DNA of 64,000 nt from the NCBI RefSeq assembly GCF_002148795.1, contig NZ_MPOB01000001.1, positions 1 through 64,000 of the forward strand, written 5' to 3'. The number at the start of each line of letters is the position of its first letter. The stretch's first letter is position 1. Positions 1-64,000 of this stretch are shown piece by piece. Both the position numbers and the translations under genes were made by a program. The DNA is from Oceanibaculum nanhaiense. GTDB taxonomy: Bacteria > Pseudomonadota > Alphaproteobacteria > Oceanibaculales > Oceanibaculaceae. The notes beneath the pieces were generated by a model. It was not told where the DNA came from. It searched no databases and saw only the letters and a program-made list of their open reading frames with translations.

Positions 1-595
1 CAGGATACGACAGACAGCCAAACCTACAGGCCGCCGCCCACGCATCCCTTCTCAGAATATTAACTTGTCAATGAGCGTTTGCTTGAGGTTTCCCCCAGGC
101 TTTCCCCACAACCGCCGGGCCGTTTCGTTGGCCCCGCACCGTGGCGAGGCCGGGGTTATAGGCGGCTGGTTCCGACCTGTCAAACGGTTTATTGCAGATT
201 TTTTCCGATCGTTTCGTTACGCCCGGAAAACCCCCCTTATAGAAAGACTTCAGCCTCGTGCACGGCCTGACATTACCTACCGGGCCTTTCCCGGATAGTG
301 AAACAGGTCGCCCTTCCCGCCGGAACTGCCGGTGGGGGGGAACGGCCCTTGGGGGAACTGCCCTTGGGGGGAACTGTTCACGGGTACCTGTTCGTGGGTA
401 CCTGTTCGTGGGTACTGGCGGGGATGCTGCGGCAGACCCCTCACGCATCGCTCCATCTATCACGAGGAAGCCCTTGTTTCATAAGGATAGCCCGTTGACT
501 TCCCGTGCTGAAACCCGCATCGTTGTGCCTGATTCCATACAAACGGTGGGGGATGGCGGCCAGCAGGGCCGGCATCGCAACGGCTAAAGCGAAAG
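1..595. other. Non-coding stretch upstream of the M23 peptidase gene
   Basis: I see no credible gene here. The open frames on both strands have no recognisable domain, no good ribosome site and a composition unlike the neighbouring genes. The stretch is less GC-rich between about 180 and 245 and contains a short tandem-repeat patch at 346-416. It presumably holds the promoter of the M23 peptidase gene, but I cannot pick a convincing -35/-10 pair; TTGACT at 495-500 has no clear partner. Confidence 0.6.
346..416. repeat. Two adjacent short tandem repeats
   Basis: Two families of direct repeats lie side by side. A 15-16 base unit beginning CCCTTGGGGG and ending AACTG occurs at 346-360 and 361-376. 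A 14-base unit, GGGTACCTGTTCGT, occurs at 382-395 and 396-409, and a third partial copy starts at 410. They lie in non-coding DNA. Function is unknown; they may simply be slippage products. Confidence 0.75.
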
Positions 596-628
596 ATGGG
601 GGGCACGCATGCGGGCCGATGGCATGGC

Positions 629-2221
629 ATGAGGGGACGGATTCTGGCCGTGATCGCGACGGCGGCGGTGCTCGGGATCGGCTATTTCGCGCAGGATCTG
701 GCCGCGCGCGATGCGCAGCCGTCCCCGCGCGACGCGTATCCGGTCACGCAGCGGCCGCAGGTCGCAGCCACGCCGAGCTTCCCCGCAGCCGCCCAGGTGG
801 GCACCCAGGCAGCCACCCCGGCTGAGCGCACCGCTTCGCGCGGTTCCAGCGCCGAGCAGGCGCGCGACTGGACCTGGCTCAGCCGCTGGTTCGGCGACGG
901 TGACAATGCCAGTCGGCCGGGCGGTTTCGCCGAGCGTGAGCTTGACCCCAGCACCTATGCCCATCTCGCCTCCACCCGCCTGCCCGAGGGTGTGGTCGCC
1001 GCGCTACAGCGCGCGCCCACCGAACAGGTGGTGACGGTAAAGCGCGGCGACACGCTGATGAAGCTGCTGGTCGATGCTGGCATCGAGCGCGGCGAGGCGC
1101 ATCAGGCGATTGAGGGGCTGAGCAGCGTCTACGATCCGCGCCAGCTACGCCCCGGCCAGGACATCACCCTGACCTTCCTGCCGCCGGCCAGCCTGAAGCT
1201 GCCGCTGGAGATCGAGATCGAGCGCAAGAGCGCGCTGCTCGGCCTCGCGCTGCAGCCCGATGTGGCGCGCGAGGTGCAGGTGCGCCGCGACGGCAATGGC
1301 GGTTTCGCCGCCGAACAGATCGAATTCCCGCTTCAGACGGTGACCGTGCTGCGCGGCGGACGCATCAATTCCAGCCTGTACGAGACCGCCATCGATGCCG
1401 GCATCCCGATCGCCGCACTGTGGGAAATGGTGCGGGCCTTCAGCTTCGATGTCGATTTCCAGCGCGACATCCAGCCCGGCGACCGCTTCGACATATTGTT
1501 CGAGGAGCTGCGCAACGAGGCGGGCGACGTGGTGAACACCGGCGCCGTGCACTATGCCAGCATGACGCTGTCCGGGAAGACCATGCCGATCTACCGCTTC
1601 GAGCCGCGGCCCGGCGAGTTCGACTTCTACGATCCGCGCGGCGAATCGGTGCGCAAGGCCCTGCTGCGCACGCCGATCGACGGTGCCCGCCTGTCCTCCG
1701 GCTACGGCATGCGCCGACACCCGGTCCTCGGCTATGGCAAAATGCATCGCGGCATCGATTTCGCCGCCCCCACCGGCACGCCGATCATGGCGGCCGGCAG
1801 CGGCACAGTCGCCAAGGCGCAATGGTTCGGCGCCTACGGCCGCTATGTCAGCATCCGCCACAACAGCGAATTCTCCACCGCCTATGCGCATATGAGCCGC
1901 ATCGCCCCGGGCATCAAGCCGGGCGGACGGGTGCAGCAGGGCCAGGTGATCGGCTATGTCGGCACCACCGGCCGCTCGACCGGACCGCATCTGCATTACG
2001 AAGTGCTGAAGGGCGGCGGCCAGGTGAATCCGATGAATGTGAAATTCCCGGCCGGCGAGAAGCTGGAGGGAAAGGATTTCGCCCGCTTCCAGAAGGAACG
2101 GCAGGGTGTGGAGCGGCAGATCGCCGACCTCCGGCGCGAGATGCAGGTGGCGTCGCGCCCCGGATCCGCCTCTGGTTCGGCAAAAGCGGCCTGCCGCGAG
2201 GAAAAGCCCGACATCTGCTGA
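629..2221 (+). CDS. M23 family murein endopeptidase, membrane-anchored
   Basis: This is a periplasmic peptidoglycan DD-endopeptidase of the M23 (lysostaphin/MepM-like) family, about 530 residues from the chosen start. It has a basic N-terminus and a hydrophobic segment at about residues 4-20, consistent with an anchor or signal. An Ala/Pro-rich linker follows, then a LysM-like segment from about residue 135 (VTVKRGDTL). The C-terminal M23 domain carries HRGID at about 373-377 and HLHYE at about 454, which supply the zinc ligands. A charged helical tail follows the catalytic domain. An ATG 33 bases upstream (596) is in frame, but I prefer 629 because MRGRIL leads directly into the hydrophobic segment; neither start has a strong ribosome site. 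The role is cell-wall remodelling. Confidence 0.92.
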   Translation: MRGRILAVIATAAVLGIGYFAQDLAARDAQPSPRDAYPVTQRPQVAATPSFPAAAQVGTQAATPAERTASRGSSAEQARDWTWLSRWFGDGDNASRPGGFAERELDPSTYAHLASTRLPEGVVAALQRAPTEQVVTVKRGDTLMKLLVDAGIERGEAHQAIEGLSSVYDPRQLRPGQDITLTFLPPASLKLPLEIEIERKSALLGLALQPDVAREVQVRRDGNGGFAAEQIEFPLQTVTVLRGGRINSSLYETAIDAGIPIAALWEMVRAFSFDVDFQRDIQPGDRFDILFEELRNEAGDVVNTGAVHYASMTLSGKTMPIYRFEPRPGEFDFYDPRGESVRKALLRTPIDGARLSSGYGMRRHPVLGYGKMHRGIDFAAPTGTPIMAAGSGTVAKAQWFGAYGRYVSIRHNSEFSTAYAHMSRIAPGIKPGGRVQQGQVIGYVGTTGRSTGPHLHYEVLKGGGQVNPMNVKFPAGEKLEGKDFARFQKERQGVERQIADLRREMQVASRPGSASGSAKAACREEKPDIC

Positions 2222-2265
2222 GCCGGAAATCTCCAGAACAAGAAACCAGCGACGAGGAAACGGGC

Positions 2266-2916
2266 ATGTATCTTCTCTATGGCGGTCCCGGCAATGCCAA
2301 TCTGGCGCCGCACGCGGCGCTGCAGGAAGCCGGGCTGGCCGAGGGGACGGACTACCGCTTCGTGAAGCTGGACCTGAAGGCCGGCGACAACCGCAAGCCC
2401 GACTATCTGAAGCTGAACCCGCATGGCGTGGTGCCGGCACTGGTGATCGAGCAGCCGGGCAGCAGCCGGGTGATCTGCGAATCGGCGGCGATCCTGATGC
2501 ACATCGCCGATCTTTTCCCGCAAGCCGGCCTGGCACCCGCGCCGGGCAGCGCCGAACGCGCCGCGTACTATCAATGGATCACCTACCTGACCAACACGGT
2601 GCAGGCGCGCTTCATGAATTTCTACCATGCCGATTATTTCATCGATGGCGAAGCCGGGCAGGCGGCGGTGAAGGCGAAGGCCGACACCGCGCTGAAGGAG
2701 CATTTCGCCTATATCGACGGCAAGCTGTCGGCCGCCGGCCCCTACCTGCTGGGCGAGGCGTTCAGCGCCGCCGATCTGTACCTGTTCATGCTGACGCGCT
2801 GGGGCCGCAACCTCTCCCGTCCGGCGCGCGACTTCCCGCAAGTGGGCAAGCATTTCGAGCGCGTGCTGGCCCGCGCCGCCGTGCGCCGCACGCTGGCCAT
2901 CGAAGGCATCAGCTAG
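2266..2916 (+). CDS. Glutathione S-transferase family protein
   Basis: 216-residue cytosolic GST. The N-terminal thioredoxin-like domain runs to about residue 75 and includes the cis-proline motif NPHGVVPAL and the glutathione-contacting ICESAAILMHIADLF segment. The all-helical C-terminal domain includes FSAADLYLFMLTRW. The start ATG follows GAGGAAACGGGC, a good ribosome site, 44 bases after the M23 stop, so cotranscription is possible. The stop overlaps that of the convergent gene downstream in a shared CTAG. Substrate is unknown; roles in detoxification or stereospecific glutathione addition are typical of the family. Confidence 0.93.
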   Translation: MYLLYGGPGNANLAPHAALQEAGLAEGTDYRFVKLDLKAGDNRKPDYLKLNPHGVVPALVIEQPGSSRVICESAAILMHIADLFPQAGLAPAPGSAERAAYYQWITYLTNTVQARFMNFYHADYFIDGEAGQAAVKAKADTALKEHFAYIDGKLSAAGPYLLGEAFSAADLYLFMLTRWGRNLSRPARDFPQVGKHFERVLARAAVRRTLAIEGIS

Positions 2917-3635
2917 GGCTTCAGCGCCAGCCGTTCCAGCACGGCGGTGGCGCGGTCGCGCTCCTCCATATTGCCGACAATCCGGCGGATCAACGCCTCG
3001 GCCTCACACTGGAAAAGCTCGCGGGCGATGCGGGCGATCATCGTGCGCCCGTCCATGGCGGCAAAGCGCCGCCCCTCCGCCCGCACATTTGTGAAGGCGA
3101 CCGGCACACCGTCCGGCGCCAGCGCCCCGGTGAGCGCCAGATAGGCCGGCGCGTCGGACAGACCGCCGGAGAGATCGCAGGCCACACAGCCGGGCAAAGG
3201 CAGCAGCCGGTAGCGCGGCGTCGCCGCCGCCAACCCCTCCGAACGGTCCATGATCGCGCGCTGCGCCTCGGTCAGCCACGTGACATGCACCCGCACCCGC
3301 GTCCCGGGCGAGGGGTGCAGCGTCGCCGGTAGCGCGCCATAGAGTGCGAACTGCGCCGAGAACACCACGTCATAGCCGGTGAGCCAGACCGGCGTGACCG
3401 GCAGCTCGCCATCGGCACCCTGGCCCTCGCGGCCGAACTTGCGCAGCAGCTGCGCCGGCGCGCGGTTGGAGCCATGCGCCAGCACCGGCGCGCGGCCGGC
3501 AAGATCGTAGCCATCGGGCAGCGGCACGGCCTCGCCGGCGCGGAACAGATAGGCGCCGTCCGGTGCCGCATAGGGATAATCGAAGGCGCGGGCGAGAAGC
3601 TCCGCCTCATCCGGCGCGCCCAGAACCACACTCAT
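2913..3635 (-). CDS. Conserved protein of unknown function, gamma-glutamylcyclotransferase-like N-terminus
   Basis: 240 residues, no signal peptide. The segment LAHGSNRAPAQLLRKFG (about residues 53-69) resembles the GSN glutamyl-binding loop of gamma-glutamylcyclotransferase-like folds, but the rest is not recognisable to me. Coding character is good and it ends against the convergent GST gene. The DUF4170 gene lies 9 bases upstream on the same strand, so the two are probably cotranscribed. I infer only that this is a soluble protein; the cyclotransferase link is a weak motif resemblance. Confidence 0.8.
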   Translation of the reverse strand: MSVVLGAPDEAELLARAFDYPYAAPDGAYLFRAGEAVPLPDGYDLAGRAPVLAHGSNRAPAQLLRKFGREGQGADGELPVTPVWLTGYDVVFSAQFALYGALPATLHPSPGTRVRVHVTWLTEAQRAIMDRSEGLAAATPRYRLLPLPGCVACDLSGGLSDAPAYLALTGALAPDGVPVAFTNVRAEGRRFAAMDGRTMIARIARELFQCEAEALIRRIVGNMEERDRATAVLERLALKP

Positions 3636-3644
3636 GAGAAAAGC

Positions 3645-4013
3645 CTACAGCCGCTCAATGCGGAAGCGGGCGTTACAATCATCCACCGTGGACCAGGCCT
3701 TTTCCTGCCAGGCCTTCTTGGCCTGCTCATAGGCGTCGAACGGGCCGTGCCGCTCCTCCGGCCCGCCATTTGCCATCTGGGTGAAGCTGGTGTCGGTATA
3801 GATGCCTCCGACCACCCAATAGGCGCGGCCATCCTCCTCGATGATGCGGAAGCGCATATGGGCGTCATCCACATTGGCCCAGGTGCGGTTGGCCCATTCC
3901 TTCTTCGCCAGTTCGTAATTGTCGAACGGGCCGAAGCGCTGCTCCTCGCCGCGCGCCAGCTCGTTGAAGGAGGTGTCCTTGTACTCGCCGCCGACCACCC
4001 AGTATTTCGCCAT
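3645..4013 (-). CDS. DUF4170 domain protein, internally duplicated
   Basis: 122-residue soluble protein made of two similar halves. The first starts with YWVVGGEYKDTSF, followed by RFGPFDNYELAKKEW and FRI. The second starts with YWVVGGIYTDTSF, followed by RHGPFDAYEQAKKAW and FRI. This matches the alphaproteobacterial DUF4170 family, whose function is unknown. The start at 4013 is supported by AGGAGA ten bases upstream; an ATG 51 codons further upstream opens the same frame, but that extension has no family resemblance. It is probably cotranscribed with the gene that follows. Confidence 0.9.
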   Translation of the reverse strand: MAKYWVVGGEYKDTSFNELARGEEQRFGPFDNYELAKKEWANRTWANVDDAHMRFRIIEEDGRAYWVVGGIYTDTSFTQMANGGPEERHGPFDAYEQAKKAWQEKAWSTVDDCNARFRIERL

Positions 4014-4214
4014 GGCAGGCTCTCCTGATTTTCGCGGAAAGATGGCGCGTTTGTAGCGAAAATGCCGCGCTGCGGCAAGGGAGGGGTGGTTTCTGCCAGG
4101 CGGCATGCGATTGAAGAGACCCGAGGCCATTTGGGCGGACGGTTGCTTTTCGTAAAAACCCAACATCAGAACAGGACAGATTCAATAAAGTTACCCAAAA
4201 ACTGGCCCCAATCA

Positions 4215-4257
4215 TTCGGTTATTTTTTTGATTTTATCAAATAATCAAGAAACCGAA
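4215..4257. repeat. AT-rich nested inverted repeat
   Basis: TTCGGTT (4215-4221) and AACCGAA (4251-4257) form perfect 7-base arms. Inside them TTGAT (4228-4232) and ATCAA (4236-4240) form a second perfect pair around TTT. It lies upstream of both flanking divergent genes, so it is better placed as an operator or structural element than as a terminator. Confidence 0.65.
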
Positions 4258-4309
4258 CCAGGGTATTTTCCTTACTTTCGTTTCTTCAGAAAACACAGGC
4301 GCCGAAATC

Positions 4310-4340
4310 TTGATCCACCCGTGACACGGGGCCATATATA
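4310..4340 (+). promoter_or_regulatory. Candidate promoter of the small-gene cluster
   Basis: TTGATC at 4310-4315 is followed by CATATATA (4333-4340), which offers CATATA at 17-base or TATATA at 19-base spacing. It lies about 70 bases before the start of the 4412 gene, and no better candidate exists in the region. It rests on sequence resemblance only. Confidence 0.4.
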
Positions 4341-4411
4341 CATTCTGCTGAATCAGAAAAGGCTGGCCTCCCGGTCACATTGCCGCCGGCCTGTCCATAG
4401 GGAGCCACACG

Positions 4412-4723
4412 ATGAGCACCCGTACCACTCAGACCATCGTCCATTTTTCTTCTGCCTTCCAGCTGCCCGACTTCGAGGCGTCGCAGCCGGCCGGCGACTA
4501 CCGTGTCGATCATGATGAGGAAGCGATCGAGGGCGTCTCCTATACGGCCTGGCGCCGTACCGGTGCCTTCATCCACCTGCCGGCAATCGGGGTCCAGGGG
4601 CCGAAGCACCAGATGGTCCCGATCGACACAGCCGATCTCGAGGCCGCCCTGCGATGGGACACCGCCCAGCCGCAAGCCGCGCTGATGCCGGAAACCGGCC
4701 CGGCAGCGGCGCGAATGCCCTGA
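4412..4723 (+). CDS. Small conserved hypothetical protein (103 aa)
   Basis: 103 residues, acidic, soluble, with no motif I can assign to a function. The central segment (about residues 18-75) is compact and looks folded; the tail is Ala/Pro-rich. The start has AGGGAG seven bases upstream, and the codon pattern is that of a real gene. It is the first of four small genes (to 5478) on the same strand, spaced 53-55 bases apart and then overlapping, so probably one transcript. Proteins of this appearance occur as uncharacterised small alphaproteobacterial proteins; I do not assign a role. Confidence 0.75.
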   Translation: MSTRTTQTIVHFSSAFQLPDFEASQPAGDYRVDHDEEAIEGVSYTAWRRTGAFIHLPAIGVQGPKHQMVPIDTADLEAALRWDTAQPQAALMPETGPAAARMP

Positions 4724-4778
4724 ACGCGTAGCGAGAACGCAGAACCGACACGTCCCCTTTCAAAAAGGATATCAAGCC

Positions 4779-4919
4779 ATGGCCAAAGCACAAAAGCGCA
4801 GCAATCGCGAAGCCAAGAAGCCCAAGCAGGCAAAGGCCGCGCCGAAGCCTGAGGGTACATTCGCCAATCAGATAAAGCCCGACAACAACACCAGCGGCCC
4901 CGGCAAGCGCAAGAACTGA
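4779..4919 (+). CDS. Very small basic Lys/Asn-rich protein (46 aa)
   Basis: A 46-residue frame starts MAKAQKRSNREAKKPK and ends GPGKRKN. It has a clean start with AAGGA about nine bases upstream, and it sits between two other small genes on the same strand. The protein is highly basic and Lys/Asn/Pro-rich, presumably disordered, and may bind nucleic acid or be a stress-associated small protein. Similar short basic proteins occur in alphaproteobacteria, but I know of no assigned function. It would be missed by a length cut-off. Confidence 0.7.
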   Translation: MAKAQKRSNREAKKPKQAKAAPKPEGTFANQIKPDNNTSGPGKRKN

Positions 4920-4972
4920 ACGCTTCTTGCCCTGCCCCGAAGCCAAGACGATCAGCCAGGAGGCTCTTCAGC

Positions 4973-5182
4973 ATGAATACCGGCACCAGGACCAATGGCA
5001 AGCAACCGGCCAAAACCGCGGTGGCGGTCTGGGAAAATGAAGGTGGCGCCCCCGCCAATGCGGGGGCCAATGCGGGAGGATGGGACTTGACCGGTCTCAC
5101 GCGGGCGACGGCAAGCGACCGGATGCTGCCGCTGCATCGCTTCACGCCGCCGCCCCGGATGGAGCAGGCGGGCGGACGGTGA
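4973..5182 (+). CDS. Small hypothetical protein (69 aa) coupled to the DUF1488 gene
   Basis: 69 residues with no recognisable domain. Support comes from AGGAGG nine bases before the ATG and from a 4-base GTGA overlap between its stop and the GTG start of the DUF1488 gene. The sequence is Gly/Ala/Asn-rich in the middle (VWENEGGAPANAGANAGGW). Its main job could be translational coupling of the next gene. Function is unknown. Confidence 0.6.
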   Translation: MNTGTRTNGKQPAKTAVAVWENEGGAPANAGANAGGWDLTGLTRATASDRMLPLHRFTPPPRMEQAGGR

Positions 5183-5478
5183 CGATCTCCTTCCCTAATC
5201 CCAGCCGCAGCTTCGACGTCAACCGCAACGGCGTGCGCTTCGTCGGCCATGACGGCGTGTTCGAGATTCCGTTCATCGTCATGGCCAGCGCACTCACCCG
5301 GGCCCTTACCGGGCCGAGCCAGGATTCTGAAGAGGCGGTGGCGGGAGAAACCGAATATCTCGCGGGTTTCGACGCCTTGCGCGATGCGATCCAGAATGCC
5401 GCGCGTGCCGCCTATTCCAGATCAAACGCCCGCCGGACCCTGCACACCCTGACCGGGGCCGATGTCGCCAGGGCGTAG
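5179..5478 (+). CDS. DUF1488 family protein, GTG start
   Basis: 99 residues. The N-terminus TISFPNPSRSFDVNRNGVRF and the later FEIPFIVMASAL fit the DUF1488 family of small proteobacterial proteins, whose function is unknown. I choose the GTG at 5179 because the family similarity begins at the next codon and because it overlaps the upstream stop codon (GTGA). The upstream in-frame ATG at 5080 adds 33 residues that are only another frame of the preceding gene. It is likely cotranscribed with the preceding small genes. Confidence 0.82.
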   Translation: MTISFPNPSRSFDVNRNGVRFVGHDGVFEIPFIVMASALTRALTGPSQDSEEAVAGETEYLAGFDALRDAIQNAARAAYSRSNARRTLHTLTGADVARA

Positions 5479-5588
5479 CCGCAAGGCCGATTCGCCAGGG
5501 CGACGCGATCAGCCTGACCTGCCCACACCCTTGACGCCGCCTCCCCCCTGCACCATCCATATCTCCGCACATCCTGCGGAGTGACCCC

Positions 5589-7097
5589 ATGCCCTATGCC
5601 AGCCTGCGTGACTTCATCGACCGTCTGGAATCCAGCGGGCGGCTGGTGCGCGTCACCGCGCCGGTCTCCACCCATCTGGAGATGACGGAGATCCAGACCC
5701 GGCTGCTGGCCGAGAAGGGGCCGGCGGTGATTTTCGAGAATCCGGTAGGGCCGGACGGAAAACCCTACGGCATGCCGGTGCTGGTCAATCTGTTCGGCAC
5801 GGTGGAGCGGGTGGCCTGGGGGATGGACCGCGAGCCGCATCAGCTGCGCGAGGTCGGCGAGACCCTGGCCTTCCTGCGCCAGCCGGAGCCACCGGGCGGC
5901 TTTCGCGAGGCGATGGAGATGCTGCCGTTGCTGAAGACCGTCATGGCGATGAAGCCGAAGACGGTGTCTCGCGCGCCCTGCCAGGAGGTGGTGCTGCAGG
6001 GCGAGGATATCGATCTCTCGAAACTGCCGATCCAGGGCTGCTGGCCGGGCGAGCCCGCACCGCTGATCACCTGGCCGCTGGTCGTCACCAAAGGACCGTC
6101 GGGCAAGCGCGAGGATGCCTTCAACCTCGGCATCTACCGCATGCAGGTGACGGGCAAGAACACCACGCTGATGCGCTGGCTGAAGCATCGCGGCGGGGCG
6201 CAGCATCACCAGCGCTGGAAGAATGCCAAGTCGGAGCCGCTGCCCGCCGCCATTGTGCTGGGCGCCGATCCCGGCACCATCCTGGCCGCCGTCACGCCGG
6301 TGCCGGACACGCTTTCGGAATACCAGTTCGCCGGGCTGCTGCGCGGCAAGAAGGTCGAGCTGGTCGATTGCAAGACCGTGCCGCTGAAAGTACCGGCCGA
6401 GGCCGAGATCATCATCGAGGGCCATGTCTCGCTGGATGAGTATGGCGATGAAGGGCCGTATGGCGACCATACCGGCTATTACAATTCGGTGGAGCAATTC
6501 CCGGTCTTCACCGTGTCCTGCATCACCATGCGGAAAAAGCCGATCTACCTCTCCACCTTCACCGGGCGGCCGCCGGACGAGCCCTCGGTGCTGGGCGAGG
6601 CGCTGAACGAGGTGTTCATTCCGCTGTTCCAGCAGCAATTCCCGGAGATCGTGGATTTCTGGCTGCCGCCAGAGGGCTGTTCCTACCGCATCGCCGTGGT
6701 GTCGATGAAGAAGGCCTATCCCGGCCATGCCAAGCGGGTGTTGCTGGGTGTGTGGTCCTACCTCCGGCAGTTCATGTACACGAAATGGGTCATCGTGGTG
6801 GATGACGATATCGACGCGCGCGACTGGAAGGATGTGATGTGGGCGCTCTCCACCCGCATGGACCCGGCGCGCGATATTACCGTCATCGAGAACACGCCGA
6901 TCGACTATCTGGATTTCGCCAGCCCGGAAAGCGGGCTGGGCAGCAAGATCGGCCTCGACGCCACCAACAAATGGCCGCCCGAGACCAAGCGCGAATGGGG
7001 CGAGAAGCTGTATATGGAAAAGCAGGTGGTAGAAAAAGTGACGGAACGCTGGGCCGAGCTTGGCCTGCCCGGCACCGGCAAACCGATCTGGAAGTGA
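5589..7097 (+). CDS. ubiD: UbiD family decarboxylase
   Basis: 502-residue prenylated-FMN-dependent (de)carboxylase of the UbiD family. The family includes 4-hydroxy-3-polyprenylbenzoate decarboxylase of ubiquinone synthesis and several aromatic-acid decarboxylases. Typical features are [18 protein letters not shown] at the N-terminus, the NLGIYRMQV strand (about residue 180), and the cofactor and acid-base segment [16 protein letters not shown] (about residues 290-305). Length is normal for UbiD. No flavin prenyltransferase (ubiX) is visible nearby. UbiD of ubiquinone synthesis is the default assignment, but specificity cannot be read from sequence alone. The GNAT gene follows after 7 bases. 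Confidence 0.9.
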
Positions 7098-7104
7098 GCG
7101 CCCG

Positions 7105-7563
7105 ATGACCGACATCAGTTTCCGCGATGCCACCCGCGCCGATGTGCCGGAAATCGTGCGCATGCTGGCCGATGATGCGCTGGGCGGCCAGCGCGAGCGC
7201 TATGAAGACCCGTTGCCAGCGGCCTATTACGATGCCTTCGCGGCGCTGACCGCACAGGCCGGCAACCGTATCGTGCTAGCGGAGATGGCGGGCCGGGTGG
7301 TCGGTTGCGCGCAGCTGGTCTTTCTGCCCGGCCTGTCGCTGGTCGGCATGAAACGCGCACAGATCGAGGGTGTGCGCGTCGATTCCTCGACACGCGGCCA
7401 CGGCATCGGCGAGAAGCTGGTGCGCCACTGTCTCGTGCTAGCAAAACAGGAAGGCTGCGGGGTTATGCAGCTGACCACGGATAAGAGCCGCGCCGACGCC
7501 CATCGCTTCTACGAGCGGCTGGGCTTCGTCGGCAGCCATCTCGGCATGAAGCTGAAACTCTAG
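7105..7563 (+). CDS. GNAT family N-acetyltransferase
   Basis: 152 residues. The acetyl-CoA pyrophosphate loop is visible as VRVDSSTRGHGIGEKLV (about residues 92-108), and ADAHRFYERLGF near the C-terminus is the usual motif B. I start at 7105, seven bases after the ubiD stop; an earlier in-frame ATG lies inside ubiD and adds only out-of-frame ubiD sequence. Substrate is unknown. Tight spacing suggests cotranscription with ubiD and perhaps with the LysE-type exporter 22 bases downstream. Confidence 0.93.
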   Translation: MTDISFRDATRADVPEIVRMLADDALGGQRERYEDPLPAAYYDAFAALTAQAGNRIVLAEMAGRVVGCAQLVFLPGLSLVGMKRAQIEGVRVDSSTRGHGIGEKLVRHCLVLAKQEGCGVMQLTTDKSRADAHRFYERLGFVGSHLGMKLKL

Positions 7564-7585
7564 GCTCCAGCGACCGGAGGACGTC

Positions 7586-8218
7586 ATGATCGTCGATCCC
7601 ACATTGCTTGGCGTGTTCGTGCTGGCCTGCCTGGCGCTCACCCTCACGCCCGGGCCGGACATGATGTATGTGATGTCGCGCAGCATCGGTCAGGGCCGGG
7701 CGGCCGGGCTGCTCTCCGTGCTCGGGGTGATCGCCGGCTCGTCTGTGCATGCGCTGGCGGCCGGTCTGGGGCTGTCGAAGATTTTCGAATGGTCGCCGCT
7801 GGCCTATGACATCCTGCGCTATGCCGGGGCGGCCTATCTGGCCTGGCTCGCCTGGCGCGCCTTCACCGGCGGGGATGCCTATTTCGGCGTTTCGGCCAGG
7901 GCGCCGGCACAGTGGCGCACGATCTTCAGCCAGGCGATGCTGAGCAATCTTTTGAATCCGAAGGTGGCGCTGTTCTATCTCTCCTTCCTGCCGCAATTCA
8001 TCCGGCCCGAGGCCGGCTCGGTCGCGGTGCAGATCTTCGTGCTGGCGCTGGTGCTGAACCTGGTGACGCTGGTGGTGAAGGGGCTGGTTGCGCTGTTCGC
8101 CGGCGGAATGGGCGACTGGCTGGCGGCACGGCCGCGCTTCCGGCGCTGGCAGCGCTGGTTCATGGGCTCGGTGATGGCGGCGCTGGCAATCCGGATACTC
8201 ATCCCCGAGAAGCGCTAG
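7586..8218 (+). CDS. LysE/RhtB family amino-acid exporter
   Basis: 210-residue integral inner-membrane protein. The N-terminal LTLTPGPDMMYVMSRSIGQGR motif and GLLSVLGVIAGSSVHALAAGLG are hallmarks of the LysE/RhtB translocator family, as is NLLNPKVALFYLSFLPQF in the middle. Hydrophobic segments along the whole length fit the usual six-helix layout. The start has GGAGG upstream. Likely role: efflux of threonine, homoserine, leucine or a related metabolite; substrate cannot be told. Confidence 0.93.
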   Translation: MIVDPTLLGVFVLACLALTLTPGPDMMYVMSRSIGQGRAAGLLSVLGVIAGSSVHALAAGLGLSKIFEWSPLAYDILRYAGAAYLAWLAWRAFTGGDAYFGVSARAPAQWRTIFSQAMLSNLLNPKVALFYLSFLPQFIRPEAGSVAVQIFVLALVLNLVTLVVKGLVALFAGGMGDWLAARPRFRRWQRWFMGSVMAALAIRILIPEKR

Positions 8219-8303
8219 GAAAAAGCCACAGGTTGCGGCGGCGCGCGTCCCGGCCTATCTGTTTGGGGCATATCTTCCTGCCCCGTGACCCAATCGAGAC
8301 AGC

Positions 8304-9650
8304 ATGCCCGACAGCAACACCGACTCGCTCTCCATCCTGTCCGACCTGATCGCCCAGGCGAAGAAGGCCGGCGCCGATGCCGCCGACGCCGTGCTGGTGG
8401 AGGGCGATTCGCTGTCGCATGGCCAGCGACTCGGCAAGCTGGAAAAGATCGAGCGCGCCGAGGGCAAGGATCTCGGCCTGCGCGTCTTCGTCGGCCAGCG
8501 CTCCGCCACGGTCTCCTCCACCGACTTCAAGAAGGACGCGCTGCGCGAAGCTGTCGAACGCGCCATCGCCATGGCGAAGCTGGCGCCGGAAGACAAATAT
8601 GCCGGCATCGCCGAAGCGGGCCAGCTGGCGACAAGCTGGCCGGAGATCGACATGCTGGACCCCGCCGAGCCGACGCCGGAACAGCTGGCCGAACGTGCCG
8701 GCGCCATGGAAGAGGCAGCGCTTGCCGTCGCCGGCGTCAGCAATTCGGAAGGGGCCGAGGCAAGCTGGGGCCGGGCGACCGTCAGCCTGGTGACCTCCGC
8801 CGGTTTCGCCGGGCGCTATGCACGCTCCAGCCAGGGCGTCAGCGTTTCGGTCATCGCCGCGCGCGATGGCGAGATGGAGACCGATTACGATTATACCTCG
8901 GCGGTCTATGCCGCCGATCTGGAAGACCCGGCCCTGGTCGGCCGCCGCGCTGGCGAACGCACGGTGCGCAAGCTGGGACCGCGCAAGGCGAAGACCGCGC
9001 AGGTGCCGATCCTTTTCGAACCGCGTATGGCGCGCAGCCTGATCGGCCATTTGCTGGGTGCGATCACCGGCCCGTCAGTGGCACGCGGCACCAGCTTCCT
9101 GAAGGACCGGCTGGGCCAGCGCATCTTCGCGCCGGGCATCGCCATCATCGACGATCCGCACCGCACGCGCGGCATGCGCTCCAAGCCGTTCGACGGCGAG
9201 GGGCTGGCCAATGGCCGCACCGATATCATCCAGGATGGCGTGCTGACCACCTGGCTGCTCGACCTCGCCAGCGCCCGCCAGCTCGGCCTGTCCTCCACCG
9301 GCCATGCCGGGCGCGGCACCGGCGGACCGCCCTCGCCGACCAGCAGCAACACACATCTGGCGGCCGGCACGATGACGCCGCAGCAGTTGATGGCGGATAT
9401 CGAGCAGGGTTTCTACGTGACCGAGATGATGGGCCACGGCGCCAACATGGTCACTGGCGACTACAGCCGGGGCGCTGCCGGCTACTGGATCGAGAAGGGC
9501 GAGATCGCCTATCCGGTCAGCGAGATCACCATCGCCGGCAATCTGAAGGACATGTTCCTGAGGCTGACGCCGGCCGACGATCTGGTATTCAAGGGCTCGA
9601 CCGATGCGCCGACCGTGCGCATCGACGGCATGACCGTAGCGGGCAGCTGA
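8304..9650 (+). CDS. pmbA: PmbA/TldD family metalloprotease subunit PmbA (TldE)
   Basis: 448 residues, the normal length for PmbA/TldE. The PmbA partner forms the TldD/TldE complex, which in E. coli matures microcin B17 and degrades the CcdA antitoxin. The family is recognised from HGQRLGKLEKIERAEGKDLG near the N-terminus and from the C-terminal GDYSRGAAGYWIEKGEIAYPV and ITIAGNLKDMF segments. The catalytic HExxxH belongs to the TldD partner, which is not in this window. The 3-prime end is 4 bases from the convergent phosphatase gene. Confidence 0.93.
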   Translation: MPDSNTDSLSILSDLIAQAKKAGADAADAVLVEGDSLSHGQRLGKLEKIERAEGKDLGLRVFVGQRSATVSSTDFKKDALREAVERAIAMAKLAPEDKYAGIAEAGQLATSWPEIDMLDPAEPTPEQLAERAGAMEEAALAVAGVSNSEGAEASWGRATVSLVTSAGFAGRYARSSQGVSVSVIAARDGEMETDYDYTSAVYAADLEDPALVGRRAGERTVRKLGPRKAKTAQVPILFEPRMARSLIGHLLGAITGPSVARGTSFLKDRLGQRIFAPGIAIIDDPHRTRGMRSKPFDGEGLANGRTDIIQDGVLTTWLLDLASARQLGLSSTGHAGRGTGGPPSPTSSNTHLAAGTMTPQQLMADIEQGFYVTEMMGHGANMVTGDYSRGAAGYWIEKGEIAYPVSEITIAGNLKDMFLRLTPADDLVFKGSTDAPTVRIDGMTVAGS

Positions 9651-9654
9651 CCCT

Positions 9655-10401
9655 TCACGTCGAAAGAAACCGCCGTTCCTCGCCTGCCAGCACCAGGCAG
9701 GTGAGGCGGCCGGTCATGAAGGCGCCGGTGTCGATGCCGATGCGGTTCGCGCGTTCCTCCGGCGTCCAGGCAACGGTATGGCCATGCACCACTACAGCAC
9801 CGTGATCGGCCTCTGACGAGAGGAACAGGTCGCGCACCCAGAGCAGCGTCTCCGCCGTCTGCTCCGCAAGTGCCACGCCGGGGCGGATGCCGGCATGCAC
9901 GAACAGATAGCCGCCCTCGACGTGGTGCAGGCGCAGCCCCTCGTAGAAGCGCCGGTGCGCCGCCGGCAGTGCCTCGGCCAGCAGCCGGCTCATCCGCTGC
10001 CAGCCATCCGCCAGCCCGAGATAGCGTGACGGTTCGATGCCGTAGGAACGCAGGGTGGCATCGCCGCCATTGCCGATCCACAGCCGCGCGACATCCTCCG
10101 GTTCTTCCAGGAAGCGCAGCAGCAACTCCTCGTGATTGCCCTTCAGCGTGACCAGTTCCGCACCCGGCAGCGGGTCTTCCAGCAACATATCGATCACGTG
10201 CCGCGACCAGTCGCCGCGATCCACATAATCGCCCAGCGTAACCAGCACCGTGCGGCGTTCCGGCGCGCGCGCCGCATCCTTGCGGATTGTCTCCAGCAGA
10301 TCGGACAGCAGATCGGCCCGTCCGTGAATGTCGCCGATGGCATAGACCCGCGTATCCTCAGGAACCGTGGCCGGCACCGGGAGGGCGTCGCGGGCGGTCA
10401 T
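9655..10401 (-). CDS. PPP-family metallophosphatase coupled to the Wzc-type kinase
   Basis: 248-residue soluble phosphoprotein phosphatase of the bacterial PPP type. All diagnostic metal-binding motifs are present: GDIHGR (about 23-28), GDYVDRG (57-63), GNHE (88-91), then VHAGIRPG and HGHT in the C-terminal half. The start codon lies 3 bases after the stop of the upstream Wzc-type kinase gene, so translation is probably coupled. In many exopolysaccharide operons the kinase is paired with a low-molecular-weight tyrosine phosphatase (Wzb) or a PHP phosphatase. I infer that this PPP enzyme fills that place and dephosphorylates the kinase or another export component. A free-standing role such as nucleotide hydrolysis is possible. 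Confidence 0.9.
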   Translation of the reverse strand: MTARDALPVPATVPEDTRVYAIGDIHGRADLLSDLLETIRKDAARAPERRTVLVTLGDYVDRGDWSRHVIDMLLEDPLPGAELVTLKGNHEELLLRFLEEPEDVARLWIGNGGDATLRSYGIEPSRYLGLADGWQRMSRLLAEALPAAHRRFYEGLRLHHVEGGYLFVHAGIRPGVALAEQTAETLLWVRDLFLSSEADHGAVVVHGHTVAWTPEERANRIGIDTGAFMTGRLTCLVLAGEERRFLST

Positions 10402-10404
10402 GGC

Positions 10405-12663
10405 TCAATCGGCGCCGGCCGTCAGCCGGCGGGGGGCGGCACCGCGTTCCAGCCGAACATGGCCGGAGGCGAAGGGGACGCTTGCCGTGTCCGCGATCCG
10501 CTTCGGATCGGCGCGGTTCAGCACCGTGCCGGCCAGCGCCGCGCCGGCGCCTTCCAGGCTGGCGAGACCGGCAAGGGCCGCCGCTCGTTTCGTCTTGCCG
10601 GCAGCCACCACATGGACCGTCTGGTCGGCATGGCGCGCCAGCAGCAGCGCATCGGCGGCCGGCAGCACGGCGGAACTGTCGATCACCACCAGATCGAAGC
10701 CGCTGGAGGCCGCCGCCATCAGGTCCCGCGCGACCGGGCGGGCAAGCAGGGCCGACGGGTCTTCCAGCCGGGCTCCGGCCGGGATGACATACAGCCCGTG
10801 GGCGAGATGAAACTCCGTGACCTCGGCAAGATCGGCCTCACCGCCCAGATAGTCGGACAGGCCGCGCGCATTCGGCACGCCCAGCGCCTCATGCAGGCCC
10901 GGATCGCGCAGATCGGCATCGATCAGCAGCACCCGCGCGCCGCCCTTGGCGGCCAGGGTCGCGAGGCCCAGCGCTACAGCGCTCTTACCCTCGCCCGGCA
11001 GGGAGGAGGTGACCAGCACGCTGCGCCCGGCCGTGATGTTCTGCGCCTCGCCGGCCAGCGCCAGCGTGGTGCGCAGGCGGCGCAGCGCCTCGGCATAAGG
11101 ATCGTCCGCCTGTTCCAGCGCCAGTTCGTGCGGCGCCTGCCCGGCCAGCTGCCGCTTGCGCAGCGCCGGCAGCACCGCCAGCACCGGCAGGCCGGTTTCC
11201 GCCTCCAGCGCCTCCGCCCGGTCGAAATACCCGCCGCGACGGCCGGCAAGCCCGGCAGCCAGCAGCCCGGCGGCCAAAGCCACCGCTGCCGCCAGCAGCC
11301 AGCTGCCCCAGCCCGTCGCCGGTTCCGCCTGGCGTGGCAGGGTGGCGGCCGACACCAGTCGCGCATCGAAGCCCTGCTGGGCGCGCTGCGTCAGTTCGCT
11401 TTCATTGGCCCGGGTCAGCACCGCCTCATAGAGCTGGGTACGGGTGCGCAACTCCTCCTCCAGGGCACGGATGGCCGCTTCCGCCTCATTCTGGCCTTCG
11501 ACCAGCGCGGTCAGCCGCTCGACCTCAAGCTGCAGCGCGCGCTCACGCACGTGCGCCACCTCGGCCTCATTCTCCAGGCTGGCAACCACCTTGCGCACTT
11601 CCTGCGCGATGGTGCCGCGCAGTTCTTCCAGCTCCGCCTGCGCCTCCCTGAAGCGCGGATGCTCCTCGCGGTACTGGGTGCGCAGCTCGGCAATGCGGCG
11701 CTGGATCACCGCTTCCTGCAGGCGCAATTCGCGCACCAGCTCGGTGTTCAGCACGATGGTCGCACTGTCGATGGCGCCGGGCCGGTCGAGCAGGCGGCGC
11801 ACCTGCTGGGCGCGGGCCTCCGCCTCGGTGCGCTGTGCCACGGCAGCGACCAGCTGGGTGCTGACCTGGCCAAGCTGGTCGCGTTGCAGAGAGCCATCGC
11901 CAACCTCGACCACGCCGGAGCGGCGGCGATATTCCTCAAGATTTCGGGCGCTTTCCAGCACGTCGGCACGCAGGGAGTCCAGTTTCTGGCTGAGCCAGCG
12001 CCCGGCCCGTTCGGCGGCGCTGTCGCGGCGGGTCAACCGGCCGTCGAGATAGAGCTGCGCCGTCAGATTCGCTGCACGCGCCGCCAGCGCCGGATCGGCA
12101 GCGGTGAAGCCCACCGTCAGTAGCCGGGCGCCATCGGCCGGCGTGACGTTCAGCCGGTCGAGATAGGCGTCGGTCGCACGGTCCTGCGGATCGGAGGAAT
12201 CGGTCGTGGACGCTGCCGGGTCCATCAGCCCGGCCAGGGCCTGACGCACCACCGCGATCGCCTGGTCGGCCCATCGCAGCGGCAAGGCGCGCCCGCCCTC
12301 CAGAAGTGCCGGATTATTGGCCAGCCCCAGCTCCTGCACGGCCTGGCCGGCAAGCGCGCGGGAGCGCAGCAGCCCCGCCTCGGTCAGCAGGACGGTGCGG
12401 TCGACACTGCCCGCGCCGCTCTGCGTACCGTCACGCGGCTCCAGCACCAGCACCGCCTCGGCACGATAGCGCGCCGGCTGGGTCAGGATAAAGCCGGCCG
12501 CCAGCGCGAACACCGCCAGCGTCACGCCGATCAGCAGCCCCTTGCGCCGGCCGATTGCCGCGGCAAAACCAGCTTGCGCGGGCGCCGGCCCGGCCCGGCC
12601 CATGCCATTCGAAACAACTGCCGATGAGACAGGCCGCGCCCTGTAGGGGGTCAGTTCCGTCAT
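10405..12663 (-). CDS. Wzc-type polysaccharide co-polymerase / tyrosine-kinase-like protein
   Basis: 752-residue inner-membrane protein controlling chain length and export of an exopolysaccharide. Order: a short cytoplasmic N-terminus; a transmembrane segment after GRRKGLLIGVT (about residues 38-60); a large periplasmic coiled-coil region; a second membrane segment before GRRGGYFDR; and a cytoplasmic BY-kinase domain. That domain has Walker A SLPGEGKSAV (about residues 551-560), Walker A-prime LLIDADLRDPGLH and Walker B DLVVIDSS. The last 70 or so residues contain no tyrosine, so the usual C-terminal autophosphorylation cluster is missing. The start at 12663 (MTELTPYRARP) lies 25 bases after the Wza stop; the frame is open 38 codons upstream, but only as antisense of wza. 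It is middle gene of a Wza-Wzc-phosphatase operon. Confidence 0.92.
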   Translation of the reverse strand: MTELTPYRARPVSSAVVSNGMGRAGPAPAQAGFAAAIGRRKGLLIGVTLAVFALAAGFILTQPARYRAEAVLVLEPRDGTQSGAGSVDRTVLLTEAGLLRSRALAGQAVQELGLANNPALLEGGRALPLRWADQAIAVVRQALAGLMDPAASTTDSSDPQDRATDAYLDRLNVTPADGARLLTVGFTAADPALAARAANLTAQLYLDGRLTRRDSAAERAGRWLSQKLDSLRADVLESARNLEEYRRRSGVVEVGDGSLQRDQLGQVSTQLVAAVAQRTEAEARAQQVRRLLDRPGAIDSATIVLNTELVRELRLQEAVIQRRIAELRTQYREEHPRFREAQAELEELRGTIAQEVRKVVASLENEAEVAHVRERALQLEVERLTALVEGQNEAEAAIRALEEELRTRTQLYEAVLTRANESELTQRAQQGFDARLVSAATLPRQAEPATGWGSWLLAAAVALAAGLLAAGLAGRRGGYFDRAEALEAETGLPVLAVLPALRKRQLAGQAPHELALEQADDPYAEALRRLRTTLALAGEAQNITAGRSVLVTSSLPGEGKSAVALGLATLAAKGGARVLLIDADLRDPGLHEALGVPNARGLSDYLGGEADLAEVTEFHLAHGLYVIPAGARLEDPSALLARPVARDLMAAASSGFDLVVIDSSAVLPAADALLLARHADQTVHVVAAGKTKRAAALAGLASLEGAGAALAGTVLNRADPKRIADTASVPFASGHVRLERGAAPRRLTAGAD

Positions 12664-12688
12664 GCCCGCTTTCCCCCTTCTCTCGTGT

Positions 12689-13288
12689 CTAACGCGCCGG
12701 CCGGCTGATTTCGATGACATCGCCGGGCAGCACCGTCGTGTCCGGACGCCCGGCAATCTCCCGCCGGCCTTCGGCACCGTCGCGCAGGATCGTCACCGCC
12801 CGAACGGGATCGTCTCCCCGATAGCCGCCGGCCAGCGCCACGGCGCGGCGCACGTCGAGCGCCTGCAGATAGCCATAGCGGCCCGGCCTCTCGACACTGC
12901 CCAGAACGAAGACAGGCCGGTAGCGCACGACCTCCACGGCCACTTTCGGATCGACCAGATAGCGGGCATCAAGGGTCCCGGCGATGGCGGTGCGCAGATC
13001 GCCCGCGGTGCTTCCGGCGGCCTGCACGGCCCCCAGCAGCGGCATGACGATGCGCCCTTCGGCGTCCAGCTCGGCCTCGGTCGTCAGGTCGGGCTGGCCC
13101 CAGACGGTCACCCGCACGCGATCACCCGGCGCCAGTGTATAATCGGCGAGGCTGGCCACAGGCTCAGGCACAGCTTCCGGGGCGTTTTCCGGCGCGGCGG
13201 CACAGCCCGCCAGAACCGCCATGAGCAGGGGCGCCACCGCCCACGCCCTCATCGCGGCCGCAGCGCTTTCGAATATGTTGCGTTTCAT
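12689..13288 (-). CDS. Wza-type polysaccharide export lipoprotein
   Basis: 199 residues. The signal sequence ends in a lipobox (VLAGC, about residues 25-29), so the protein is probably an outer-membrane lipoprotein. The polysaccharide-export (PES/SLBB) domains follow: ADYTLAPGDRVRVTVWGQPDLTTE, then LRTAIAGTLDARYLVDPKVAVEV, then the SLBB part FVLGSVERPGRYGY. It is shorter than E. coli Wza (about 380 residues) and fits the short OPX class with a single SLBB region. I start at 13288 (MKRNIFES); the upstream extension to 13441 lacks any family resemblance. It is first gene of the operon with the Wzc-type kinase. Confidence 0.92.
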   Translation of the reverse strand: MKRNIFESAAAAMRAWAVAPLLMAVLAGCAAAPENAPEAVPEPVASLADYTLAPGDRVRVTVWGQPDLTTEAELDAEGRIVMPLLGAVQAAGSTAGDLRTAIAGTLDARYLVDPKVAVEVVRYRPVFVLGSVERPGRYGYLQALDVRRAVALAGGYRGDDPVRAVTILRDGAEGRREIAGRPDTTVLPGDVIEISRPAR

Positions 13289-13307
13289 CGGACGCCCACC
13301 CCAACCA

Positions 13308-13436
13308 ATGCCCGGAATGACGGCATCATATCGCATTCGGCCGGTCAAGATGGAGGTTTGATGCGAAACCGGATCGCCGCATCGACTATCCATCTGGAAT
13401 CCACGGCAGAATGACAGAATTGTGATGCCCGGAATG
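13308..13436. repeat. Pair of 12-base direct repeats
   Basis: ATGCCCGGAATG occurs at 13308-13319 and again, identically, at 13425-13436. The 117-base period is not an integral number of helical turns by a large margin (about 11.1). The copies flank the expected promoter area of wza. They may be binding sites or chance. Confidence 0.5.
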
Positions 13437-13440
13437 CGCA

Positions 13441-13462
13441 TTTTATCTGGATATAGATAAAA
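13441..13462. promoter_or_regulatory. Perfect 8-6-8 inverted repeat, candidate operator
   Basis: TTTTATCT (13441-13448) and AGATAAAA (13455-13462) are perfect inverted copies around GGATAT. It lies about 150 bases upstream of wza and 270 upstream of the divergent gene, in AT-rich DNA, and is not followed by a T tract that would make it a terminator. A dimeric regulator site is the most natural reading. Confidence 0.5.
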
Positions 13463-13735
13463 TTATATGTAATTATGTTGCCTTTCATTCTTCGCGGAAT
13501 GCAAGAGAAACACTGATTTAATGATCGAACTTTGATAAAAGAGCTGCATATCGATAGAAGTTCCACCGCGAACCGTCGCGCAAGGGACCCGGTTCGAACC
13601 GGCCATGCCAAATCGCCGTCTTGCGATGGTGTGGACGGTACCCAAAAGAAAAATGCGCACATCAGAATGGCGCACCTACAGAGTGGCGCACCGGCGCCTA
13701 ACGGCAAATACGATCCGCAAATCGGGGAGCGGTAA

Positions 13736-14986
13736 ATGGCTATTTTGACGCAAGCAGCACAGGGCGGGCAGACCACCCGAGGTCCCAGCCAGGAATATAT
13801 GCTGCTGGACTATCTGCAGCGCCTGAGCCGCAACAATCTGGAAGACCGCACGGCCGTGCATCTGCACCTGTCGCGTCTGCGGGCGAACAACCGGCGCGAC
13901 CATCACATCCGCATCGCCGCCGCGACCTTCGAGGGCATCGTCCAGAATTACGAGGGCCAGACCTTCATCCTGTCGAATTCCGACATCTTCTTCATCTGCA
14001 AGGGCGCCACGCTGCAGGACATCGACACCGCCGTCATGAAGGTGCGGTTCCTGTTCAGCGAGGACCCGCTGGCCCAGGGCGACGAGGAAGAGGACATCCA
14101 CAAATTCTGCACCTGGTACAATATGGAGAGCCAGTACGATGACGTGCTGGAAGTCTCCAAGAAAATGCACCGGGAGCGCGAGCGCCAGGCCCGCCTGACC
14201 GCCACCGCCGACCCCAAGGCCGCCGCCAAGCGCAGCGGCCGCCGGCCAATCGAGCCGGAGCAGCTGGGCAAGCTGGAGCAGTTCCTGGCGCGCGCCGACA
14301 TGTCGAACCTGATGCGCCGGCAGTCGATCTGCGCGATCACGCCAGGCATGCCGCCGCAGCCGGTGTTCCAGGAACTCTACATCTCGATCCCCGACCTGCA
14401 GAACACGATGCTGCCGGAATATGATATCGGCGCCAATCCGTGGCTGTTCCAGCATCTGACGCAGACGTTGGACAGCCGCATGCTGTCGCTGCTGATGCGC
14501 AACGACGACAGCTCGATCGCCAGCTCCTTCTCGATCAACATGAATGTTTCGACGGTGCTGTCGCCGCAGTTCCTGAATTTCGATTCCAGCCTGAAAGCCG
14601 TGGCGCGCGGCACCGTGGTGGTGGAATTCCAGAAGATCGATATTTTCGGCGATATGGGCGCCTATGTCTTCGCCCGCGACTTCCTGCGCGAGCGCGGCTA
14701 CCGCATCTGCCTGGACGGGCTGAACCATCTGACCATCCAGTTCATCGACCGCGAGCGGCTGGGCCTCGATCTGCTGAAGGTGATCTGGTCGCCGGACATG
14801 GCGGAAGATAATTCGGGCAACCGCCTGACCGAGCTGAAGCAGCATGTCGATCGCTGCGGCCGTGCCCGCATCATCCTGTGCCGCTGCGACAGCGACGAGG
14901 CAGTGCGCTTCGGCCAGTCGCTCGGCCTGACCATGTTCCAGGGCCGCCATGTGGACAAGATGCTGGCCGAGGGGCGGCGCATCTGA
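13736..14986 (+). CDS. Degenerate GGDEF-EAL-like protein, probably catalytically inactive
   Basis: 416-residue soluble protein. The C-terminal half (about 190-410) follows the layout of an EAL phosphodiesterase domain. SFSINMNVSTVLSPQFL corresponds to the NLS segment, VVEFQK to the ExT strand, LRERGYRICLDGLN to the DDFG segment, and SLGLTMFQGRHVDK to the QGY segment near the C-terminus. The second aspartate of DDFG is glycine, and the EGVE glutamates are replaced (LCRCDSDE), so c-di-GMP hydrolysis is unlikely. About 40-110 faintly resembles a worn GGDEF domain (SNSDIFFICKG). A charged linker lies at 145-170. The start has GGGGAG six bases upstream. It is divergent from wza-wzc, so a role as a c-di-GMP sensor or scaffold for exopolysaccharide control is an attractive inference. 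Confidence 0.8.
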   Translation: MAILTQAAQGGQTTRGPSQEYMLLDYLQRLSRNNLEDRTAVHLHLSRLRANNRRDHHIRIAAATFEGIVQNYEGQTFILSNSDIFFICKGATLQDIDTAVMKVRFLFSEDPLAQGDEEEDIHKFCTWYNMESQYDDVLEVSKKMHRERERQARLTATADPKAAAKRSGRRPIEPEQLGKLEQFLARADMSNLMRRQSICAITPGMPPQPVFQELYISIPDLQNTMLPEYDIGANPWLFQHLTQTLDSRMLSLLMRNDDSSIASSFSINMNVSTVLSPQFLNFDSSLKAVARGTVVVEFQKIDIFGDMGAYVFARDFLRERGYRICLDGLNHLTIQFIDRERLGLDLLKVIWSPDMAEDNSGNRLTELKQHVDRCGRARIILCRCDSDEAVRFGQSLGLTMFQGRHVDKMLAEGRRI

Positions 14987-15008
14987 CGCCGCCCTCCCGC
15001 CGCACTTT

Positions 15009-15986
15009 CTAGGTGATATCGATCAGCAGCGAACCCTGAATCTCGCCGGATTCCAGCGCGGCATGCGCGGCGGGAACCTGATCCAGCGGGAAGCGGCGAT
15101 CGATGCGCTGCTTCAGGCCACCTTCCGTCAAACAGCGCGTGATGTCGGCAAAGGCCTGGCGCTTCGCCGCTTCCGGCATGTCGAAGATCGCCACCAGGCG
15201 GATGTTGATGTTCTTGTACATCAGCAGGTGGAACGGCAGCACCGGGGCCGGCACCGCGTCCGAGGCATAGGTCGCGATGGTGCCGTTCGGACGCATCAGC
15301 ACCGTCACCGCCTCGATATTCGTGCCGAACGCAACATCCACCACATGATCGACGCCTTTCGGGGCGGCCTCTTTCGCCGCTTCCAGCAACTCCTTGCCAT
15401 GCGGGATCGCCACATCGGCGCCCAGTGCCTCAGCCTCGGCACGCTTTTCCGGCGTGGAGGCGGTGGCGATGACCCGCGCGCCAGCCCATTTCGCCAACTG
15501 CACCGCATAGCGCCCGACCCGGCCGGTCGCCCCCGTCACCAGCACCGTCTTACCCTTGATGTCGCCATCGGCGAACAGGCTGCGATGCGCCGTCACCGCC
15601 GGCACGCCAAGGCAGGCGCCCGCGTCGAAGCCGGTGCCCTCCGGCAGGTCGATGGCGTAATCGGACGGCACGCAGGTGAAGTCCGCCGCCGTGCCGAAGG
15701 GCCGCTTGGCCTGCGCGGCAAACACCCAGACCCGGCGGCCGATGCGGGACGGATCGACGCCCGCGCCCACCTGGTCGATGGTGCCTGCCCCGTCCTGATG
15801 CGGCACGATGCGCGGAAAGCGGTCCAGCTCCCGCCCGTTCGAGCGGCGCTTGCTGTCGGTCGGGTTCACCCCGGAGACGGCGAGCCGCACCCGAACCTCA
15901 CCGGCGGCGGGAACCGGATCGGGCATCTCGCCCAGCACCAGCACATCGGGCGTTCCCTTTTTCTCGTACCAGACGGCGCGCATCAT
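15009..15986 (-). CDS. NADPH:quinone oxidoreductase-like, zinc-free MDR protein
   Basis: 325-residue medium-chain reductase. The N-terminal GroES-like fold (PVPAAGEVRVRLAVSGVNPTD) and the Rossmann motif VLVTGATGRVGRYAVQLA (about 148-165) are typical of the quinone-oxidoreductase branch. I see no structural-zinc cysteine cluster. The start codon overlaps the stop of the MFS gene by 4 bases (ATGA), so the two are translated from one message. Context suggests reduction of an intermediate of the sugar-acid-type pathway served by the upstream dehydratase and transporter, but the substrate is unknown. Confidence 0.9.
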   Translation of the reverse strand: MMRAVWYEKKGTPDVLVLGEMPDPVPAAGEVRVRLAVSGVNPTDSKRRSNGRELDRFPRIVPHQDGAGTIDQVGAGVDPSRIGRRVWVFAAQAKRPFGTAADFTCVPSDYAIDLPEGTGFDAGACLGVPAVTAHRSLFADGDIKGKTVLVTGATGRVGRYAVQLAKWAGARVIATASTPEKRAEAEALGADVAIPHGKELLEAAKEAAPKGVDHVVDVAFGTNIEAVTVLMRPNGTIATYASDAVPAPVLPFHLLMYKNINIRLVAIFDMPEAAKRQAFADITRCLTEGGLKQRIDRRFPLDQVPAAHAALESGEIQGSLLIDIT

Positions 15987-17257
15987 TTTCTCCCTTGCAT
16001 TAGTGGCGTCGGAACCCGGTCCTCCGCCCTGGCGTAATAAGCCAGCGCCAGCAGCGTCACCAGCGCCAGCGCCGCGAACATGATCCGATAGGGCAGATCG
16101 GCCGCACCCGGCACGGATGCCGCGACAAAGCCGATCAGTACACCGCTGGCCATCTGCAACGCGGCGGCGCCGGTCTGCACCGCGATGTTCACCGTGGTGA
16201 TGCCGCGCCCGACCAGATGATCGGGGAACAACAGGCGGCCATGGGCGACGACGATCACGTTATAGGTGTTGAACAGGGTGAAGCCGATCAACAGCGCGGC
16301 GACCACCCACAGGCTGGATTCCGCGAACAGCGCAAGCCCGGCAAGGCAGGCCATGCTGCCGCTGCCGCCCACCAGCACCAGCCGGCGCCGGCTGGCGATG
16401 CGCCGGTCGAGCGGACTGTAGATCAGCGTGCCGACGATGATCGCGAGGCTCATCCCCAGCAGGATATTGCCCCGCTCCACACCCTCCAGCCCGTGCACAT
16501 CGTGCAGGAAGGGGGCCGCCCACAGCCCCAGTACGGTGATGGTGCAGGCATAGGTCACGAAGCCCGGCGCCAGAATGTAGGGCAGCTGCGGATTGCGGAA
16601 CACCGCCTTCAGCCCGGCCCAGATGTCGGCTCCGCTCTCGCGCTTGCGGGCGAGGAACTGGTGGCCGAGCGGAGCGTCGCGCACACCGGCCAGCACCGCC
16701 AGCACCACGGCCAGCGTCACCAGCCCCATGACCAGGAAGGTACCGCGCCAGCCCAGCCATTCGGTGGCCAGCGCCATCGGCGTGGTGGCCAGCAGATTGC
16801 CGCCATTCGACAGCGCGATCATCCAGCCCATCGTCATGGTGAAGGAACGCGCATCGAACCAGCGCGCCAGCACCACGAAGCCGCCCATCATGACGCCGGC
16901 GCAGCCGATGCCGATCAGCACCCGGGCCAGCACCACATGCCAGTAGCTTTCGGCCAGGTAGAACACCACGGAACCAGCGACGGCGAACAGCATGGTGCCG
17001 GCGATGGTGAGACGCGAGCCATAGCGGTCGAGCAGGATGCCGGTCGGAATCTGGGTCAGCGCGAAGGTCAGGAAGAAGGCCGCCGTCAGCATGCCCATCT
17101 CACTGGCCGACAGTGACAGGTCGCGCATCAGCTCCGGCGCGATGACGCCGGTGGCCGAGCGGAAGAACTGGCTGAGGATCGCCGCCAGGCCGAGGCACAG
17201 GAAGATCCGCGTGACCGTTCGCCGCCAGCCCGGCGGCCTTCCCGTGTCCTCATCCAT
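15983..17257 (-). CDS. Major facilitator superfamily transporter
   Basis: 424-residue polytopic inner-membrane protein with MFS signatures: LTQIPTGILLDRYGSRL in the loop between helices 2 and 3 (motif A) and a repeated two-bundle hydrophobic pattern to the C-terminus. It lies 7 bases after the IlvD/Edd dehydratase stop and overlaps the next gene by 4 bases. It is therefore the likely importer of the compound metabolised by this operon, perhaps a sugar acid; the substrate is inferred from context only. Confidence 0.92.
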   Translation of the reverse strand: MDEDTGRPPGWRRTVTRIFLCLGLAAILSQFFRSATGVIAPELMRDLSLSASEMGMLTAAFFLTFALTQIPTGILLDRYGSRLTIAGTMLFAVAGSVVFYLAESYWHVVLARVLIGIGCAGVMMGGFVVLARWFDARSFTMTMGWMIALSNGGNLLATTPMALATEWLGWRGTFLVMGLVTLAVVLAVLAGVRDAPLGHQFLARKRESGADIWAGLKAVFRNPQLPYILAPGFVTYACTITVLGLWAAPFLHDVHGLEGVERGNILLGMSLAIIVGTLIYSPLDRRIASRRRLVLVGGSGSMACLAGLALFAESSLWVVAALLIGFTLFNTYNVIVVAHGRLLFPDHLVGRGITTVNIAVQTGAAALQMASGVLIGFVAASVPGAADLPYRIMFAALALVTLLALAYYARAEDRVPTPLMQGRK

Positions 17258-17264
17258 GAACGGC

Positions 17265-18998
17265 TCAGTCCCCGGCCAGCGGCGTCTTGGTCGTTGCCGG
17301 CGGCACCAGGAAGTCGAAATCGACGCCCTTGTCGGCCTGCAGGATCGTCTCCATCAGCAGCTTGCGGTAGCCGCGATCATCCTCCGGCCGCAGCGGGCGC
17401 GGCGGCAGCGATGCCCGGCGGCGGTCCAGCTCGGCATCATCGACCAGCATGTCGAGCCGCCGGCCGGCAACGTCCAGCCGGATACGGTCGCCGGTTTGCA
17501 CCAGCGCCAGCGGCCCGCCATCGGCGGATTCCGGCGTCACATGCAGCACGATGGTGCCGGCTGCCGTGCCGCTCATCCTGCCGTCGGAGATGCGCACAAT
17601 GTCCTTCACCCCCTGACGCGCCAGCTTGCGCGGGATCGGCAGATAGCCGGCCTCCGGCATGCCGGGGTGGCCCTTGGGGCCGATATTCTGCAGCACCAGG
17701 ATATCGTCGGCGGTCACGTCCAGATCGTCGGAATCGATGCGCGCGGCGAGGTCGGCGGCATCAGCGAAAACCACGGCCCGGCCCTCATGCTGCATCAGCT
17801 TCGGATCGGCCGCCGACTGCTTGATGATGGCCCCGCCGGGGCACAGATTGCCACGCAACACGGCGATGCCGCCCTCGCCATAAATCGGGTCCTTGGCGGT
17901 GCGCACCACATTCTGCGGCCAGGGCTTGGGCGCGGCCTCGATCTCCTCGCCCAGCGTGCGGCCGGAGACAGTGAGGCAGTCGAGGTTCAGCAGATGCTTC
18001 AGCTCGCGCAGGATCATCACCAGCCCGCCGGCCTTGTGCAGATCCTCCATGTAGTAGCTGCCCGACGGCTTCAGATCGACCAGCACCGGCGTATCGGCAC
18101 CCAGCCGGTCCACCGCCTCCAGATCCACCTCGATCCCCATGCGGCCGGCCATCGCCGTCAGATGCACCAGCCCGTTGGTCGAACCGCCGATCGCCAGCAG
18201 CACGCGCAGTGCGTTCTCGAACGCTTTCGGCGTCATGATCCTGTCCGGGGTCAGCCGGTCGGCGGCGAGACGCACGGCGGCAGCGCCGGTTTCCTCGGCA
18301 TGGCGCTGGCGCGCGGCGGAGACGGCGGGCGGGCACGCACCACCCGGCAGCATCATGCCCAGCGCCTCGGTCACCAGCGCCATGGTGCTGGCGGTGCCCA
18401 TGACCGAGCAGGTGCCGGCAGTCGGCACCAGCTGGTCATTCACCTCGGCGATTTCCTGATCGTCGATCTCGTCGGCGCGGTAGCGGCCCCAGAAGCGCCG
18501 GCAATCGGTGCAGGCGCCGACCCGCTCGCCGCGATGGCTGCCGGTCAGCATGGCGCCGGTGACCAGCTGGATCGCCGGGACATTGGCGGAGGCCGCCCCC
18601 ATCAGCTGCGCCGGCACGGTCTTGTCGCAGCCGCCGATCAGCACCACCGCATCCATCGGCTGGGCGCGGATCATCTCCTCGGTATCGATGGCCATGAGGT
18701 TGCGCAGATACATGCTGGTCGGATGCGCAAAGCTCTCATGCAGCGAGATCGTCGGGAAATCGATGGGCAAGGCGCCCTGCAGCATGACGCCGCGCTTCAC
18801 CGCCTCCACCAGGTCGGGCACGTTGCGATGGCAGGCATTATAGCCGCTGAAGGTGTTCACGATGCCGATGATCGGCCGGCCCAGCGCGTCGTCCGTGTAG
18901 CCCATCGCCTTGATGAAGGCCTTGCGCAGGAACAGCGAGAAGCCGTCATCGCCATAACTGGTCAGTCCCCGCGACATGCCGCGTTTTTCGCTGCTCAT
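17265..18998 (-). CDS. IlvD/Edd family dehydratase, sugar-acid type
   Basis: 577-residue Fe-S dehydratase. Cluster-binding cysteines lie in LIGGCDKTVPAQLMG and GTCSVMGTASTMA; other family marks are IIGIVNTFSGYNACH at the N-terminus and ISDGRMSGTAAGTIVLHV near the C-terminus. The family includes dihydroxy-acid dehydratase (branched-chain synthesis) and aldonate dehydratases such as L-arabonate dehydratase. The ACTDCRRFWGRYRADEID insert and the operon with an MFS transporter and a GntR regulator favour a catabolic sugar-acid enzyme. The start at 18998 (MSSEKRG) has GGGGAGAA upstream; the extension to 19034 is less likely. Confidence 0.88.
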   Translation of the reverse strand: MSSEKRGMSRGLTSYGDDGFSLFLRKAFIKAMGYTDDALGRPIIGIVNTFSGYNACHRNVPDLVEAVKRGVMLQGALPIDFPTISLHESFAHPTSMYLRNLMAIDTEEMIRAQPMDAVVLIGGCDKTVPAQLMGAASANVPAIQLVTGAMLTGSHRGERVGACTDCRRFWGRYRADEIDDQEIAEVNDQLVPTAGTCSVMGTASTMALVTEALGMMLPGGACPPAVSAARQRHAEETGAAAVRLAADRLTPDRIMTPKAFENALRVLLAIGGSTNGLVHLTAMAGRMGIEVDLEAVDRLGADTPVLVDLKPSGSYYMEDLHKAGGLVMILRELKHLLNLDCLTVSGRTLGEEIEAAPKPWPQNVVRTAKDPIYGEGGIAVLRGNLCPGGAIIKQSAADPKLMQHEGRAVVFADAADLAARIDSDDLDVTADDILVLQNIGPKGHPGMPEAGYLPIPRKLARQGVKDIVRISDGRMSGTAAGTIVLHVTPESADGGPLALVQTGDRIRLDVAGRRLDMLVDDAELDRRRASLPPRPLRPEDDRGYRKLLMETILQADKGVDFDFLVPPATTKTPLAGD

Positions 18999-19049
18999 TC
19001 CCGTTTCTCCCCGTTTGCACTCATGCCCTGACAATAGACCGTCCTTGAA

Positions 19050-19061
19050 ATTGTCAACAAT
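19050..19061. promoter_or_regulatory. Candidate GntR/FCD operator between regulator and dehydratase operon
   Basis: ATTGTCAACAAT has perfect 5-base inverted arms (ATTGT/ACAAT) around CA. It sits in the 142-base gap between the divergent dehydratase operon and the GntR-type regulator gene. FCD-type GntR proteins commonly bind short palindromes with TNGT and ACNA half sites, which this contains. A TTGAAA hexamer overlaps its left end (19045-19050). Confidence 0.55.
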
Positions 19062-19140
19062 CCTGTTCTACGCATGGCTTGCCTATGCTTAGCTTGACGC
19101 TGCAAGGCAGGGAACAGCGCGATAACGATAAGGGGATGGG

Positions 19141-19818
19141 ATGAACGAGGCGCTGGCGCTGGGCGGGGAGACCCCGCAGGACCGCATCGTGCAGCGGATC
19201 GAGGAGGATATCGTCTTCGGCCGGCTGCACCCGCGCGAGCGGCTGGTCGAGGAGGCGCTGGCCGAACGCTTCGGCGTGAAGCGCCATATCGTGCGCGAGG
19301 CGCTGGCCGATCTGGAACGGCGCGGGCTGATCGAGCGCTTCCGCAACCGCGGCGCCATGGTGAAGGCCTATACGCCGGAAGAGGTGGAACAGCTCTACGC
19401 CGTGCGCGCGCTGCTGGAGACCAGCTGCGCCGAGATGCTGCCGCTGCCGATGGACCCGGCCCGCCTCGCCGAGCTGGAAGCGCTGCAAGACGAGCATGAT
19501 GCCGCAGTGGCGGCGCAGGACCTGCCGCGCATCTTCCGGCTGAACGTGCAGTTCCACCGTGTGCTCTATGCCGGCTGCGGCAACCCCTATCTCGCCGGTG
19601 TCATCGACGAGTTCGCGCAGAAGACCCACGCCATCCGCTTCTATTCGGTGGTGCAGCCGGAAACCATCGCCTATGCCCGCGACGACCACCGCGCCATCCT
19701 GCAGGCGATCCGCGACGGCGACCGGCAGAGCCTGATGGCGATCTGCCGTCGCCACCTGATGCCCTCCAAGGAAGCCTATATCGACGCCTACCGCCGCCGC
19801 TTCGGGCTGATCGAGTAG
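19141..19818 (+). CDS. GntR family transcriptional regulator, FCD type
   Basis: 225 residues. The N-terminal winged helix-turn-helix (about 14-80) contains ERLVEEALAERFGVKRHIVREALADLERRGLIE. The C-terminal FCD ligand-binding domain contains FHRVLYAGCGN and DHRAILQAIRDGD, with the histidines that usually bind a metal and a carboxylate ligand. It is transcribed away from the dehydratase-transporter-oxidoreductase operon, with a candidate operator in between. I infer that it represses that operon and responds to its substrate. Confidence 0.92.
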   Translation: MNEALALGGETPQDRIVQRIEEDIVFGRLHPRERLVEEALAERFGVKRHIVREALADLERRGLIERFRNRGAMVKAYTPEEVEQLYAVRALLETSCAEMLPLPMDPARLAELEALQDEHDAAVAAQDLPRIFRLNVQFHRVLYAGCGNPYLAGVIDEFAQKTHAIRFYSVVQPETIAYARDDHRAILQAIRDGDRQSLMAICRRHLMPSKEAYIDAYRRRFGLIE

Positions 19819-19824
19819 AGGCGC

Positions 19825-21267
19825 TTAAGCCACCTCGATCAGGCCCATCATGCCGGCTTCCTGATGCTCCAGCACATGGCAGTGCAGCATCCACATCCCC
19901 GGATTGTCGGCGAGGAAGGCGATCTCCGCCGTCTCGCGCGGGGCCAGCAGCACCGTGTCGAGGAAGGCGTCATCCGCCACCTTCTGGCCGTTACGGGCGA
20001 TCACCCGGAAGGCGTGGCCATGCAGGTGGATCGGGTGGAACCAGGCGGTGTCGTTCTCCAGCACCATGCGGCAGCTCTGGCCGCGCGTCAGCCGGAACAG
20101 CGGATCGTGCAGATGGCCGCTGACCGCCGCGCCATTCACCGTCCAGGCAAGGCCGTGCTGGACCATCTCGCGCAGGGCGACCATACGACCATCCATGCGG
20201 GCGCTGGCCATCTGGCTCATCATGCCGCCGCCGAAATGCACGCGGTGGGTGACGGCATCGGCCAGATTGGGCGCCGGGACACTGTTGGCCGGCAACCGGA
20301 TCGAGGCTGCCAGCGGGCTGTCACGGAGCGGCGCCTCGTCGGAATAGGCGAGATCGACGAAACGGTAGTGCATCTGCCGGTAGAACCGGTCCACCACCTC
20401 GAACCGTTCGCCGGGCCTGCCCTGCATATCGAGGATGATGTCGGCGCGCATGCCCGGCCCCAGCACGATCTGCCCGTCCTTCGGCGCGTGCGGCGTGACC
20501 GGATGGCCGTCCAGCGCCACCACCTGCGGCTGGTGCCCCTTGAACTCCAGCGCGAACAGCCGCGCATTGGCGACATTGACGAGGCGCAGCCGCAGCCGCT
20601 CGCCCGCCCGCACCGGCAGCTGCTCGGTCAGCCTTCCATTCAGCGTGACGGTGTTACCGATGCGGCCGTCATGGGTACGGTCATGCATGTCGCCGAAACC
20701 GCCTACGATCTGCGCATCGCGCCCCAGCCGCCAATCGTCCAGCAGCCAGACCATCTCGCGGTCAACGCGGATGGGTTCGCGTTCCTCGACGATCAGCGCG
20801 CCGGACAGGCCGCGCCCGAGCTGTTCGGAACTGCCGAGATGCGGGTGATACCAGTAGGTGCCAGCATCCGGCAGATTGAAGCGGTAGGTGAAGCGCCCGC
20901 CCGGCGCGACCGGCTCCTGCGTCACATGCGGCACGCCATCCATGGCGTTGGGCAGGCGGATGCCGTGCCAGTGCACGGTGGTCGCCTGATCCAGCCCGTT
21001 CTCGACATCGATCTCGACGGTCTCGCCCTGCACCGCGCGGATTTCCGGCCCCGGCACGCTGCCATTATAGCCCCAGACCGCGGTGTCAGGATGGCCGTTG
21101 CCCACCAGGGGCGCCACCGCCGGCATCGGCTTCAGCGCGAAGCGCCGGACTCCATCGGCCGCCAGAGAGGGCCGGGGCAACAGGCCGGAGAGCATCGCCG
21201 CCCCGCCAAGAGCCCCTCCGGCGATCAGCAGGTCACGGCGGGAAAGCGGCGGCAGGCGGCGGTCCAT
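19825..21267 (-). CDS. Tat-exported multicopper oxidase
   Basis: 480-residue periplasmic multicopper oxidase. A twin-arginine signal (SRRDLLIAGGAL, about residues 9-20) precedes the mature protein. All four copper motifs are present: HWHG (about 98), HPH (about 140), HPIHLHGH (about 410) and HCHVLEHQEAGM near the C-terminus. That set gives the type 1 and trinuclear sites. A moderately Met-rich segment (GGGMMSQMASARMDGRM) recalls CueO/CopA copper oxidases. Start at 21267; the frame is open 27 codons upstream without resemblance. It lies only 4 bases after the glpK stop, an unusual partnership. Likely roles are Cu(I) oxidation or metal tolerance. Confidence 0.92.
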   Translation of the reverse strand: MDRRLPPLSRRDLLIAGGALGGAAMLSGLLPRPSLAADGVRRFALKPMPAVAPLVGNGHPDTAVWGYNGSVPGPEIRAVQGETVEIDVENGLDQATTVHWHGIRLPNAMDGVPHVTQEPVAPGGRFTYRFNLPDAGTYWYHPHLGSSEQLGRGLSGALIVEEREPIRVDREMVWLLDDWRLGRDAQIVGGFGDMHDRTHDGRIGNTVTLNGRLTEQLPVRAGERLRLRLVNVANARLFALEFKGHQPQVVALDGHPVTPHAPKDGQIVLGPGMRADIILDMQGRPGERFEVVDRFYRQMHYRFVDLAYSDEAPLRDSPLAASIRLPANSVPAPNLADAVTHRVHFGGGMMSQMASARMDGRMVALREMVQHGLAWTVNGAAVSGHLHDPLFRLTRGQSCRMVLENDTAWFHPIHLHGHAFRVIARNGQKVADDAFLDTVLLAPRETAEIAFLADNPGMWMLHCHVLEHQEAGMMGLIEVA

Positions 21268-21271
21268 GACC

Positions 21272-22783
21272 CTACTCCTCGGCAGCAAGCAGCGTGGCTT
21301 TGACGGCGCGTTTCCAGCCCGCGAACTTGCGGGCGCGGGTGGCCTCATCCATGTCCGGCTCGAAGCGGCGGTCCAGCTTCCAGCGCTCGGCGAATTTCGC
21401 CGGCTCCGGATAGAACCCGGCCTTCAAACCGGCCAGATAGGCCGCCCCCAGCGCCGTCGTCTCCAAGACAACTGGTCTGTCCACCGGCGCGTTCAAGATG
21501 TCGGCCAGAAACTGCATGGTCCAGTCGCTGGCGACCATGCCGCCATCGACGCGCAGCACCGTATCGCCGCCAGCGCCCTTGTCCTTCTGGCCCCAGTCGC
21601 CCTGCATCGCCTGCACCAGGTCGCGGGTCTGGTAACACACCGATTCCAGCGCCGCGCGCGCCAGCTCCTTAGGGGTCGTGCCCCGGGTCAGGCCGAACAG
21701 CGCGCCGCGGGCCTTGGCGTTCCAGTAGGGCGCGCCGAGACCGGTGAAGGCCGGCACCAGATAGACATCCTGATTCTCGTCGGCGGCATCGGCCAGCGCC
21801 GCCGTCTCCGAGGCCTGTTCGATCACGCCCAGCCCGTCGCGCAGCCATTGCACGGCGGCCCCGGCGACGAAGATCGACCCTTCCAGCGCGTAGGTGCGCT
21901 TGCCATCCAGCTGGTAGGCGATGGTGGTGAGCAGCCGGTTGCGCGAGATCACCGACTGGCTACCGGTGTTCATCACCACGAAGCAGCCGGTGCCGTAGGT
22001 CGATTTCAGCATGCCAGGCTGGAAGCAGGCCTGGCCGACCGTGGCCGCCTGCTGGTCGCCGGCAACACCGAGAATACGGATCGTGCCGCCCAGAATGTCG
22101 GCGGCGGCATCGCCGAAATCGGCGGCACAGTCCTTCACCTCCGGCAGCAGTGAGGCGGGTACCTGGAACAGTGCCAGCATCTCCTCGTCCCATTGCCCGC
22201 GATGGATGTCGAACAGCAGCGTGCGCGCGGCGTTGGTGGCGTCGGTCACATGCGCCCGGCCTTGGGTGAGCCGCCAGATCAGGAAACTGTCGATGGTGCC
22301 GAAGGCCAGGTCGCCGGCCTCGGCGGCGGCGCGGGCACCCGCCACATTGTCCAGCGTCCAGGCGATCTTGCTGGCCGAGAAATAAGGGTCGAGCAGCAGG
22401 CCGGTCTTCGCCGTCACCTCGGCCTCATGTCCCTTCTGTTTCAGCGCGGCGCAGGCATCGGCGGTGCGGCGGTCCTGCCAGACGATGGCCCTGTGGATCG
22501 GCTTGCCGGTGCGGCGGTCCCAGATCACCACCGTCTCGCGCTGATTGGTGATGCCGATGCCGGCAATGTCGGCGGCCGAAACGCCGGCCTTCTCCATCGC
22601 CTCGCGGCAGGTCGCCACCACACTGTCCCAGATTTCCTCGGCATCGTGCTCGACCCAGCCGGAGCGCGGGAAATGCTGCGTGAACTCGCGCTGGGCGGTG
22701 CCGCGCACCTCGTAATCCTTGCCGAACAGGATGGCGCGGCTGGAGGTGGTTCCCTGGTCGATGGCCAGGATGCAGGACGGCAT
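21272..22783 (-). CDS. glpK: Glycerol kinase
   Basis: 503 residues, the standard length for GlpK of the FGGY kinase family. It phosphorylates glycerol to glycerol-3-phosphate. The N-terminal ATPase loop [15 protein letters not shown], the [11 protein letters not shown] segment, the [11 protein letters not shown] loop and the C-terminal [13 protein letters not shown] are all family signatures. It follows glpD by 36 bases on the same strand, forming a glycerol catabolic pair. No glpF facilitator or glpR regulator is visible in the window. Confidence 0.97.
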
Positions 22784-22819
22784 GATGGTCCTCCCTTTTG
22801 CTTTTTTTGATTCAGTGCC

Positions 22820-24316
22820 TCAGCTTGGACGGTTTCGCATCCAGCCGTCCAGTGCCTCGGCCTGTTCTTTCGTGAGCCTGAGGCCCAGCTTGGAGCGCCG
22901 CCACAGCACATCGGCGGCACTCACCGCCCATTCGCGGTCCATCAGATAGGCGACTTCGCGCGCATAGAGATCGGCGCCGAAATGAATCCCCAGCCCGGCG
23001 GCATCGGTGACGCCGTCCAGCAGTTCCGCCGCCTTCGTGCCATAGGCGCGCACCAGCCGCCTGGCGTGAGTCTCCGCCAGATAGGGATGGGCCGCGCGCA
23101 GCGCCGCAACCTGATCGGCGAAGCCCAGCACCGGGAAATCGCCGCCGGGCAGCGTCGCCCCCTCGGTCCAGGGCCGGCCCATGCCCGGCAGACGCGGCTT
23201 CAGCAGCGCCAGCGCCGATTCCGCCAGCTTGCGGTAAGTGGTGATCTTGCCGCCGAAGATGTTCAGCAGTGGCGCGGCACCTTCCGGCGCATCCAGCTTC
23301 AGCACATAATCGCGCGTGGCGGCCTGCGCCTTCGATGCGCCATCGTCATAGAGCGGCCGCACGCCGGCATAGGTCCACACCACCATCTCCGGCGTGACCG
23401 GCTTTTTCAGATAGGCGCTGACCGCCGCGCAGAGATAGGCGGTCTCCTCCTCGGTGATCGCGACATGTGCCGGATCGTCGCGGAAATCCTGGTCGGTGGT
23501 GCCGATCAGGGTGAAATCGCGCTCATAGGGGATGGCGAAGACGATGCGCCCGTCGCTGTTCTGGAAGATATAGGCCCTGTCATGGTCGAACAGCCGCGGC
23601 ACCACGATGTGGCTGCCCTTCACCATGCGGATGCGCGCCGCCGCATTCTGCCCGACGCCTTCGGTCAGGAAGCGCGACACCCAGGGACCGGCGGCGTTGA
23701 CCAGCGCCTTCGCCCGGATCGTCTCGCGGCTGCCATCGGCACCTTCCACCGTAACCTCCCACAGACCGTCGATGCGCCGGGCGCCGGTGCAGCGGGTGCG
23801 GGTACGGATGTCCGTGCCGCGCGCCGCCGCATCCATGGCGTTCAGGACGACGAGGCGGGAATCCTCGACCCAGCAATCGGAATATTCGAAGGCCTTCACG
23901 AAATCGTCGATCAGCGGCGCGCCGGCGGCATCGCTGCGCAGATCGAGCGTCCGCGTGCCCGGCAATATCTTGCGGCCACCCAGATGATCGTACAGGAAAA
24001 GCCCCAGCCGGATCAGCCAGGCCGGACGCAGACCCTTATGGTGCGGCAGCACGAAGCGCATCGGCCAGGCGATGTGCGGGGCCATGCCCAGCAGCACCTC
24101 GCGCTCGATCAGCGCCTCGCGCACCAGCCGGAATTCGTAATATTCCAGATAGCGCAGCCCGCCATGGATCAGCTTGGTGCTGGCCGAGGAGGTGGCGCCG
24201 GCAAGGTCCTGCTGCTCGCACAGGAAGACGGAAAGCCCCCGGCCGGCGGCATCGCGGGCAATGCCGCAGCCATTCACGCCGCCGCCGACGATGGCGATAT
24301 CGAAAATCTTGCTCAT
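22820..24316 (-). CDS. glpD: Aerobic glycerol-3-phosphate dehydrogenase
   Basis: 498-residue FAD-dependent, membrane-associated dehydrogenase feeding electrons from glycerol-3-phosphate to quinone. The FAD dinucleotide fold is seen at the N-terminus (IAIVGGGVNGCGIARDAAGRG). GATSSASTKLIHGGLRYLE and GKITTYRKLAE are GlpD signatures. The ATG at 24316 starts 5 residues before the FAD fold; an extension to 24376 lacks support. It heads glpD-glpK-multicopper oxidase. Confidence 0.97.
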   Translation of the reverse strand: MSKIFDIAIVGGGVNGCGIARDAAGRGLSVFLCEQQDLAGATSSASTKLIHGGLRYLEYYEFRLVREALIEREVLLGMAPHIAWPMRFVLPHHKGLRPAWLIRLGLFLYDHLGGRKILPGTRTLDLRSDAAGAPLIDDFVKAFEYSDCWVEDSRLVVLNAMDAAARGTDIRTRTRCTGARRIDGLWEVTVEGADGSRETIRAKALVNAAGPWVSRFLTEGVGQNAAARIRMVKGSHIVVPRLFDHDRAYIFQNSDGRIVFAIPYERDFTLIGTTDQDFRDDPAHVAITEEETAYLCAAVSAYLKKPVTPEMVVWTYAGVRPLYDDGASKAQAATRDYVLKLDAPEGAAPLLNIFGGKITTYRKLAESALALLKPRLPGMGRPWTEGATLPGGDFPVLGFADQVAALRAAHPYLAETHARRLVRAYGTKAAELLDGVTDAAGLGIHFGADLYAREVAYLMDREWAVSAADVLWRRSKLGLRLTKEQAEALDGWMRNRPS

Positions 24317-24421
24317 GGAAGGTGATAACATCTGCGCGCGTTGGAGAAACGCATGATCTAGACCATCCGCCGGCACTGCGCCATGGGGTTATATCGCCGC
24401 AGGCCGGTCAGAAGCGCCTCA

Positions 24422-27037
24422 TCAGAAACGACGCAGCAGCCGGTCGATATAGTCCAGCTCATAATCGGGCCGGCTGGTGTCGCCGGAACGGCGGCGCAAC
24501 TCGTCGAAAATCTCGCGGGCGCGCTTCAGGTCGGACTGTTCAGGCACCTCGACATCGCCGGTCGCGAACTGGCCATCATTATTGTAGGGCCGGCCGAACG
24601 GATCGCGCTCGCCCTGGCGGCGGCCCTGCTGCCCCGGCCGGTCCTGCCCCTGCTGGCCCGGCTGCTGGCCGGCCATCATCTGCTGGGCCATCTGTTCGGC
24701 CATCTGCTGCGCGCCGGAGCGCAGCTGGTCCAGCGCCTCGGTCTCAGCCGGGATCGCCTCGCCCGGCTGGTTGCCGCGCAACGCATCGCTGGAATCGCGC
24801 ATGGCGCGCTCCGCCTGGCCCAGCTGGCGCGGAATCTCGCCGACCTCACCCATGCGCCGCATCAGGTCGCCCAGCGCCCGGCGCAAGGCTTCCTGCAGGG
24901 CGGCACCGCGTTCCGGAGTCATGCGGGAACGCCCCTCGGCCTGGCCGCTGCGGCCCTCCTGCCCCATCTGCCGGTTCTGCTGACCCTGCTCCGGCCCCTG
25001 CTGGCCCTGCAATCCCGGCTGCTGGCCGCGCTGCGAGGGCTGGTCGGCATCGCCCTGCATCTGCTGCTGCATCTGGAAGGTTTCATCCAGCAATTGCTGC
25101 TGCCGGCGCGTCAGATCCTGCAATTCCTGCAACGATTGCATCTGCTGCTGCATCTGCTGGCTGTTCTGTTGCTGCTGCATCATGCCGAAGCGCAGATTCT
25201 CCATCATCTGCTGCATCTGGGAGAGCATCTGCTGCGCCTTGTCGCGCGCGCCGGAGCGCATCATCTCGCGCATCTGGTCCATCATGCGCTGCAGATCCTG
25301 CCGGTCGATCTGCTGCATCTGCGACGGGTCGAACTGTTCCGGCTGCATGCCCTGTTCAGCCATCTGCTGCATCTGCTCCATCATCGCTTCCATGAAGCGG
25401 TCCATGGCACGTTCCAGCTCGTCCATCAGCCGTTCGAGCTCTTCTTCCGGCGCGTTGCGGGCGAGCGCCTCCTGCAGCCGGCGCTGAATATCGCGCAAAT
25501 CGCGCTCGGCCAGCGACACACCGCCATCCTCCAGCCGGAGCGCGGTATCCCACAGCAGATCCTGCACGGCAGCGATCTCGCCGCCCTCCTCATAGAGGCG
25601 CGTGACCGAGGATTTCAGCGCCAGGAACACCACCGTATCCTCGTTATAGGCCTGCGGCTGCGCGGCGATGCCGGTCAGCTGCTCGGCAATGTCCTCGCGC
25701 GCCTCGGGCTCCAGCGTCAGGCGCTTGCGCTGTTCGATGATGGCGCGGGCGACCGGATGGGTGAACTGCCGTTCCGGCAGCACCAGCAGGAACGGTCCGC
25801 TGCGTCCTTCCTGGCCGATGGCATCCTGCGCCGTCAGCTCGATCTGGACCGGCGTGCCAGCCCAGGGATGCGGCGTCAGATCATGGTAGGAGGCGGCGCG
25901 CGCCTGCTTCGGCGCCAGCGCCGGCAGCAGCAGCGACAAGTCGATACTCTCCTCGCCGATAGTCGCGGCCCCCGGCTCGGTCGAGGCGGCGCGACGGATA
26001 GTCGCCGTCACCGCTTCCAGCCCGTAATCGTCGCTGGCCTGATACTCCAGCTTCAGCGCATCGCGCTCGCCGGCCGCCGGATCGCTGGCGAAATCGATCC
26101 GCGGCGCGCCATCGGGCAGCACCTCGATGCGCCATTCCTGCAGGGTCGCGCCATCCTGCGCGATGCCGAGACGGGTGCCGCCGGTCAGCTCGGTCTCCAG
26201 ACGGTGATTGCTGGCATCGATGCTGTCAAACGCGGTCTCCGCCGCGTCGAGACGCAGCACCGGCTGGCCTGTACCGCCATGCACCTGCACCAGCAGCTTG
26301 CTGCCGGTGGGGATGGAGAGCGGCGCCTGATCGGCTGGCTGGGCGGCTGGAACGGCAGCATCGGCTGCCTTGCGCAGATAAAGCGGCGGCAGGCCGGTAT
26401 AGGCCGGCGGGTTGATCCAGGCATCGACCGTCGGCGGGCCGGCCGGAACCGCACCGGCGAAGCTGGGCGTCACCGCGCGCAACAGCCTGTCATCGGCATC
26501 GCGCCAGCCGGCGGCGACGGCGACCACCAGCAGCAGGCCGAGTGCCGCGCGCAGCCCCCAGACATCGCGCCGGGCGAGGCCGGGCGAGGGCAGACCAACG
26601 CGCAGGGTGCGCACCAGCCGGGCCAGCCGCGACTGATGCGCCTGCCACAGCGCCTGCGCCATCGGGTCCTTCGGGTTGGAGCCCAGCGTGTCCTGCAGGC
26701 CGGACAGCGGACGGTGGCCGAGGCCGCTGGCGGTTTCCAGCCGGCGCAGCGCGGCGCGGGCCTCGGGCAGGCGCAACCGGCGCAGATTGCGCACGGTCAG
26801 GAACAGGAAAACACCAAGGAACAGCACCAGCGCCGCCAGATGCAGCGCGAAGCCGAGAGAGGGCAGGATATCGAGCAATGCCAAGCTGAGGAACAGGCCG
26901 GCAACGCCGACACTGGGCCACAGCGCGGGCCAGGCCGCCTCCCAGAACAGGGCAAGCCAGGCCAGGCGCGGCTTCAATACACCGGCAAAAGCCGGGACAG
27001 CCGGCCGCGTATCCTGTTCCAGAGGGCTCTGATCCAT
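24422..27037 (-). CDS. TIGR02302 family membrane protein (DUF4175), Gln/Met-rich C-terminal half
   Basis: 871 residues. The N-terminal region has hydrophobic segments at about 30-95 and 165-180. A central region resembling an Ig-like extracytoplasmic part follows (AVTPSFAGAVPAG, AWINPPAYTGLPPLYLRK), and the C-terminal half consists of long Gln/Met/Arg-rich helices, for example repeated MQQM-type segments at about 560-690. This is the alphaproteobacterial TIGR02302/DUF4175 family, without a firm function. It follows lysA by 75 bases at the end of argH-lipoprotein-lysA. The long frame on the opposite strand is a composition artefact. Confidence 0.9.
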   Translation of the reverse strand: MDQSPLEQDTRPAVPAFAGVLKPRLAWLALFWEAAWPALWPSVGVAGLFLSLALLDILPSLGFALHLAALVLFLGVFLFLTVRNLRRLRLPEARAALRRLETASGLGHRPLSGLQDTLGSNPKDPMAQALWQAHQSRLARLVRTLRVGLPSPGLARRDVWGLRAALGLLLVVAVAAGWRDADDRLLRAVTPSFAGAVPAGPPTVDAWINPPAYTGLPPLYLRKAADAAVPAAQPADQAPLSIPTGSKLLVQVHGGTGQPVLRLDAAETAFDSIDASNHRLETELTGGTRLGIAQDGATLQEWRIEVLPDGAPRIDFASDPAAGERDALKLEYQASDDYGLEAVTATIRRAASTEPGAATIGEESIDLSLLLPALAPKQARAASYHDLTPHPWAGTPVQIELTAQDAIGQEGRSGPFLLVLPERQFTHPVARAIIEQRKRLTLEPEAREDIAEQLTGIAAQPQAYNEDTVVFLALKSSVTRLYEEGGEIAAVQDLLWDTALRLEDGGVSLAERDLRDIQRRLQEALARNAPEEELERLMDELERAMDRFMEAMMEQMQQMAEQGMQPEQFDPSQMQQIDRQDLQRMMDQMREMMRSGARDKAQQMLSQMQQMMENLRFGMMQQQQNSQQMQQQMQSLQELQDLTRRQQQLLDETFQMQQQMQGDADQPSQRGQQPGLQGQQGPEQGQQNRQMGQEGRSGQAEGRSRMTPERGAALQEALRRALGDLMRRMGEVGEIPRQLGQAERAMRDSSDALRGNQPGEAIPAETEALDQLRSGAQQMAEQMAQQMMAGQQPGQQGQDRPGQQGRRQGERDPFGRPYNNDGQFATGDVEVPEQSDLKRAREIFDELRRRSGDTSRPDYELDYIDRLLRRF

Positions 27038-27112
27038 GTCCGCTCCTTCTTACCCCATACAATCGAGATGGGGCGCTGCGCCGGATCGGAAAGACCCCCT
27101 TCCGAAACCGGG

Positions 27113-28411
27113 CTAATCTTCTCCGGCTGCCGCGCGCATGGCCGGCTGCGCCGGCGAGAGCCAGTCTGGCAGGCGGTCCTGGCCGATCAGCGCGTCATAG
27201 CTGGGCCGGGGCCGCACCACCGCGAACTCCCCGCCGCGCACCAGCACCTCGGGCGCCAGCAGGCGGGTATTGTAGCTTGATCCCATCACCGCGCCATAGG
27301 CACCGGCGGACTTCACCGCCAGCAGATCGTCCGGCTTCAGCTCCGGCAGCACGCGATCCTTGGCCAGATAATCGCCGCTTTCGCAGATCGGTCCGACGAT
27401 ATCGGCGGGATGCGGCGATTCTGGGGCACCGGCGCGCTCCATCACGATATCATGATGGGCCTCGTAGAGGGTCGGCCGGATCAGATCGTTCATCGCCGCA
27501 TCGACGATGACGAAACGCCGGGCCGTGCCCTGCTTCACATAGATCACGCGGGTCAGCAGCACGCCGGCATTGCCGACCAGCAGGCGGCCCGGCTCGCAGA
27601 TCATCTCGGCGCCCAGCGGCGCGATCTCTTCGCGCACGATGGCCGCATAGCCCGCCAGATCGACAATATGGTCGCCGCGATAATCGATACCGATGCCGCC
27701 GCCCAGATCGACGCGGCGAATGTCATGCCCCTCGGCGCGCAACGCCTTCACCAGATCGGCCATGCGGCGGTAGGCAGCGCGGTAGGGCGCCAGATCGGTC
27801 AGCTGCGAGCCGATATGCATGGCCACGCCCACCGGATCGATATGCGGCAGCGCCGCAGCGCGGGCATAGACCGATTTCGCCTGCTCGATCTCGATGCCGA
27901 ACTTGTTTTCCTTGGTGCCGGTGGTGATCTTGGCATGGGTCTTGGCATCGACGTCCGGATTGACCCGGATCGCGACCGGCGCCATCAGCCCCAGCTGGCC
28001 GGCGACATCGTTCAGCAGCTCCAGCTCCGGCCCGGATTCCAGGTTGAACTGGTGAATCCCGGCCTTCAGCGCGAACGCCATCTCGTCCGCCATCTTGCCG
28101 ACCCCGGCGAAGACGATCTTCGAAGGATGAACGCCAGCCGCCAGTGCCCGCCGCAGCTCGCCCTCCGACACCACATCGGCACCGGCGCCGCGCGCTGCCA
28201 GCGTGGCGATCACGGCCTGATTCGAATTGGCCTTCAGCGCATAGCAGATGCCGATCTTCATGTCGGCCAGCGCGGATGCCAGCGCATCGTACTGCGCCTC
28301 GATGGCGGAAGCCGAATAGACAAAGACCGGCGTGCCGACCTCGGCCGCGATGCGCGCCAGCGGCACGCCCTCGGCATGCAGACGTCCATCGCGATAGGTG
28401 AATGCGTCCAT
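27113..28411 (-). CDS. lysA: Diaminopimelate decarboxylase
   Basis: 432-residue PLP enzyme that converts meso-diaminopimelate to L-lysine. The PLP lysine lies in ICYALKANSN (about residues 53-62). The glycine-rich phosphate loop is RRVDLGGGIGIDY, and the C-terminal cysteine motif is VGPICESGDYLAKDR. Length and order of motifs are standard. The gene begins 20 bases after the small lipoprotein stop, in the argH operon. Confidence 0.97.
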   Translation of the reverse strand: MDAFTYRDGRLHAEGVPLARIAAEVGTPVFVYSASAIEAQYDALASALADMKIGICYALKANSNQAVIATLAARGAGADVVSEGELRRALAAGVHPSKIVFAGVGKMADEMAFALKAGIHQFNLESGPELELLNDVAGQLGLMAPVAIRVNPDVDAKTHAKITTGTKENKFGIEIEQAKSVYARAAALPHIDPVGVAMHIGSQLTDLAPYRAAYRRMADLVKALRAEGHDIRRVDLGGGIGIDYRGDHIVDLAGYAAIVREEIAPLGAEMICEPGRLLVGNAGVLLTRVIYVKQGTARRFVIVDAAMNDLIRPTLYEAHHDIVMERAGAPESPHPADIVGPICESGDYLAKDRVLPELKPDDLLAVKSAGAYGAVMGSSYNTRLLAPEVLVRGGEFAVVRPRPSYDALIGQDRLPDWLSPAQPAMRAAAGED

Positions 28412-28431
28412 GATCCTGATTCCCGAACCGG

Positions 28432-28584
28432 TCAGCGCGCCGGGTAGGTGCGCGGGTACTTGTTTTCCTTCTGGCCCTCGCCGGAGGGCGGCGGCTCCAG
28501 CCCGCCCTTCTTGCCGCAGGCCGACAGCCCGCCGGCCAGCAGCAGCGTAGCCAGCAAAGTCACGATCAGGGTGCGCGCGGTCAT
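28432..28584 (-). CDS. Small LptM-like lipoprotein (50 aa)
   Basis: A 50-residue frame: a basic N-terminus (MTAR), a hydrophobic stretch ([15 protein letters not shown]), a lipobox ending in C22 (GLSAC), then [10 protein letters not shown] and a short polar tail. C-GKKG-PxxPP after the lipid cysteine is the pattern of the small lipoprotein next to lysA in many proteobacteria, whose E. coli member (YifL/LptM) helps LptD mature. Its ATG overlaps the argH stop (ATGA), and lysA begins 20 bases later. It is easily missed because it is so short. Confidence 0.88.
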
Positions 28585-30008
28585 CGCAGCCGCTCCTTCC
28601 ATGCCTTCACCTGTTCCAGCACGCGCGCCGGGGCGGTGCCGCCATAGCTGACCCGGCTTCGCACCGAATTGTCGATGCCCAGCACCTCGAACACGTCCCG
28701 GGTGATGCGCGGCTCGACGGAATGCATCTGCTCCAGGCTCAGTTCCGAGAGATCGACGCCGTTATCCTCGGCCAGCTTCACCATATGGCCGGTAATATGG
28801 TGCGCCTCGCGGAACGGCACATTCAGGGTCCGCACCAGCCAGTCGGCAAGGTCGGTCGCGGTGGCGAAGCCGGGCAGCGTCGCCTCGCGCATCGACTGCC
28901 GGTTGGCCGTCAGGTCGCGCACCATGCCGGTCATGGCGGAGATGCAGAGGTCCAGCGTGTCGCGGACCATGAAGACCGGCTCCTTGTCTTCCTGCATGTC
29001 CTTGCCATAGGTCATCGGCAGGCCCTTCATGACGATCAGCAGCGTGTTCAGCGCGCCGACCACCCGGCCGGCCTTGCCGCGCACCAGCTCCGCCGCGTCG
29101 GGGTTGCGCTTCTGCGGCATGATCGAGGAGCCGGTGGAAAAAGCGTCGCTCAACCGCACGAAGCGGAACTGCGCGCTGCACCAGATCACGATCTCCTCGG
29201 CCAGCCGCGACAGATGCGTCGCCAGGATCGAGGCGGCGGCCAGATACTCCAGCGCGAAGTCGCGATCCGCCACGGCATCCAGCGAATTCGCCATCGGCCG
29301 GTCGAAGCCCAGATCCTTCGCCGTCATCTCCCGGTCGATCGGGAAGGAGGTGCCGGCCAGCGCCGCGGCGCCCAGCGGCGATTCATTCATCCGCCGGCGC
29401 GCATCCTGGAAGCGGCCCCGGTCGCGCGCGATCATCTCGACATAGGCCATCAGATGATGGCCGAAGGTGACCGGCTGCGCGGTCTGCAAATGCGTGAAGC
29501 CCGGCATCACCGCATCGGCATACTCCTCGGCGCGGGCGACCAGCGCGGATTGCAGGTCGGCCAGCTGCACATCGGCGCGGTCGGCGGCGTCGCGCACCCA
29601 CAGCCGCACATCCAGCGCCACCTGGTCATTCCGCGAGCGCGCGGTGTGCAGGCGGCCGGCCGGCGCGCCGATGATTTCCGTCAGCCGCGCCTCGACATTC
29701 ATGTGAATGTCTTCCAGCGAGCGCTTGAAGGTGAATTGACCGGCATCCATCTCGGCCAATATCTGGTCAAGGCCGGCCAGAATCTTGCCACCATCCTCTG
29801 CGGTAATGACGCCGGTGGCGACCAGCATGCGGCAATGCGCCCGGGAGCCTTCGATGTCCTGGGCGTACATGCGCTTGTCGAAATCGATGGAGGCGTTGAT
29901 CTTCTCCATGATATCGGCAGGGCCGGTGGTGTAGCGTCCACCCCACATGCTGTTGCCGGCATCGGCGCCAGAGTTCTTGGTTTCGGCGTTCTTGGTTTCA
30001 GCGGTCAT
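28581..30008 (-). CDS. argH: Argininosuccinate lyase
   Basis: 475 residues. It cleaves argininosuccinate to arginine and fumarate in the last step of arginine synthesis. The superfamily signature [12 protein letters not shown] is present, as are the [13 protein letters not shown] and [16 protein letters not shown] active-site segments. The start at 30008 (MTAETKN) is chosen because the next upstream ATG gives an unrelated extension. It has a slightly repetitive N-terminus (AETKN twice). It is first gene of an operon with the small lipoprotein and lysA. Confidence 0.96.
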
Positions 30009-30047
30009 CTTGGCTCGCAACTCGGACAGGCTACCGGGATTGATGGA

Positions 30048-30638
30048 ATGTTCAGCGTAACGACAAAGCACACGGCCTTCGCAGCCGCACTGTTCTGCCT
30101 CGGCCTTCTCGCCGGCCCTGCGCAGGCGCAGCCGCCGCTAGGGCCGGAAATGGCGGACTTTACCCCCATCCAGCCGCCGCGACCAGCGCCGGAAACGGGC
30201 TTCACGGACGAATCCGGAAAAAGCCTGACGCTTGCCGATCTGCGCGGCAAGGTGCTGTTGGTGAATCTCTGGGCCACCTGGTGCGCGCCCTGCGTCGAGG
30301 AAATGCCGGCGCTGGACGCGCTGCAGGCGAAGCTCGGCGGCCGGGATTTCCAGGTGCTGGCGGTTTCCACCGACCGCGGCGGGGCGAAGCAGGTGCGGCC
30401 GTTCTACGAGAAGCACGGGCTGAAGCGTCTGGCCATCTATCTCGACCCCAAGACCGCGCTAACCCGCGCGCTGGGCGCCAAGGGCCTGCCGACCAGCATC
30501 CTGATCGACCGCGAAGGGAAGATGGTCGGGCAGCTGGTGGGCGCGGCGGCCTGGGATTCGCCGGACGCCGTCGCCCTCATCCGGTACTATATGGAGAAGC
30601 CGGTTCCCACCAGCCTGCAGCGCGCGGCGGCGGACTGA
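30048..30638 (+). CDS. TlpA-like periplasmic thiol-disulfide oxidoreductase
   Basis: 196 residues. A signal peptide ends near AGPAQAQ (about residue 28). The thioredoxin fold then carries the redox motif [13 protein letters not shown] (about 78-90) and the cis-proline segment [13 protein letters not shown]. It belongs to the TlpA/ResA group that reduces disulfides in the periplasm, for instance for cytochrome c maturation or copper insertion. It is divergent from argH across 39 bases, so the two promoters overlap. Partner proteins are not in the window. Confidence 0.92.
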
Positions 30639-30650
30639 TCAGAGGACTGA

Positions 30651-31520
30651 TCAGCGGGTCGGGACCGGCTTGTCGCCGCTATAGTCGTAGAAGCCGCGGT
30701 TGGTCTTGCGGCCAAGCCAGCCGGCCTCGACATATTTCACCAGCAGCGGGCAGGGCCGGTACTTGCTGTCGGCCAGCCCGTCATACAGCACATGCATGAC
30801 CGCGAGGCAGGTATCCAGCCCGATGAAGTCGGCCAGTTCCAGCGGCCCCATCGGGTGGTTGGCGCCCAGCTTCAGCGCGGTATCGATGGCCTCGACCGAG
30901 CCAACACCCTCATAGAGCGTATAGACCGCCTCGTTGATCATCGGCAGCAGGATGCGGTTCACGATGAAGGCTGGGAAATCCTCCGACACGGCGACCGTCT
31001 TGTCGAGGTCGAGCGCCAGCTTGCGCACGATCTCGAAGGTCTGCTCGCCGGTCGCGATGCCGCGGATCAGCTCGACCAGCTGCATCACCGGCACCGGGTT
31101 CATGAAATGCATGCCGATGAATTTTTCCGGCCGGTCGGTGGTGGCGGCCAGCCGGGTGATCGAGATCGAGGAGGTGTTGGAGGCGATGATCGCGTCAGCC
31201 TTCAGCGCCGGCACCAGCGTCTTGAAGATCGAGCGCTTGATCTCCTCATTCTCGGTCGCCGCCTCGATGACGATGTCGCAATCGCCGAAGATCGTATAAT
31301 CGGTGCCGGTCGCGATCCGCTTCATCGCGGCCTCGGCAGTGGCGGCGTCGATCTTGTCGCGCGCCACCATGCGCTTCAGATTCTGGTCGATCTTCTCGAC
31401 CGCCGCATCGAGCCTCGTCTGTTCGAGGTCGGACAGCTTCACGTCATAGCCAGCCGTGGCACAGATCTGGGCGATACCGCTGCCCATCTGCCCGGCGCCG
31501 ATGATGCCGATGATCTTCAT
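30651..31520 (-). CDS. hbd: 3-hydroxybutyryl-CoA dehydrogenase
   Basis: 289-residue NAD(P)-dependent enzyme that interconverts 3-hydroxybutyryl-CoA and acetoacetyl-CoA. The Rossmann loop IGIIGAGQMGSGIAQ starts the protein; IASNTSSISIT, GMHFMNPVPVMQLVELI and the C-terminal FIGLDTCLAVMHVLYDGL are signatures of the short (single-function) family. It lies 130 bases after etfA on the same strand, with a stem-loop between. It probably serves butyrate/PHB metabolism or the entry to the ethylmalonyl-CoA pathway. Confidence 0.95.
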   Translation of the reverse strand: MKIIGIIGAGQMGSGIAQICATAGYDVKLSDLEQTRLDAAVEKIDQNLKRMVARDKIDAATAEAAMKRIATGTDYTIFGDCDIVIEAATENEEIKRSIFKTLVPALKADAIIASNTSSISITRLAATTDRPEKFIGMHFMNPVPVMQLVELIRGIATGEQTFEIVRKLALDLDKTVAVSEDFPAFIVNRILLPMINEAVYTLYEGVGSVEAIDTALKLGANHPMGPLELADFIGLDTCLAVMHVLYDGLADSKYRPCPLLVKYVEAGWLGRKTNRGFYDYSGDKPVPTR

Positions 31521-31587
31521 GTCACCCACCCTTGCGCCTGTGTTTCCCGGCATCGCGCAACAGCGCGACCCGGCCACCCCTCACCAA

Positions 31588-31602
31588 CCCCGTTTAACGG
31601 GG
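31588..31602. repeat. GC-rich stem-loop between etfA and hbd
   Basis: CCCCGTT (31588-31594) and AACGGGG (31596-31602) are perfect inverted arms. There is no T tract on either side, so this is not a standard intrinsic terminator. It may modulate or stabilise the message between etfA and hbd. Confidence 0.5.
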
Positions 31603-31650
31603 CGGGCGCGCCGCATCAGAATGCCCCCCGGGGCGGCGCACCTTTGTTTC

Positions 31651-32589
31651 TTATTTGCCGAGTTCGGCTTCCAGTTCCGGCACGATCTTGAACAGATCGC
31701 CCACCAGGCCGTAATCGGCGACCTGGAAGATCGGCGCCTCCTCGTCCTTGTTGATGGCGACGATCACCTTCGAATCCTTCATGCCCGCCAGATGCTGGAT
31801 GGCGCCCGAGATGCCGACGGCGATGTAGAGTTCCGGCGCCACGATCTTGCCGGTCTGGCCGACCTGGTAGTCGTTCGGCACGAAGCCGGCATCGACCGCC
31901 GCACGGCTGGCGCCGACGGCAGCACCCAGCTTGTCGGCGATCTTGTCGAGCATATGGAAATTATCGCCCGACTGCATGCCACGGCCGCCCGAGACGATAA
32001 CCCGGGCGCTGGTCAGCTCCGGGCGTTCCGATTTGGACAATTCCTGGCCGACGAAGCTGGACGTGCCGGCATCGCCGGTCGAGTCCACGCTCTCGACGCT
32101 GGCCGAACCACCCTCGGCGGCGACCGGATCGAAGCCGGTGGCGCGCACGGTGATGATCTTCAGCGCGTCGCTGGACTTCACCGTGGCCAGCGCATTGCCG
32201 GCATAGATCGGGCGGATGAAGGTATCGGCACCCTCGACATCGACGATTTCGGAAATCTGCTGCACGTCCAGCAAGGCCGCGACGCGCGGCATGACATTCT
32301 TGCCCGAGGTGGTGGCCGGGGCCAGCACATGGCTGTAGCCGCTGGCCAGCTTCACCACCAGCGGCGCCAGGTTCTCGGCCAGCGCATGGGCGTATTCCGC
32401 GCTGTCGGCGACCAGCACCTTGGCGACACCGGCAATCTTGGAGGCGGCCTGCGCGGCGGCATCGCAACCGGTGCCGGCGACCAGCACGTGAATGTCCCCG
32501 CCGCCGATCTGCTGGGCAGCGGCCACGGTGTTCAGCGTCGCCGGCTTCAGCGACGCATTGTCGTGTTCTGCAACGACAAGAATGCTCAT
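31651..32589 (-). CDS. etfA: Electron transfer flavoprotein alpha subunit
   Basis: 312-residue FAD-binding subunit of ETF. The C-terminal FAD motif region is clear (SGRG-type [16 protein letters not shown], then [16 protein letters not shown] and [24 protein letters not shown]). ETF takes electrons from acyl-CoA-type dehydrogenases and passes them to ETF:quinone oxidoreductase. It lies 25 bases after etfB. A ribosome site GAGGAA precedes the ATG. Confidence 0.97.
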
Positions 32590-32614
32590 TTTCTGTTCCT
32601 CGCGTCCTGCTGCC

Positions 32615-33364
32615 TTAGATGACCTTGGCTTCGTTGCGGAGCTTGTCTACCAGCTCGGCAACGCTGCCCACCTTCACGCCGGCCGAACGCTTCGGTGGCT
32701 CGGTGACCTTCAGCGTGGTCAGCCGGGGCGCGGTATCGACGCCGAGATCGGCCGGGCTCATCTGGTCGATCGGCTTCTTCTTCGCCTTCATGATGTTCGG
32801 CAGCGAGGCATATCGCGGCTCGTTCAGGCGCAGGTCGGTGGTGACGATGGCCGGCAGCTTCAGTGCCACGGTCTCCAGACCACCATCGATCTCACGCGTC
32901 ACCTGCACCTTGTCGCCTTCCGGCGCCACCTTGGAAGCGAAGGTGCCCTGCGGCCAGCCCAGCAATGCCGCCAGCATCTGGCCGGTCTGGTTGCAATCAT
33001 CGTCGATCGCCTGCTTGCCGAGGATGACCAGCTGCGGCTGCTCCTTCTCGATGATGGCCTTCAGCAGCTTGGCGACCGCCAGCGGCTGCAGCTCGTCGTC
33101 GGTCTGCACATGGATGCCACGGTCGGCCCCCATGGCGAGCGCGGTGCGGATCGTCTCCTGTGCCTGCTGGACTCCCAGCGAAACGGCGACGATCTCCTCG
33201 GCCTTGCCGGCCTCCTTCAGACGCACGGCCTCCTCGACGGCGATTTCGTCGAAGGGGTTCATGGACATCTTCACATTGGCCGTCTCAACGCCCGACCCAT
33301 CCGCCTTCACGCGGACCTTGACGTTGTAATCGACGACACGCTTAACGGCGACGAGAACCTTCAT
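32615..33364 (-). CDS. etfB: Electron transfer flavoprotein beta subunit
   Basis: 249 residues, the normal length. Family features are [16 protein letters not shown] at the start, [49 protein letters not shown] (AMP-binding region) and [15 protein letters not shown]. It heads etfB-etfA-hbd. A GAAGGAA ribosome site precedes the ATG, and a strong promoter candidate lies 45-75 bases upstream. Confidence 0.97.
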
Positions 33365-33408
33365 GGTGGCGCGGTTCCTTCAGGAAAATTCCTCCGATAG
33401 AGACGCCT

Positions 33409-33437
33409 GTGTTAGGGGAGGCGGCTTTTTGTGTCAA
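33409..33437 (-). promoter_or_regulatory. Candidate sigma-70-type promoter of etfBA
   Basis: On the minus strand TTGACA (33437-33432) is a perfect -35, followed after exactly 17 bases by TAACAC (33414-33409) as -10. It lies directly upstream of etfB in the 141-base gap after the adenosyltransferase gene. This suggests that etfBA has its own promoter. Confidence 0.6.
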
Positions 33438-33505
33438 GCGACCCTAGCCGATTCTTTCGGCAACGCACAATAAACCATGGCACATGGCAACGATCTTGCC
33501 GGCCG

Positions 33506-34087
33506 TCATTCCGCGTCGCGCGTGCCGCCCGGAATCCACAGCACGTCGCCAGCACCCTTGTCGTTCAGGAAACGGCCCAGCACGAACAGGTGATCGGACA
33601 GCCGATTGATGTATTGCAGCGCAGCAGGGCTGACCTGTTCGCGCCGCGACAGCCGGGTAATGGCGCGTTCGGCGCGGCGGGCCAGCGTGCGCGCCAGATG
33701 CAGATGCGCCGAGGCCGGCACGCCTCCCGGCAGCACGAAGGAGGAGAGCGGCGCCAGGTCGGCGTTCATCGCGTCGATCTCGCGCTCCAGCCGCGTGACC
33801 TGGCCGGGCAGGATGCGCAGCGGCTCATAGCCGAGGTCTTTTCCCTCATCGGGCGTGCAGAGATCGGCGCCGAGATCGAACAGATCGTTCTGAATGCGCG
33901 CCAGCAGGGCGTCCGCCTCCGGCATATCGGCCGTGTGCAGGCGCACCAGGCCGATGGCGGCGTTCGCCTCGTCCACCGCGCCATAGGCGGCGACGCGCAG
34001 CGCGTGCTTGTCCACCCGCTTGCCGTTGCCCAGCGAGGTTTTGCCCTTGTCGCCGCCGCGCGTATAGATGCGGGTCAGCTTGACCAT
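33506..34087 (-). CDS. Cob(I)alamin adenosyltransferase, PduO type
   Basis: 193 residues. KLTRIYTRGGDKGKTSLGNG at the N-terminus is the ATP-binding signature of PduO-type ATP:co(I)rrinoid adenosyltransferases; FVLPGG..ASAHLHLARTLARRAER and YINRLSDHLFVLGR complete the family pattern. It makes adenosylcobalamin, the cofactor of ethylmalonyl-CoA and methylmalonyl-CoA mutases, which fits the neighbouring methylsuccinyl-CoA dehydrogenase. I start at 34087 (MVKLTR); an ATG three codons earlier is possible. A CCATG-GCA-CATGG hairpin (33475-33487) just after the stop may be a weak terminator. Confidence 0.95.
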   Translation of the reverse strand: MVKLTRIYTRGGDKGKTSLGNGKRVDKHALRVAAYGAVDEANAAIGLVRLHTADMPEADALLARIQNDLFDLGADLCTPDEGKDLGYEPLRILPGQVTRLEREIDAMNADLAPLSSFVLPGGVPASAHLHLARTLARRAERAITRLSRREQVSPAALQYINRLSDHLFVLGRFLNDKGAGDVLWIPGGTRDAE

Positions 34088-34109
34088 GGGAGGCACACCG
34101 TCCGGGGGC

Positions 34110-34301
34110 TCAGCGCAGCAGCATGGCAGCGGCGAACATCGCCAGCGCCACGGCCTGGGCCAGGATGCGCAGCCGCATGATCTTGTTGGCGTTGCGGCGG
34201 TTGAACTCGCCGCCGCGCGCCATCGAGAACAGGCCGCTTGCCAGCACCGCCAGCGTGATCAGCATGGCGACGATGGTCAGGGTGAAGAAGATATCGCTCA
34301 T
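34110..34301 (-). CDS. Small twin-transmembrane protein, Hig1 type
   Basis: 63 residues with two hydrophobic helices. These surround the polar loop SMARGGEFNRRNANKIMRLRI, which matches the Hig1 (hypoxia-induced protein) N-terminal domain pattern of an RGG loop followed by a K-MR-R motif. Mitochondrial relatives (Rcf1) associate with cytochrome oxidase. Bacterial members are small inner-membrane proteins often encoded beside the adenosyltransferase. The start at 34301 (MSDIFF) is preferred; 34310 is also in frame. It ends 22 bases before the adenosyltransferase gene. Confidence 0.82.
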   Translation of the reverse strand: MSDIFFTLTIVAMLITLAVLASGLFSMARGGEFNRRNANKIMRLRILAQAVALAMFAAAMLLR

Positions 34302-34362
34302 GCCATCCATATAAGCCGGCCCGGCCCGAAGTCACAATGCCAAGGGCGTCCTAGCAGTCCCG

Positions 34363-36069
34363 TTAGTTGCGGCCTTCCATGCGCCGCGACAACAGGCCGC
34401 GCCCCACGACATGGGCCTGAATCTCCGCTGCGCCCTCGAAGATGTTCAGGATGCGGGCATCGCACAGCACCCGGCTGATCGGATATTCATGGGCGTAGCC
34501 ATTGCCGCCATGCACCTGCAGCGCATTGTCGGCATTCGACCAGGCGACGCGGGCAGCCAGCAGCTTGGCCATGCCGGCCTCGATGTCGCAGCGCCGGTCG
34601 CTGTCCTTCTCGCGCGCCGCGAAATAGGTCAGCTGGCGGGCGATCATGGTCTCCACCGCCATCCAGGCCAGCTTGCCGAAGACGCGCGGGAAATCGTAGA
34701 TCGGCCGCCCGAATTGCTGGCGCTCGCGGGCATAGGCGAGGCCCAGCTCCAGCGCGTTCTGCGCCACGCCGACGGCGCGCGCCGCTGTCTGAATGCGGGC
34801 GCTCTCAAAAGTCGCCATCAGCTGCTTGAAGCCCTGCCCCTCGATGCCGCCCAGCAGATTCTCCGCCTTCACGGTGAAGCCGTCGAAGCCCAGCTCATAT
34901 TCCTTCATCCCGCGATAGCCCAACACATGGATCTCGCCGCCGGTCATGCCCTCGGCGGGGAACGGGTCCGCCTCCGTACCGCGCGGCTTTTCCGCCAGGA
35001 ACATCGACAGGCCGCGATAGCCGCTGTCCGGCGAGCCGGTGCGCGCCAGAAGGGTCATCATGTCGGTGCGGGCGGCATGGGTGATCCAGGTCTTGTTGCC
35101 CTGGATCGCATAGGCATCGCCGTCACGGACCGCGCGGGTGCGCAAACTGGCCAGGTCGGAGCCGGTATTGGGCTCGGTGAACACGGCGGTCGGCAGGATC
35201 TCGCCGCTGGCCAGCTTCGGCAGCCAGTGCTCCTTCTGCTGCGGCGTGCCGCCGAGGCGGATCAGCTCGCCGGCGATCTCCGAGCGGGTGCCCAACGAGC
35301 CGACGCCGATATAGGCGCGGGACAATTCCTCGGTCACCACGCACATCGCCATCTTGCCGAGGCCGAGGCCGCCATTCTCCTCCGGGATGGTCAGGCCGAA
35401 CACGCCGAGTTCCGCCATCTGCTCGACCACCGTGATGGGGATCAGCTCGTCCTTCAGGTGCCACTCATGGGCATGCGGCGTCACCTGCTCCGCGCCGAAG
35501 CGACGGAACTGGTCGCGCATCATCTCCAGCATCTCGTCATCCAGGCCCAGCGCGCCGAAATCGCCGCTGGTCAGCCCGTCCGCCATCAGCTCGGCAAGCC
35601 GCAGCCGCACCGCATTGGTGAAGCCGCCGGCGATCAGCTTTTCGACCGCCTCCGTGCGGAAACCCGCGACATCCGCTTCTTCCAGCCCGAAATCGCGCGG
35701 TCGCACGATCTCCACCTGCGAGATCGCGATGCCGCCCGCGATCTGCGCCAGATATTCCCCGAAGCCCGCCTGCAGGATCAGCGCCTCGAACTCACGCAGC
35801 GCGCCCTGCGCCTCCAGCCGTTCCGCCCAGCCCATCAACTGCCGCAACGATTCCGTATAGGTCGCCAGCCAGGAAATTCCGTGCACCGCCAGCTGTTCCC
35901 GGTCGAGCAGCGCACCGCTGATCTTGCCGTCCGGCGCCACCATCAGTCCGACGCTGCGGAGCGCCGCATCGGTCAGCCGGTCGGCGGCCTCGACCGCGTC
36001 GCGGCAGGCCGGCAACAGATCGGCGATCACGGCTTCCTCTGGCGGGGATTTCGGCGCGGCGCTGGACAT
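34363..36069 (-). CDS. mcd: Methylsuccinyl-CoA dehydrogenase-like acyl-CoA dehydrogenase
   Basis: 568-residue FAD acyl-CoA dehydrogenase. An extra N-terminal domain of about 160 residues (VHGISWLATYTESLRQLMGWAERL) precedes the standard fold. Core signatures are FTEPNTGSDLASLRTRA (about 285-300), KTWITHAARTDMM and, near the C-terminus, QVHGGNGYAHEYPISRVLCDARI. The long N-terminal domain is a mark of methylsuccinyl-CoA dehydrogenase (Mcd) of the ethylmalonyl-CoA pathway, which makes mesaconyl-CoA and gives electrons to ETF. The neighbours (ETF, adenosylcobalamin synthesis, hydroxybutyryl-CoA dehydrogenase) support this. Another long-chain acyl-CoA dehydrogenase is the alternative. Confidence 0.85.
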   Translation of the reverse strand: MSSAAPKSPPEEAVIADLLPACRDAVEAADRLTDAALRSVGLMVAPDGKISGALLDREQLAVHGISWLATYTESLRQLMGWAERLEAQGALREFEALILQAGFGEYLAQIAGGIAISQVEIVRPRDFGLEEADVAGFRTEAVEKLIAGGFTNAVRLRLAELMADGLTSGDFGALGLDDEMLEMMRDQFRRFGAEQVTPHAHEWHLKDELIPITVVEQMAELGVFGLTIPEENGGLGLGKMAMCVVTEELSRAYIGVGSLGTRSEIAGELIRLGGTPQQKEHWLPKLASGEILPTAVFTEPNTGSDLASLRTRAVRDGDAYAIQGNKTWITHAARTDMMTLLARTGSPDSGYRGLSMFLAEKPRGTEADPFPAEGMTGGEIHVLGYRGMKEYELGFDGFTVKAENLLGGIEGQGFKQLMATFESARIQTAARAVGVAQNALELGLAYARERQQFGRPIYDFPRVFGKLAWMAVETMIARQLTYFAAREKDSDRRCDIEAGMAKLLAARVAWSNADNALQVHGGNGYAHEYPISRVLCDARILNIFEGAAEIQAHVVGRGLLSRRMEGRN

Positions 36070-36170
36070 GGCGGTTTCCTCGAAAGCTCGGTTCTTATCG
36101 GTCGATGGTTACTAATTTGCACAAATCGGGCGGTTTGCCACCCTCGCCCCGTGCAAGGCTCCCCTTCCGC

Positions 36171-37085
36171 CTAGTTGGGCTTCACCCCGGTAGAGACTTC
36201 CACGCCGCCCAGCGCCTCGGCCAGACGGGCGGCGGCGCTGCCCGGTTTCAGCGGCTTCTGCTGGGTTGCGGCATCGGGCACCCAGCCGGCGAGGTAGAGC
36301 ACCTGGAAGGTCGCCGGGATGCGTCCGTCCGGCCTGGCAAAGCGTTCCTGATAGAGCTCCGCCGCGCGCAGCAGCGTGGCGCGCTTGGTGAAGCCCTTGC
36401 GGCGTTCCAGATGCGCGTTGGTCTCGCCCATGCCGCGCAGATCGCGCATCAGCGCCAGCGCGTTGTCGTAGGTCACGGTCAACCAGTCACTGTCCACCAC
36501 CGGCAGGGCGAAGCCGGCGCGCTGCAGCAGCCCGCCGGCGTCACGCACATCGGCGAAGGGCGACAGCCGCGGCGACATCCCGCCCTCGACATCGATCTCC
36601 GCCTGCGCCATCACCTCGCGCAGCTCGACCAGCGTGGTGCCGCCCAGCATGGCGGCGAGGAACAGCCCGTCCGGCTTCAGCACCTGGCGGATCTGCAGGA
36701 AGGTGCCAGGCAGATCGTTCACCCAGTGCAGCGACAGGCAGGAGGCGACGAGGTCGAGCGACCCGGCAGCGAAGGGCAGCGCCTCCTCGTCCAGCGCCAG
36801 CGCCGGATGGCCCGCCGCGCGCGCGGCATCCGCCATGGCCGGCGACAGATCGGCGGCGATGACCCGCTCGATGCCGTTGCGGCCGGCCAGCGCTGCCGCC
36901 AGCGCACCGTCATGGCTGCCAAGGTCAAGGGCCAGCGGAAAGCGCCGGTTGATGCCGTCCAGCCGGTCGGCAAGCCGTGCGGCGACCTCCTGCTTCAGGA
37001 AGGAAAAGCCGGCATAGCCGGCGGCCGCCCGGTCGCGGCGGGCACGCACGGCAGCGCGGTCGAAGACGAGCATGGAATCGGACAT
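36171..37085 (-). CDS. SAM-dependent methyltransferase-fold protein, NDUFAF5-like
   Basis: 304 residues. The N-terminus (SMLVFDRAAVRARRDRAAAG) and FPLALDLGSHDGALAAAL (motif I, about 62-79) closely follow the NDUFAF5 family, whose mitochondrial member hydroxylates an arginine of the complex I subunit NDUFS7 during assembly. Motif post-II is seen as SCLSLHWVNDLPG. I start at 37085 (MSDSML). The role in respiratory complex I assembly is inferred from family resemblance; a generic class I methyltransferase is the fallback. It lies upstream of mcd on the same strand, 101 bases away. Confidence 0.85.
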   Translation of the reverse strand: MSDSMLVFDRAAVRARRDRAAAGYAGFSFLKQEVAARLADRLDGINRRFPLALDLGSHDGALAAALAGRNGIERVIAADLSPAMADAARAAGHPALALDEEALPFAAGSLDLVASCLSLHWVNDLPGTFLQIRQVLKPDGLFLAAMLGGTTLVELREVMAQAEIDVEGGMSPRLSPFADVRDAGGLLQRAGFALPVVDSDWLTVTYDNALALMRDLRGMGETNAHLERRKGFTKRATLLRAAELYQERFARPDGRIPATFQVLYLAGWVPDAATQQKPLKPGSAAARLAEALGGVEVSTGVKPN

Positions 37086-37174
37086 GCCGGGAATATGGCG
37101 CGCCGGACCCGCTCTGCCAATCACGCATGTGAAGTCTCGACCCCTGCGCGCGGGGCTTGTAAGGTCGCGGCGCC

Positions 37175-38113
37175 ATGCAAGCCGTATTCAACGTCGCCCT
37201 GCCCGTCTTCGGGATCATGTTCGCCGGATACATGTCCGGGCGGCTGGGCCTGCTGGGCGAAAGCGCCTCGCAGGCGTTGAACAATTTCGTCTATTACTTC
37301 GCCCTGCCGCCGCTGCTGTTCCTGTCGATGGCGCAGGTGCCGCTGGAGCAGATCTTCAACTGGCCCTATCTCGCGGCCTATACCGGCGGCGTGCTGGCGG
37401 TGTTCGCGGCGGCGATGATCGCCGGGCTGATCCTGTTCCCCGGCCGGCCGGCGCTGCACTGCATGCAGGGCATGGCGGCGACCTTCTCCAACACCGGCTA
37501 TATGGGCGTGCCGCTGTTCATCGCCGCGTTCGGCGAGCAGATGCTGCTGCCGGCGCTGATCGCCACCGTCTATAACGGCGCGCTGGTGGTCGGCGTCATG
37601 GTGGTGCTGATCGAGCTGGACATGAAGGCCGGCAGCCGGCCGCTGCTGATCCTGCGCGGCGTGGTCGTGGCCATCGCGAAGAACCCGCTGGTCATGTCCA
37701 CCGTGATCGGCATCCTGTTCTCCGCCTGGCAGATCGCGGTGCCGGTGCCGATCGAGAATTTCTCCAAGATACTGGGGGCGGCCGCCGGACCGGCGGCCCT
37801 GTTCTCGATGGGGCTGTTCCTCTATGGCAAGCCGATGACGGCGGGCCTTGGCGAGGTCGGCATCATGACCTTCCTGAAGCTGATCGCGCAGCCGCTGATC
37901 ACCTGGTGGCTGGCCGTGCCGGTGATGAATCTCGACCCGTTCTGGGCCGCCTCGGCGGTCATCATGGCGGCGCTGCCGACCGGCGGCCTGGCCTTCGTGC
38001 TGTCGCTGCGCTACGGCATCTACACCCAGCGCATGAGCGGCACGATCCTGATGTCCACCGTGCTGTCGGTGGTCACCGTCTCCTTCGTGCTGGTCTATTT
38101 CGGCATCGAGTAG
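37175..38113 (+). CDS. AEC family transporter (auxin efflux carrier type)
   Basis: 312-residue inner-membrane protein with the two-half hydrophobic layout of the AEC family. Visible marks are FGIMFAGYMSGRLGLLGE, LNNFVYYFALPPLLF and FSNTGYMGVPLFIAAFGE in the first half, and AALPTGGLAFVLSLRYG in the last quarter. Members export malonate, malate or other small carboxylates in bacteria. The stop is 3 bases from the convergent helicase gene. Substrate is unknown. Confidence 0.93.
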   Translation: MQAVFNVALPVFGIMFAGYMSGRLGLLGESASQALNNFVYYFALPPLLFLSMAQVPLEQIFNWPYLAAYTGGVLAVFAAAMIAGLILFPGRPALHCMQGMAATFSNTGYMGVPLFIAAFGEQMLLPALIATVYNGALVVGVMVVLIELDMKAGSRPLLILRGVVVAIAKNPLVMSTVIGILFSAWQIAVPVPIENFSKILGAAAGPAALFSMGLFLYGKPMTAGLGEVGIMTFLKLIAQPLITWWLAVPVMNLDPFWAASAVIMAALPTGGLAFVLSLRYGIYTQRMSGTILMSTVLSVVTVSFVLVYFGIE

Positions 38114-38116
38114 GGT

Positions 38117-40924
38117 TCACCCGCGCGCCCGGTCTGCCTCGTCCGCCGCGCCGAAGAACTCCCGCACGCCGGCCACCGCCTCGGCGAGGCCGACGCGCTG
38201 CACCGCCACCCCTTCCGGGAAGGCGCCGGCCAGCCGCGACGGCATCATCGGGTCGAGCAGCACGAACACGCCGTGATCGTCGCCGCGCCGCACCAGCCGG
38301 CCGAAGGCCTGCTTCAGGCGCAGCCTTGTGATCATGTCATCATAGGCGCGCTTGCCGAAATGCTCCCGCCGGGCGCGGTGCAGGATATCCGGGCGCGGCC
38401 AGGGAACCCGGTCGAACACCAGCAGGCGCAGCGAGCGCCCCGGCACATCGACGCCATCGCGCACCGCATCGGTGCCGAGCAGGCAGGCCGCCTCCTCCGC
38501 CCGGAAGATGTCGATCAGGGTGGAGGTGTCCAGCCCATCGACATGCTGGGCATAGAGCGGGATGCCGGCCTGATCCAGCGGGGCGGCGATGCGGCCATGC
38601 ACGGCGCGCAGCCTGCTGATCGCGGTGAACAGGCCAAGTCCGCCGCCGCCGGAGGCGAGGAACAGCGACCGGTAGGCGGCGGCCACCTGACCGAGATCGT
38701 CCTTGCGCACATCGGTGACGACATAGACGCGGGTCTGCGCCGGATAGTCGAAGGGCGAGGGCACCGCGACACGCACGGCCGGCGCCGACAGATGGCGGCT
38801 GCCGGTGCGCGCCTCAGCGGCAGCCCAGTCGCGCTCCACCTCGCCGGACCCGTCGCGCAGCGTGGCCGATGTGACCAGCACGCCCTGCGCCGGCTCCACC
38901 ACCGCGCGGATGAACGGCACCGTCGGATCGATCCAGTGCCGGTGCATGCCGTAATCCATGTCGCGCCCGTCGAAGCGGTCCACCGCGAACCAGTCCACGA
39001 AATCCGCATCGCTGTCTGATGCGGTTTCCCCGGCCAGCGCCTTCAGCATGGCGCGCCAGCCACCGATCTGCACCTCGCCGCGCCGCGTGAGGCTGCGCAG
39101 CACCGCCTCCATGCGCTGCCGGGCGGCGGTGTCGAGCTGGTCCGCCTCGACATCCAGCTTGGCGGATATCCGTTTCTTCAGCTCCTGAATCGGCTGCAAC
39201 AGCGCCCCCAGCGCCCCCTCCAGCGCCGTCGCCGCATCAAGCAGCCCGTCGATGAGCGGATGCGCGTCGGTCTCCATGCCATAGGGGCTGGAGCGGTCGG
39301 GCTGCCGGGCGTAGGTCTGCTTGCGCACCAGCGCCAGCAGCGCCTCCGCCGGCCCATCCGGCTGACCCTCGCCGATGCGGCTGCCCCAGCCCTCGCCCGG
39401 CAGGATGCGCGCGGCGTGCAGCACCCGGCGCAACGCCTCCTCCGCCCGGTCGTCACCGGCGATCATGTCCTCGACGCGGGTCTTCAGGCCGCGCGCCCGG
39501 CTGGTGCCGCGGCCTTCGGCGCCGAGCAGCCAGCGCCGCAGCTCGATCATCTCCAGTGCCGTCAGATGGCCGGAGAAGGCGCCATCGGCGGCCTCGAACA
39601 CATGATGCCCCTCGTCGAACACATAGCGCGTCGGCAGGCCGGCGGCATTCTCCCCACCGCCATCGCCGCCGCCCAGCGCCGCCTGGATCATCACCAGCGC
39701 ATGGTTGGCGATGACGATCTCGGCGCGCCGCGCCCGGCGGATCGACTTCTCGACAAAGCATTTATGGTAGTGCTGGCAGGCGGCATAGACGCATTCGCCG
39801 CGCCGGTCGGACAGGCCGCTGGTGCGCGGCCGGCCCAGCAGATGGGCCAGCCAGGCCGGGAAGTCGCCGCCGACCAGATCGCCGGCGCGGGTTGCCGCCG
39901 CCCACCGCGCCATGAGCCCCAGCGCCACCCCGTCCTGCGGGCGCATCGGCAGGGCGCGCACCGCCTCCTCCAGATTCAGCAGGCAGAGATAATTCTCGCG
40001 CCCCTTGCGCACCACCACCTTCTGCGCCTTCAGCGCCGGGTCAGGGAACAGCCGGTCCAGCTCGCCATCGATCTGATGCTGCAGATTGCGGGTGTAGGTC
40101 GAGATCCAGACCGTGCCGCCATTCTTCTCCGCCCAGACACTGGCCGGGGCGACATAGCCCAGCGTCTTGCCCACACCCGTCCCGGCCTCGGCCAGCACCA
40201 GGGCGGGCGCATCCTCCTCCTCGCGCGGGGCGAAGGCGGCGCTGACGGCGGACGCATAATCGGCCTGGCTGGGCCGCGCCTCCGCCTCCCCGCCCAGCAG
40301 TTCCGCCAGCCGGGCGCGCGCCTCGGCGGGATCGACCGGGAAGTGGCTGGGGCCGGGCGGCGGCGCATCCTCCGACCATTCCGGCAGGTCGCGCCAGATA
40401 TCCATGCCGACCGGGCGCACCGGACCGGAATGGACCGGCACCGGCTCGCCCAGCGCCGTCAGCACATAGGGCGCCCAGCGCCAGCCGCAGGCATGCATGG
40501 CGCGCGCGACCGGCCGGGCGTGGCGATCATACTCGATGCCGCCGGGGCCACGCGTCGGATCGGCGAGATCGGCCAGCAGCCGCTGCGCCACCTGCAGCAG
40601 GCCGGCGGCCTGGTCGGCGAGGCTTACCGCCGCCGGCAATTCCAGCGCCGCGATCAGCCCGCGTGGTGTGGGCAGGCAGAAGCGCGCCGGATGCACGAAG
40701 GCGAACAGCTCCAGCAAATCATAGGCGGCGAAGCCCTGCTGGCCGAGCCGCTCCGCCGTGGCCCGGCCATGGCACAGGATCGGCGGCTCCAGCACGACGC
40801 GGGCGGCGGCATCGGCAAGGCGCAGCGTCTCGATCTCGCCATCGGCATCGATCCAGACGGCTTCGGTGCGGCCGGCGACCAGTACCGGCGCCCGGGGCAG
40901 AAGAAGGGTGGGGGCGTCATTCAT
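38117..40924 (-). CDS. DinG-type ATP-dependent DNA helicase
   Basis: 935-residue superfamily 2 helicase of the XPD/DinG group. Walker A is LAEAGTGVGKTLGY, and the DEAH-box variant is DEGHH. The expected Fe-S cysteines appear as NYLC before the run GECVYAACQHYHKC; IVIANHALVMIQ follows. The C-terminal motif VI is LKQAFGRLVRRGDDHGV. A roughly 200-residue N-terminal extension precedes the helicase domain, which is common in alphaproteobacterial members. The role is unwinding of repair and R-loop or D-loop intermediates. I start at 40924 (MNDAP); 40942 is possible. Confidence 0.92.
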   Translation of the reverse strand: MNDAPTLLLPRAPVLVAGRTEAVWIDADGEIETLRLADAAARVVLEPPILCHGRATAERLGQQGFAAYDLLELFAFVHPARFCLPTPRGLIAALELPAAVSLADQAAGLLQVAQRLLADLADPTRGPGGIEYDRHARPVARAMHACGWRWAPYVLTALGEPVPVHSGPVRPVGMDIWRDLPEWSEDAPPPGPSHFPVDPAEARARLAELLGGEAEARPSQADYASAVSAAFAPREEEDAPALVLAEAGTGVGKTLGYVAPASVWAEKNGGTVWISTYTRNLQHQIDGELDRLFPDPALKAQKVVVRKGRENYLCLLNLEEAVRALPMRPQDGVALGLMARWAAATRAGDLVGGDFPAWLAHLLGRPRTSGLSDRRGECVYAACQHYHKCFVEKSIRRARRAEIVIANHALVMIQAALGGGDGGGENAAGLPTRYVFDEGHHVFEAADGAFSGHLTALEMIELRRWLLGAEGRGTSRARGLKTRVEDMIAGDDRAEEALRRVLHAARILPGEGWGSRIGEGQPDGPAEALLALVRKQTYARQPDRSSPYGMETDAHPLIDGLLDAATALEGALGALLQPIQELKKRISAKLDVEADQLDTAARQRMEAVLRSLTRRGEVQIGGWRAMLKALAGETASDSDADFVDWFAVDRFDGRDMDYGMHRHWIDPTVPFIRAVVEPAQGVLVTSATLRDGSGEVERDWAAAEARTGSRHLSAPAVRVAVPSPFDYPAQTRVYVVTDVRKDDLGQVAAAYRSLFLASGGGGLGLFTAISRLRAVHGRIAAPLDQAGIPLYAQHVDGLDTSTLIDIFRAEEAACLLGTDAVRDGVDVPGRSLRLLVFDRVPWPRPDILHRARREHFGKRAYDDMITRLRLKQAFGRLVRRGDDHGVFVLLDPMMPSRLAGAFPEGVAVQRVGLAEAVAGVREFFGAADEADRARG

Positions 40925-40964
40925 CGGCGCGACTATAGCCAACGGCCCGCCGGCAGGCGAACCG

Positions 40965-41747
40965 TTAACGCCGCGCCGTCAGGAAAATCCGCCGGAACGG
41001 GAACAGCGTCTTGCCGTCCGGCTGCTTCGGATAGGCAATGCGCAGGGCAGCGCCATATTCGGCAACGAAATCGGCGCGCTCCGCCCCGTCGATGAGGGCG
41101 AAGACGGGCGTCAGCGCCGTGCCCTTCACCCATTCCAGCACCGGATCGTCGCCGTCGAGCACATGCAGGTACTCGGTCTCCCAGATATCGACATGGGAGA
41201 AGCCCAGATCGCCGAGCAGCCGGTAATAGACCTCCGGATCGGCCACCGGGTCGCGCAGCAACGCGCTACCGATCCTGTCCTTCCAGCGCGGTCCCGCCGC
41301 CGTCTCGCGCGCCAGCACATGCGACGGTGCATTGAAATTGCGCGGCATCTGGATGGCAAGCCCGCCCGTGGCGTTCACCATACCGGCGACATGGCGCAAC
41401 ACCGTGGGATGGTCGGGAATCCATTGCAGCACAGCGTTGGAATAGACCAGATCGACCGGGTCCGCCGGGGTCCAGCGCATCAGATCGGCCTCGACCCAGT
41501 CAATGTCTGCCCCGTGCCTGCGCGCCTTCGCCAGCATGTCCGGCGAATTGTCCATGCCGGTGATGCGCGCCTTGGGGAAGCGCGCCTGGATCGCCAGCGT
41601 CAGATCGCCGGTGCCGCAGCCCAGATCGACGATGCTTGCCGGGTCGGCTATGGGTGCCTGGGCCAGCAGATCGAGGCCCGGCCGGAAGCGCGGACCGGAG
41701 AATTTCAGATATTGATCGGCATTCCAGCGGTCCCCATCACGCGCCAT
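40965..41747 (-). CDS. tam: Trans-aconitate 2-methyltransferase
   Basis: 260 residues, the usual length of Tam. WNADQYLKFSGPRFRPGLDLLAQ at the N-terminus, the SAM motif IVDLGCGTGDLTLAI (about 38-52), VYSNAVLQWIPDHPTVL and LAIQMPRNFNAPSH are characteristic. It methylates trans-aconitate, a spontaneous by-product that inhibits aconitase. The start lies 13 bases after the histidine kinase stop on the same strand. Confidence 0.92.
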   Translation of the reverse strand: MARDGDRWNADQYLKFSGPRFRPGLDLLAQAPIADPASIVDLGCGTGDLTLAIQARFPKARITGMDNSPDMLAKARRHGADIDWVEADLMRWTPADPVDLVYSNAVLQWIPDHPTVLRHVAGMVNATGGLAIQMPRNFNAPSHVLARETAAGPRWKDRIGSALLRDPVADPEVYYRLLGDLGFSHVDIWETEYLHVLDGDDPVLEWVKGTALTPVFALIDGAERADFVAEYGAALRIAYPKQPDGKTLFPFRRIFLTARR

Positions 41748-41760
41748 GTCCCGTTCCCCC

Positions 41761-43161
41761 CTATCGCCTCGCCTTGCCGACTGGCAGCAGGATGCGGAAG
41801 CAGCTGCCCTGCGGCCCGGTACGCGCCAGTTCTACCGTGCCGCCATGGGCCTGCACCAGATCCTTCACGATGGCGAGGCCGAGGCCGGTGCTGGCCTTGG
41901 TCGATCCGGCGAAGGGCCGGAACAGGGTCAGCTGGATCGACTCAGGCAGGCCCGGCCCGTCATCCTCGACCAGGATTTCGGTCATCTTACCCTCAGGACC
42001 GCCCGTATGGCTCGCCGTCACGCGGATGCGCGCGGCGCCGGCCTCGGCGGCATTGCGCGCGAGATTGGCCAGCACTCGGTGAAACTGGTGGCGGTCGATC
42101 TCGGCCACCAGATCGTCCGGGATGTCCGGCACCAGCTCGGCCTGGCGCTCGGCCGGAAAGAAGCCGGTATCGATTTCCTCGGCGATCTCCGCGACGAAGG
42201 CGCGCAGCCGCACCGGCGCCTTGCTCACCGGCGGATGTTCCTGGGTGAAGTTCAGCGTCTGGGTGCAGATGGTGATTGCCCGGTCGATGGTGCGGTACAG
42301 CGTCGGCACCACGCGCTTCACATGCGGATCCTCGCTGCGCGACAGCGTGTCATAGACCAGCGAGGCGGTGGCCAGCATGTTGCGCAGATCGTGATTCACC
42401 TTGGAGACCGTGGCACCCAGCGTCGCCAGCCGGGTCTTCTGCCGCAGCGCCGCTTTCAGGTCGGTCTGCATCGAGGCCAGCTCGCGCATCGCCGTGCCGA
42501 TCTCGTCGCGCCGGTTGCTGGCCGGCAAGACCGGCGTTTCCTCCGGGTCGCGGCGAAACGCCGTCATGCTCCCGGTGATGCGCTGCATCGGCCGAACCAG
42601 CATGGTGCGCAGGGTGAAGAAAACCAGCGCCGCGGTGATAAAGGAGATCACCAGCGACAGCGCCAGGATGCGCTCGGAGAAGGCGATCATCTCGGCACGC
42701 ATCGGCTGTTCGTCGAAGATCACCGAGACCACGACCTCGGCATCCTTGGGCGAGGCGCCGGTCGCCTGGATAATCCGATCCTCGGTCCGCAGCATGGCGG
42801 CGAAGGCGTCCAGGATCAGATCGAAAGCCATCGTCTCGCGCAGGTCGAAGATATCCGCCGGGCGAAGCGAATCCTCGCTGCCCAGCATGTGCGTCATCCG
42901 GCCATCCTTGAACAGATCGATGGCGTGCGCCCCGACATGGGCCAGCAGGGCCTGTTCAAGATCCTGCGTCACCATGCGGTCAGGGGCGGCATCGATGGTC
43001 AGCGCCGCCAGATGGGCAGAGGCCAGCTTCTCCTCGATATAGGTTTCGCGGAACCGGGCGATGGAGGGCGTGTAGATCAGCACTTCGGCCAGCATGACGA
43101 AGCCGATGGTCAGCACCAGCAGGCGGGCGGACAGCGACCGGGTGAAGGCGTCGAACGGCAT
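41761..43161 (-). CDS. Orphan sensor histidine kinase
   Basis: 466-residue inner-membrane kinase. Two membrane segments (about 11-31 and 165-187) enclose a periplasmic sensor region of about 130 residues. A HAMP-like stretch follows, then the phospho-acceptor H257 in KVNHDLRNML, the N-box LANLARNAAEAG, the G1 box DDGPGLP and the G2 box TKASTGLGLAIVKDL. No response regulator gene lies beside it. It ends a run on the minus strand with the flavin oxidoreductase 9 bases upstream. Stimulus is unknown. Confidence 0.93.
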   Translation of the reverse strand: MPFDAFTRSLSARLLVLTIGFVMLAEVLIYTPSIARFRETYIEEKLASAHLAALTIDAAPDRMVTQDLEQALLAHVGAHAIDLFKDGRMTHMLGSEDSLRPADIFDLRETMAFDLILDAFAAMLRTEDRIIQATGASPKDAEVVVSVIFDEQPMRAEMIAFSERILALSLVISFITAALVFFTLRTMLVRPMQRITGSMTAFRRDPEETPVLPASNRRDEIGTAMRELASMQTDLKAALRQKTRLATLGATVSKVNHDLRNMLATASLVYDTLSRSEDPHVKRVVPTLYRTIDRAITICTQTLNFTQEHPPVSKAPVRLRAFVAEIAEEIDTGFFPAERQAELVPDIPDDLVAEIDRHQFHRVLANLARNAAEAGAARIRVTASHTGGPEGKMTEILVEDDGPGLPESIQLTLFRPFAGSTKASTGLGLAIVKDLVQAHGGTVELARTGPQGSCFRILLPVGKARR

Positions 43162-43170
43162 GATCCTGTT

Positions 43171-44592
43171 TTAGCCGAACTTCAGCAGGAAGCGCACGAT
43201 CTTCCGTGTCCGCTCGCTGAACAGCTTCGGCGTATAGAAGCTGCCGGCGGCCCGTTTGCTGACCTCGCCCAGTGTCGGATAGGGCAGGATCAGCGAGGCG
43301 ATGGCGCCGATTTTCATTTTCTGCGAGATCGCCAGCGCCCACAGCGCGATCAGCTCGCCGGCCTGCGGGCCCAGGATCGTCGCCCCCAGGATACGGCCGT
43401 TCGGCAGGGTGACGATCTTGGCATAGCCTTCCGTCTCGCGTTCGGCCTGCGCCCGGTCATTCTCGTGGAAGCCCCAGCGCAGGAGGCGAATTTCGCCATG
43501 CCTCTCCCGCGCTTCAGCCTCGCTCATGCCGACCTGCGCCAGCTCCGGCTCGGTGAAGGTCACCCAGGGCACGGCGGAATAATCGACCTTCGCGGGCAGG
43601 CGGAACAGTGCGTTGCGGATGACGATGCCGGCCTGATAGCCGGCCATGTGGGTGAACTGGTAGGGCCCGGCGACATCGCCGATGGCGAAGATGCGCTTGT
43701 TGCCGGTGCGCAGCCGGGCATCGACATCGATGCCCTTCCTGCCGTAGCGCACGCCGGCTGCCTCAAGGCCCAGCCCCTCGACATTGGGCGCGCGGCCGGT
43801 GGCAACCAGCAGATGGCTGCCGGCGACTTCCCCGGCGACGCCATCCTTCTCCGTCATCACGCAGACCCCGCCACCCTTCGCGGCGACGCCCAGCGCCTTC
43901 GTATGCTCCAGCAGCCGGATGCCCTCGGCGGCGAGCCCGCTGCGCAGCAGTTCGACCAGTTCCGGGTCATCCTTGCCGGCGATCGACGCCATCTCGATCA
44001 CCGTGACCTCGCAACCGAGATTGCGGTGCGCCTGTGCCATCTCCAGCCCGATCGGCCCGCCGCCCAAGATCAGCAGATGCGTGGGCTTTTCCGGCACCCC
44101 GAAAATCGTCTCGTTGGTGAGATAGGGCAAATTGTCCAGCCCCGGCACCGGCGGCACCGCGGGGCGGGAACCGGTGGCGATGACAAAGCGTTTCGCGCGG
44201 ACCACCGTGTCGCCGGCGACCAGCTCGTCCGGCCCGGTGAACCGGGCATCGGCCTGGATCACGGTGACGCCAAGCCCCTCGAACCGCTCCACCGAATCAT
44301 GCGGCGCGATGGCGGCGATGACCCCGGCGACATGCGCCTGCACCCGGGCGAAATCGACCGTGGCGTGACTATCGATGCCAAAGCCGGCACTGTGGTTGGC
44401 GATGCGCGCGCGGCGGCCAGCGGCAAGCAGCGCCTTGGAGGGCACGCAGCCGTAATTCAGGCAGTCGCCGCCCATCTTCGCGCGCTCGACCAGCACGGTG
44501 CGCGCACCCATCTGGGAGGCGCCGGCGGCCACTGACAGGCCGGCGGAACCGGCGCCGATGACGCAGATATCGGTCTCGATGCGCGCGTTCAT
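43171..44592 (-). CDS. FAD-dependent pyridine nucleotide-disulfide oxidoreductase
   Basis: 473 residues, with the mercuric reductase / dihydrolipoamide dehydrogenase fold. FAD loop DICVIGAGSAGLSVAAGA, redox pair C-x4-C in GGDCLNYGCVPSK (about 43-55), NAD loop LLILGGGPIGLEMA, and the second FAD motif IFAIGDVAGPYQF are present. Near the C-terminus the usual catalytic His-Pro-Thr is Tyr-Pro-Thr (PYPTLGE), and no C-terminal Cys pair exists. It is therefore neither a standard lipoamide dehydrogenase nor a true MerA. Its ATG overlaps the TVP38 stop (ATGA), so the two products probably act together at the membrane. Confidence 0.92.
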   Translation of the reverse strand: MNARIETDICVIGAGSAGLSVAAGASQMGARTVLVERAKMGGDCLNYGCVPSKALLAAGRRARIANHSAGFGIDSHATVDFARVQAHVAGVIAAIAPHDSVERFEGLGVTVIQADARFTGPDELVAGDTVVRAKRFVIATGSRPAVPPVPGLDNLPYLTNETIFGVPEKPTHLLILGGGPIGLEMAQAHRNLGCEVTVIEMASIAGKDDPELVELLRSGLAAEGIRLLEHTKALGVAAKGGGVCVMTEKDGVAGEVAGSHLLVATGRAPNVEGLGLEAAGVRYGRKGIDVDARLRTGNKRIFAIGDVAGPYQFTHMAGYQAGIVIRNALFRLPAKVDYSAVPWVTFTEPELAQVGMSEAEARERHGEIRLLRWGFHENDRAQAERETEGYAKIVTLPNGRILGATILGPQAGELIALWALAISQKMKIGAIASLILPYPTLGEVSKRAAGSFYTPKLFSERTRKIVRFLLKFG

Positions 44593-45329
44593 TTACGGGA
44601 TCTTTTCCATGTCTTGTAGGCCACCGGCAGCAGCGACAGCACCGCCAGCCCGAGCAATGGCAGCAGGATTTCCGGGTCGAAGATCAGGCCAAGATCGGGC
44701 GCCCCGCCCCGATCGAAGATCGCCCCCAGACCGTTGCCGACACTGACATAGACGAAGCTGCCGGGAATGATGCCGGCCAGCGTGGTCAGCGCGAAGACGC
44801 GCAGGGACACACCCAGCAGCGCCGGCACAATGTTCACCACGAAGAAGGGAAACAGCGGCACCAGCCGCAACACCAGCATGTAGGAGACCGCATTCTCGTT
44901 GAAACCGCCCTGCATCCTGGCCAGCCAGGGACCGGCGCGCCGGCGCAGCGCATCCTGGCACATATGGCGGGCGGCCAGGAACACCGCGACGGCCCCCAGC
45001 GTAGCGCCGGTTACAACGATTGCGCTGCCGAGAAAGGGTCCAAAAAGAAAGCCGGCCAGCAGGGTCAGCAGCGTCGCCGCCGGCAGCGAGAAGGCGACAA
45101 ACAATGTATAGAGCGCGATATAGCCAACGACCGCCAGTGCGCCATTGCGCTGGACCAGGCCGAGCAGTGCCTCGCGATTGTCGCGGATCGCCTCCAACGA
45201 GAAATACTGGCCGAGATCGAGGATAAGGAACGCCGCCAGCCCGGCCAACAACACCAGCGCCGGCCAGAACCGGCGCAGCACCGGTGCGAGCACCGCCCGC
45301 TCCGCCTTCTTCTCCTCGGTCTGTGCCAT
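44589..45329 (-). CDS. TVP38/TMEM64 family membrane protein
   Basis: 246-residue polytopic inner-membrane protein of the DedA/VTT superfamily. The re-entrant motif region is seen as AGFLFGPFLGSAIVVTGATLGA followed by LRLVPLFPFFVVNIVPALLGV. The start at 45329 (MAQTEEKK) is chosen from the length usual for the family; the upstream open frame to 45440 has no resemblance. It is overlapped by the flavin oxidoreductase. DedA relatives affect membrane lipid handling and proton-gradient maintenance; the exact role is unknown. Confidence 0.92.
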   Translation of the reverse strand: MAQTEEKKAERAVLAPVLRRFWPALVLLAGLAAFLILDLGQYFSLEAIRDNREALLGLVQRNGALAVVGYIALYTLFVAFSLPAATLLTLLAGFLFGPFLGSAIVVTGATLGAVAVFLAARHMCQDALRRRAGPWLARMQGGFNENAVSYMLVLRLVPLFPFFVVNIVPALLGVSLRVFALTTLAGIIPGSFVYVSVGNGLGAIFDRGGAPDLGLIFDPEILLPLLGLAVLSLLPVAYKTWKRSRK

Positions 45330-45449
45330 GCCGCTCACTTCCCACCTCTCATCATCCTCAGCGTATATAAAGAACCGGGGCAAACACAGCCACTCACCAT
45401 AGCGTGAAGAAACCGCCGGCCGGATAAACAGGTCAGACAAACAGACAGG

Positions 45450-46268
45450 TCAGCGGCGGGAATCATTCAGCGCCCAGTCATAGCGGTGATCATCGATCCC
45501 GCGCCGCGCTGCCAGCGCGGCCGCCAGTTCCGGCGCGGCATGGCGGCGCAGATGCGCCAGCACGCCGGCTTCGCCACCGCCGAAATCCGCCTCGAACCAG
45601 TCATAGATCGAGGAAATCACGAGACGACCGTCGGCCAGCGAGACGCCGCGCGGATGATTTACGTAGGCGTGCGCGCCCGCCTCCATCAGCCGCTCTGTAT
45701 TGGCAGCGGTGAAGGCTTCCGGCAGCAGGTCCGGACAGCCGATGGAGGCGCAGTTCACCGCGTAATGCACCCGTGGATCGCGCCAGATCGGACGCAGGAT
45801 ACGGTGTTCGATATCGTCGAGGCTGAGCGGCTCGCCCTCGACGGAGATCAGCTTCCTGCCCCAGGGTCCGATACTGAACAGCCCGGGCGAGATGCGAATA
45901 TCGCGGATACTGTCCACCGGATAATGTGCCAGCACGGTGTGCACGGTCAGCGCGTTGTAAAGATTGATCCAGAAGGCGCGCTGTTCGTCCCGGTTCAGGC
46001 GTGACACCAGCGCCGCCGACAGCCGTTCCAGATAGGCGTCCAGCGGCGCGGCATCGGCCTGGGCCGCAGCGTAATCCAGCCGGGTGACACCATCGTCACC
46101 GGGCCGCAGATGGCGTTTCAGGAAGGCATCCCATGCCGTGTGATCGACACTGCCTGTGGCGGCCGGGTCATGAGCCGTCCAGCGTGCCCACAGCTCGGCC
46201 TCCGGCGCGGCGGTGGCCGGAAGAGAAAACAACAGCAGGAACAGGCAGGTCACAGCTAGGCGGTGCAT
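45450..46268 (-). CDS. DUF547 domain protein, exported
   Basis: 272 residues. A signal peptide (about 1-21, ending ATAAP) precedes a DUF547 domain. Family marks are AFWINLYNALTVHTVLAHYP, ILRPIWRDPRVHYAVNCASIGCPDL and EAFTAANTERLMEAGAHAYVNHPRG. DUF547 is widespread, periplasmic or extracellular in many bacteria, with no settled activity. Start 46268 is chosen for the signal peptide. It is 120 bases upstream of the TVP38 gene, so cotranscription is uncertain. Confidence 0.9.
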   Translation of the reverse strand: MHRLAVTCLFLLLFSLPATAAPEAELWARWTAHDPAATGSVDHTAWDAFLKRHLRPGDDGVTRLDYAAAQADAAPLDAYLERLSAALVSRLNRDEQRAFWINLYNALTVHTVLAHYPVDSIRDIRISPGLFSIGPWGRKLISVEGEPLSLDDIEHRILRPIWRDPRVHYAVNCASIGCPDLLPEAFTAANTERLMEAGAHAYVNHPRGVSLADGRLVISSIYDWFEADFGGGEAGVLAHLRRHAAPELAAALAARRGIDDHRYDWALNDSRR

Positions 46269-46413
46269 CAGGCTTCCATTGGCGGTCTGGCTTGCCGCTT
46301 CTGGGTACCGCACGCCTTGTCCGCCGGCAAATCAACCCGCTTCACGCCCCGGTGAAGATACCGGTGCAGATGATGATGGGCATGTACGGTTGGGATCGGC
46401 ACGATAGCGACAG

Positions 46414-46442
46414 TTGACCCGAACCGGACTCCGGCCTAGCTT
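46414..46442 (+). promoter_or_regulatory. Candidate promoter of the lysyl-tRNA synthetase gene
   Basis: TTGACC (46414-46419) and TAGCTT (46437-46442) are 17 bases apart. They lie about 35 bases before the start codon in the 206-base divergent gap. A CCGCT/AGCGG hairpin (46446-46461) would sit at the 5-prime end of the message and overlap the ribosome site AGCGGAAAG. The -10 match is poor. Confidence 0.4.
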
Positions 46443-46474
46443 CCGCCGCTCAAATTAGCGGAAAGTTACGTGCC

Positions 46475-48070
46475 ATGATCCCCATCCAGCCCTTCGAGCG
46501 AGAACTCGCCCCCGCCGCCCGCGCCTGGCCGTTCGAGGAAGCGCGCAAACTGGTGGAACGGACAGCAGGCAAAACGCCGGAGAAGGGTTATGTGCTGCTG
46601 GAGACCGGCTATGGCCCGTCCGGCCTGCCGCATATCGGCACCTTCGGCGAGGTGGCGCGCACCACCATGGTGCGCCAGGCCTTTCAGCGCCTCAGCGACA
46701 TCCCGGCCCGGCTGTTCTGCTTCTCCGACGATATGGACGGTTTCCGCAAGGTGCCGGACAATGTGCCGAACAAGGACATGCTGGCGGCGCATCTGGGCAA
46801 GCCGCTGACTTCCGTGCCCGACCCGTTCTCGAACGAATATTCGAGCTTCGGCGAGGCCAATAACGCGCGGCTGCGTGCCTTCCTCGATTCCTTCGGCTTC
46901 GAGTACGAGTTCCAGTCGGCAACCGACTGGTACAAGTCGGGCCGGTTCGATCCGATGCTGCTGGCGATGCTGCGGCATTACGAGGAAATCCAGGCAGTCA
47001 TGCTGCCCACGCTGGGCGCCGAGCGGCAGCAGACCTATTCCATCTTCCTGCCGATCTGCCCGAAGACCGGCCGGGTGCTGCAGGTGCCGGTGGTCGAGAC
47101 CAGGCCGGACGACGGCACCATCATCTATCGCGGCGAGGATGGCGCGCTGGTGGAGACGCCGGTGACCGGCGGCAATGTGAAGCTGCAATGGAAGGCCGAC
47201 TGGGCCGGCCGCTGGTTCGCGCTGGGCGTCGATTACGAGATGTACGGCAAGGACCTCATCCCCTCGGCCGAGCTGTCGGCGAAGATCGTGCGCATCCTCG
47301 GCGGCAAGGCCCCGGAAGGCTTCGCCTACGAGCTGTTCCTGGACGACAAGGGCCAGAAGATTTCCAAGTCGAAGGGCAATGGCCTGTCGGTCGAGGAATG
47401 GCTGACCTATGCCCCGCCGGAGAGCCTGGCGCTGTACATGTTCCAGTCGCCGCGCAAGGCAAAGCGGCTGTATTTCGACGTGATCCCGCGCGCCGTGGAC
47501 GATTACCGCACCTTCGTCGGCAAGTTCGCCGAGGAGGAGGAGGCGAAGAAGCTGGAGAACCCGGCCTGGCACATCCATGCCGGCAATCCGCCGGCGCCGG
47601 ACAGCACCGGCCTGACCTTCGGCATCCTGTTGAACCTCGCCAGCGCCTGCCATGCCGAGAGCAAGGACGTGCTGTGGGGCTTCATCAAATCCTACGCGCC
47701 GGGCGCCACGCCGGAGGGCGACCCGCAGCTCGACGGGCTGGTCGGCTTCGCGCTGAACTACTACCGCGATTTCGTCGCCGCCCATAAGGCCTACCGCGCG
47801 CCGAGCGAGGCCGAACGCGCCGCCTTCGAAAAGCTTGCCGCCGACCTGCAGGCAGCACCGGCCGACGCCAGTGCCGAGGATCTGCAGAATATCTTCTACG
47901 AGGTCGGCAAGACCATCCTGCCGGACGATCTGCGCGGCTGGTTCAAGACCGTCTATGAGGTGCTGCTGGGCCAGGAGCAGGGGCCGCGCATGGGCTCTTT
48001 CGTGCAGCTTTACGGCCGCGACAACATGGTGGCGCTGATCCGCAAGGCGCTGGACGGCAAGCTGGCCTAA
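46475..48070 (+). CDS. lysS: Lysyl-tRNA synthetase, class I
   Basis: 531-residue class I (LysK-type) lysyl-tRNA synthetase, the archaeal-like form used by most alphaproteobacteria instead of the class II enzyme. HIGH-type motif [12 protein letters not shown] has its histidine at residue 53, and the KISKS loop is at 295-299. The [20 protein letters not shown] segment and a helical anticodon-binding C-terminus complete the family pattern. The gene is followed by dnaX 89 bases downstream. Confidence 0.97.
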
Positions 48071-48159
48071 GCGGTGGAAGCGGCGGGCGGCAAATGATTG
48101 TTCCCGCCGCCCCGCTGTCGTAGCTTAACGGCGTTTCCCCCGCCCCGTCCCCGAACAGG

Positions 48160-50097
48160 ATGATGACAGAGCAGACGACGCCAACCGCCGAGGCAACGCC
48201 GGCCCTACAGGGGCCGTATCGCGTCCTTGCGCGCAAATACCGGCCGCAGACCTTCGCCGAGATGATCGGCCAGGAGGCGCTGGTGCGCACGCTGCGCAAC
48301 GCCATCGCGTCTGGCCGGCTGGCGCATGCCTTCATGCTGACCGGCGTGCGCGGCGTCGGCAAGACGACCACGGCGCGCATCCTGGCCCGCGCGCTGAATT
48401 GCATCGGCCCCGATGGCCAGGGCGGCCCGACCGTCAGCCCGTGCGGCGTGTGCGAGGCCTGCCGCGGCATCGCCGAGGACCGCCACCCCGACGTGCTGGA
48501 GATGGACGCCGCCAGCCGCACCGGCGTGAGCGACATCCGCGAGCTGATCGAGGGCGTGCGCTACCGCCCGGTCTCGGCGCGCTACAAGATCTACATCATC
48601 GACGAAGTGCACATGCTCTCCACCGCCGCCTTCAACGCGCTGTTGAAGACGCTGGAGGAGCCGCCCTCCGACGTGAAATTCATCTTCGCCACCACGGAAA
48701 TCCGCAAGGTGCCGGTGACCGTGCTGTCGCGCTGCCAGCGCTTCGACCTGCGCCGGGTCGAGCTGGACGTGCTGTCCAGCCATTTCGCCGCCATCGCGCA
48801 GAAGGAAGGCATCGGCATCGAGGACGGCGCGCTGCGCCTGGTCGCCCGCGCCGCCGACGGATCGGTGCGCGACGGGCTGTCGATCCTCGACCAGGCGATC
48901 GCGCTGGCCGGAACCGACTCTGAAGGCGGAACGGTCACCGAAGAGTCGGTGAAGGGCATGCTGGGCCTCGCCGACCGCGACCAGGCGCTGGACCTGTTCG
49001 ACGCGGTGATGCGCGGCGACCCGGCAGCGGCGCTGGACCGGCTGGCCGGGCTGCATGGCGTCGGCGCCGATCCGGTGGTGATCATCCAGGACCTGCTGGA
49101 GCTGACGCATTTCCTGACCCGCCTGAAGGTGGCACCGGAAGCGGTGGCCGCCAGCGGCCTGTCCGATGCCGAGCTGGCGCGCGGCCGCGAAATATCGTCC
49201 CGGCTGGGCATCGCCGCACTGGCCCGCGCCTGGCAGGGGCTGCTGAAGGGGCTGCAGGAGGTGCAGACCGCGCCGCAGCCGCTACAGGCCGCCGAGATGG
49301 TGCTGATCCGCCTCGCCCATATGGCGGAGCTGCCGCCCCCGGCCGAGTTGATCCGGCAGGCCCGGGATGGCGGTGGTGGTGGTGGTGGCGGTGGCGGGGG
49401 CGGGGGCATGGCGCAACCGGCGCCCCCAACACCGTCCCCGGCGCGCCCGTCCGCACCGCCGCAGGCCTCCGCGCCCGCCGATGCTGTCGGCAGCAGCCCT
49501 GGCGGCATTGGGGACGACATGCCGCCCTGGGTGACCGAGTCTGATGGCAGCAGCTCTGCCGGGAGTGGTGGCGGGGGACCGCAGGCGTTGCGCCAGCCCG
49601 CCCCGCAGCCCGCGGTACAGGCGGAACCGGCCCCGGCGCCGCTGCCCGATCCGCGCAGCTTCGCCGAGGTGGTGGCGCTGTTCCGCGACAATCGCGAGGT
49701 GCTGCTGCAGACCGAGCTGGAAATGAAGGTGCAGCTGGTGCATTTCGAACCGGGCCGCATCGAGTTCCATCCCGGCCCCGGCGCCCGGCAGGACCTCGCC
49801 AACCAGATCGGCCGGTATCTCAGCGAATGGACCGGCCGGCGCTGGGTCGTCTCGGTGTCGCGTGAACCGGGCCAGCCGACCCTTGCCGAACAGCGCCACG
49901 CGGCCGAGAACGAACGCCGCGACCGCGCCAGCCGGCACCCGCTGGTGCTGGCCGTGCAGGACCATTTCCCCGGTGCCGCCATCGCCGATGTGCGGGCGTT
50001 GCGGCCGGCCGAACCGCCGGTTGCCGATGCCCCCGACACGATGGACGATGTGATGGAAGACGGCCTAACCGGCGACGATCAGACCGAAGAGGATTGA
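48160..50097 (+). CDS. dnaX: DNA polymerase III tau/gamma subunit
   Basis: 645-residue clamp-loader ATPase. The Walker A loop [20 protein letters not shown] starts near residue 61. The zinc module is [13 protein letters not shown], the Walker B/sensor region is [25 protein letters not shown], and the arginine finger lies in [10 protein letters not shown]. After the clamp-loader domains comes a run of 13 glycines (404-416), then a Pro/Ala-rich linker and the tau-specific C-terminal domain that binds the polymerase. It lies 4 bases before ybaB. Two adjacent ATGs (48160, 48163) are possible starts. Confidence 0.97.
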
Positions 50098-50101
50098 GGC
50101 G

Positions 50102-50425
50102 ATGAAGAATCTGGCGAACATGATGAAGCAGGCGCAGGAAATGCAGAGCCGCATGACGGAGATGCAGGCCGAGCTGGCGCGCCACGAAATGACCGGCCAG
50201 TCCGGCGGCGGCATGGTGACCGTCACGCTGAACGGCAAGGGCGAGATGCGGGCGATCAAGATCGACCCGGCGCTGGCCACGCCCGACGATGTTGAGGTGC
50301 TGGAGGATCTGATCGTCGCCGCCACCAACGACGCCAAGGCCAAGGTCGAAGCGCACATGGCCGAGCAGATGCAGAAGCTGACCGGCGGGCTGAAACTGCC
50401 CGAGGGAATGAAACTGCCGTTCTGA
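50102..50425 (+). CDS. ybaB: YbaB/EbfC nucleoid-associated protein
   Basis: 107 residues, the normal length. [25 protein letters not shown] and [22 protein letters not shown] are the family signature. It is a small dimeric DNA-binding protein, nearly always encoded after dnaX and here separated from it by 4 bases, so translation is probably coupled. The recR gene, which usually follows in this operon, is not present downstream. Confidence 0.97.
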
Positions 50426-50435
50426 GGGTGCTTGC

Positions 50436-51617
50436 CTACCGTCTGAACTGCTTGCCCAGCGTCAGCCCCTGGCGCTGGTAGGAGGAGCCGATGCCCTGCC
50501 CGTACAGCTTGTCGGGCGCGGCCGCCAGCTTCTCATAGATCAGCCGGCCGACGCGCTGGCCATCCTCGATCAGGAAGGGCACGTCGTGCGAGCGCACTTC
50601 CAGCACGCCGCGCGAGCCGATGCCGTCGCCTTCTCGCCCGCCAGCCGCGCCATGGCCGAAACCGGGATCGAAGAAGCCGGCATAATGCACGCGGAATTCG
50701 CCGACCGAGGTGTCGTAGGCCACCATCTCGGCGGCATGGTCGGGCGGCACCGCCACGCTCTCCTTCGACGCCAGGATGTAGAAATCGTCCGGGTCCAGCA
50801 CCAGCCCGCCCCGGACGGCAACCAGCGGCTCCCAGAAATCCTCGATCGCATAGGCGCCGATATTGTCGAAATCGATCAGCCCGGCATTGCGCCGCGCGCG
50901 ATAGCCGATGACACCGCCGGCAAAGCCGGGGGCCGCCGTCTCGCCCGACAGATCGACGCTGAACGGCACGCCGCCGCGCAGATCGTCGCGCTCCAGCGGC
51001 CGGTCGGTCAACTGCTGCGCGGCGTGCAGCGCGTGCAGTTCGGTGGCGCTGAGGCCGGGCTGGCCCTTGCGCAGCCGCAGCTGGTTCAGCCGCGTGCCCC
51101 GATGCACCAGGATCGAGAAGGTGCGCGGTGCGATCTCGGCATAGAGCGGCCCTTCATAGCCGGCGGGGATCGCCTCGAACGCCTCCCCGCCATCGGTGAT
51201 GACGCGGGTGAAGATATCGAGCCGCCCGGCCGAGCTTTTCGGGTTGGCGAGGCCCGCGATGCCGGCGCGCAGGCGCAACCGCTCCATCAGCGGCACGATA
51301 TAGACGCAGCCGCGCTCCAGCACCGCGCCGCGCGACAGATCGATCTCGTGCATGCCGAACTGGTCGATCTTCTGCCGCACCGTGACACCCTGGCCGGGCA
51401 GGAAGCTGGCACGCACCCGATAGGCGACGGCGCCCAGCCGGAGGTCGAGGCTGGCCGGTTGCACCTGGTCCTCGCCAATCGGCGCATCGGCCTGGATATC
51501 CCCGGATTCGATCAGGTGGCGCAGCATCTGCGACGGCAGAATGCCGCTGCCGCGCACCGGCTGCGCGGCAAAGGACGCGGCGGAAACGGTCGCAGGGGGT
51601 GAGGCGGTATCGGCCAT
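50436..51617 (-). CDS. dcd: dCTP deaminase, double-length alphaproteobacterial type
   Basis: 393 residues, about twice the length of the E. coli enzyme (193). Two dUTPase-like halves can be seen: ILPSQMLRHLIESGDIQADAPIGEDQVQPASLDLRLG with LANPKSSAGRLDIFTRVITDGGEAF in the first, and a second half with FYILASKESVAVPPDHAAEMVAYD and HYAGFFDPGFGHG. It converts dCTP to dUTP for thymidylate synthesis. Start 51617 (MADTAS); an ATG three codons upstream is possible. It is convergent with ybaB and divergent from rpmH. Confidence 0.9.
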   Translation of the reverse strand: MADTASPPATVSAASFAAQPVRGSGILPSQMLRHLIESGDIQADAPIGEDQVQPASLDLRLGAVAYRVRASFLPGQGVTVRQKIDQFGMHEIDLSRGAVLERGCVYIVPLMERLRLRAGIAGLANPKSSAGRLDIFTRVITDGGEAFEAIPAGYEGPLYAEIAPRTFSILVHRGTRLNQLRLRKGQPGLSATELHALHAAQQLTDRPLERDDLRGGVPFSVDLSGETAAPGFAGGVIGYRARRNAGLIDFDNIGAYAIEDFWEPLVAVRGGLVLDPDDFYILASKESVAVPPDHAAEMVAYDTSVGEFRVHYAGFFDPGFGHGAAGGREGDGIGSRGVLEVRSHDVPFLIEDGQRVGRLIYEKLAAAPDKLYGQGIGSSYQRQGLTLGKQFRR

Positions 51618-51658
51618 GAGGATCAAGCTTTCCTGTCGCGCCTGGAGATGCCGTCATA

Positions 51659-51670
51659 CCGTTGCAACGG
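51659..51670. promoter_or_regulatory. 12-base perfect palindrome upstream of dcd
   Basis: CCGTTGCAACGG lies 41 bases before the dCTP deaminase start, in the divergent gap shared with rpmH. It is a plausible dimer-binding site for control of dcd; no matching regulator is known to me. Confidence 0.35.
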
Positions 51671-51789
51671 CACTTGTGGCAATATAACTGAATTCACCGG
51701 AGTCCTGTGGGGTCCCTGTGAGGTCACCGCGGGGGGTGCGCTGGCTTTCTTTGCGCCATAAAGCACGCACTCACATTGACTGCCGCACA

Positions 51790-51818
51790 TTGACTCTTGC
51801 GGGCGTTGCGCTTATACA
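51790..51818 (+). promoter_or_regulatory. Candidate promoter of the rpmH-rnpA operon
   Basis: TTGACT (51790-51795) and TATACA (51813-51818) are exactly 17 bases apart, about 50 bases before the rpmH start. A second copy of CACATTGACT lies 14 bases upstream (51772-51781 against 51786-51795), which would give an alternative -35 or a repeated binding site. Confidence 0.6.
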
Positions 51819-51868
51819 CCGGCGCTCGATTTTCAGAAATTCTCGACGTTGGCCAACGGAGAAAACCC

Positions 51869-52003
51869 GTGAAGCGTACTTTTCAGCCCAGCAAGATCGT
51901 TCGTGCCCGCCGGCACGGTTTCCGCTCCCGCATGTCGACCGTTGGCGGCCGCAAGGTGATCGCCAATCGCCGGTCGCGCGGCCGCAAGCGCCTGTCGGCC
52001 TAA
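51869..52003 (+). CDS. rpmH: Ribosomal protein L34
   Basis: 44 residues, [21 protein letters not shown] and so on, the near-universal bL34 sequence. It begins with GTG preceded by ACGGAGAA, a good ribosome site. The in-frame ATG at 51797 adds 24 residues that no L34 has. It heads rpmH-rnpA-yidD-yidC. Confidence 0.98.
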
Positions 52004-52018
52004 CACTATTACCTGTTC

Positions 52019-52052
52019 CGCTGCCGCCACTGCTGAACAGCCGGCGGCAGCG
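52019..52052 (+). promoter_or_regulatory. 10-base-pair hairpin between rpmH and rnpA
   Basis: CGCTGCCGCC (52019-52028) and GGCGGCAGCG (52043-52052) are perfect inverted arms around 14 bases. The 3-prime arm ends exactly one base before the ATG at 52053. No T tract follows, so it is not a simple terminator. It may slow read-through from rpmH or limit rnpA translation. Confidence 0.65.
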
Positions 52053-52067
52053 ATGGCCGAGGTGGCA

Positions 52068-52520
52068 ATGGCCGACCCGCAACAGGCTGGCCCGCAACAG
52101 GCCAACCCACAGCCGGCTCGCCAGCAGCAGGCCGAACGAACCCGTCTTGCCCGTCTCAAACGGCGCGCGGATTTCCTGCGTGTGGCCGGTCTGCGCCGCA
52201 AATGGGTCACGCCGGGCGTGATGCTGCAGGTTGCTGGCGCCCTGCCGGGCGAAACCGGGCCGGACCAGGGCGGCACGACGATCCAGATCGGCTTCACGGC
52301 CAGCCGCAAGGTCGGCAATTCCGTGGTGCGCAACCGGGCCAGACGCCGCCTGAAAGCCGTTGTGGACGAGGTCATGCCGCTGCACGCCAAACCCGGGCTC
52401 GACTATGTGCTGATCGCCCGCCGCGACACGCCGACGCGTCCCTATGCCCTGCTGGTCGAGGATCTGAAGCTGGCTCTGCGCAAGACCGGCGCGCTGCGAA
52501 GCGAAAGGGAGGCATCATGA
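52068..52520 (+). CDS. rnpA: Ribonuclease P protein component with Gln-rich N-terminal extension
   Basis: 150 residues from the chosen start. The core begins at [13 protein letters not shown] and includes [26 protein letters not shown], the RNR signature of RnpA. It binds the RNase P RNA and aids 5-prime tRNA maturation. About 25 Gln/Ala/Pro-rich residues precede the core. The ATG at 52068 has GAGG five bases before it; the earlier ATG at 52053 is flush with a strong hairpin and has no ribosome site. The stop overlaps the yidD start (ATGA). Confidence 0.93.
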
Positions 52521-52831
52521 GCCCGCTCGCCCATCTGCTGCGCCTGCCGATCCATTTCTATCGTTACGTCATCTCGCCGCTGCTCGGCGTGAACTGCCGC
52601 TTCGCGCCCAGCTGTTCGGAGTACGCGCTGGAAGCGCTGGCGACGCATGGCGCGCTGAAAGGCGGCTATCTTGCCGCACGGCGCATTCTGCGCTGCCATC
52701 CCTGGGGCGGATCGGGCTATGATCCCGTGCCCTCCACCGGGGCGACCGGACAGGACGGCACCGCCGCGCCTGCCTGCACACATTCCTCCCACAAGCACGC
52801 CCATGGCGGGCATGAAACGGTTACGGGCTGA
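52517..52831 (+). CDS. yidD: Membrane protein insertion efficiency factor YidD, His-rich tail
   Basis: 104 residues. [32 protein letters not shown] and [18 protein letters not shown] are the YidD signature with its conserved cysteines. YidD is a small membrane-bound helper of YidC-mediated insertion. The last 30 residues are an extra His/Gly/Thr-rich tail ([14 protein letters not shown]), not part of the usual family core. Overlap with rnpA is 4 bases; yidC begins 6 bases later. Confidence 0.95.
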
Positions 52832-52837
52832 TTTGCG

Positions 52838-54712
52838 ATGACCGATCAGAAGAATCTTATCCTCGCCATTGGCGTCTCGCTGCTGATCCTGCTGGGCTTC
52901 CAGTATTTCTTCGAATTCCCGAAGATGCAGGAAAGCCAGCAGCCGCAGACGACCGAGCAGATCGCCCAGCAGGCGCGCGAGCTGGATTCCTCGCGCCCCA
53001 GCCCGGCGGCGCCCGGCGCCGATGTGACGGCGGGGACCGTGACCGCGGCCAACCAGCCGCAAACCCGTGAAGAAGTGATCGGCGCCAGCCCGCGCGTGCG
53101 GATCGATTCGCCGAGGCTGCGCGGTAGCCTGTCGCTGACCGGCGCGCGGCTCGACGACATCACGCTGAAGGATTACCGCGTCAATCCGGACAAGAGCAGC
53201 CAGAACATCACGCTGCTGACGCCGCGCGGCCTGTCCAACCCCTATTACGCCGAACTCGGCTGGGTTGCCGGCGGCGGCAGCACCGGCATCGTCGTGCCCG
53301 GCCCGGACACGGTCTGGCAGACTGACCGCGAACTGCTGGCCCCCGGCCAGCCGGTGACGCTGTCCTGGGACAATGGCCAGGGACTGCGCTTCGAGAAGAA
53401 GATCGCGCTGGACAGCGACTATATGTTCACGGTCACCCAGAGCGTGGTGAACGAGAGCGGCCAGCCGGTGAACCTGCACAGCTATGCGCTGGCCTCGCGC
53501 GGCGGCACGCCCAAGACCTCCGGCTTCTTCATCCTGCATGAGGGGCTGCTCGGCGTGTTCGACGGCACGCTGAAGGAAATCGATTACGACGATATCCAGG
53601 AAGACAAGCAGGTCGAGACGCCCTCGACCGGCGGCTGGATCGGCATCACCGACAAATACTGGCTGGTGGCCCTGATCCCCGGCCAGCAGGAGCAGGTGAA
53701 GGGGCGCTTCCTGCATACCACGCGCAACAATGACGACCGCTATCAGGTCGATTATCTGGATGCCGGCCGCGAGGTCGCCCCCGGCGCCACGCTGGAAACC
53801 GTCAACCGCCTGTTTGTCGGCGCGAAGGAAGTGCGGACCCTCGACCGTTACGAGGAACAGTACGGCATCACCAATTTCGACCTCGCCATCGATTTCGGCT
53901 GGTTCTACTTCCTGACCAAGCCAATCTTCTACGCCATCGACTGGCTGTATCATTTCCTGGGCAATTTCGGCCTCGCCATCCTGGCGCTGACCGTCGGCAT
54001 CAAGCTGCTGTTCTTCCCGCTCGCCAATAAGTCCTACAAGGCGATGAGCAAGCTGAAGGAGCTGCAGCCCAAGATGATGGAGCTGCGCGAGCGGATCGGC
54101 GACGACCGCCAGCGCCTCAATCAGGAGATGATGACGCTCTACAAGAAGGAGAAGGTGAATCCGGCCGCCGGCTGCCTGCCGATCCTGGTCCAGATTCCGG
54201 TGTTCTTCGCGCTCTACAAGGTGCTGTTCGTCACCATCGAGATGCGCCACGCCCCCTTCTTCGGCTGGATCAAGGATCTCTCGGCACCCGATCCGACGAC
54301 GATCTTCAACCTGTTCGGCCTGATCCCCTGGGACCCGCCGCAGATGCTGATGATCGGCGTCTGGCCGCTGATCATGGGCGTCAGCATGTTCCTGCAGCAG
54401 AAGCTGAACCCGCAGCCGGCCGACCCGATCCAGGCCAAGGTGTTCATGTTCCTGCCGATCGTCTTCACCGTCATGCTGGCCAGCTTCCCGGCCGGTCTGG
54501 TGATCTACTGGGCGTGGAACAACACGCTCTCCATGGCGCAGCAATATGTCATCATGCGCCGCATGGGCGTGAAGATCGGTGGCGGCAGGGACAAGACAGT
54601 CACCCCGCCGGCCGTCGCCAAGCCGAAGACCGAGTCTGACTCTGGCAACTCCTCCGGCAAGTCCGCTGGTAAGCCCGCCGGCAAGACCAAGCCCGCCAAG
54701 AAGAAGTCCTGA
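52838..54712 (+). CDS. yidC: Membrane protein insertase YidC
   Basis: 624-residue inner-membrane insertase. An N-terminal membrane anchor (NLILAIGVSLLILLGFQYFF) is followed by a large periplasmic beta domain. The conserved C-terminal membrane core starts near residue 355 (FYFLTKPIFYAIDWLYHFLGNFGLAILALT) and includes NPAAGCLPILVQIPVFFALYKVL and SFPAGLVIYWAWNN. A basic Lys/Ser-rich tail, typical for ribosome contact, ends the protein. It follows yidD by 6 bases and precedes engB by 7. Confidence 0.97.
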   Translation: MTDQKNLILAIGVSLLILLGFQYFFEFPKMQESQQPQTTEQIAQQARELDSSRPSPAAPGADVTAGTVTAANQPQTREEVIGASPRVRIDSPRLRGSLSLTGARLDDITLKDYRVNPDKSSQNITLLTPRGLSNPYYAELGWVAGGGSTGIVVPGPDTVWQTDRELLAPGQPVTLSWDNGQGLRFEKKIALDSDYMFTVTQSVVNESGQPVNLHSYALASRGGTPKTSGFFILHEGLLGVFDGTLKEIDYDDIQEDKQVETPSTGGWIGITDKYWLVALIPGQQEQVKGRFLHTTRNNDDRYQVDYLDAGREVAPGATLETVNRLFVGAKEVRTLDRYEEQYGITNFDLAIDFGWFYFLTKPIFYAIDWLYHFLGNFGLAILALTVGIKLLFFPLANKSYKAMSKLKELQPKMMELRERIGDDRQRLNQEMMTLYKKEKVNPAAGCLPILVQIPVFFALYKVLFVTIEMRHAPFFGWIKDLSAPDPTTIFNLFGLIPWDPPQMLMIGVWPLIMGVSMFLQQKLNPQPADPIQAKVFMFLPIVFTVMLASFPAGLVIYWAWNNTLSMAQQYVIMRRMGVKIGGGRDKTVTPPAVAKPKTESDSGNSSGKSAGKPAGKTKPAKKKS

Positions 54713-54719
54713 CGGCCGG

Positions 54720-55376
54720 ATGGAAAGCACCGCACAGAGCGAAGCCGAGAAAGCCGCCGCCATCGAGACCGGACGGCTGCTGTTCGCGCAGGAATGCGGC
54801 TTCGTGGCGGCAACGACAACGCTTGACCGGCTGCCGCCCGACAGCCTGCCGGAGATTGCCTTCGCCGGCCGCTCCAATGTCGGCAAGTCCAGCCTGATCA
54901 ATGCGCTGACCGGCCGCAAGACGCTGGCCCGCACCTCCAACACACCGGGCCGCACGCAGCAGATCAATTTCTTCGATCTCGGCCGCCGGATGCTGCTGGT
55001 CGATCTGCCGGGCCACGGCTTCGCCAAGGTTTCCAAGACGCAGGTGCGCGACTGGACCCGGCTGGTGAAGGATTATCTGCGCGGCCGGGTCTCGCTGCGA
55101 CGGGTGTGCCTGCTGGTCGATGCAAGGCACGGGCTGAAGGATAATGACCGCGAGGTGATGGCGCTGCTGGACCAGGCCGCCGTGGTCTATCAGGTGGTGC
55201 TGACCAAGACCGACAAGACCAAGCCGGCCGAGCTGGAAGCGACGCTGGCAAAGCTGACCGCCGAGCTGGCGAAACACACTGCCGCCTATCCCGTGCTGTT
55301 CCCGACCAGCGCCAATACCGGGGATGGCATTCCCGAATTGCGGGCCGAACTGGCCACGCTCGCCTTGCAGGTGTAA
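54720..55376 (+). CDS. engB: Ribosome biogenesis GTP-binding protein EngB (YihA/YsxC)
   Basis: 218 residues. G1 [14 protein letters not shown] (about 47-60), G2 region [12 protein letters not shown]3 [11 protein letters not shown]4 TKTDK and G5 TSANTGDGI are all present. It helps assemble the large ribosomal subunit. I start at 54720, seven bases after the yidC stop; the open frame before it is an alternative reading of yidC. It is adjacent to argB in the same direction. Confidence 0.96.
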
Positions 55377-55434
55377 CGCGCGCCTGCTAGCCATTGACGA
55401 AACAGCAAGACCGCCAATGAGGGACCGCCGCGCC

Positions 55435-56352
55435 ATGACCAGCAAGACTCCGTCCGCCCCCAGCATCAGCCCGCGCGACTGGCTCTCCACCGCCAAGGTA
55501 TTGTCGGAAGCACTGCCCTATATGCGCCGCTATGCCGGCCGCACCGTGGTCGTGAAATATGGCGGCCATGCCATGGGCGACGCGCGGCTGGCCGCCCTGT
55601 TCGCCGCCGACATGGTGCTGCTGAAGCAGGTCGGCATTCACCCGGTGGTGGTGCATGGCGGCGGCCCGCAGATCGGCGAGATGCTGAAGAAGCTGCAGAT
55701 CCAGAGCGAGTTCATCGACGGGCTGCGCGTCACCGACAAGGCCACCGTCGAGGTGGTCGAGATGGTGCTGGCCGGCTCGATCAACAAGCAGATCGTCAGC
55801 GCCATCCAGGCCGCCGGCGGCCAGGCCGTGGGGCTGTGCGGCAAGGACGGCAACCTGATCGAGGCGCGCAAGCTGGAACACCGGCAGAAGACCGATTCCA
55901 ACATCGAGAAGGTGCTGGATCTGGGCTTCGTCGGCGAGCCGATGAAGGTGAACACCGAGGTGCTGCGCGTCTTCAACGACACCAAGTTCATCCCGGTCAT
56001 CGCCCCGGTCGGCATCGGCGAGGACGGCCAGACCTACAACATCAACGCCGACACCGCCGCCGGCGCCATCGCCGGTGCGCTGAACGCCAGCCGCCTGCTG
56101 ATGCTGACCGACGTGGTCGGCGTGCTGGACAAGGACAAGAGGCTGTTCGACGAGCTGACGCTGGCCGATGTGGACCGGCTGATCCGCGACGGCACCATCC
56201 AGGGCGGCATGATCCCCAAGGTGGAGACCTGCGTGCAGGCGGTGGAAGGCGGGGTGGACGCCGCCGTCATCCTGGACGGGCGCGGCGAGCATGCGGTGCT
56301 GCTGGAAATGTTCACCGAGCACGGCGCCGGTACGCTGATCCGCAGGGGATAA
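55435..56352 (+). CDS. argB: Acetylglutamate kinase
   Basis: 305 residues, normal for Arg[13 protein letters not shown] (ATP phosphate loop), [14 protein letters not shown] and the C-terminal [21 protein letters not shown] are family signatures. It phosphorylates N-acetylglutamate in arginine synthesis. The ATG at 55435 has GAGGGA upstream; an ATG six codons earlier is less likely. It follows engB by 58 bases. Confidence 0.96.
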
Positions 56353-56408
56353 GCCGCACAGGCCGCCGGTTTTGGGCAGCCGGTTTGGGGCCGCTGGTTT
56401 CTTTCCTG

Positions 56409-56507
56409 AAAAGGAGACTGGCAACGACCCGAAGCGAAACTCGTTACGGCTGCTTCCTTCCGGACCTGACCGGGTTGGCGAGGACTCCGTCCGCGCCAGC
56501 CTCCCGG
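56409..56507 (-). ncRNA. ffs: Signal recognition particle RNA (4.5S)
   Basis: The minus strand carries the core GGTCAGGTCCGGAAGGAAG followed by CAGCC, the nearly invariant bacterial SRP RNA apical loop. The flanks pair: GGAGGCTGGC near the 5-prime end with GCCAGTCTCC near the 3-prime end (plus-strand 495-504 with 413-422 of this kilobase block). The result is one long hairpin of about 100 bases, the small Ffs type. It is transcribed towards argB and convergent with it. Ends are approximate to a few bases. Confidence 0.93.
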
Positions 56508-56511
56508 CCCC

Positions 56512-56540
56512 TATATCGCGCATGAGCCCGCCGGATGCAA
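56512..56540 (-). promoter_or_regulatory. Candidate promoter of the SRP RNA gene
   Basis: On the minus strand TTGCAT (56540-56535) and GATATA (56517-56512) are exactly 17 bases apart. They place transcription start at about 56505-56507, where the RNA hairpin begins. This agreement supports both calls. Confidence 0.55.
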
Positions 56541-56576
56541 GGGCGGCGGCATGCGCATACTGACGAGGGAGGCGCC

Positions 56577-57125
56577 ATGACTGCCCCGCTGCTGCTGGCG
56601 ATGGCGGAAGTCGAACTCCGGGCCGCCGACCGGGCGCGGATCGATGCCTTCCGCGCCGCCCACGATCCCCAGCATCCTCTCGTCCCGGCGCATGTCACTT
56701 TTGTCTTCCCGCATCTCCCCATCGACGAGGCGGCGGAACGCGCGCATATCGCGGCCATTGCCGGCCGCACGCCGGCCATCGATTTCGTGCTGCGCGACGC
56801 CGCCGCCGTACTGGACCCGCTGCATCCCGGCACTACCCATCTCTATCTGCTGCCAGCGGAGGGGGAGCCGACAATGCGCACGCTGCATGCCGCCCTGTAT
56901 GGCGGCCCGCTGGCGGCGGCGCTGCGCCGCGATCTTCCTTTCCAGCCGCATCTCACGATCGGCGCCTTCTCCGGCATCGATGCGGCACGGCAGGCGGCGG
57001 AGAGCTGGAATACAGACGGGCTTGCCATTGCCGGAAGAATCGGCGCGCTGTCAGTCTGCCGGTTCGCTGGCAAGACGCTGGAACGGCTGGAGCGCTGCCC
57101 GCTGAGAGCTTCGCCTGCCGCGTAA
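56577..57125 (+). CDS. 2-prime-5-prime RNA ligase / 2H phosphoesterase family protein
   Basis: 182 residues. Two HxT/S-type motifs define the 2H phosphoesterase fold: HVTFVFPH (about 38-45) and HLTIGAFSG (about 125-133). Family members ligate or open 2-prime-5-prime or cyclic phosphodiester bonds in RNA. I start at 56577 with GAGG upstream; the frame opens 14 codons earlier without resemblance. The SRP RNA gene is divergent from it. Confidence 0.85.
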   Translation: MTAPLLLAMAEVELRAADRARIDAFRAAHDPQHPLVPAHVTFVFPHLPIDEAAERAHIAAIAGRTPAIDFVLRDAAAVLDPLHPGTTHLYLLPAEGEPTMRTLHAALYGGPLAAALRRDLPFQPHLTIGAFSGIDAARQAAESWNTDGLAIAGRIGALSVCRFAGKTLERLERCPLRASPAA

Positions 57126-57207
57126 GGGTTGCTGGCACCCCGGTCCGATTGCGCTATGCTCGTTTGCACAAGAATGATCTGCCCCTAGAGCACCCCGGGA
57201 AACATCC

Positions 57208-58131
57208 ATGCCGCGAATGAACTATTACGCCTATGGCGGGCTGGACCGCGCCGCCGCCCTGCGCCAGCGCGAGGAATGGCTGGAACACACCCTGATGGAG
57301 CCGGAGACCCGGCTGGTGCCGATCTGGCGCAACCGCAATCTGGTGGCCGAGGGCGACGAGCCGAAGCCGGTGCTGCTGGAGCCAGAAGCCGCGCGCGCGC
57401 TGATGGATGGCAAGCGCCATACGGCGCTGCTGGGCGTACGCGACGGCGTGACCTATATCGCGCTCGATGTCTCCGACCTGGATGAGGAGGAGGCGCAGCG
57501 CCGCATCGCCTTGGCCGGGCCGCGCGCCAATTTCGTCGATCTGCGCGCGGTAGGTCCGCTGATGGTGCGCGAGGAGGGCTCGCTGCTGGCCTATGCCCGC
57601 GGCCTGATGTACTGGCATCTGCGCCACCGCTTCTGCGGGCTGTGCGGCCACCCGACCCTGGCGAAGAAGGCCGGGCATGTGCTGAAATGCAGCAATCCGG
57701 ACTGCGCCACCGAGCATTTCCCGCGCACCGACCCCGCCGTCATCATGCTGGTCGAGCATGAGGGCAAGGCGTTGCTCGGCCGCTCCCCGCGCTTCGCCGA
57801 GGGCATGTATTCGACGCTGGCCGGCTTCGTCGAGCCGGGCGAGAGCCTGGAGGAGGCGGTCGCCCGCGAGGTCGAGGAAGAGGCCGGCGTGAAAATCTCC
57901 AACGTGCGCTATCACTCCTCCCAGCCCTGGCCATTCCCCTCCTCGATCATGCTGGGCTTCTACGCCACGGCGGAGACCACGGACATCACCATCGACAGGG
58001 AGGAGCTGGCCGATGCGCGCTGGTTCTCGCGCGCCGAGATGCGGGATTTCGACGGGGTGAACCAGCGCCTGCCGCGCGCGGATTCCATCGCCCGCCGGCT
58101 GATCGAGGACTGGCTGGCCGAAGACGCGTGA
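57208..58131 (+). CDS. nudC: NAD(+) diphosphatase / RNA de-NADding enzyme NudC
   Basis: 307 residues. A zinc ribbon with four cysteines (CGLCGH and CSNPDC, about 143-165) precedes the Nudix domain with box GFVEPGESLEEAVAREVEEEAG (about 208-229). The SQPWPFPSSIMLGF sequence just after the box is the NudC-specific SQPWPFPxS motif. It hydrolyses NADH and can remove NAD caps from RNA. Start at 57208; a second ATG three codons later is possible. Confidence 0.96.
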   Translation: MPRMNYYAYGGLDRAAALRQREEWLEHTLMEPETRLVPIWRNRNLVAEGDEPKPVLLEPEAARALMDGKRHTALLGVRDGVTYIALDVSDLDEEEAQRRIALAGPRANFVDLRAVGPLMVREEGSLLAYARGLMYWHLRHRFCGLCGHPTLAKKAGHVLKCSNPDCATEHFPRTDPAVIMLVEHEGKALLGRSPRFAEGMYSTLAGFVEPGESLEEAVAREVEEEAGVKISNVRYHSSQPWPFPSSIMLGFYATAETTDITIDREELADARWFSRAEMRDFDGVNQRLPRADSIARRLIEDWLAEDA

Positions 58132-58184
58132 GGCGTTAGCGCGGCGGAGTCAGATTTTTTGGTAGCCCAACCACTTCTGAGACC

Positions 58185-58283
58185 GTCACCCCCGCACTTG
58201 TTGCGGGGGTCCATGCCTCCGCTAACTAGGTCATCGGCCGAGTAAGCTGAACCCTGGATTCCCGGCACAAGGCCGGGAATGAC
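58185..58283. repeat. Paired palindromic intergenic repeat (two hairpins, GTCA/TGAC ends)
   Basis: A 99-base element lies between the convergent nudC and pheA genes. It begins GTCA and ends TGAC. Hairpin 1 is CCCCCGCA/TGCGGGGG (58189-58196 with 58202-58209), hairpin 2 ATTCCCGGC/GCCGGGAAT (58258-58266 with 58272-58280). Read on opposite strands the two halves are versions of one unit: GTCA, C/T-rich hairpin with CTTGT or CCTTGT loop, then TCCA. Such GTCAT-CCCG units are dispersed in many proteobacterial genomes. It may also act as a bidirectional terminator. Confidence 0.8.
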
Positions 58284-58300
58284 TAACTATGTATTCTGTA

Positions 58301-59170
58301 TCAGCGCCCGTTCTGCTTGGCGATCTGGCGATAGGGGTTCGCCGGGTAGGTGCCAAGGATCTTCACCGCGCCCTTGGGGCAGAAGAATTTCAGCTCCTCC
58401 AGCGCGTGCTGCATCGACTGGCTTTCCGGGTGCCCCTCGGCATCGACATAGAATTGCGCCGCCTCGAAGGAGCCGCCGACCATGTAGCTTTCCAGCTTGG
58501 TCAGGTTCACGCCGTTGGTGGCGAAGCCGCCCAGCGCCTTGTACAGCGCCGCCGGCACGCTGCGCACGGCGAACACGATGGTGGTCACGACCGGCTGGTC
58601 GTCCATTGGCGGCACGATGCCCTGGCGCGCCATGATCAGGAAGCGCGTGGTGTTGTGCGCGGCATCCTCGACATTGGCGCGCAGCACCTTCAGCCCGTAG
58701 ATATCGGCGGCCAGCGGCGAGGCCAGGGCGGCGACCTCGGGATCGTGCAGCTCCGCGATCTCGGCGGCGGCGCCAGCGGTATCGGGATGGACGACGGGCT
58801 TCAGCTTCAGCTCGCGGATCAGCTTGCGGCACTGCGCCAGCGCCATGGCGTGGCTGCGCACCTGCCGCAGCCCCTCGATGGTGGCGTCCTTCGCGGCCAG
58901 CAGCGTCAGCTCTACACGCTGGAAATGCTCGCCGATGATGTGCAGGCCGGATTCCGGCAGCAGATGATGAATATCGGCGACCCGGCCGGCGACGGAATTC
59001 TCCACCGGCACCATGGCGAGATCAGCCGTGCCGCTGGACACCGCCTCCAGCATGTCCTCGAAGCTGGCGCAGGGCATCACCTCCATGTCCGGACGGGCGG
59101 CGCGGCAGGCCATGTGCGAGAAGGCGCCGGGCAGGCCCTGGAAGGCGATGATGTTGGTCGATTGCGTCAT
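58301..59170 (-). CDS. pheA: Prephenate dehydratase
   Basis: 289 residues. FQGLPGAFSHMACRAA at the N-terminus, MVPVENSVAGRV and the catalytic HNTTRFLIM (TRF) motif mark the dehydratase domain (to about 190). The C-terminal ACT domain includes GVNLTKLESYMVGG, the ESxP-like phenylalanine-binding site. It makes phenylpyruvate for phenylalanine synthesis. No chorismate mutase domain is fused. It starts 13 bases after kdsB on the same strand. Confidence 0.96.
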   Translation of the reverse strand: MTQSTNIIAFQGLPGAFSHMACRAARPDMEVMPCASFEDMLEAVSSGTADLAMVPVENSVAGRVADIHHLLPESGLHIIGEHFQRVELTLLAAKDATIEGLRQVRSHAMALAQCRKLIRELKLKPVVHPDTAGAAAEIAELHDPEVAALASPLAADIYGLKVLRANVEDAAHNTTRFLIMARQGIVPPMDDQPVVTTIVFAVRSVPAALYKALGGFATNGVNLTKLESYMVGGSFEAAQFYVDAEGHPESQSMQHALEELKFFCPKGAVKILGTYPANPYRQIAKQNGR

Positions 59171-59183
59171 GACAGGCCCTGAT

Positions 59184-59951
59184 TTAGCGGGCGGATGCAA
59201 GGAGTTGCCGGGCCCGGTCGAGGTCGGCGGGAGTATCGACGCCGAGCGGAACCGTGTCAACGCGCGCCACCTCGATGCGCATGCCGGCCTCCAGCGCGCG
59301 CAGCTGCTCCAGCTTCTCGCGAAGCTCCAGCTGGCTGGGCGGCAAGGCCACGAAGCGCGCCAGCGCCTCCCGGCGATAAGCATAGAGGCCGATATGGTGG
59401 AACAGCTCGCCCTCGCCCCAGGGGGCCGTGGCGCGGGTGAAATAGAGCGCGCGGCCGGTCTCGCCTGTGGCATTCCATGACACCACCGGCTTCACCACCT
59501 GGCTGGCGGTGCGCTCCTCGGCGATGGTAATGGGCGCCGCCAGCGTGCCGATATCGACCGCCGGATCGGCCAGCAGATCGAAGGCCCGCCTGACAATGGC
59601 CGGGTCCAGCGTCGGCAGGTCGCCCTGCACATTCACCACCGCATCGAACGCGGCTTCCGGGTCGATCCGCACCAGCGCCTGCCAGATGCGGTCGGAGCCT
59701 GACGGCAGGTCGGGGTCGGTCAGCACCGCCTGCCCGCCCGCCGCCTCGACCGCCTCTGCGATCTCCGGCTCGGCGGCGGCGACCCAGACCGGGCCGATGC
59801 CGGCCTCCACCGCGCGGCGCCAGACCTGCACGATCATCGGCTGCCCGGCGATCTCGGCCAGCGGCTTGCCGGGTAGCCGGGTCGAGGCCATGCGGGCCGG
59901 AATGATCACCACCGGGCGCGAAACCTGGGAGGAAACGGGAGCATGAGGCAT
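59184..59951 (-). CDS. kdsB: 3-deoxy-manno-octulosonate cytidylyltransferase (CMP-KDO synthetase)
   Basis: 255 residues. The N-terminal nucleotidyltransferase motif is [21 protein letters not shown], followed by [12 protein letters not shown] and [21 protein letters not shown]. It activates KDO for lipopolysaccharide inner-core synthesis in the cytoplasm. The start at 59951 (MPHAPV) is chosen over 59987, which has no resemblance. It is followed by pheA after 13 bases. Confidence 0.95.
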
Positions 59952-60202
59952 GATTTGGAACAGCTTTCTGCAACGATCGACCGACAATGCGCGACAGAAT
60001 GCCGCAGCGAAATCGCCGGCGCGAGGACGGTTTTGCGTCGCGTCGGCGGCGAAAGACGATATATCGGTGCCTCAAGGGACAGCACAGCGCCGGATTTCCC
60101 CAAGATTCACCGGCGCCGAGGCTTTCCTTTGGACACGCGCGCCGGGAATCACTAATCTCCCGCGCTCTGGAAAAGCAATACGGGACGTGACGAGGTCTCC
60201 CC

Positions 60203-60742
60203 ATGTCAACACTTGAACTGAACAAGGCCGCTGCCGGTATCCTCATCGGCGCCCTGCTGTTCATGGTGACCGGTTTCCTGGGGCATATGCTGGTGGCGCC
60301 GAAGCCACTGCAGGAAAATGCCTACAAGGTCGAGGTTGCCGAGGAAGCCACCGCCACGGCCGCCGCTCCGCAGGAATTCCAGTGGCCGGAGCCGATCGCG
60401 CCGATGCTGGCCTCTGCCGACGCTTCGGCCGGCGAGGCGCTGGTGAAGCGCTGCACCGCCTGCCACACCTTCGAGAAGGGCGGCCCGAACCGTGTCGGCC
60501 CGAACCTCTATGACATCGTGAATGCCGACAAGGCGCATCTCGGCGACTTCGCCTATTCCGACGCGATGGCCTCGGCCGAGGGCGAGTGGAATTACGAGAG
60601 CCTCAGCCGCTTCATCTTCAACCCGAAGGAATATGTGCCGGGCACGAAGATGAACTTCGCCGGGCTGAAGAAGGATTCGGACCGCGCCAACCTGATCGCC
60701 TATCTGCGGTCGCTGTCCGACAATCCGGCGCCGCTGCCGTAA
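60203..60742 (+). CDS. Membrane-anchored cytochrome c (CycM type)
   Basis: 179 residues. An uncleaved N-terminal anchor (AGILIGALLFMVTGFLGHMLV, about 9-30) and an acidic/Ala linker precede a class I cytochrome c domain. That domain has heme motif CTACH (about 85-89) and axial-ligand segment GTKMNFAG (about 149-156). This is the CycM/cytochrome c552 layout of alphaproteobacteria that carries electrons from the bc1 complex to terminal oxidase. It is divergent from kdsB and 28 bases before the HisN-type phosphatase. Confidence 0.94.
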   Translation: MSTLELNKAAAGILIGALLFMVTGFLGHMLVAPKPLQENAYKVEVAEEATATAAAPQEFQWPEPIAPMLASADASAGEALVKRCTACHTFEKGGPNRVGPNLYDIVNADKAHLGDFAYSDAMASAEGEWNYESLSRFIFNPKEYVPGTKMNFAGLKKDSDRANLIAYLRSLSDNPAPLP

Positions 60743-60770
60743 GACTCCTACCGTCGAGAAACCCGCGCCC

Positions 60771-61556
60771 GTGACCGCTTCCTGTCCTGATTCCTTCGTC
60801 CGCTTCGCCGGCCAGCTGGCCGACGCGGCGGGCGATGTCGCCCAGCGCTATTTCCGCAGCGGCGTGCAGGCCGAGGACAAGGCCGACGAAAGCCCGGTCA
60901 CCATCGCCGACCGCACCGCCGAGACGGCGATGCGCGCCCTGATCGAGAAGGAATTTCCCGAGCACGGCATCATCGGCGAGGAACATGGCAGCGTGCGCCG
61001 CGACGCCGAATGGGTATGGGTTCTGGACCCGATCGACGGCACCAAGGCCTTCCTCACCGGCAAGCCACTGTTCGGCACGCTGATCGGGCTGCTGCACCGG
61101 GGAGAACCCGTGCTGGGCGTCATCAACCAGCCGATCATCAATGACCGCTGGGTGGGCGGTGCCGGCCATCCGACCACGCTGAACGGCATACCGGCGCGCA
61201 CCCGGACCGCCGAGCACGGGCTGGCCGGCGCGATGCTGCAGACCACCTCGCCCGACATGTTCAAGGACGGCAAGTACGCCGCCTTCGAGCGCGTCGGCAA
61301 TGCCTGCAAATTCATCCATTGGGGCGGCGATTGCTACGGCTTCGGCCTGCTGGCCAGCGGCTTCATCGACATCGCCATCGAATCCTCGCTGCAGCTCTAT
61401 GACTGGGTGGCGCTCGCCCCGATCATCGAGAATGCCGGCGGCAGCCTGACCGACTGGCAGGGCAACAAGCTGGAAATCCGCGACGGCAGCTTCGACGTAG
61501 TGGCCTGCGGCGACCGCCGCCTGCTGCCCACGATCCTCGATCTGCTGAACCGCTGA
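60771..61556 (+). CDS. hisN: Inositol-monophosphatase family phosphatase, HisN type
   Basis: 261 residues from a GTG start. The metal-binding motifs are GEEHGSVRRDAEWVWVLDPIDGTKAF (about 65-90) and CYGFGLLASGFIDIAIESSLQLYDWVAL near the C-terminus. It belongs to the branch that includes histidinol-phosphatase (HisN) of actinobacteria and alphaproteobacteria. Histidinol-phosphatase is my leading assignment because of this branch; inositol-1-phosphatase or CysQ-like activity cannot be excluded. A terminator follows directly. Confidence 0.88.
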   Translation: MTASCPDSFVRFAGQLADAAGDVAQRYFRSGVQAEDKADESPVTIADRTAETAMRALIEKEFPEHGIIGEEHGSVRRDAEWVWVLDPIDGTKAFLTGKPLFGTLIGLLHRGEPVLGVINQPIINDRWVGGAGHPTTLNGIPARTRTAEHGLAGAMLQTTSPDMFKDGKYAAFERVGNACKFIHWGGDCYGFGLLASGFIDIAIESSLQLYDWVALAPIIENAGGSLTDWQGNKLEIRDGSFDVVACGDRRLLPTILDLLNR

Positions 61557-61590
61557 ACCGGCGCTTCCGACTGCGCCTGGCGGTTTTTTT
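61556..61590 (+). terminator. Intrinsic terminator after the HisN-type gene
   Basis: CCGGCGC (61558-61564) pairs with GCGCC-T-GG (61573-61580, one bulged T) around an 8-base loop, and is followed by CGG and a run of seven T (61584-61590). It starts at the stop codon of the phosphatase gene and precedes the yejA region. Confidence 0.75.
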
Positions 61591-61708
61591 ACGCGAAGTT
61601 AGTACGCCTCCCTCCTTTATCGCGCGCGATCTGCCATTATATCGCCGTTAAAGCCGGTTACCCGGATACCAGTCCGGCCCGTCCTTCGGAGAGGAGTCCC
61701 ACAAGCCC

Positions 61709-63577
61709 ATGCGACCGACGCTCGCCCGCTTCCTTCTCCTGCTGCTGCCCGTTCTGCCGCTGGCGCTGCCCGCCCTGACGTTACCTGCCGCCGCGCAGGA
61801 GGTGACGACAAGCCACGCGATCATCCTGCATGGCGAACCCAAATATCCGGCGGATTTCCGGCATTTCGACTATGCGAACCCGGACGCCCCGAAGGGCGGC
61901 GAGGTCATCCTGGCCGCCATCGGCACCTTCGACAGCCTGAACCCCTTCATCCTGCGCGGCGTTTCCGCCGCCGGCCTCAGCCTCGCCTTCGATACGCTGC
62001 TGACCGGCAGCTATGACGAGGCCTTCACCGAATACGGGCTGCTGGCCGAGAGCATCGAAGTGCCGGCCGACCGCAAATGGGTTGCCTTCACGCTGCGCCC
62101 CGAGGCCCGCTTCCATGACGGCAAGCCGGTCACGGCGGCGGATGTGGTCTGGACCTTCGACACGCTGAAAGCCAAGGGCGCCCCGTTCTACCGCGCCTAT
62201 TACGCCGATGTGCAGAAGGCCGAGGCGCTGGGACCGCACAAGGTGAAATTCAGCTTCGGCGACACGGTAAACATGGAACTGCCGCTGATCATCGGGCAGA
62301 TGCCGGTGCTGCCGATGCATTATTTCACCGACCCGGAAAACCCGAGGGAATTCGAGCGCACGACGCTGGAGCCGATCCCCGGCAGCGGCCCCTACAAGGT
62401 GGCCAGCTTCGAGCCCGGCCGCGCCATCACCTACGAGCGGGTGGCGGACTACTGGGGCAAGGATCTGGGGGTCAACAAGGGCCGCCATAATTACGACAGC
62501 ATCCGCTTCGACTACTACCGCGACGCCACCGTCGCCATCGAGGCCTTCAAGGCCGGCGCCTATGATTTCCGCCAGGAGAACAGCGCCAAGGAATGGGCGA
62601 CCGCCTATGATTTCCCTGCCCAGCGCCAGGGGCTGGTGGTGCAGCGGGAAATCCCCCATGAGCTGCCGACCGGCATGCAGGGCTTCGCGATGAACACCCG
62701 CCGGGCGATCTTCAGCGACCCCCGCGTGCGCCAGGCGATGAATTATGCCTTTGATTTCGAATGGTCGAACAAGGCGCTGTTCCACGGCGCCTACAGCCGC
62801 ACCGAGAGTTATTTCTCCAATTCCGAGCTGGCCTCGCGCGGCCTGCCGGAGGGCGAGGAGCTGAAAATCCTGGAAGGCTTCCGCGGCCAAATTCCCGACC
62901 AGGTATTCACCACCGAATACAAGGCGCCGGTCACCGACGGCTCGGGCAACAACCGCGCCAATCTGAGGAAGGCGCTGGGCCTGCTGCAGGAGGCCGGCTG
63001 GCAGGTCAAGGACGGCAAGCTGGTGAACGCGGCCGGTCAGCCCTTCGCCTTCGAGATATTGCTGAGCAGCCCGGCCTTCGAGCGCATCGCCCTGCCCTAT
63101 GCCAAGAATCTGGAACGGCTGGGCATCGAGGCCAGCGTGCGCACGGTGGACACCGCGCAGTACCAGAACCGCACCGACAATTTCGACTTCGACATGACCG
63201 TGGAAGGCTGGGGCCAGTCGCTGTCACCGGGCAACGAGCAACGCGATTTCTGGGGCTCCAGCCGGCGCGACGAACCGGGCAGCCGCAACACCGCGGGCAT
63301 TGCCGACCCGGTGATCGACCAGCTGATCGACCTGGTAATCCAGGCGCCCGACCGCGAGAGCCTGATCGCCCGCACCCGTGCGCTGGACCGGGTGCTGCTG
63401 TGGGGCCATTACGTGGTGCCGCACTGGCATATCCGGGCCTTCCGCACGGTCTATTGGGATAAGTTCGCGCAGCCTGAGATCGCACCGAAATACGCGCTGG
63501 GCTTCCTCGATCTGTGGTGGATCGACCCGGCAAAGGCGGAGGTGGTGAACGCCTCCCGCCGCCGCAGCAGCAACTAG
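61709..63577 (+). CDS. yejA: Oligopeptide ABC transporter substrate-binding protein (YejA type)
   Basis: 622-residue periplasmic solute-binding protein of ABC family 5. The signal peptide (about 1-29) ends in PAAAQE. HAIILHGEPKYPADFRHFDYANPDAPKGGEV near the N-terminus and LRPEARFHDGKPVTAADVVWTFD are YejA-type signatures. The C-terminal HWHIRAFRTVYWDKF is typical too. It captures peptides for the YejBEF permease. The permease gene follows after 17 bases. Confidence 0.95.
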   Translation: MRPTLARFLLLLLPVLPLALPALTLPAAAQEVTTSHAIILHGEPKYPADFRHFDYANPDAPKGGEVILAAIGTFDSLNPFILRGVSAAGLSLAFDTLLTGSYDEAFTEYGLLAESIEVPADRKWVAFTLRPEARFHDGKPVTAADVVWTFDTLKAKGAPFYRAYYADVQKAEALGPHKVKFSFGDTVNMELPLIIGQMPVLPMHYFTDPENPREFERTTLEPIPGSGPYKVASFEPGRAITYERVADYWGKDLGVNKGRHNYDSIRFDYYRDATVAIEAFKAGAYDFRQENSAKEWATAYDFPAQRQGLVVQREIPHELPTGMQGFAMNTRRAIFSDPRVRQAMNYAFDFEWSNKALFHGAYSRTESYFSNSELASRGLPEGEELKILEGFRGQIPDQVFTTEYKAPVTDGSGNNRANLRKALGLLQEAGWQVKDGKLVNAAGQPFAFEILLSSPAFERIALPYAKNLERLGIEASVRTVDTAQYQNRTDNFDFDMTVEGWGQSLSPGNEQRDFWGSSRRDEPGSRNTAGIADPVIDQLIDLVIQAPDRESLIARTRALDRVLLWGHYVVPHWHIRAFRTVYWDKFAQPEIAPKYALGFLDLWWIDPAKAEVVNASRRRSSN

Positions 63578-63594
63578 CCGGCCCGGTAACGCCC

Positions 63595-64000
63595 GTGCTG
63601 GCCTATATCGTCCGACGCCTGCTGCTGATGATCCCGACGCTGTTCGGGATCATGGTGCTGAATTTCGTCATCGTGCAGGCCGCCCCCGGCGGCCCGGTCG
63701 AACGCATGATCGCGGAAATCCGGGGTACCGCCGTCGATGCCACGGCGCGCATCACCGGTGGCGGCGGCGAGCAGACGCAAGCGACCGACAGCCAGTCCAG
63801 ACGGGACAGCGGCGGCGAAAGCGCCAGCCAGTATCGCGGCGCGCGCGGCCTGCCACCGGAACTGATCCAGGATCTGGAGCGCCAGTTCGGCTTCGACAAG
63901 CCGCCGCTGGAACGCTTCGTGCTGATGATCGGCAATTACCTCACCTTCGATTTCGGCGAGAGTTTCTTCCGCAACCAGCGGGTCGTCGATCTGGTGCTGG
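63595..64000 (+). CDS. yejB: Oligopeptide ABC transporter permease YejB (5-prime part)
   Basis: Partial: 135 residues from a GTG at 63595 to the window end, with no stop. LAYIVRRLLLMIPTLFGIMVLNFVIVQAAPGGPVE is the first membrane helix and the usual ABC permease N-terminus. A Ser/Gly/Gln-rich insert of the sort found in YejB follows, then YRGARGLPPELIQDLERQFGFDKPPLERF. It is the inner-membrane partner of yejA. The remaining two thirds lie outside the window. Confidence 0.93.
   Translation, partial: MLAYIVRRLLLMIPTLFGIMVLNFVIVQAAPGGPVERMIAEIRGTAVDATARITGGGGEQTQATDSQSRRDSGGESASQYRGARGLPPELIQDLERQFGFDKPPLERFVLMIGNYLTFDFGESFFRNQRVVDLVL

Follow-up and report, generated by a model that had tools for sequence, protein, structure and literature searches.

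An apparently reduced polysaccharide export locus of Oceanibaculum nanhaiense with a tail-less Wzc-like protein and an intact PPP-family metallophosphatase

In the capsule locus of Caulobacter crescentus (CCNA_00162-00168), the Wzc protein CCNA_00163, the "Wzb-like metallophosphatase" CCNA_00167 and the Wza protein CCNA_00168 are encoded together, and deletion of CCNA_00167 abolishes the capsule (PMC4241560). Rhizobium leguminosarum encodes the PPP-family phosphatase PssZ in its Pss-I region, in which the Wzc-like PssP is also encoded, and a pssZ mutant makes no exopolysaccharide (EPS) (PMC6071215, PMC6628131). The loss of capsule and of EPS in these mutants indicates that such phosphatases are needed; a substrate of PssZ or CCNA_00167 is not reported in these papers. 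In E. coli, Wza, Wzc and Wzb likewise bring together an export lipoprotein, a co-polymerase/kinase and a phosphatase. The original prediction for the locus described here had regarded the partnership of a Wzc-type kinase with a PPP phosphatase as new, but it is already published for Caulobacter and Rhizobium, and the set of PPP, Wzc and Wza is known. What that prediction missed in Oceanibaculum is the loss of the tyrosine tail from the Wzc-like protein and a divergent GGDEF-EAL gene beside the operon.

We analysed a stretch of 64,000 nucleotides of the O. nanhaiense genome (the window, to which all positions refer). A minus-strand run at 9655-13288 contains wza-like, wzc-like and PPP-metallophosphatase genes separated by gaps of 25 and 3 bases (Table 1). 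The originally predicted arrangement of these genes is confirmed by their coordinates, by their domains and by the same order in 4/4 Oceanibaculum genomes examined, and because of this conservation their adjacency is not due to chance. The frames are intact and free of stops in four Oceanibaculum species, the Wzc frame of G003 being split by a contig break only. Wza and Wzc diverge fast, with 48-54% identity between the more distant species. The wza-like product matches Poly_export (PF02563, E 3e-23) and, weakly, SLBB, and a lipobox (LAGC) can be read in its sequence. Its domain content and length fit a Class 3 OPX protein, the class being assigned from length after PMC9603273. Proteins of this class have no helix spanning the outer membrane and pair with an outer-membrane beta-barrel porin; a search for the BBP2_2 beta-barrel family found no member in the genome of the window (G000), in G002 or in G003. 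At 13289-13735, where both promoters are expected, no sigma-70-type consensus was found, and the promoter/terminator scan gave no useful output.

Table 1 Features of the Oceanibaculum locus and its flanks in the window.
Feature	Position	Strand	Description
Flanking genes, one side			UbiD, GNAT, LysE, PmbA/TldD
PPP-family metallophosphatase	9655..10401	-	248 aa; PF00149 E 2.5e-16; all metal ligands intact
Wzc-like C-terminal tail	10405..10500	-	tyrosine-free
wzc-like co-polymerase with BY-kinase-type domain	10405..12663	-	752 aa; domain and motif matches
wza-like	12689..13288	-	199 aa; short Class 3-type OPX lipoprotein; Poly_export and SLBB
Intergenic region	13289..13735	.	between operon and EAL-like gene; both promoters expected here
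Degenerate GGDEF-EAL protein, LapD/FimX-like	13736..14986	+	416 aa; divergent from the operon
Flanking genes, other side			EAL-like (the gene of the row above), alcohol dehydrogenase, MFS, IlvD, GntR

The flanking genes scanned, which on the left side extend over 9.6 kb to the contig end where the window begins, include no glycosyltransferase, flippase or polymerase, in agreement with the original prediction. Contig C5 of the genome carries an exopolysaccharide locus of its own, which encodes MatE, a PF02397 sugar transferase, a Wzz protein, a second Poly_export protein, WecG and a Wzy_C-like protein. The sister lineage G097 shows the same order EAL-like / BBP2-Wza-Wzc with a sugar transferase, Wzy and a glycosyltransferase alongside and with no adjoining PPP gene. 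Because G097 keeps a full cluster and BBP2 is missing from three Oceanibaculum genomes, the gene content suggests that the Oceanibaculum locus derives by reduction from a more extensive capsule cluster. The predicted stand-alone module holds locally, but the locus looks like the remainder of something larger. Since G097 has no PPP gene beside its cluster, PPP may have been added to the Oceanibaculum operon secondarily. The Caulobacter locus, likened here by its published description, is in contrast complete and includes a polymerase, a sugar transferase and the BTLCP protein HvyA.

The Wzc-like protein consists of a Wzz-like N-terminus fused to a BY-kinase-type C-terminus; it matches TIGR01005 with E 7e-78, below the cut-off of that model, and its best PDB matches are E. 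coli Wzc/Etk. In G000, Walker A (GEGKS), Walker A' (VLLIDADLRDP) and the ExxRxxR motif (EALRRLR) are all present. Unlike E. coli Wzc, however, it has no C-terminal tyrosine cluster: its last tyrosine is residue 625 of 752. The four Oceanibaculum genomes have 0-2 tail tyrosines compared with 3-9 in the other Wzc examined, and in a tree of 47 Wzc rows a count below three is confined to those of Oceanibaculum, which are nested among tyrosine-tailed relatives, so that the tail was lost in a single event. In L214 (Hyphomonadaceae), an apparent exception to the tail pattern, YSKYY lies further upstream and is followed by a C-terminal extension. A frameshift concealing the tail was ruled out: neither TAT nor TAC appears in the final 141 bases, whichever frame is read, and the four genomes are consistent in this respect. 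A supposed loss of Walker B (DSSA for DTPP) was dropped because variation of the DSPP/DAPP type is common in Alphaproteobacteria. G000, G001 and G002 have unaltered Walker A and A' motifs, whereas in G003 the P-loop reads GEGR instead of GEGK. Due to the missing tyrosine cluster, the loss of the P-loop lysine in G003 and the intact phosphatase site, a simple phosphorylation cycle of the Wzc tail is unlikely at this locus, and the simple kinase-phosphatase pair of the original prediction is not supported. Because both Walker motifs persist in three genomes, the kinase domain may yet hydrolyse ATP or phosphorylate residues elsewhere. Tail-less kinase-type domains that serve polysaccharide export are represented by the BY pseudokinases EcpK of Myxococcus and HfsB of Caulobacter (PMC12004946), but these stand alone and have no catalytic motifs, whereas the Oceanibaculum domain is fused to a co-polymerase and, apart from the altered Walker A of G003, retains Walker A and A'.

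The PPP protein carries the motifs GDIHG, GDYVDRG, GNHE, VHAG and HGHT, including the two further metal-binding histidines of the family; the four motifs named in the original prediction are among them. Its metal ligands are identical in all 17 relatives compared. In G003 the second motif reads GDHVDRG with the catalytic residues retained. By its published description, PssZ shares the PPP motifs and the setting in an EPS region with a Wzc-like protein; it differs in its first motif, SDVHG, and in the large size of that region. Within Oceanibaculum, PPP is 70-90% identical compared with 48-84% for the kinase. The fold is calcineurin-like (AlphaFold2 pLDDT 94; Foldseek to 1g5b with E 3e-13), with structural matches to lambda phosphatase, RLPH2 and the phosphatase domain of PnkP. 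Arabidopsis RLPH2 and lambda phosphatase are among the closest solved structures, and RLPH2 prefers phosphotyrosine, but at ~22-24% identity substrate specificity is not transferable. PPP-fold enzymes do include phosphotyrosine phosphatases (RLPH2; 2z72), and for this reason the "different chemistry" of the original prediction does not hold as a statement about substrate. E. coli Wzb, a low-molecular-weight (LMW) tyrosine phosphatase, has another fold, and the Oceanibaculum PPP has no PF01451 domain with the CX5R motif found in Wzb. The sole LMWPc match of the G000 genome lies on another contig, C6.

Recurrence across Alphaproteobacteria, the check named in the original prediction, was found widely for the linkage. 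Both genes are listed for 94 alphaproteobacterial genomes; in 44 of these, from 28 families, PPP lies within 10 kb of wzc, compared with ~0.8 expected. Immediate adjacency of PPP after Wzc was seen only in Oceanibaculum and two other genomes (G260 and G181); elsewhere the distance is 0.6-8 kb and the gene order varies. Of the 150 best matches to the LMW phosphatase (Wzb) family, inspected by eye, none is as close as 10 kb to a listed wzc, and the LMW-phosphatase motif is absent from all 53 loci with both wzc and PPP, so that a Wzb encoded in the same clusters was rejected. For this motif search a looser pattern was used because a stricter one missed the control, the LMWPc of G000. Many PPP genes lie in loci with no wzc in reach, in heptose or HD-GYP contexts. 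In ~15 loci PPP has HldE nearby, sometimes with GmhA (SIS) and an HldD-like epimerase, i.e. ADP-heptose synthesis. An HD-GYP gene is close to PPP in ~14 loci besides that of Oceanibaculum. Among the recurring neighbours of PPP, the EAL-like, HD-GYP and BTLCP genes are concrete candidates for other targets of such phosphatases. Clusters c9 and c22 were antisense shadow ORFs and were disregarded.

Homologues of the divergent EAL-like gene also stand divergently beside PPP genes elsewhere and are found near PPP in ~15 other loci. The model of its product matches the structures of LapD, FimX and PA0861, which supports an EAL fold, and on inspection its EAL, DDFG and EGVE catalytic motifs appear degenerate. 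The protein is probably a c-di-GMP receptor-type protein, and neighbourhood and fold suggest that c-di-GMP is possibly linked to the operon.

We propose, with a probability of about 0.5, a reduced capsule/exopolysaccharide export locus with a tail-less scaffold Wzc and an active PPP that has a target other than the tail. The Wza-like lipoprotein and the Wzc-like co-polymerase would form the periplasm-spanning part of an exporter, presumably for a capsular polysaccharide or EPS. The kinase domain would have become a tail-less, probably non-autophosphorylating scaffold. PPP would be an active metallophosphatase of the type that accompanies alphaproteobacterial capsule clusters, as CCNA_00167 and PssZ do, kept for a Ser, Thr or Tyr site on another protein that belongs to the polysaccharide machinery or to its control. 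Control would probably also run via the degenerate GGDEF-EAL protein.

The strong linkage to wzc, the direct adjacency with a 3-base gap, the lack of listed LMW phosphatases within 10 kb of the listed wzc genes, the "Wzb-like" label in Caulobacter (PMC4241560) and the phosphotyrosine specificity of some PPP relatives would also suit a PPP that is the equivalent of Wzb, i.e. the phosphotyrosine phosphatase of alphaproteobacterial Wzc. In tyrosine-tailed clusters PPP could well have this role. In Oceanibaculum it would form a true pair with Wzc by acting on other phosphosites of the same protein, which we consider unlikely, since the tail as the known Wzb-type target is missing, G003 has no P-loop lysine and yet the phosphatase is conserved, and many PPP genes occur with no wzc in reach. 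The loci near HldE, and the fact that the PPP fold includes ApaH-type enzymes, would suit a small-molecule phosphatase for sugar phosphates or nucleotides of polysaccharide precursor metabolism. However, GmhB, the expected heptose-bisphosphate phosphatase, was matched in 10 of 12 genomes tested (four above the curated cut-off; none in G000 and G003), so that most have no gap to fill and a replacement of GmhB by PPP in heptose operons was rejected; as lambda phosphatase and RLPH2 match the structure best, such a role is quite improbable. Very improbable is a decaying remnant with no function, although the locus has lost the tyrosine tail, the beta-barrel partner and the biosynthesis genes alongside, the P-loop is changed in G003 and Wza and Wzc diverge fast: the intact frames in four species and the invariant PPP motifs speak against decay.

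Going beyond the proposed reduced export locus, we speculate, rather tentatively, that PPP and not a Wzb-type enzyme is the usual phosphatase of alphaproteobacterial Wzc capsule clusters and has outlived the kinase tail here, its essential target lying elsewhere, perhaps in a c-di-GMP-linked circuit with the GGDEF-EAL protein. On this speculative view, capsule export would be under a phospho-control that bypasses phosphorylation of the Wzc tail. With the tail, the obvious candidate substrate, lost and the phosphatase intact, Oceanibaculum represents a natural experiment, which speaks against a phosphatase acting on the tail alone and directs attention to further targets.

The Wza-like, Wzc-like and PPP genes lie at the beginning of contig C1 of the Oceanibaculum nanhaiense genome (G000). 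Their coordinates, minus strand and intergenic gaps of 25 and 3 bases, as originally predicted, were confirmed, and the assignments are supported by Pfam and NCBIfam.

Genes of the operon and the divergent neighbor, with the support for each assignment
Feature	Position	Strand	Support
Wza-like	12689-13288	minus	Pfam and NCBIfam
Wzc-like	10405-12663	minus	Pfam and NCBIfam; sequence match to solved relatives
PPP	9655-10401	minus	Pfam and NCBIfam; sequence match to solved relatives
Degenerate GGDEF-EAL-like	13736-14986	plus	C-terminal half EAL-like by profile and structure

Identity within the genus is 70–90% for PPP, 48–84% for Wzc, 53–75% for Wza and 89–98% for the divergent EAL-like protein. 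The interpretation of the operon as a kinase-phosphatase pair of a different chemistry was supported in part: the PPP-Wzc linkage recurs, but the pairing is already known from the literature on PssZ and on the Caulobacter capsule locus. In Rhizobium leguminosarum the Pss-I region includes PssZ, a phosphatase of the PPP family, and a pssZ mutant produces no EPS (PMC6071215, PMC6628131). Two Caulobacterales loci (L214, L219), in which PPP immediately precedes a Wza-like gene, resemble the Caulobacter order CCNA_00167-00168 (PPP, then Wza-like). We equate the Oceanibaculum PPP with CCNA_00167 and PssZ by family, motifs and position only, and the cited literature shows no substrate for any member of the PPP group. 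The new point is that a kinase without its tyrosine tail stands beside an intact PPP.

Relatives of Wzc were found in 153 of 387 alphaproteobacterial genomes and relatives of PPP in 160, at least 94 genomes holding both among the matches listed (150 places per list). Among these matches, PPP lies within 10 kb of Wzc in 44 of the 94 genomes, spanning 28 families (by family code), against a chance expectation of ~ 0.8. The binomial significance is overstated because the genomes are related; the spread over 28 families nevertheless makes chance untenable. What recurs is linkage rather than direct adjacency, which among the matches listed is confined to Oceanibaculum (4/4 genomes) and two further genomes, G260 and G181. 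At the other linked loci PPP is 0.6–8 kb from Wzc, in both orientations, and neighbors include Wza, a BBP2 beta-barrel, Wzy_C, a PF02397 sugar transferase, BTLCP, NTP_transf_5 and MatE. On an annotated plasmid of Azospirillum sp. TSH100, the genes of PPP and a tyrosine-tailed autokinase overlap; a plasmid of Thalassobaculum sp. OXR-137 is a second named, annotated example. Although 260 of the 387 genomes encode an LMW phosphatase of the Wzb family, none was seen within 10 kb of a listed Wzc among the 150 places listed, read by eye, and a motif scan found none in loci carrying both Wzc and PPP.

Wzc proteins examined usually carry 4–9 tyrosines in the C-terminal cluster (3 in G097, the sister lineage of the genus), and a second set (n = 53) has a median of 7 in the last 60 residues. 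Of the Oceanibaculum tails, those of G000 and G003 are tyrosine-free, that of G001 has a single tyrosine (EDSAYVP) and that of G002 has two (RYAYAAP); the final 141 bases of the G000 gene contain no TAT or TAC in any frame. In a tree of 47 Wzc rows, calculated without the tails, the loss is a single event within tyrosine-tailed relatives, beside G097. G000 retains both Walker A and A', while the G003 P-loop reads GEGR. By these sequence features the Oceanibaculum Wzc is a degenerate BY-kinase, comparable to the pseudokinases EcpK and HfsB (PMC12004946) and less reduced than either.

The whole model of the divergent protein matches GGDEF-EAL proteins, PA0861 and LapD among them; its catalytic motifs are degenerate, and homologues stand divergently beside PPP in ~ 15 other loci. 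At ~ 12 loci (L148, L156, L168, L193 and others) an HD-GYP-type gene (PAS and HD_5) is directly upstream of PPP on the same strand. In G097 (L228) the EAL-like homologue adjoins a fuller cluster, in which sugar transferase, GT, epimerase and Wzy accompany BBP2-Wza-Wzc. G000, G002 and G003 lack BBP2; in G001 it is confined to a second cluster, which has a tyrosine-tailed Wzc and its own PPP. In that cluster (C3, ~ 40.6–44.8 kb, L062) the second PPP is 44% identical to that of O. nanhaiense. The fuller G097 cluster and the missing BBP2 point to an origin of the operon by reduction from a larger capsule cluster. A separate exopolysaccharide locus on G000 contig C5 (~ 162.4–172.4 kb) encodes a MatE flippase, PF02397 sugar transferase, Wzz, Poly_export (Wza), WecG and a Wzy_C-like protein; it could supply the polymer or be independent of this exporter.

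The PPP metal ligands are all invariant across 17 relatives, and the structure model (pLDDT 94) has lambda phosphatase, RLPH2, PnkP and PP5 among its nearest solved structures. As RLPH2 is a phosphotyrosine phosphatase with a PPP fold (PMC12817480), the fold alone leaves the substrate undecided; in alternative readings PPP might have a Wzb-like role, acting at other Wzc sites, or be a small-molecule phosphatase, or the operon might be in decay. A heptose role is suggested by ~ 15 loci (L133, L147, L155, L050 and others) with the same PPP family near HldE/GmhA/HldD-type genes, some adjacent and others a few kb away, but GmhB was matched in 10 of 12 genomes tested. TIGR00213 (GmhB) had no match in the whole genomes of G000 and G003 and one each in G001 and G002. 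Most likely, the Wza-Wzc pair would export polymer without a tail-phosphorylation cycle, and PPP would act on another target inside the same control circuit.
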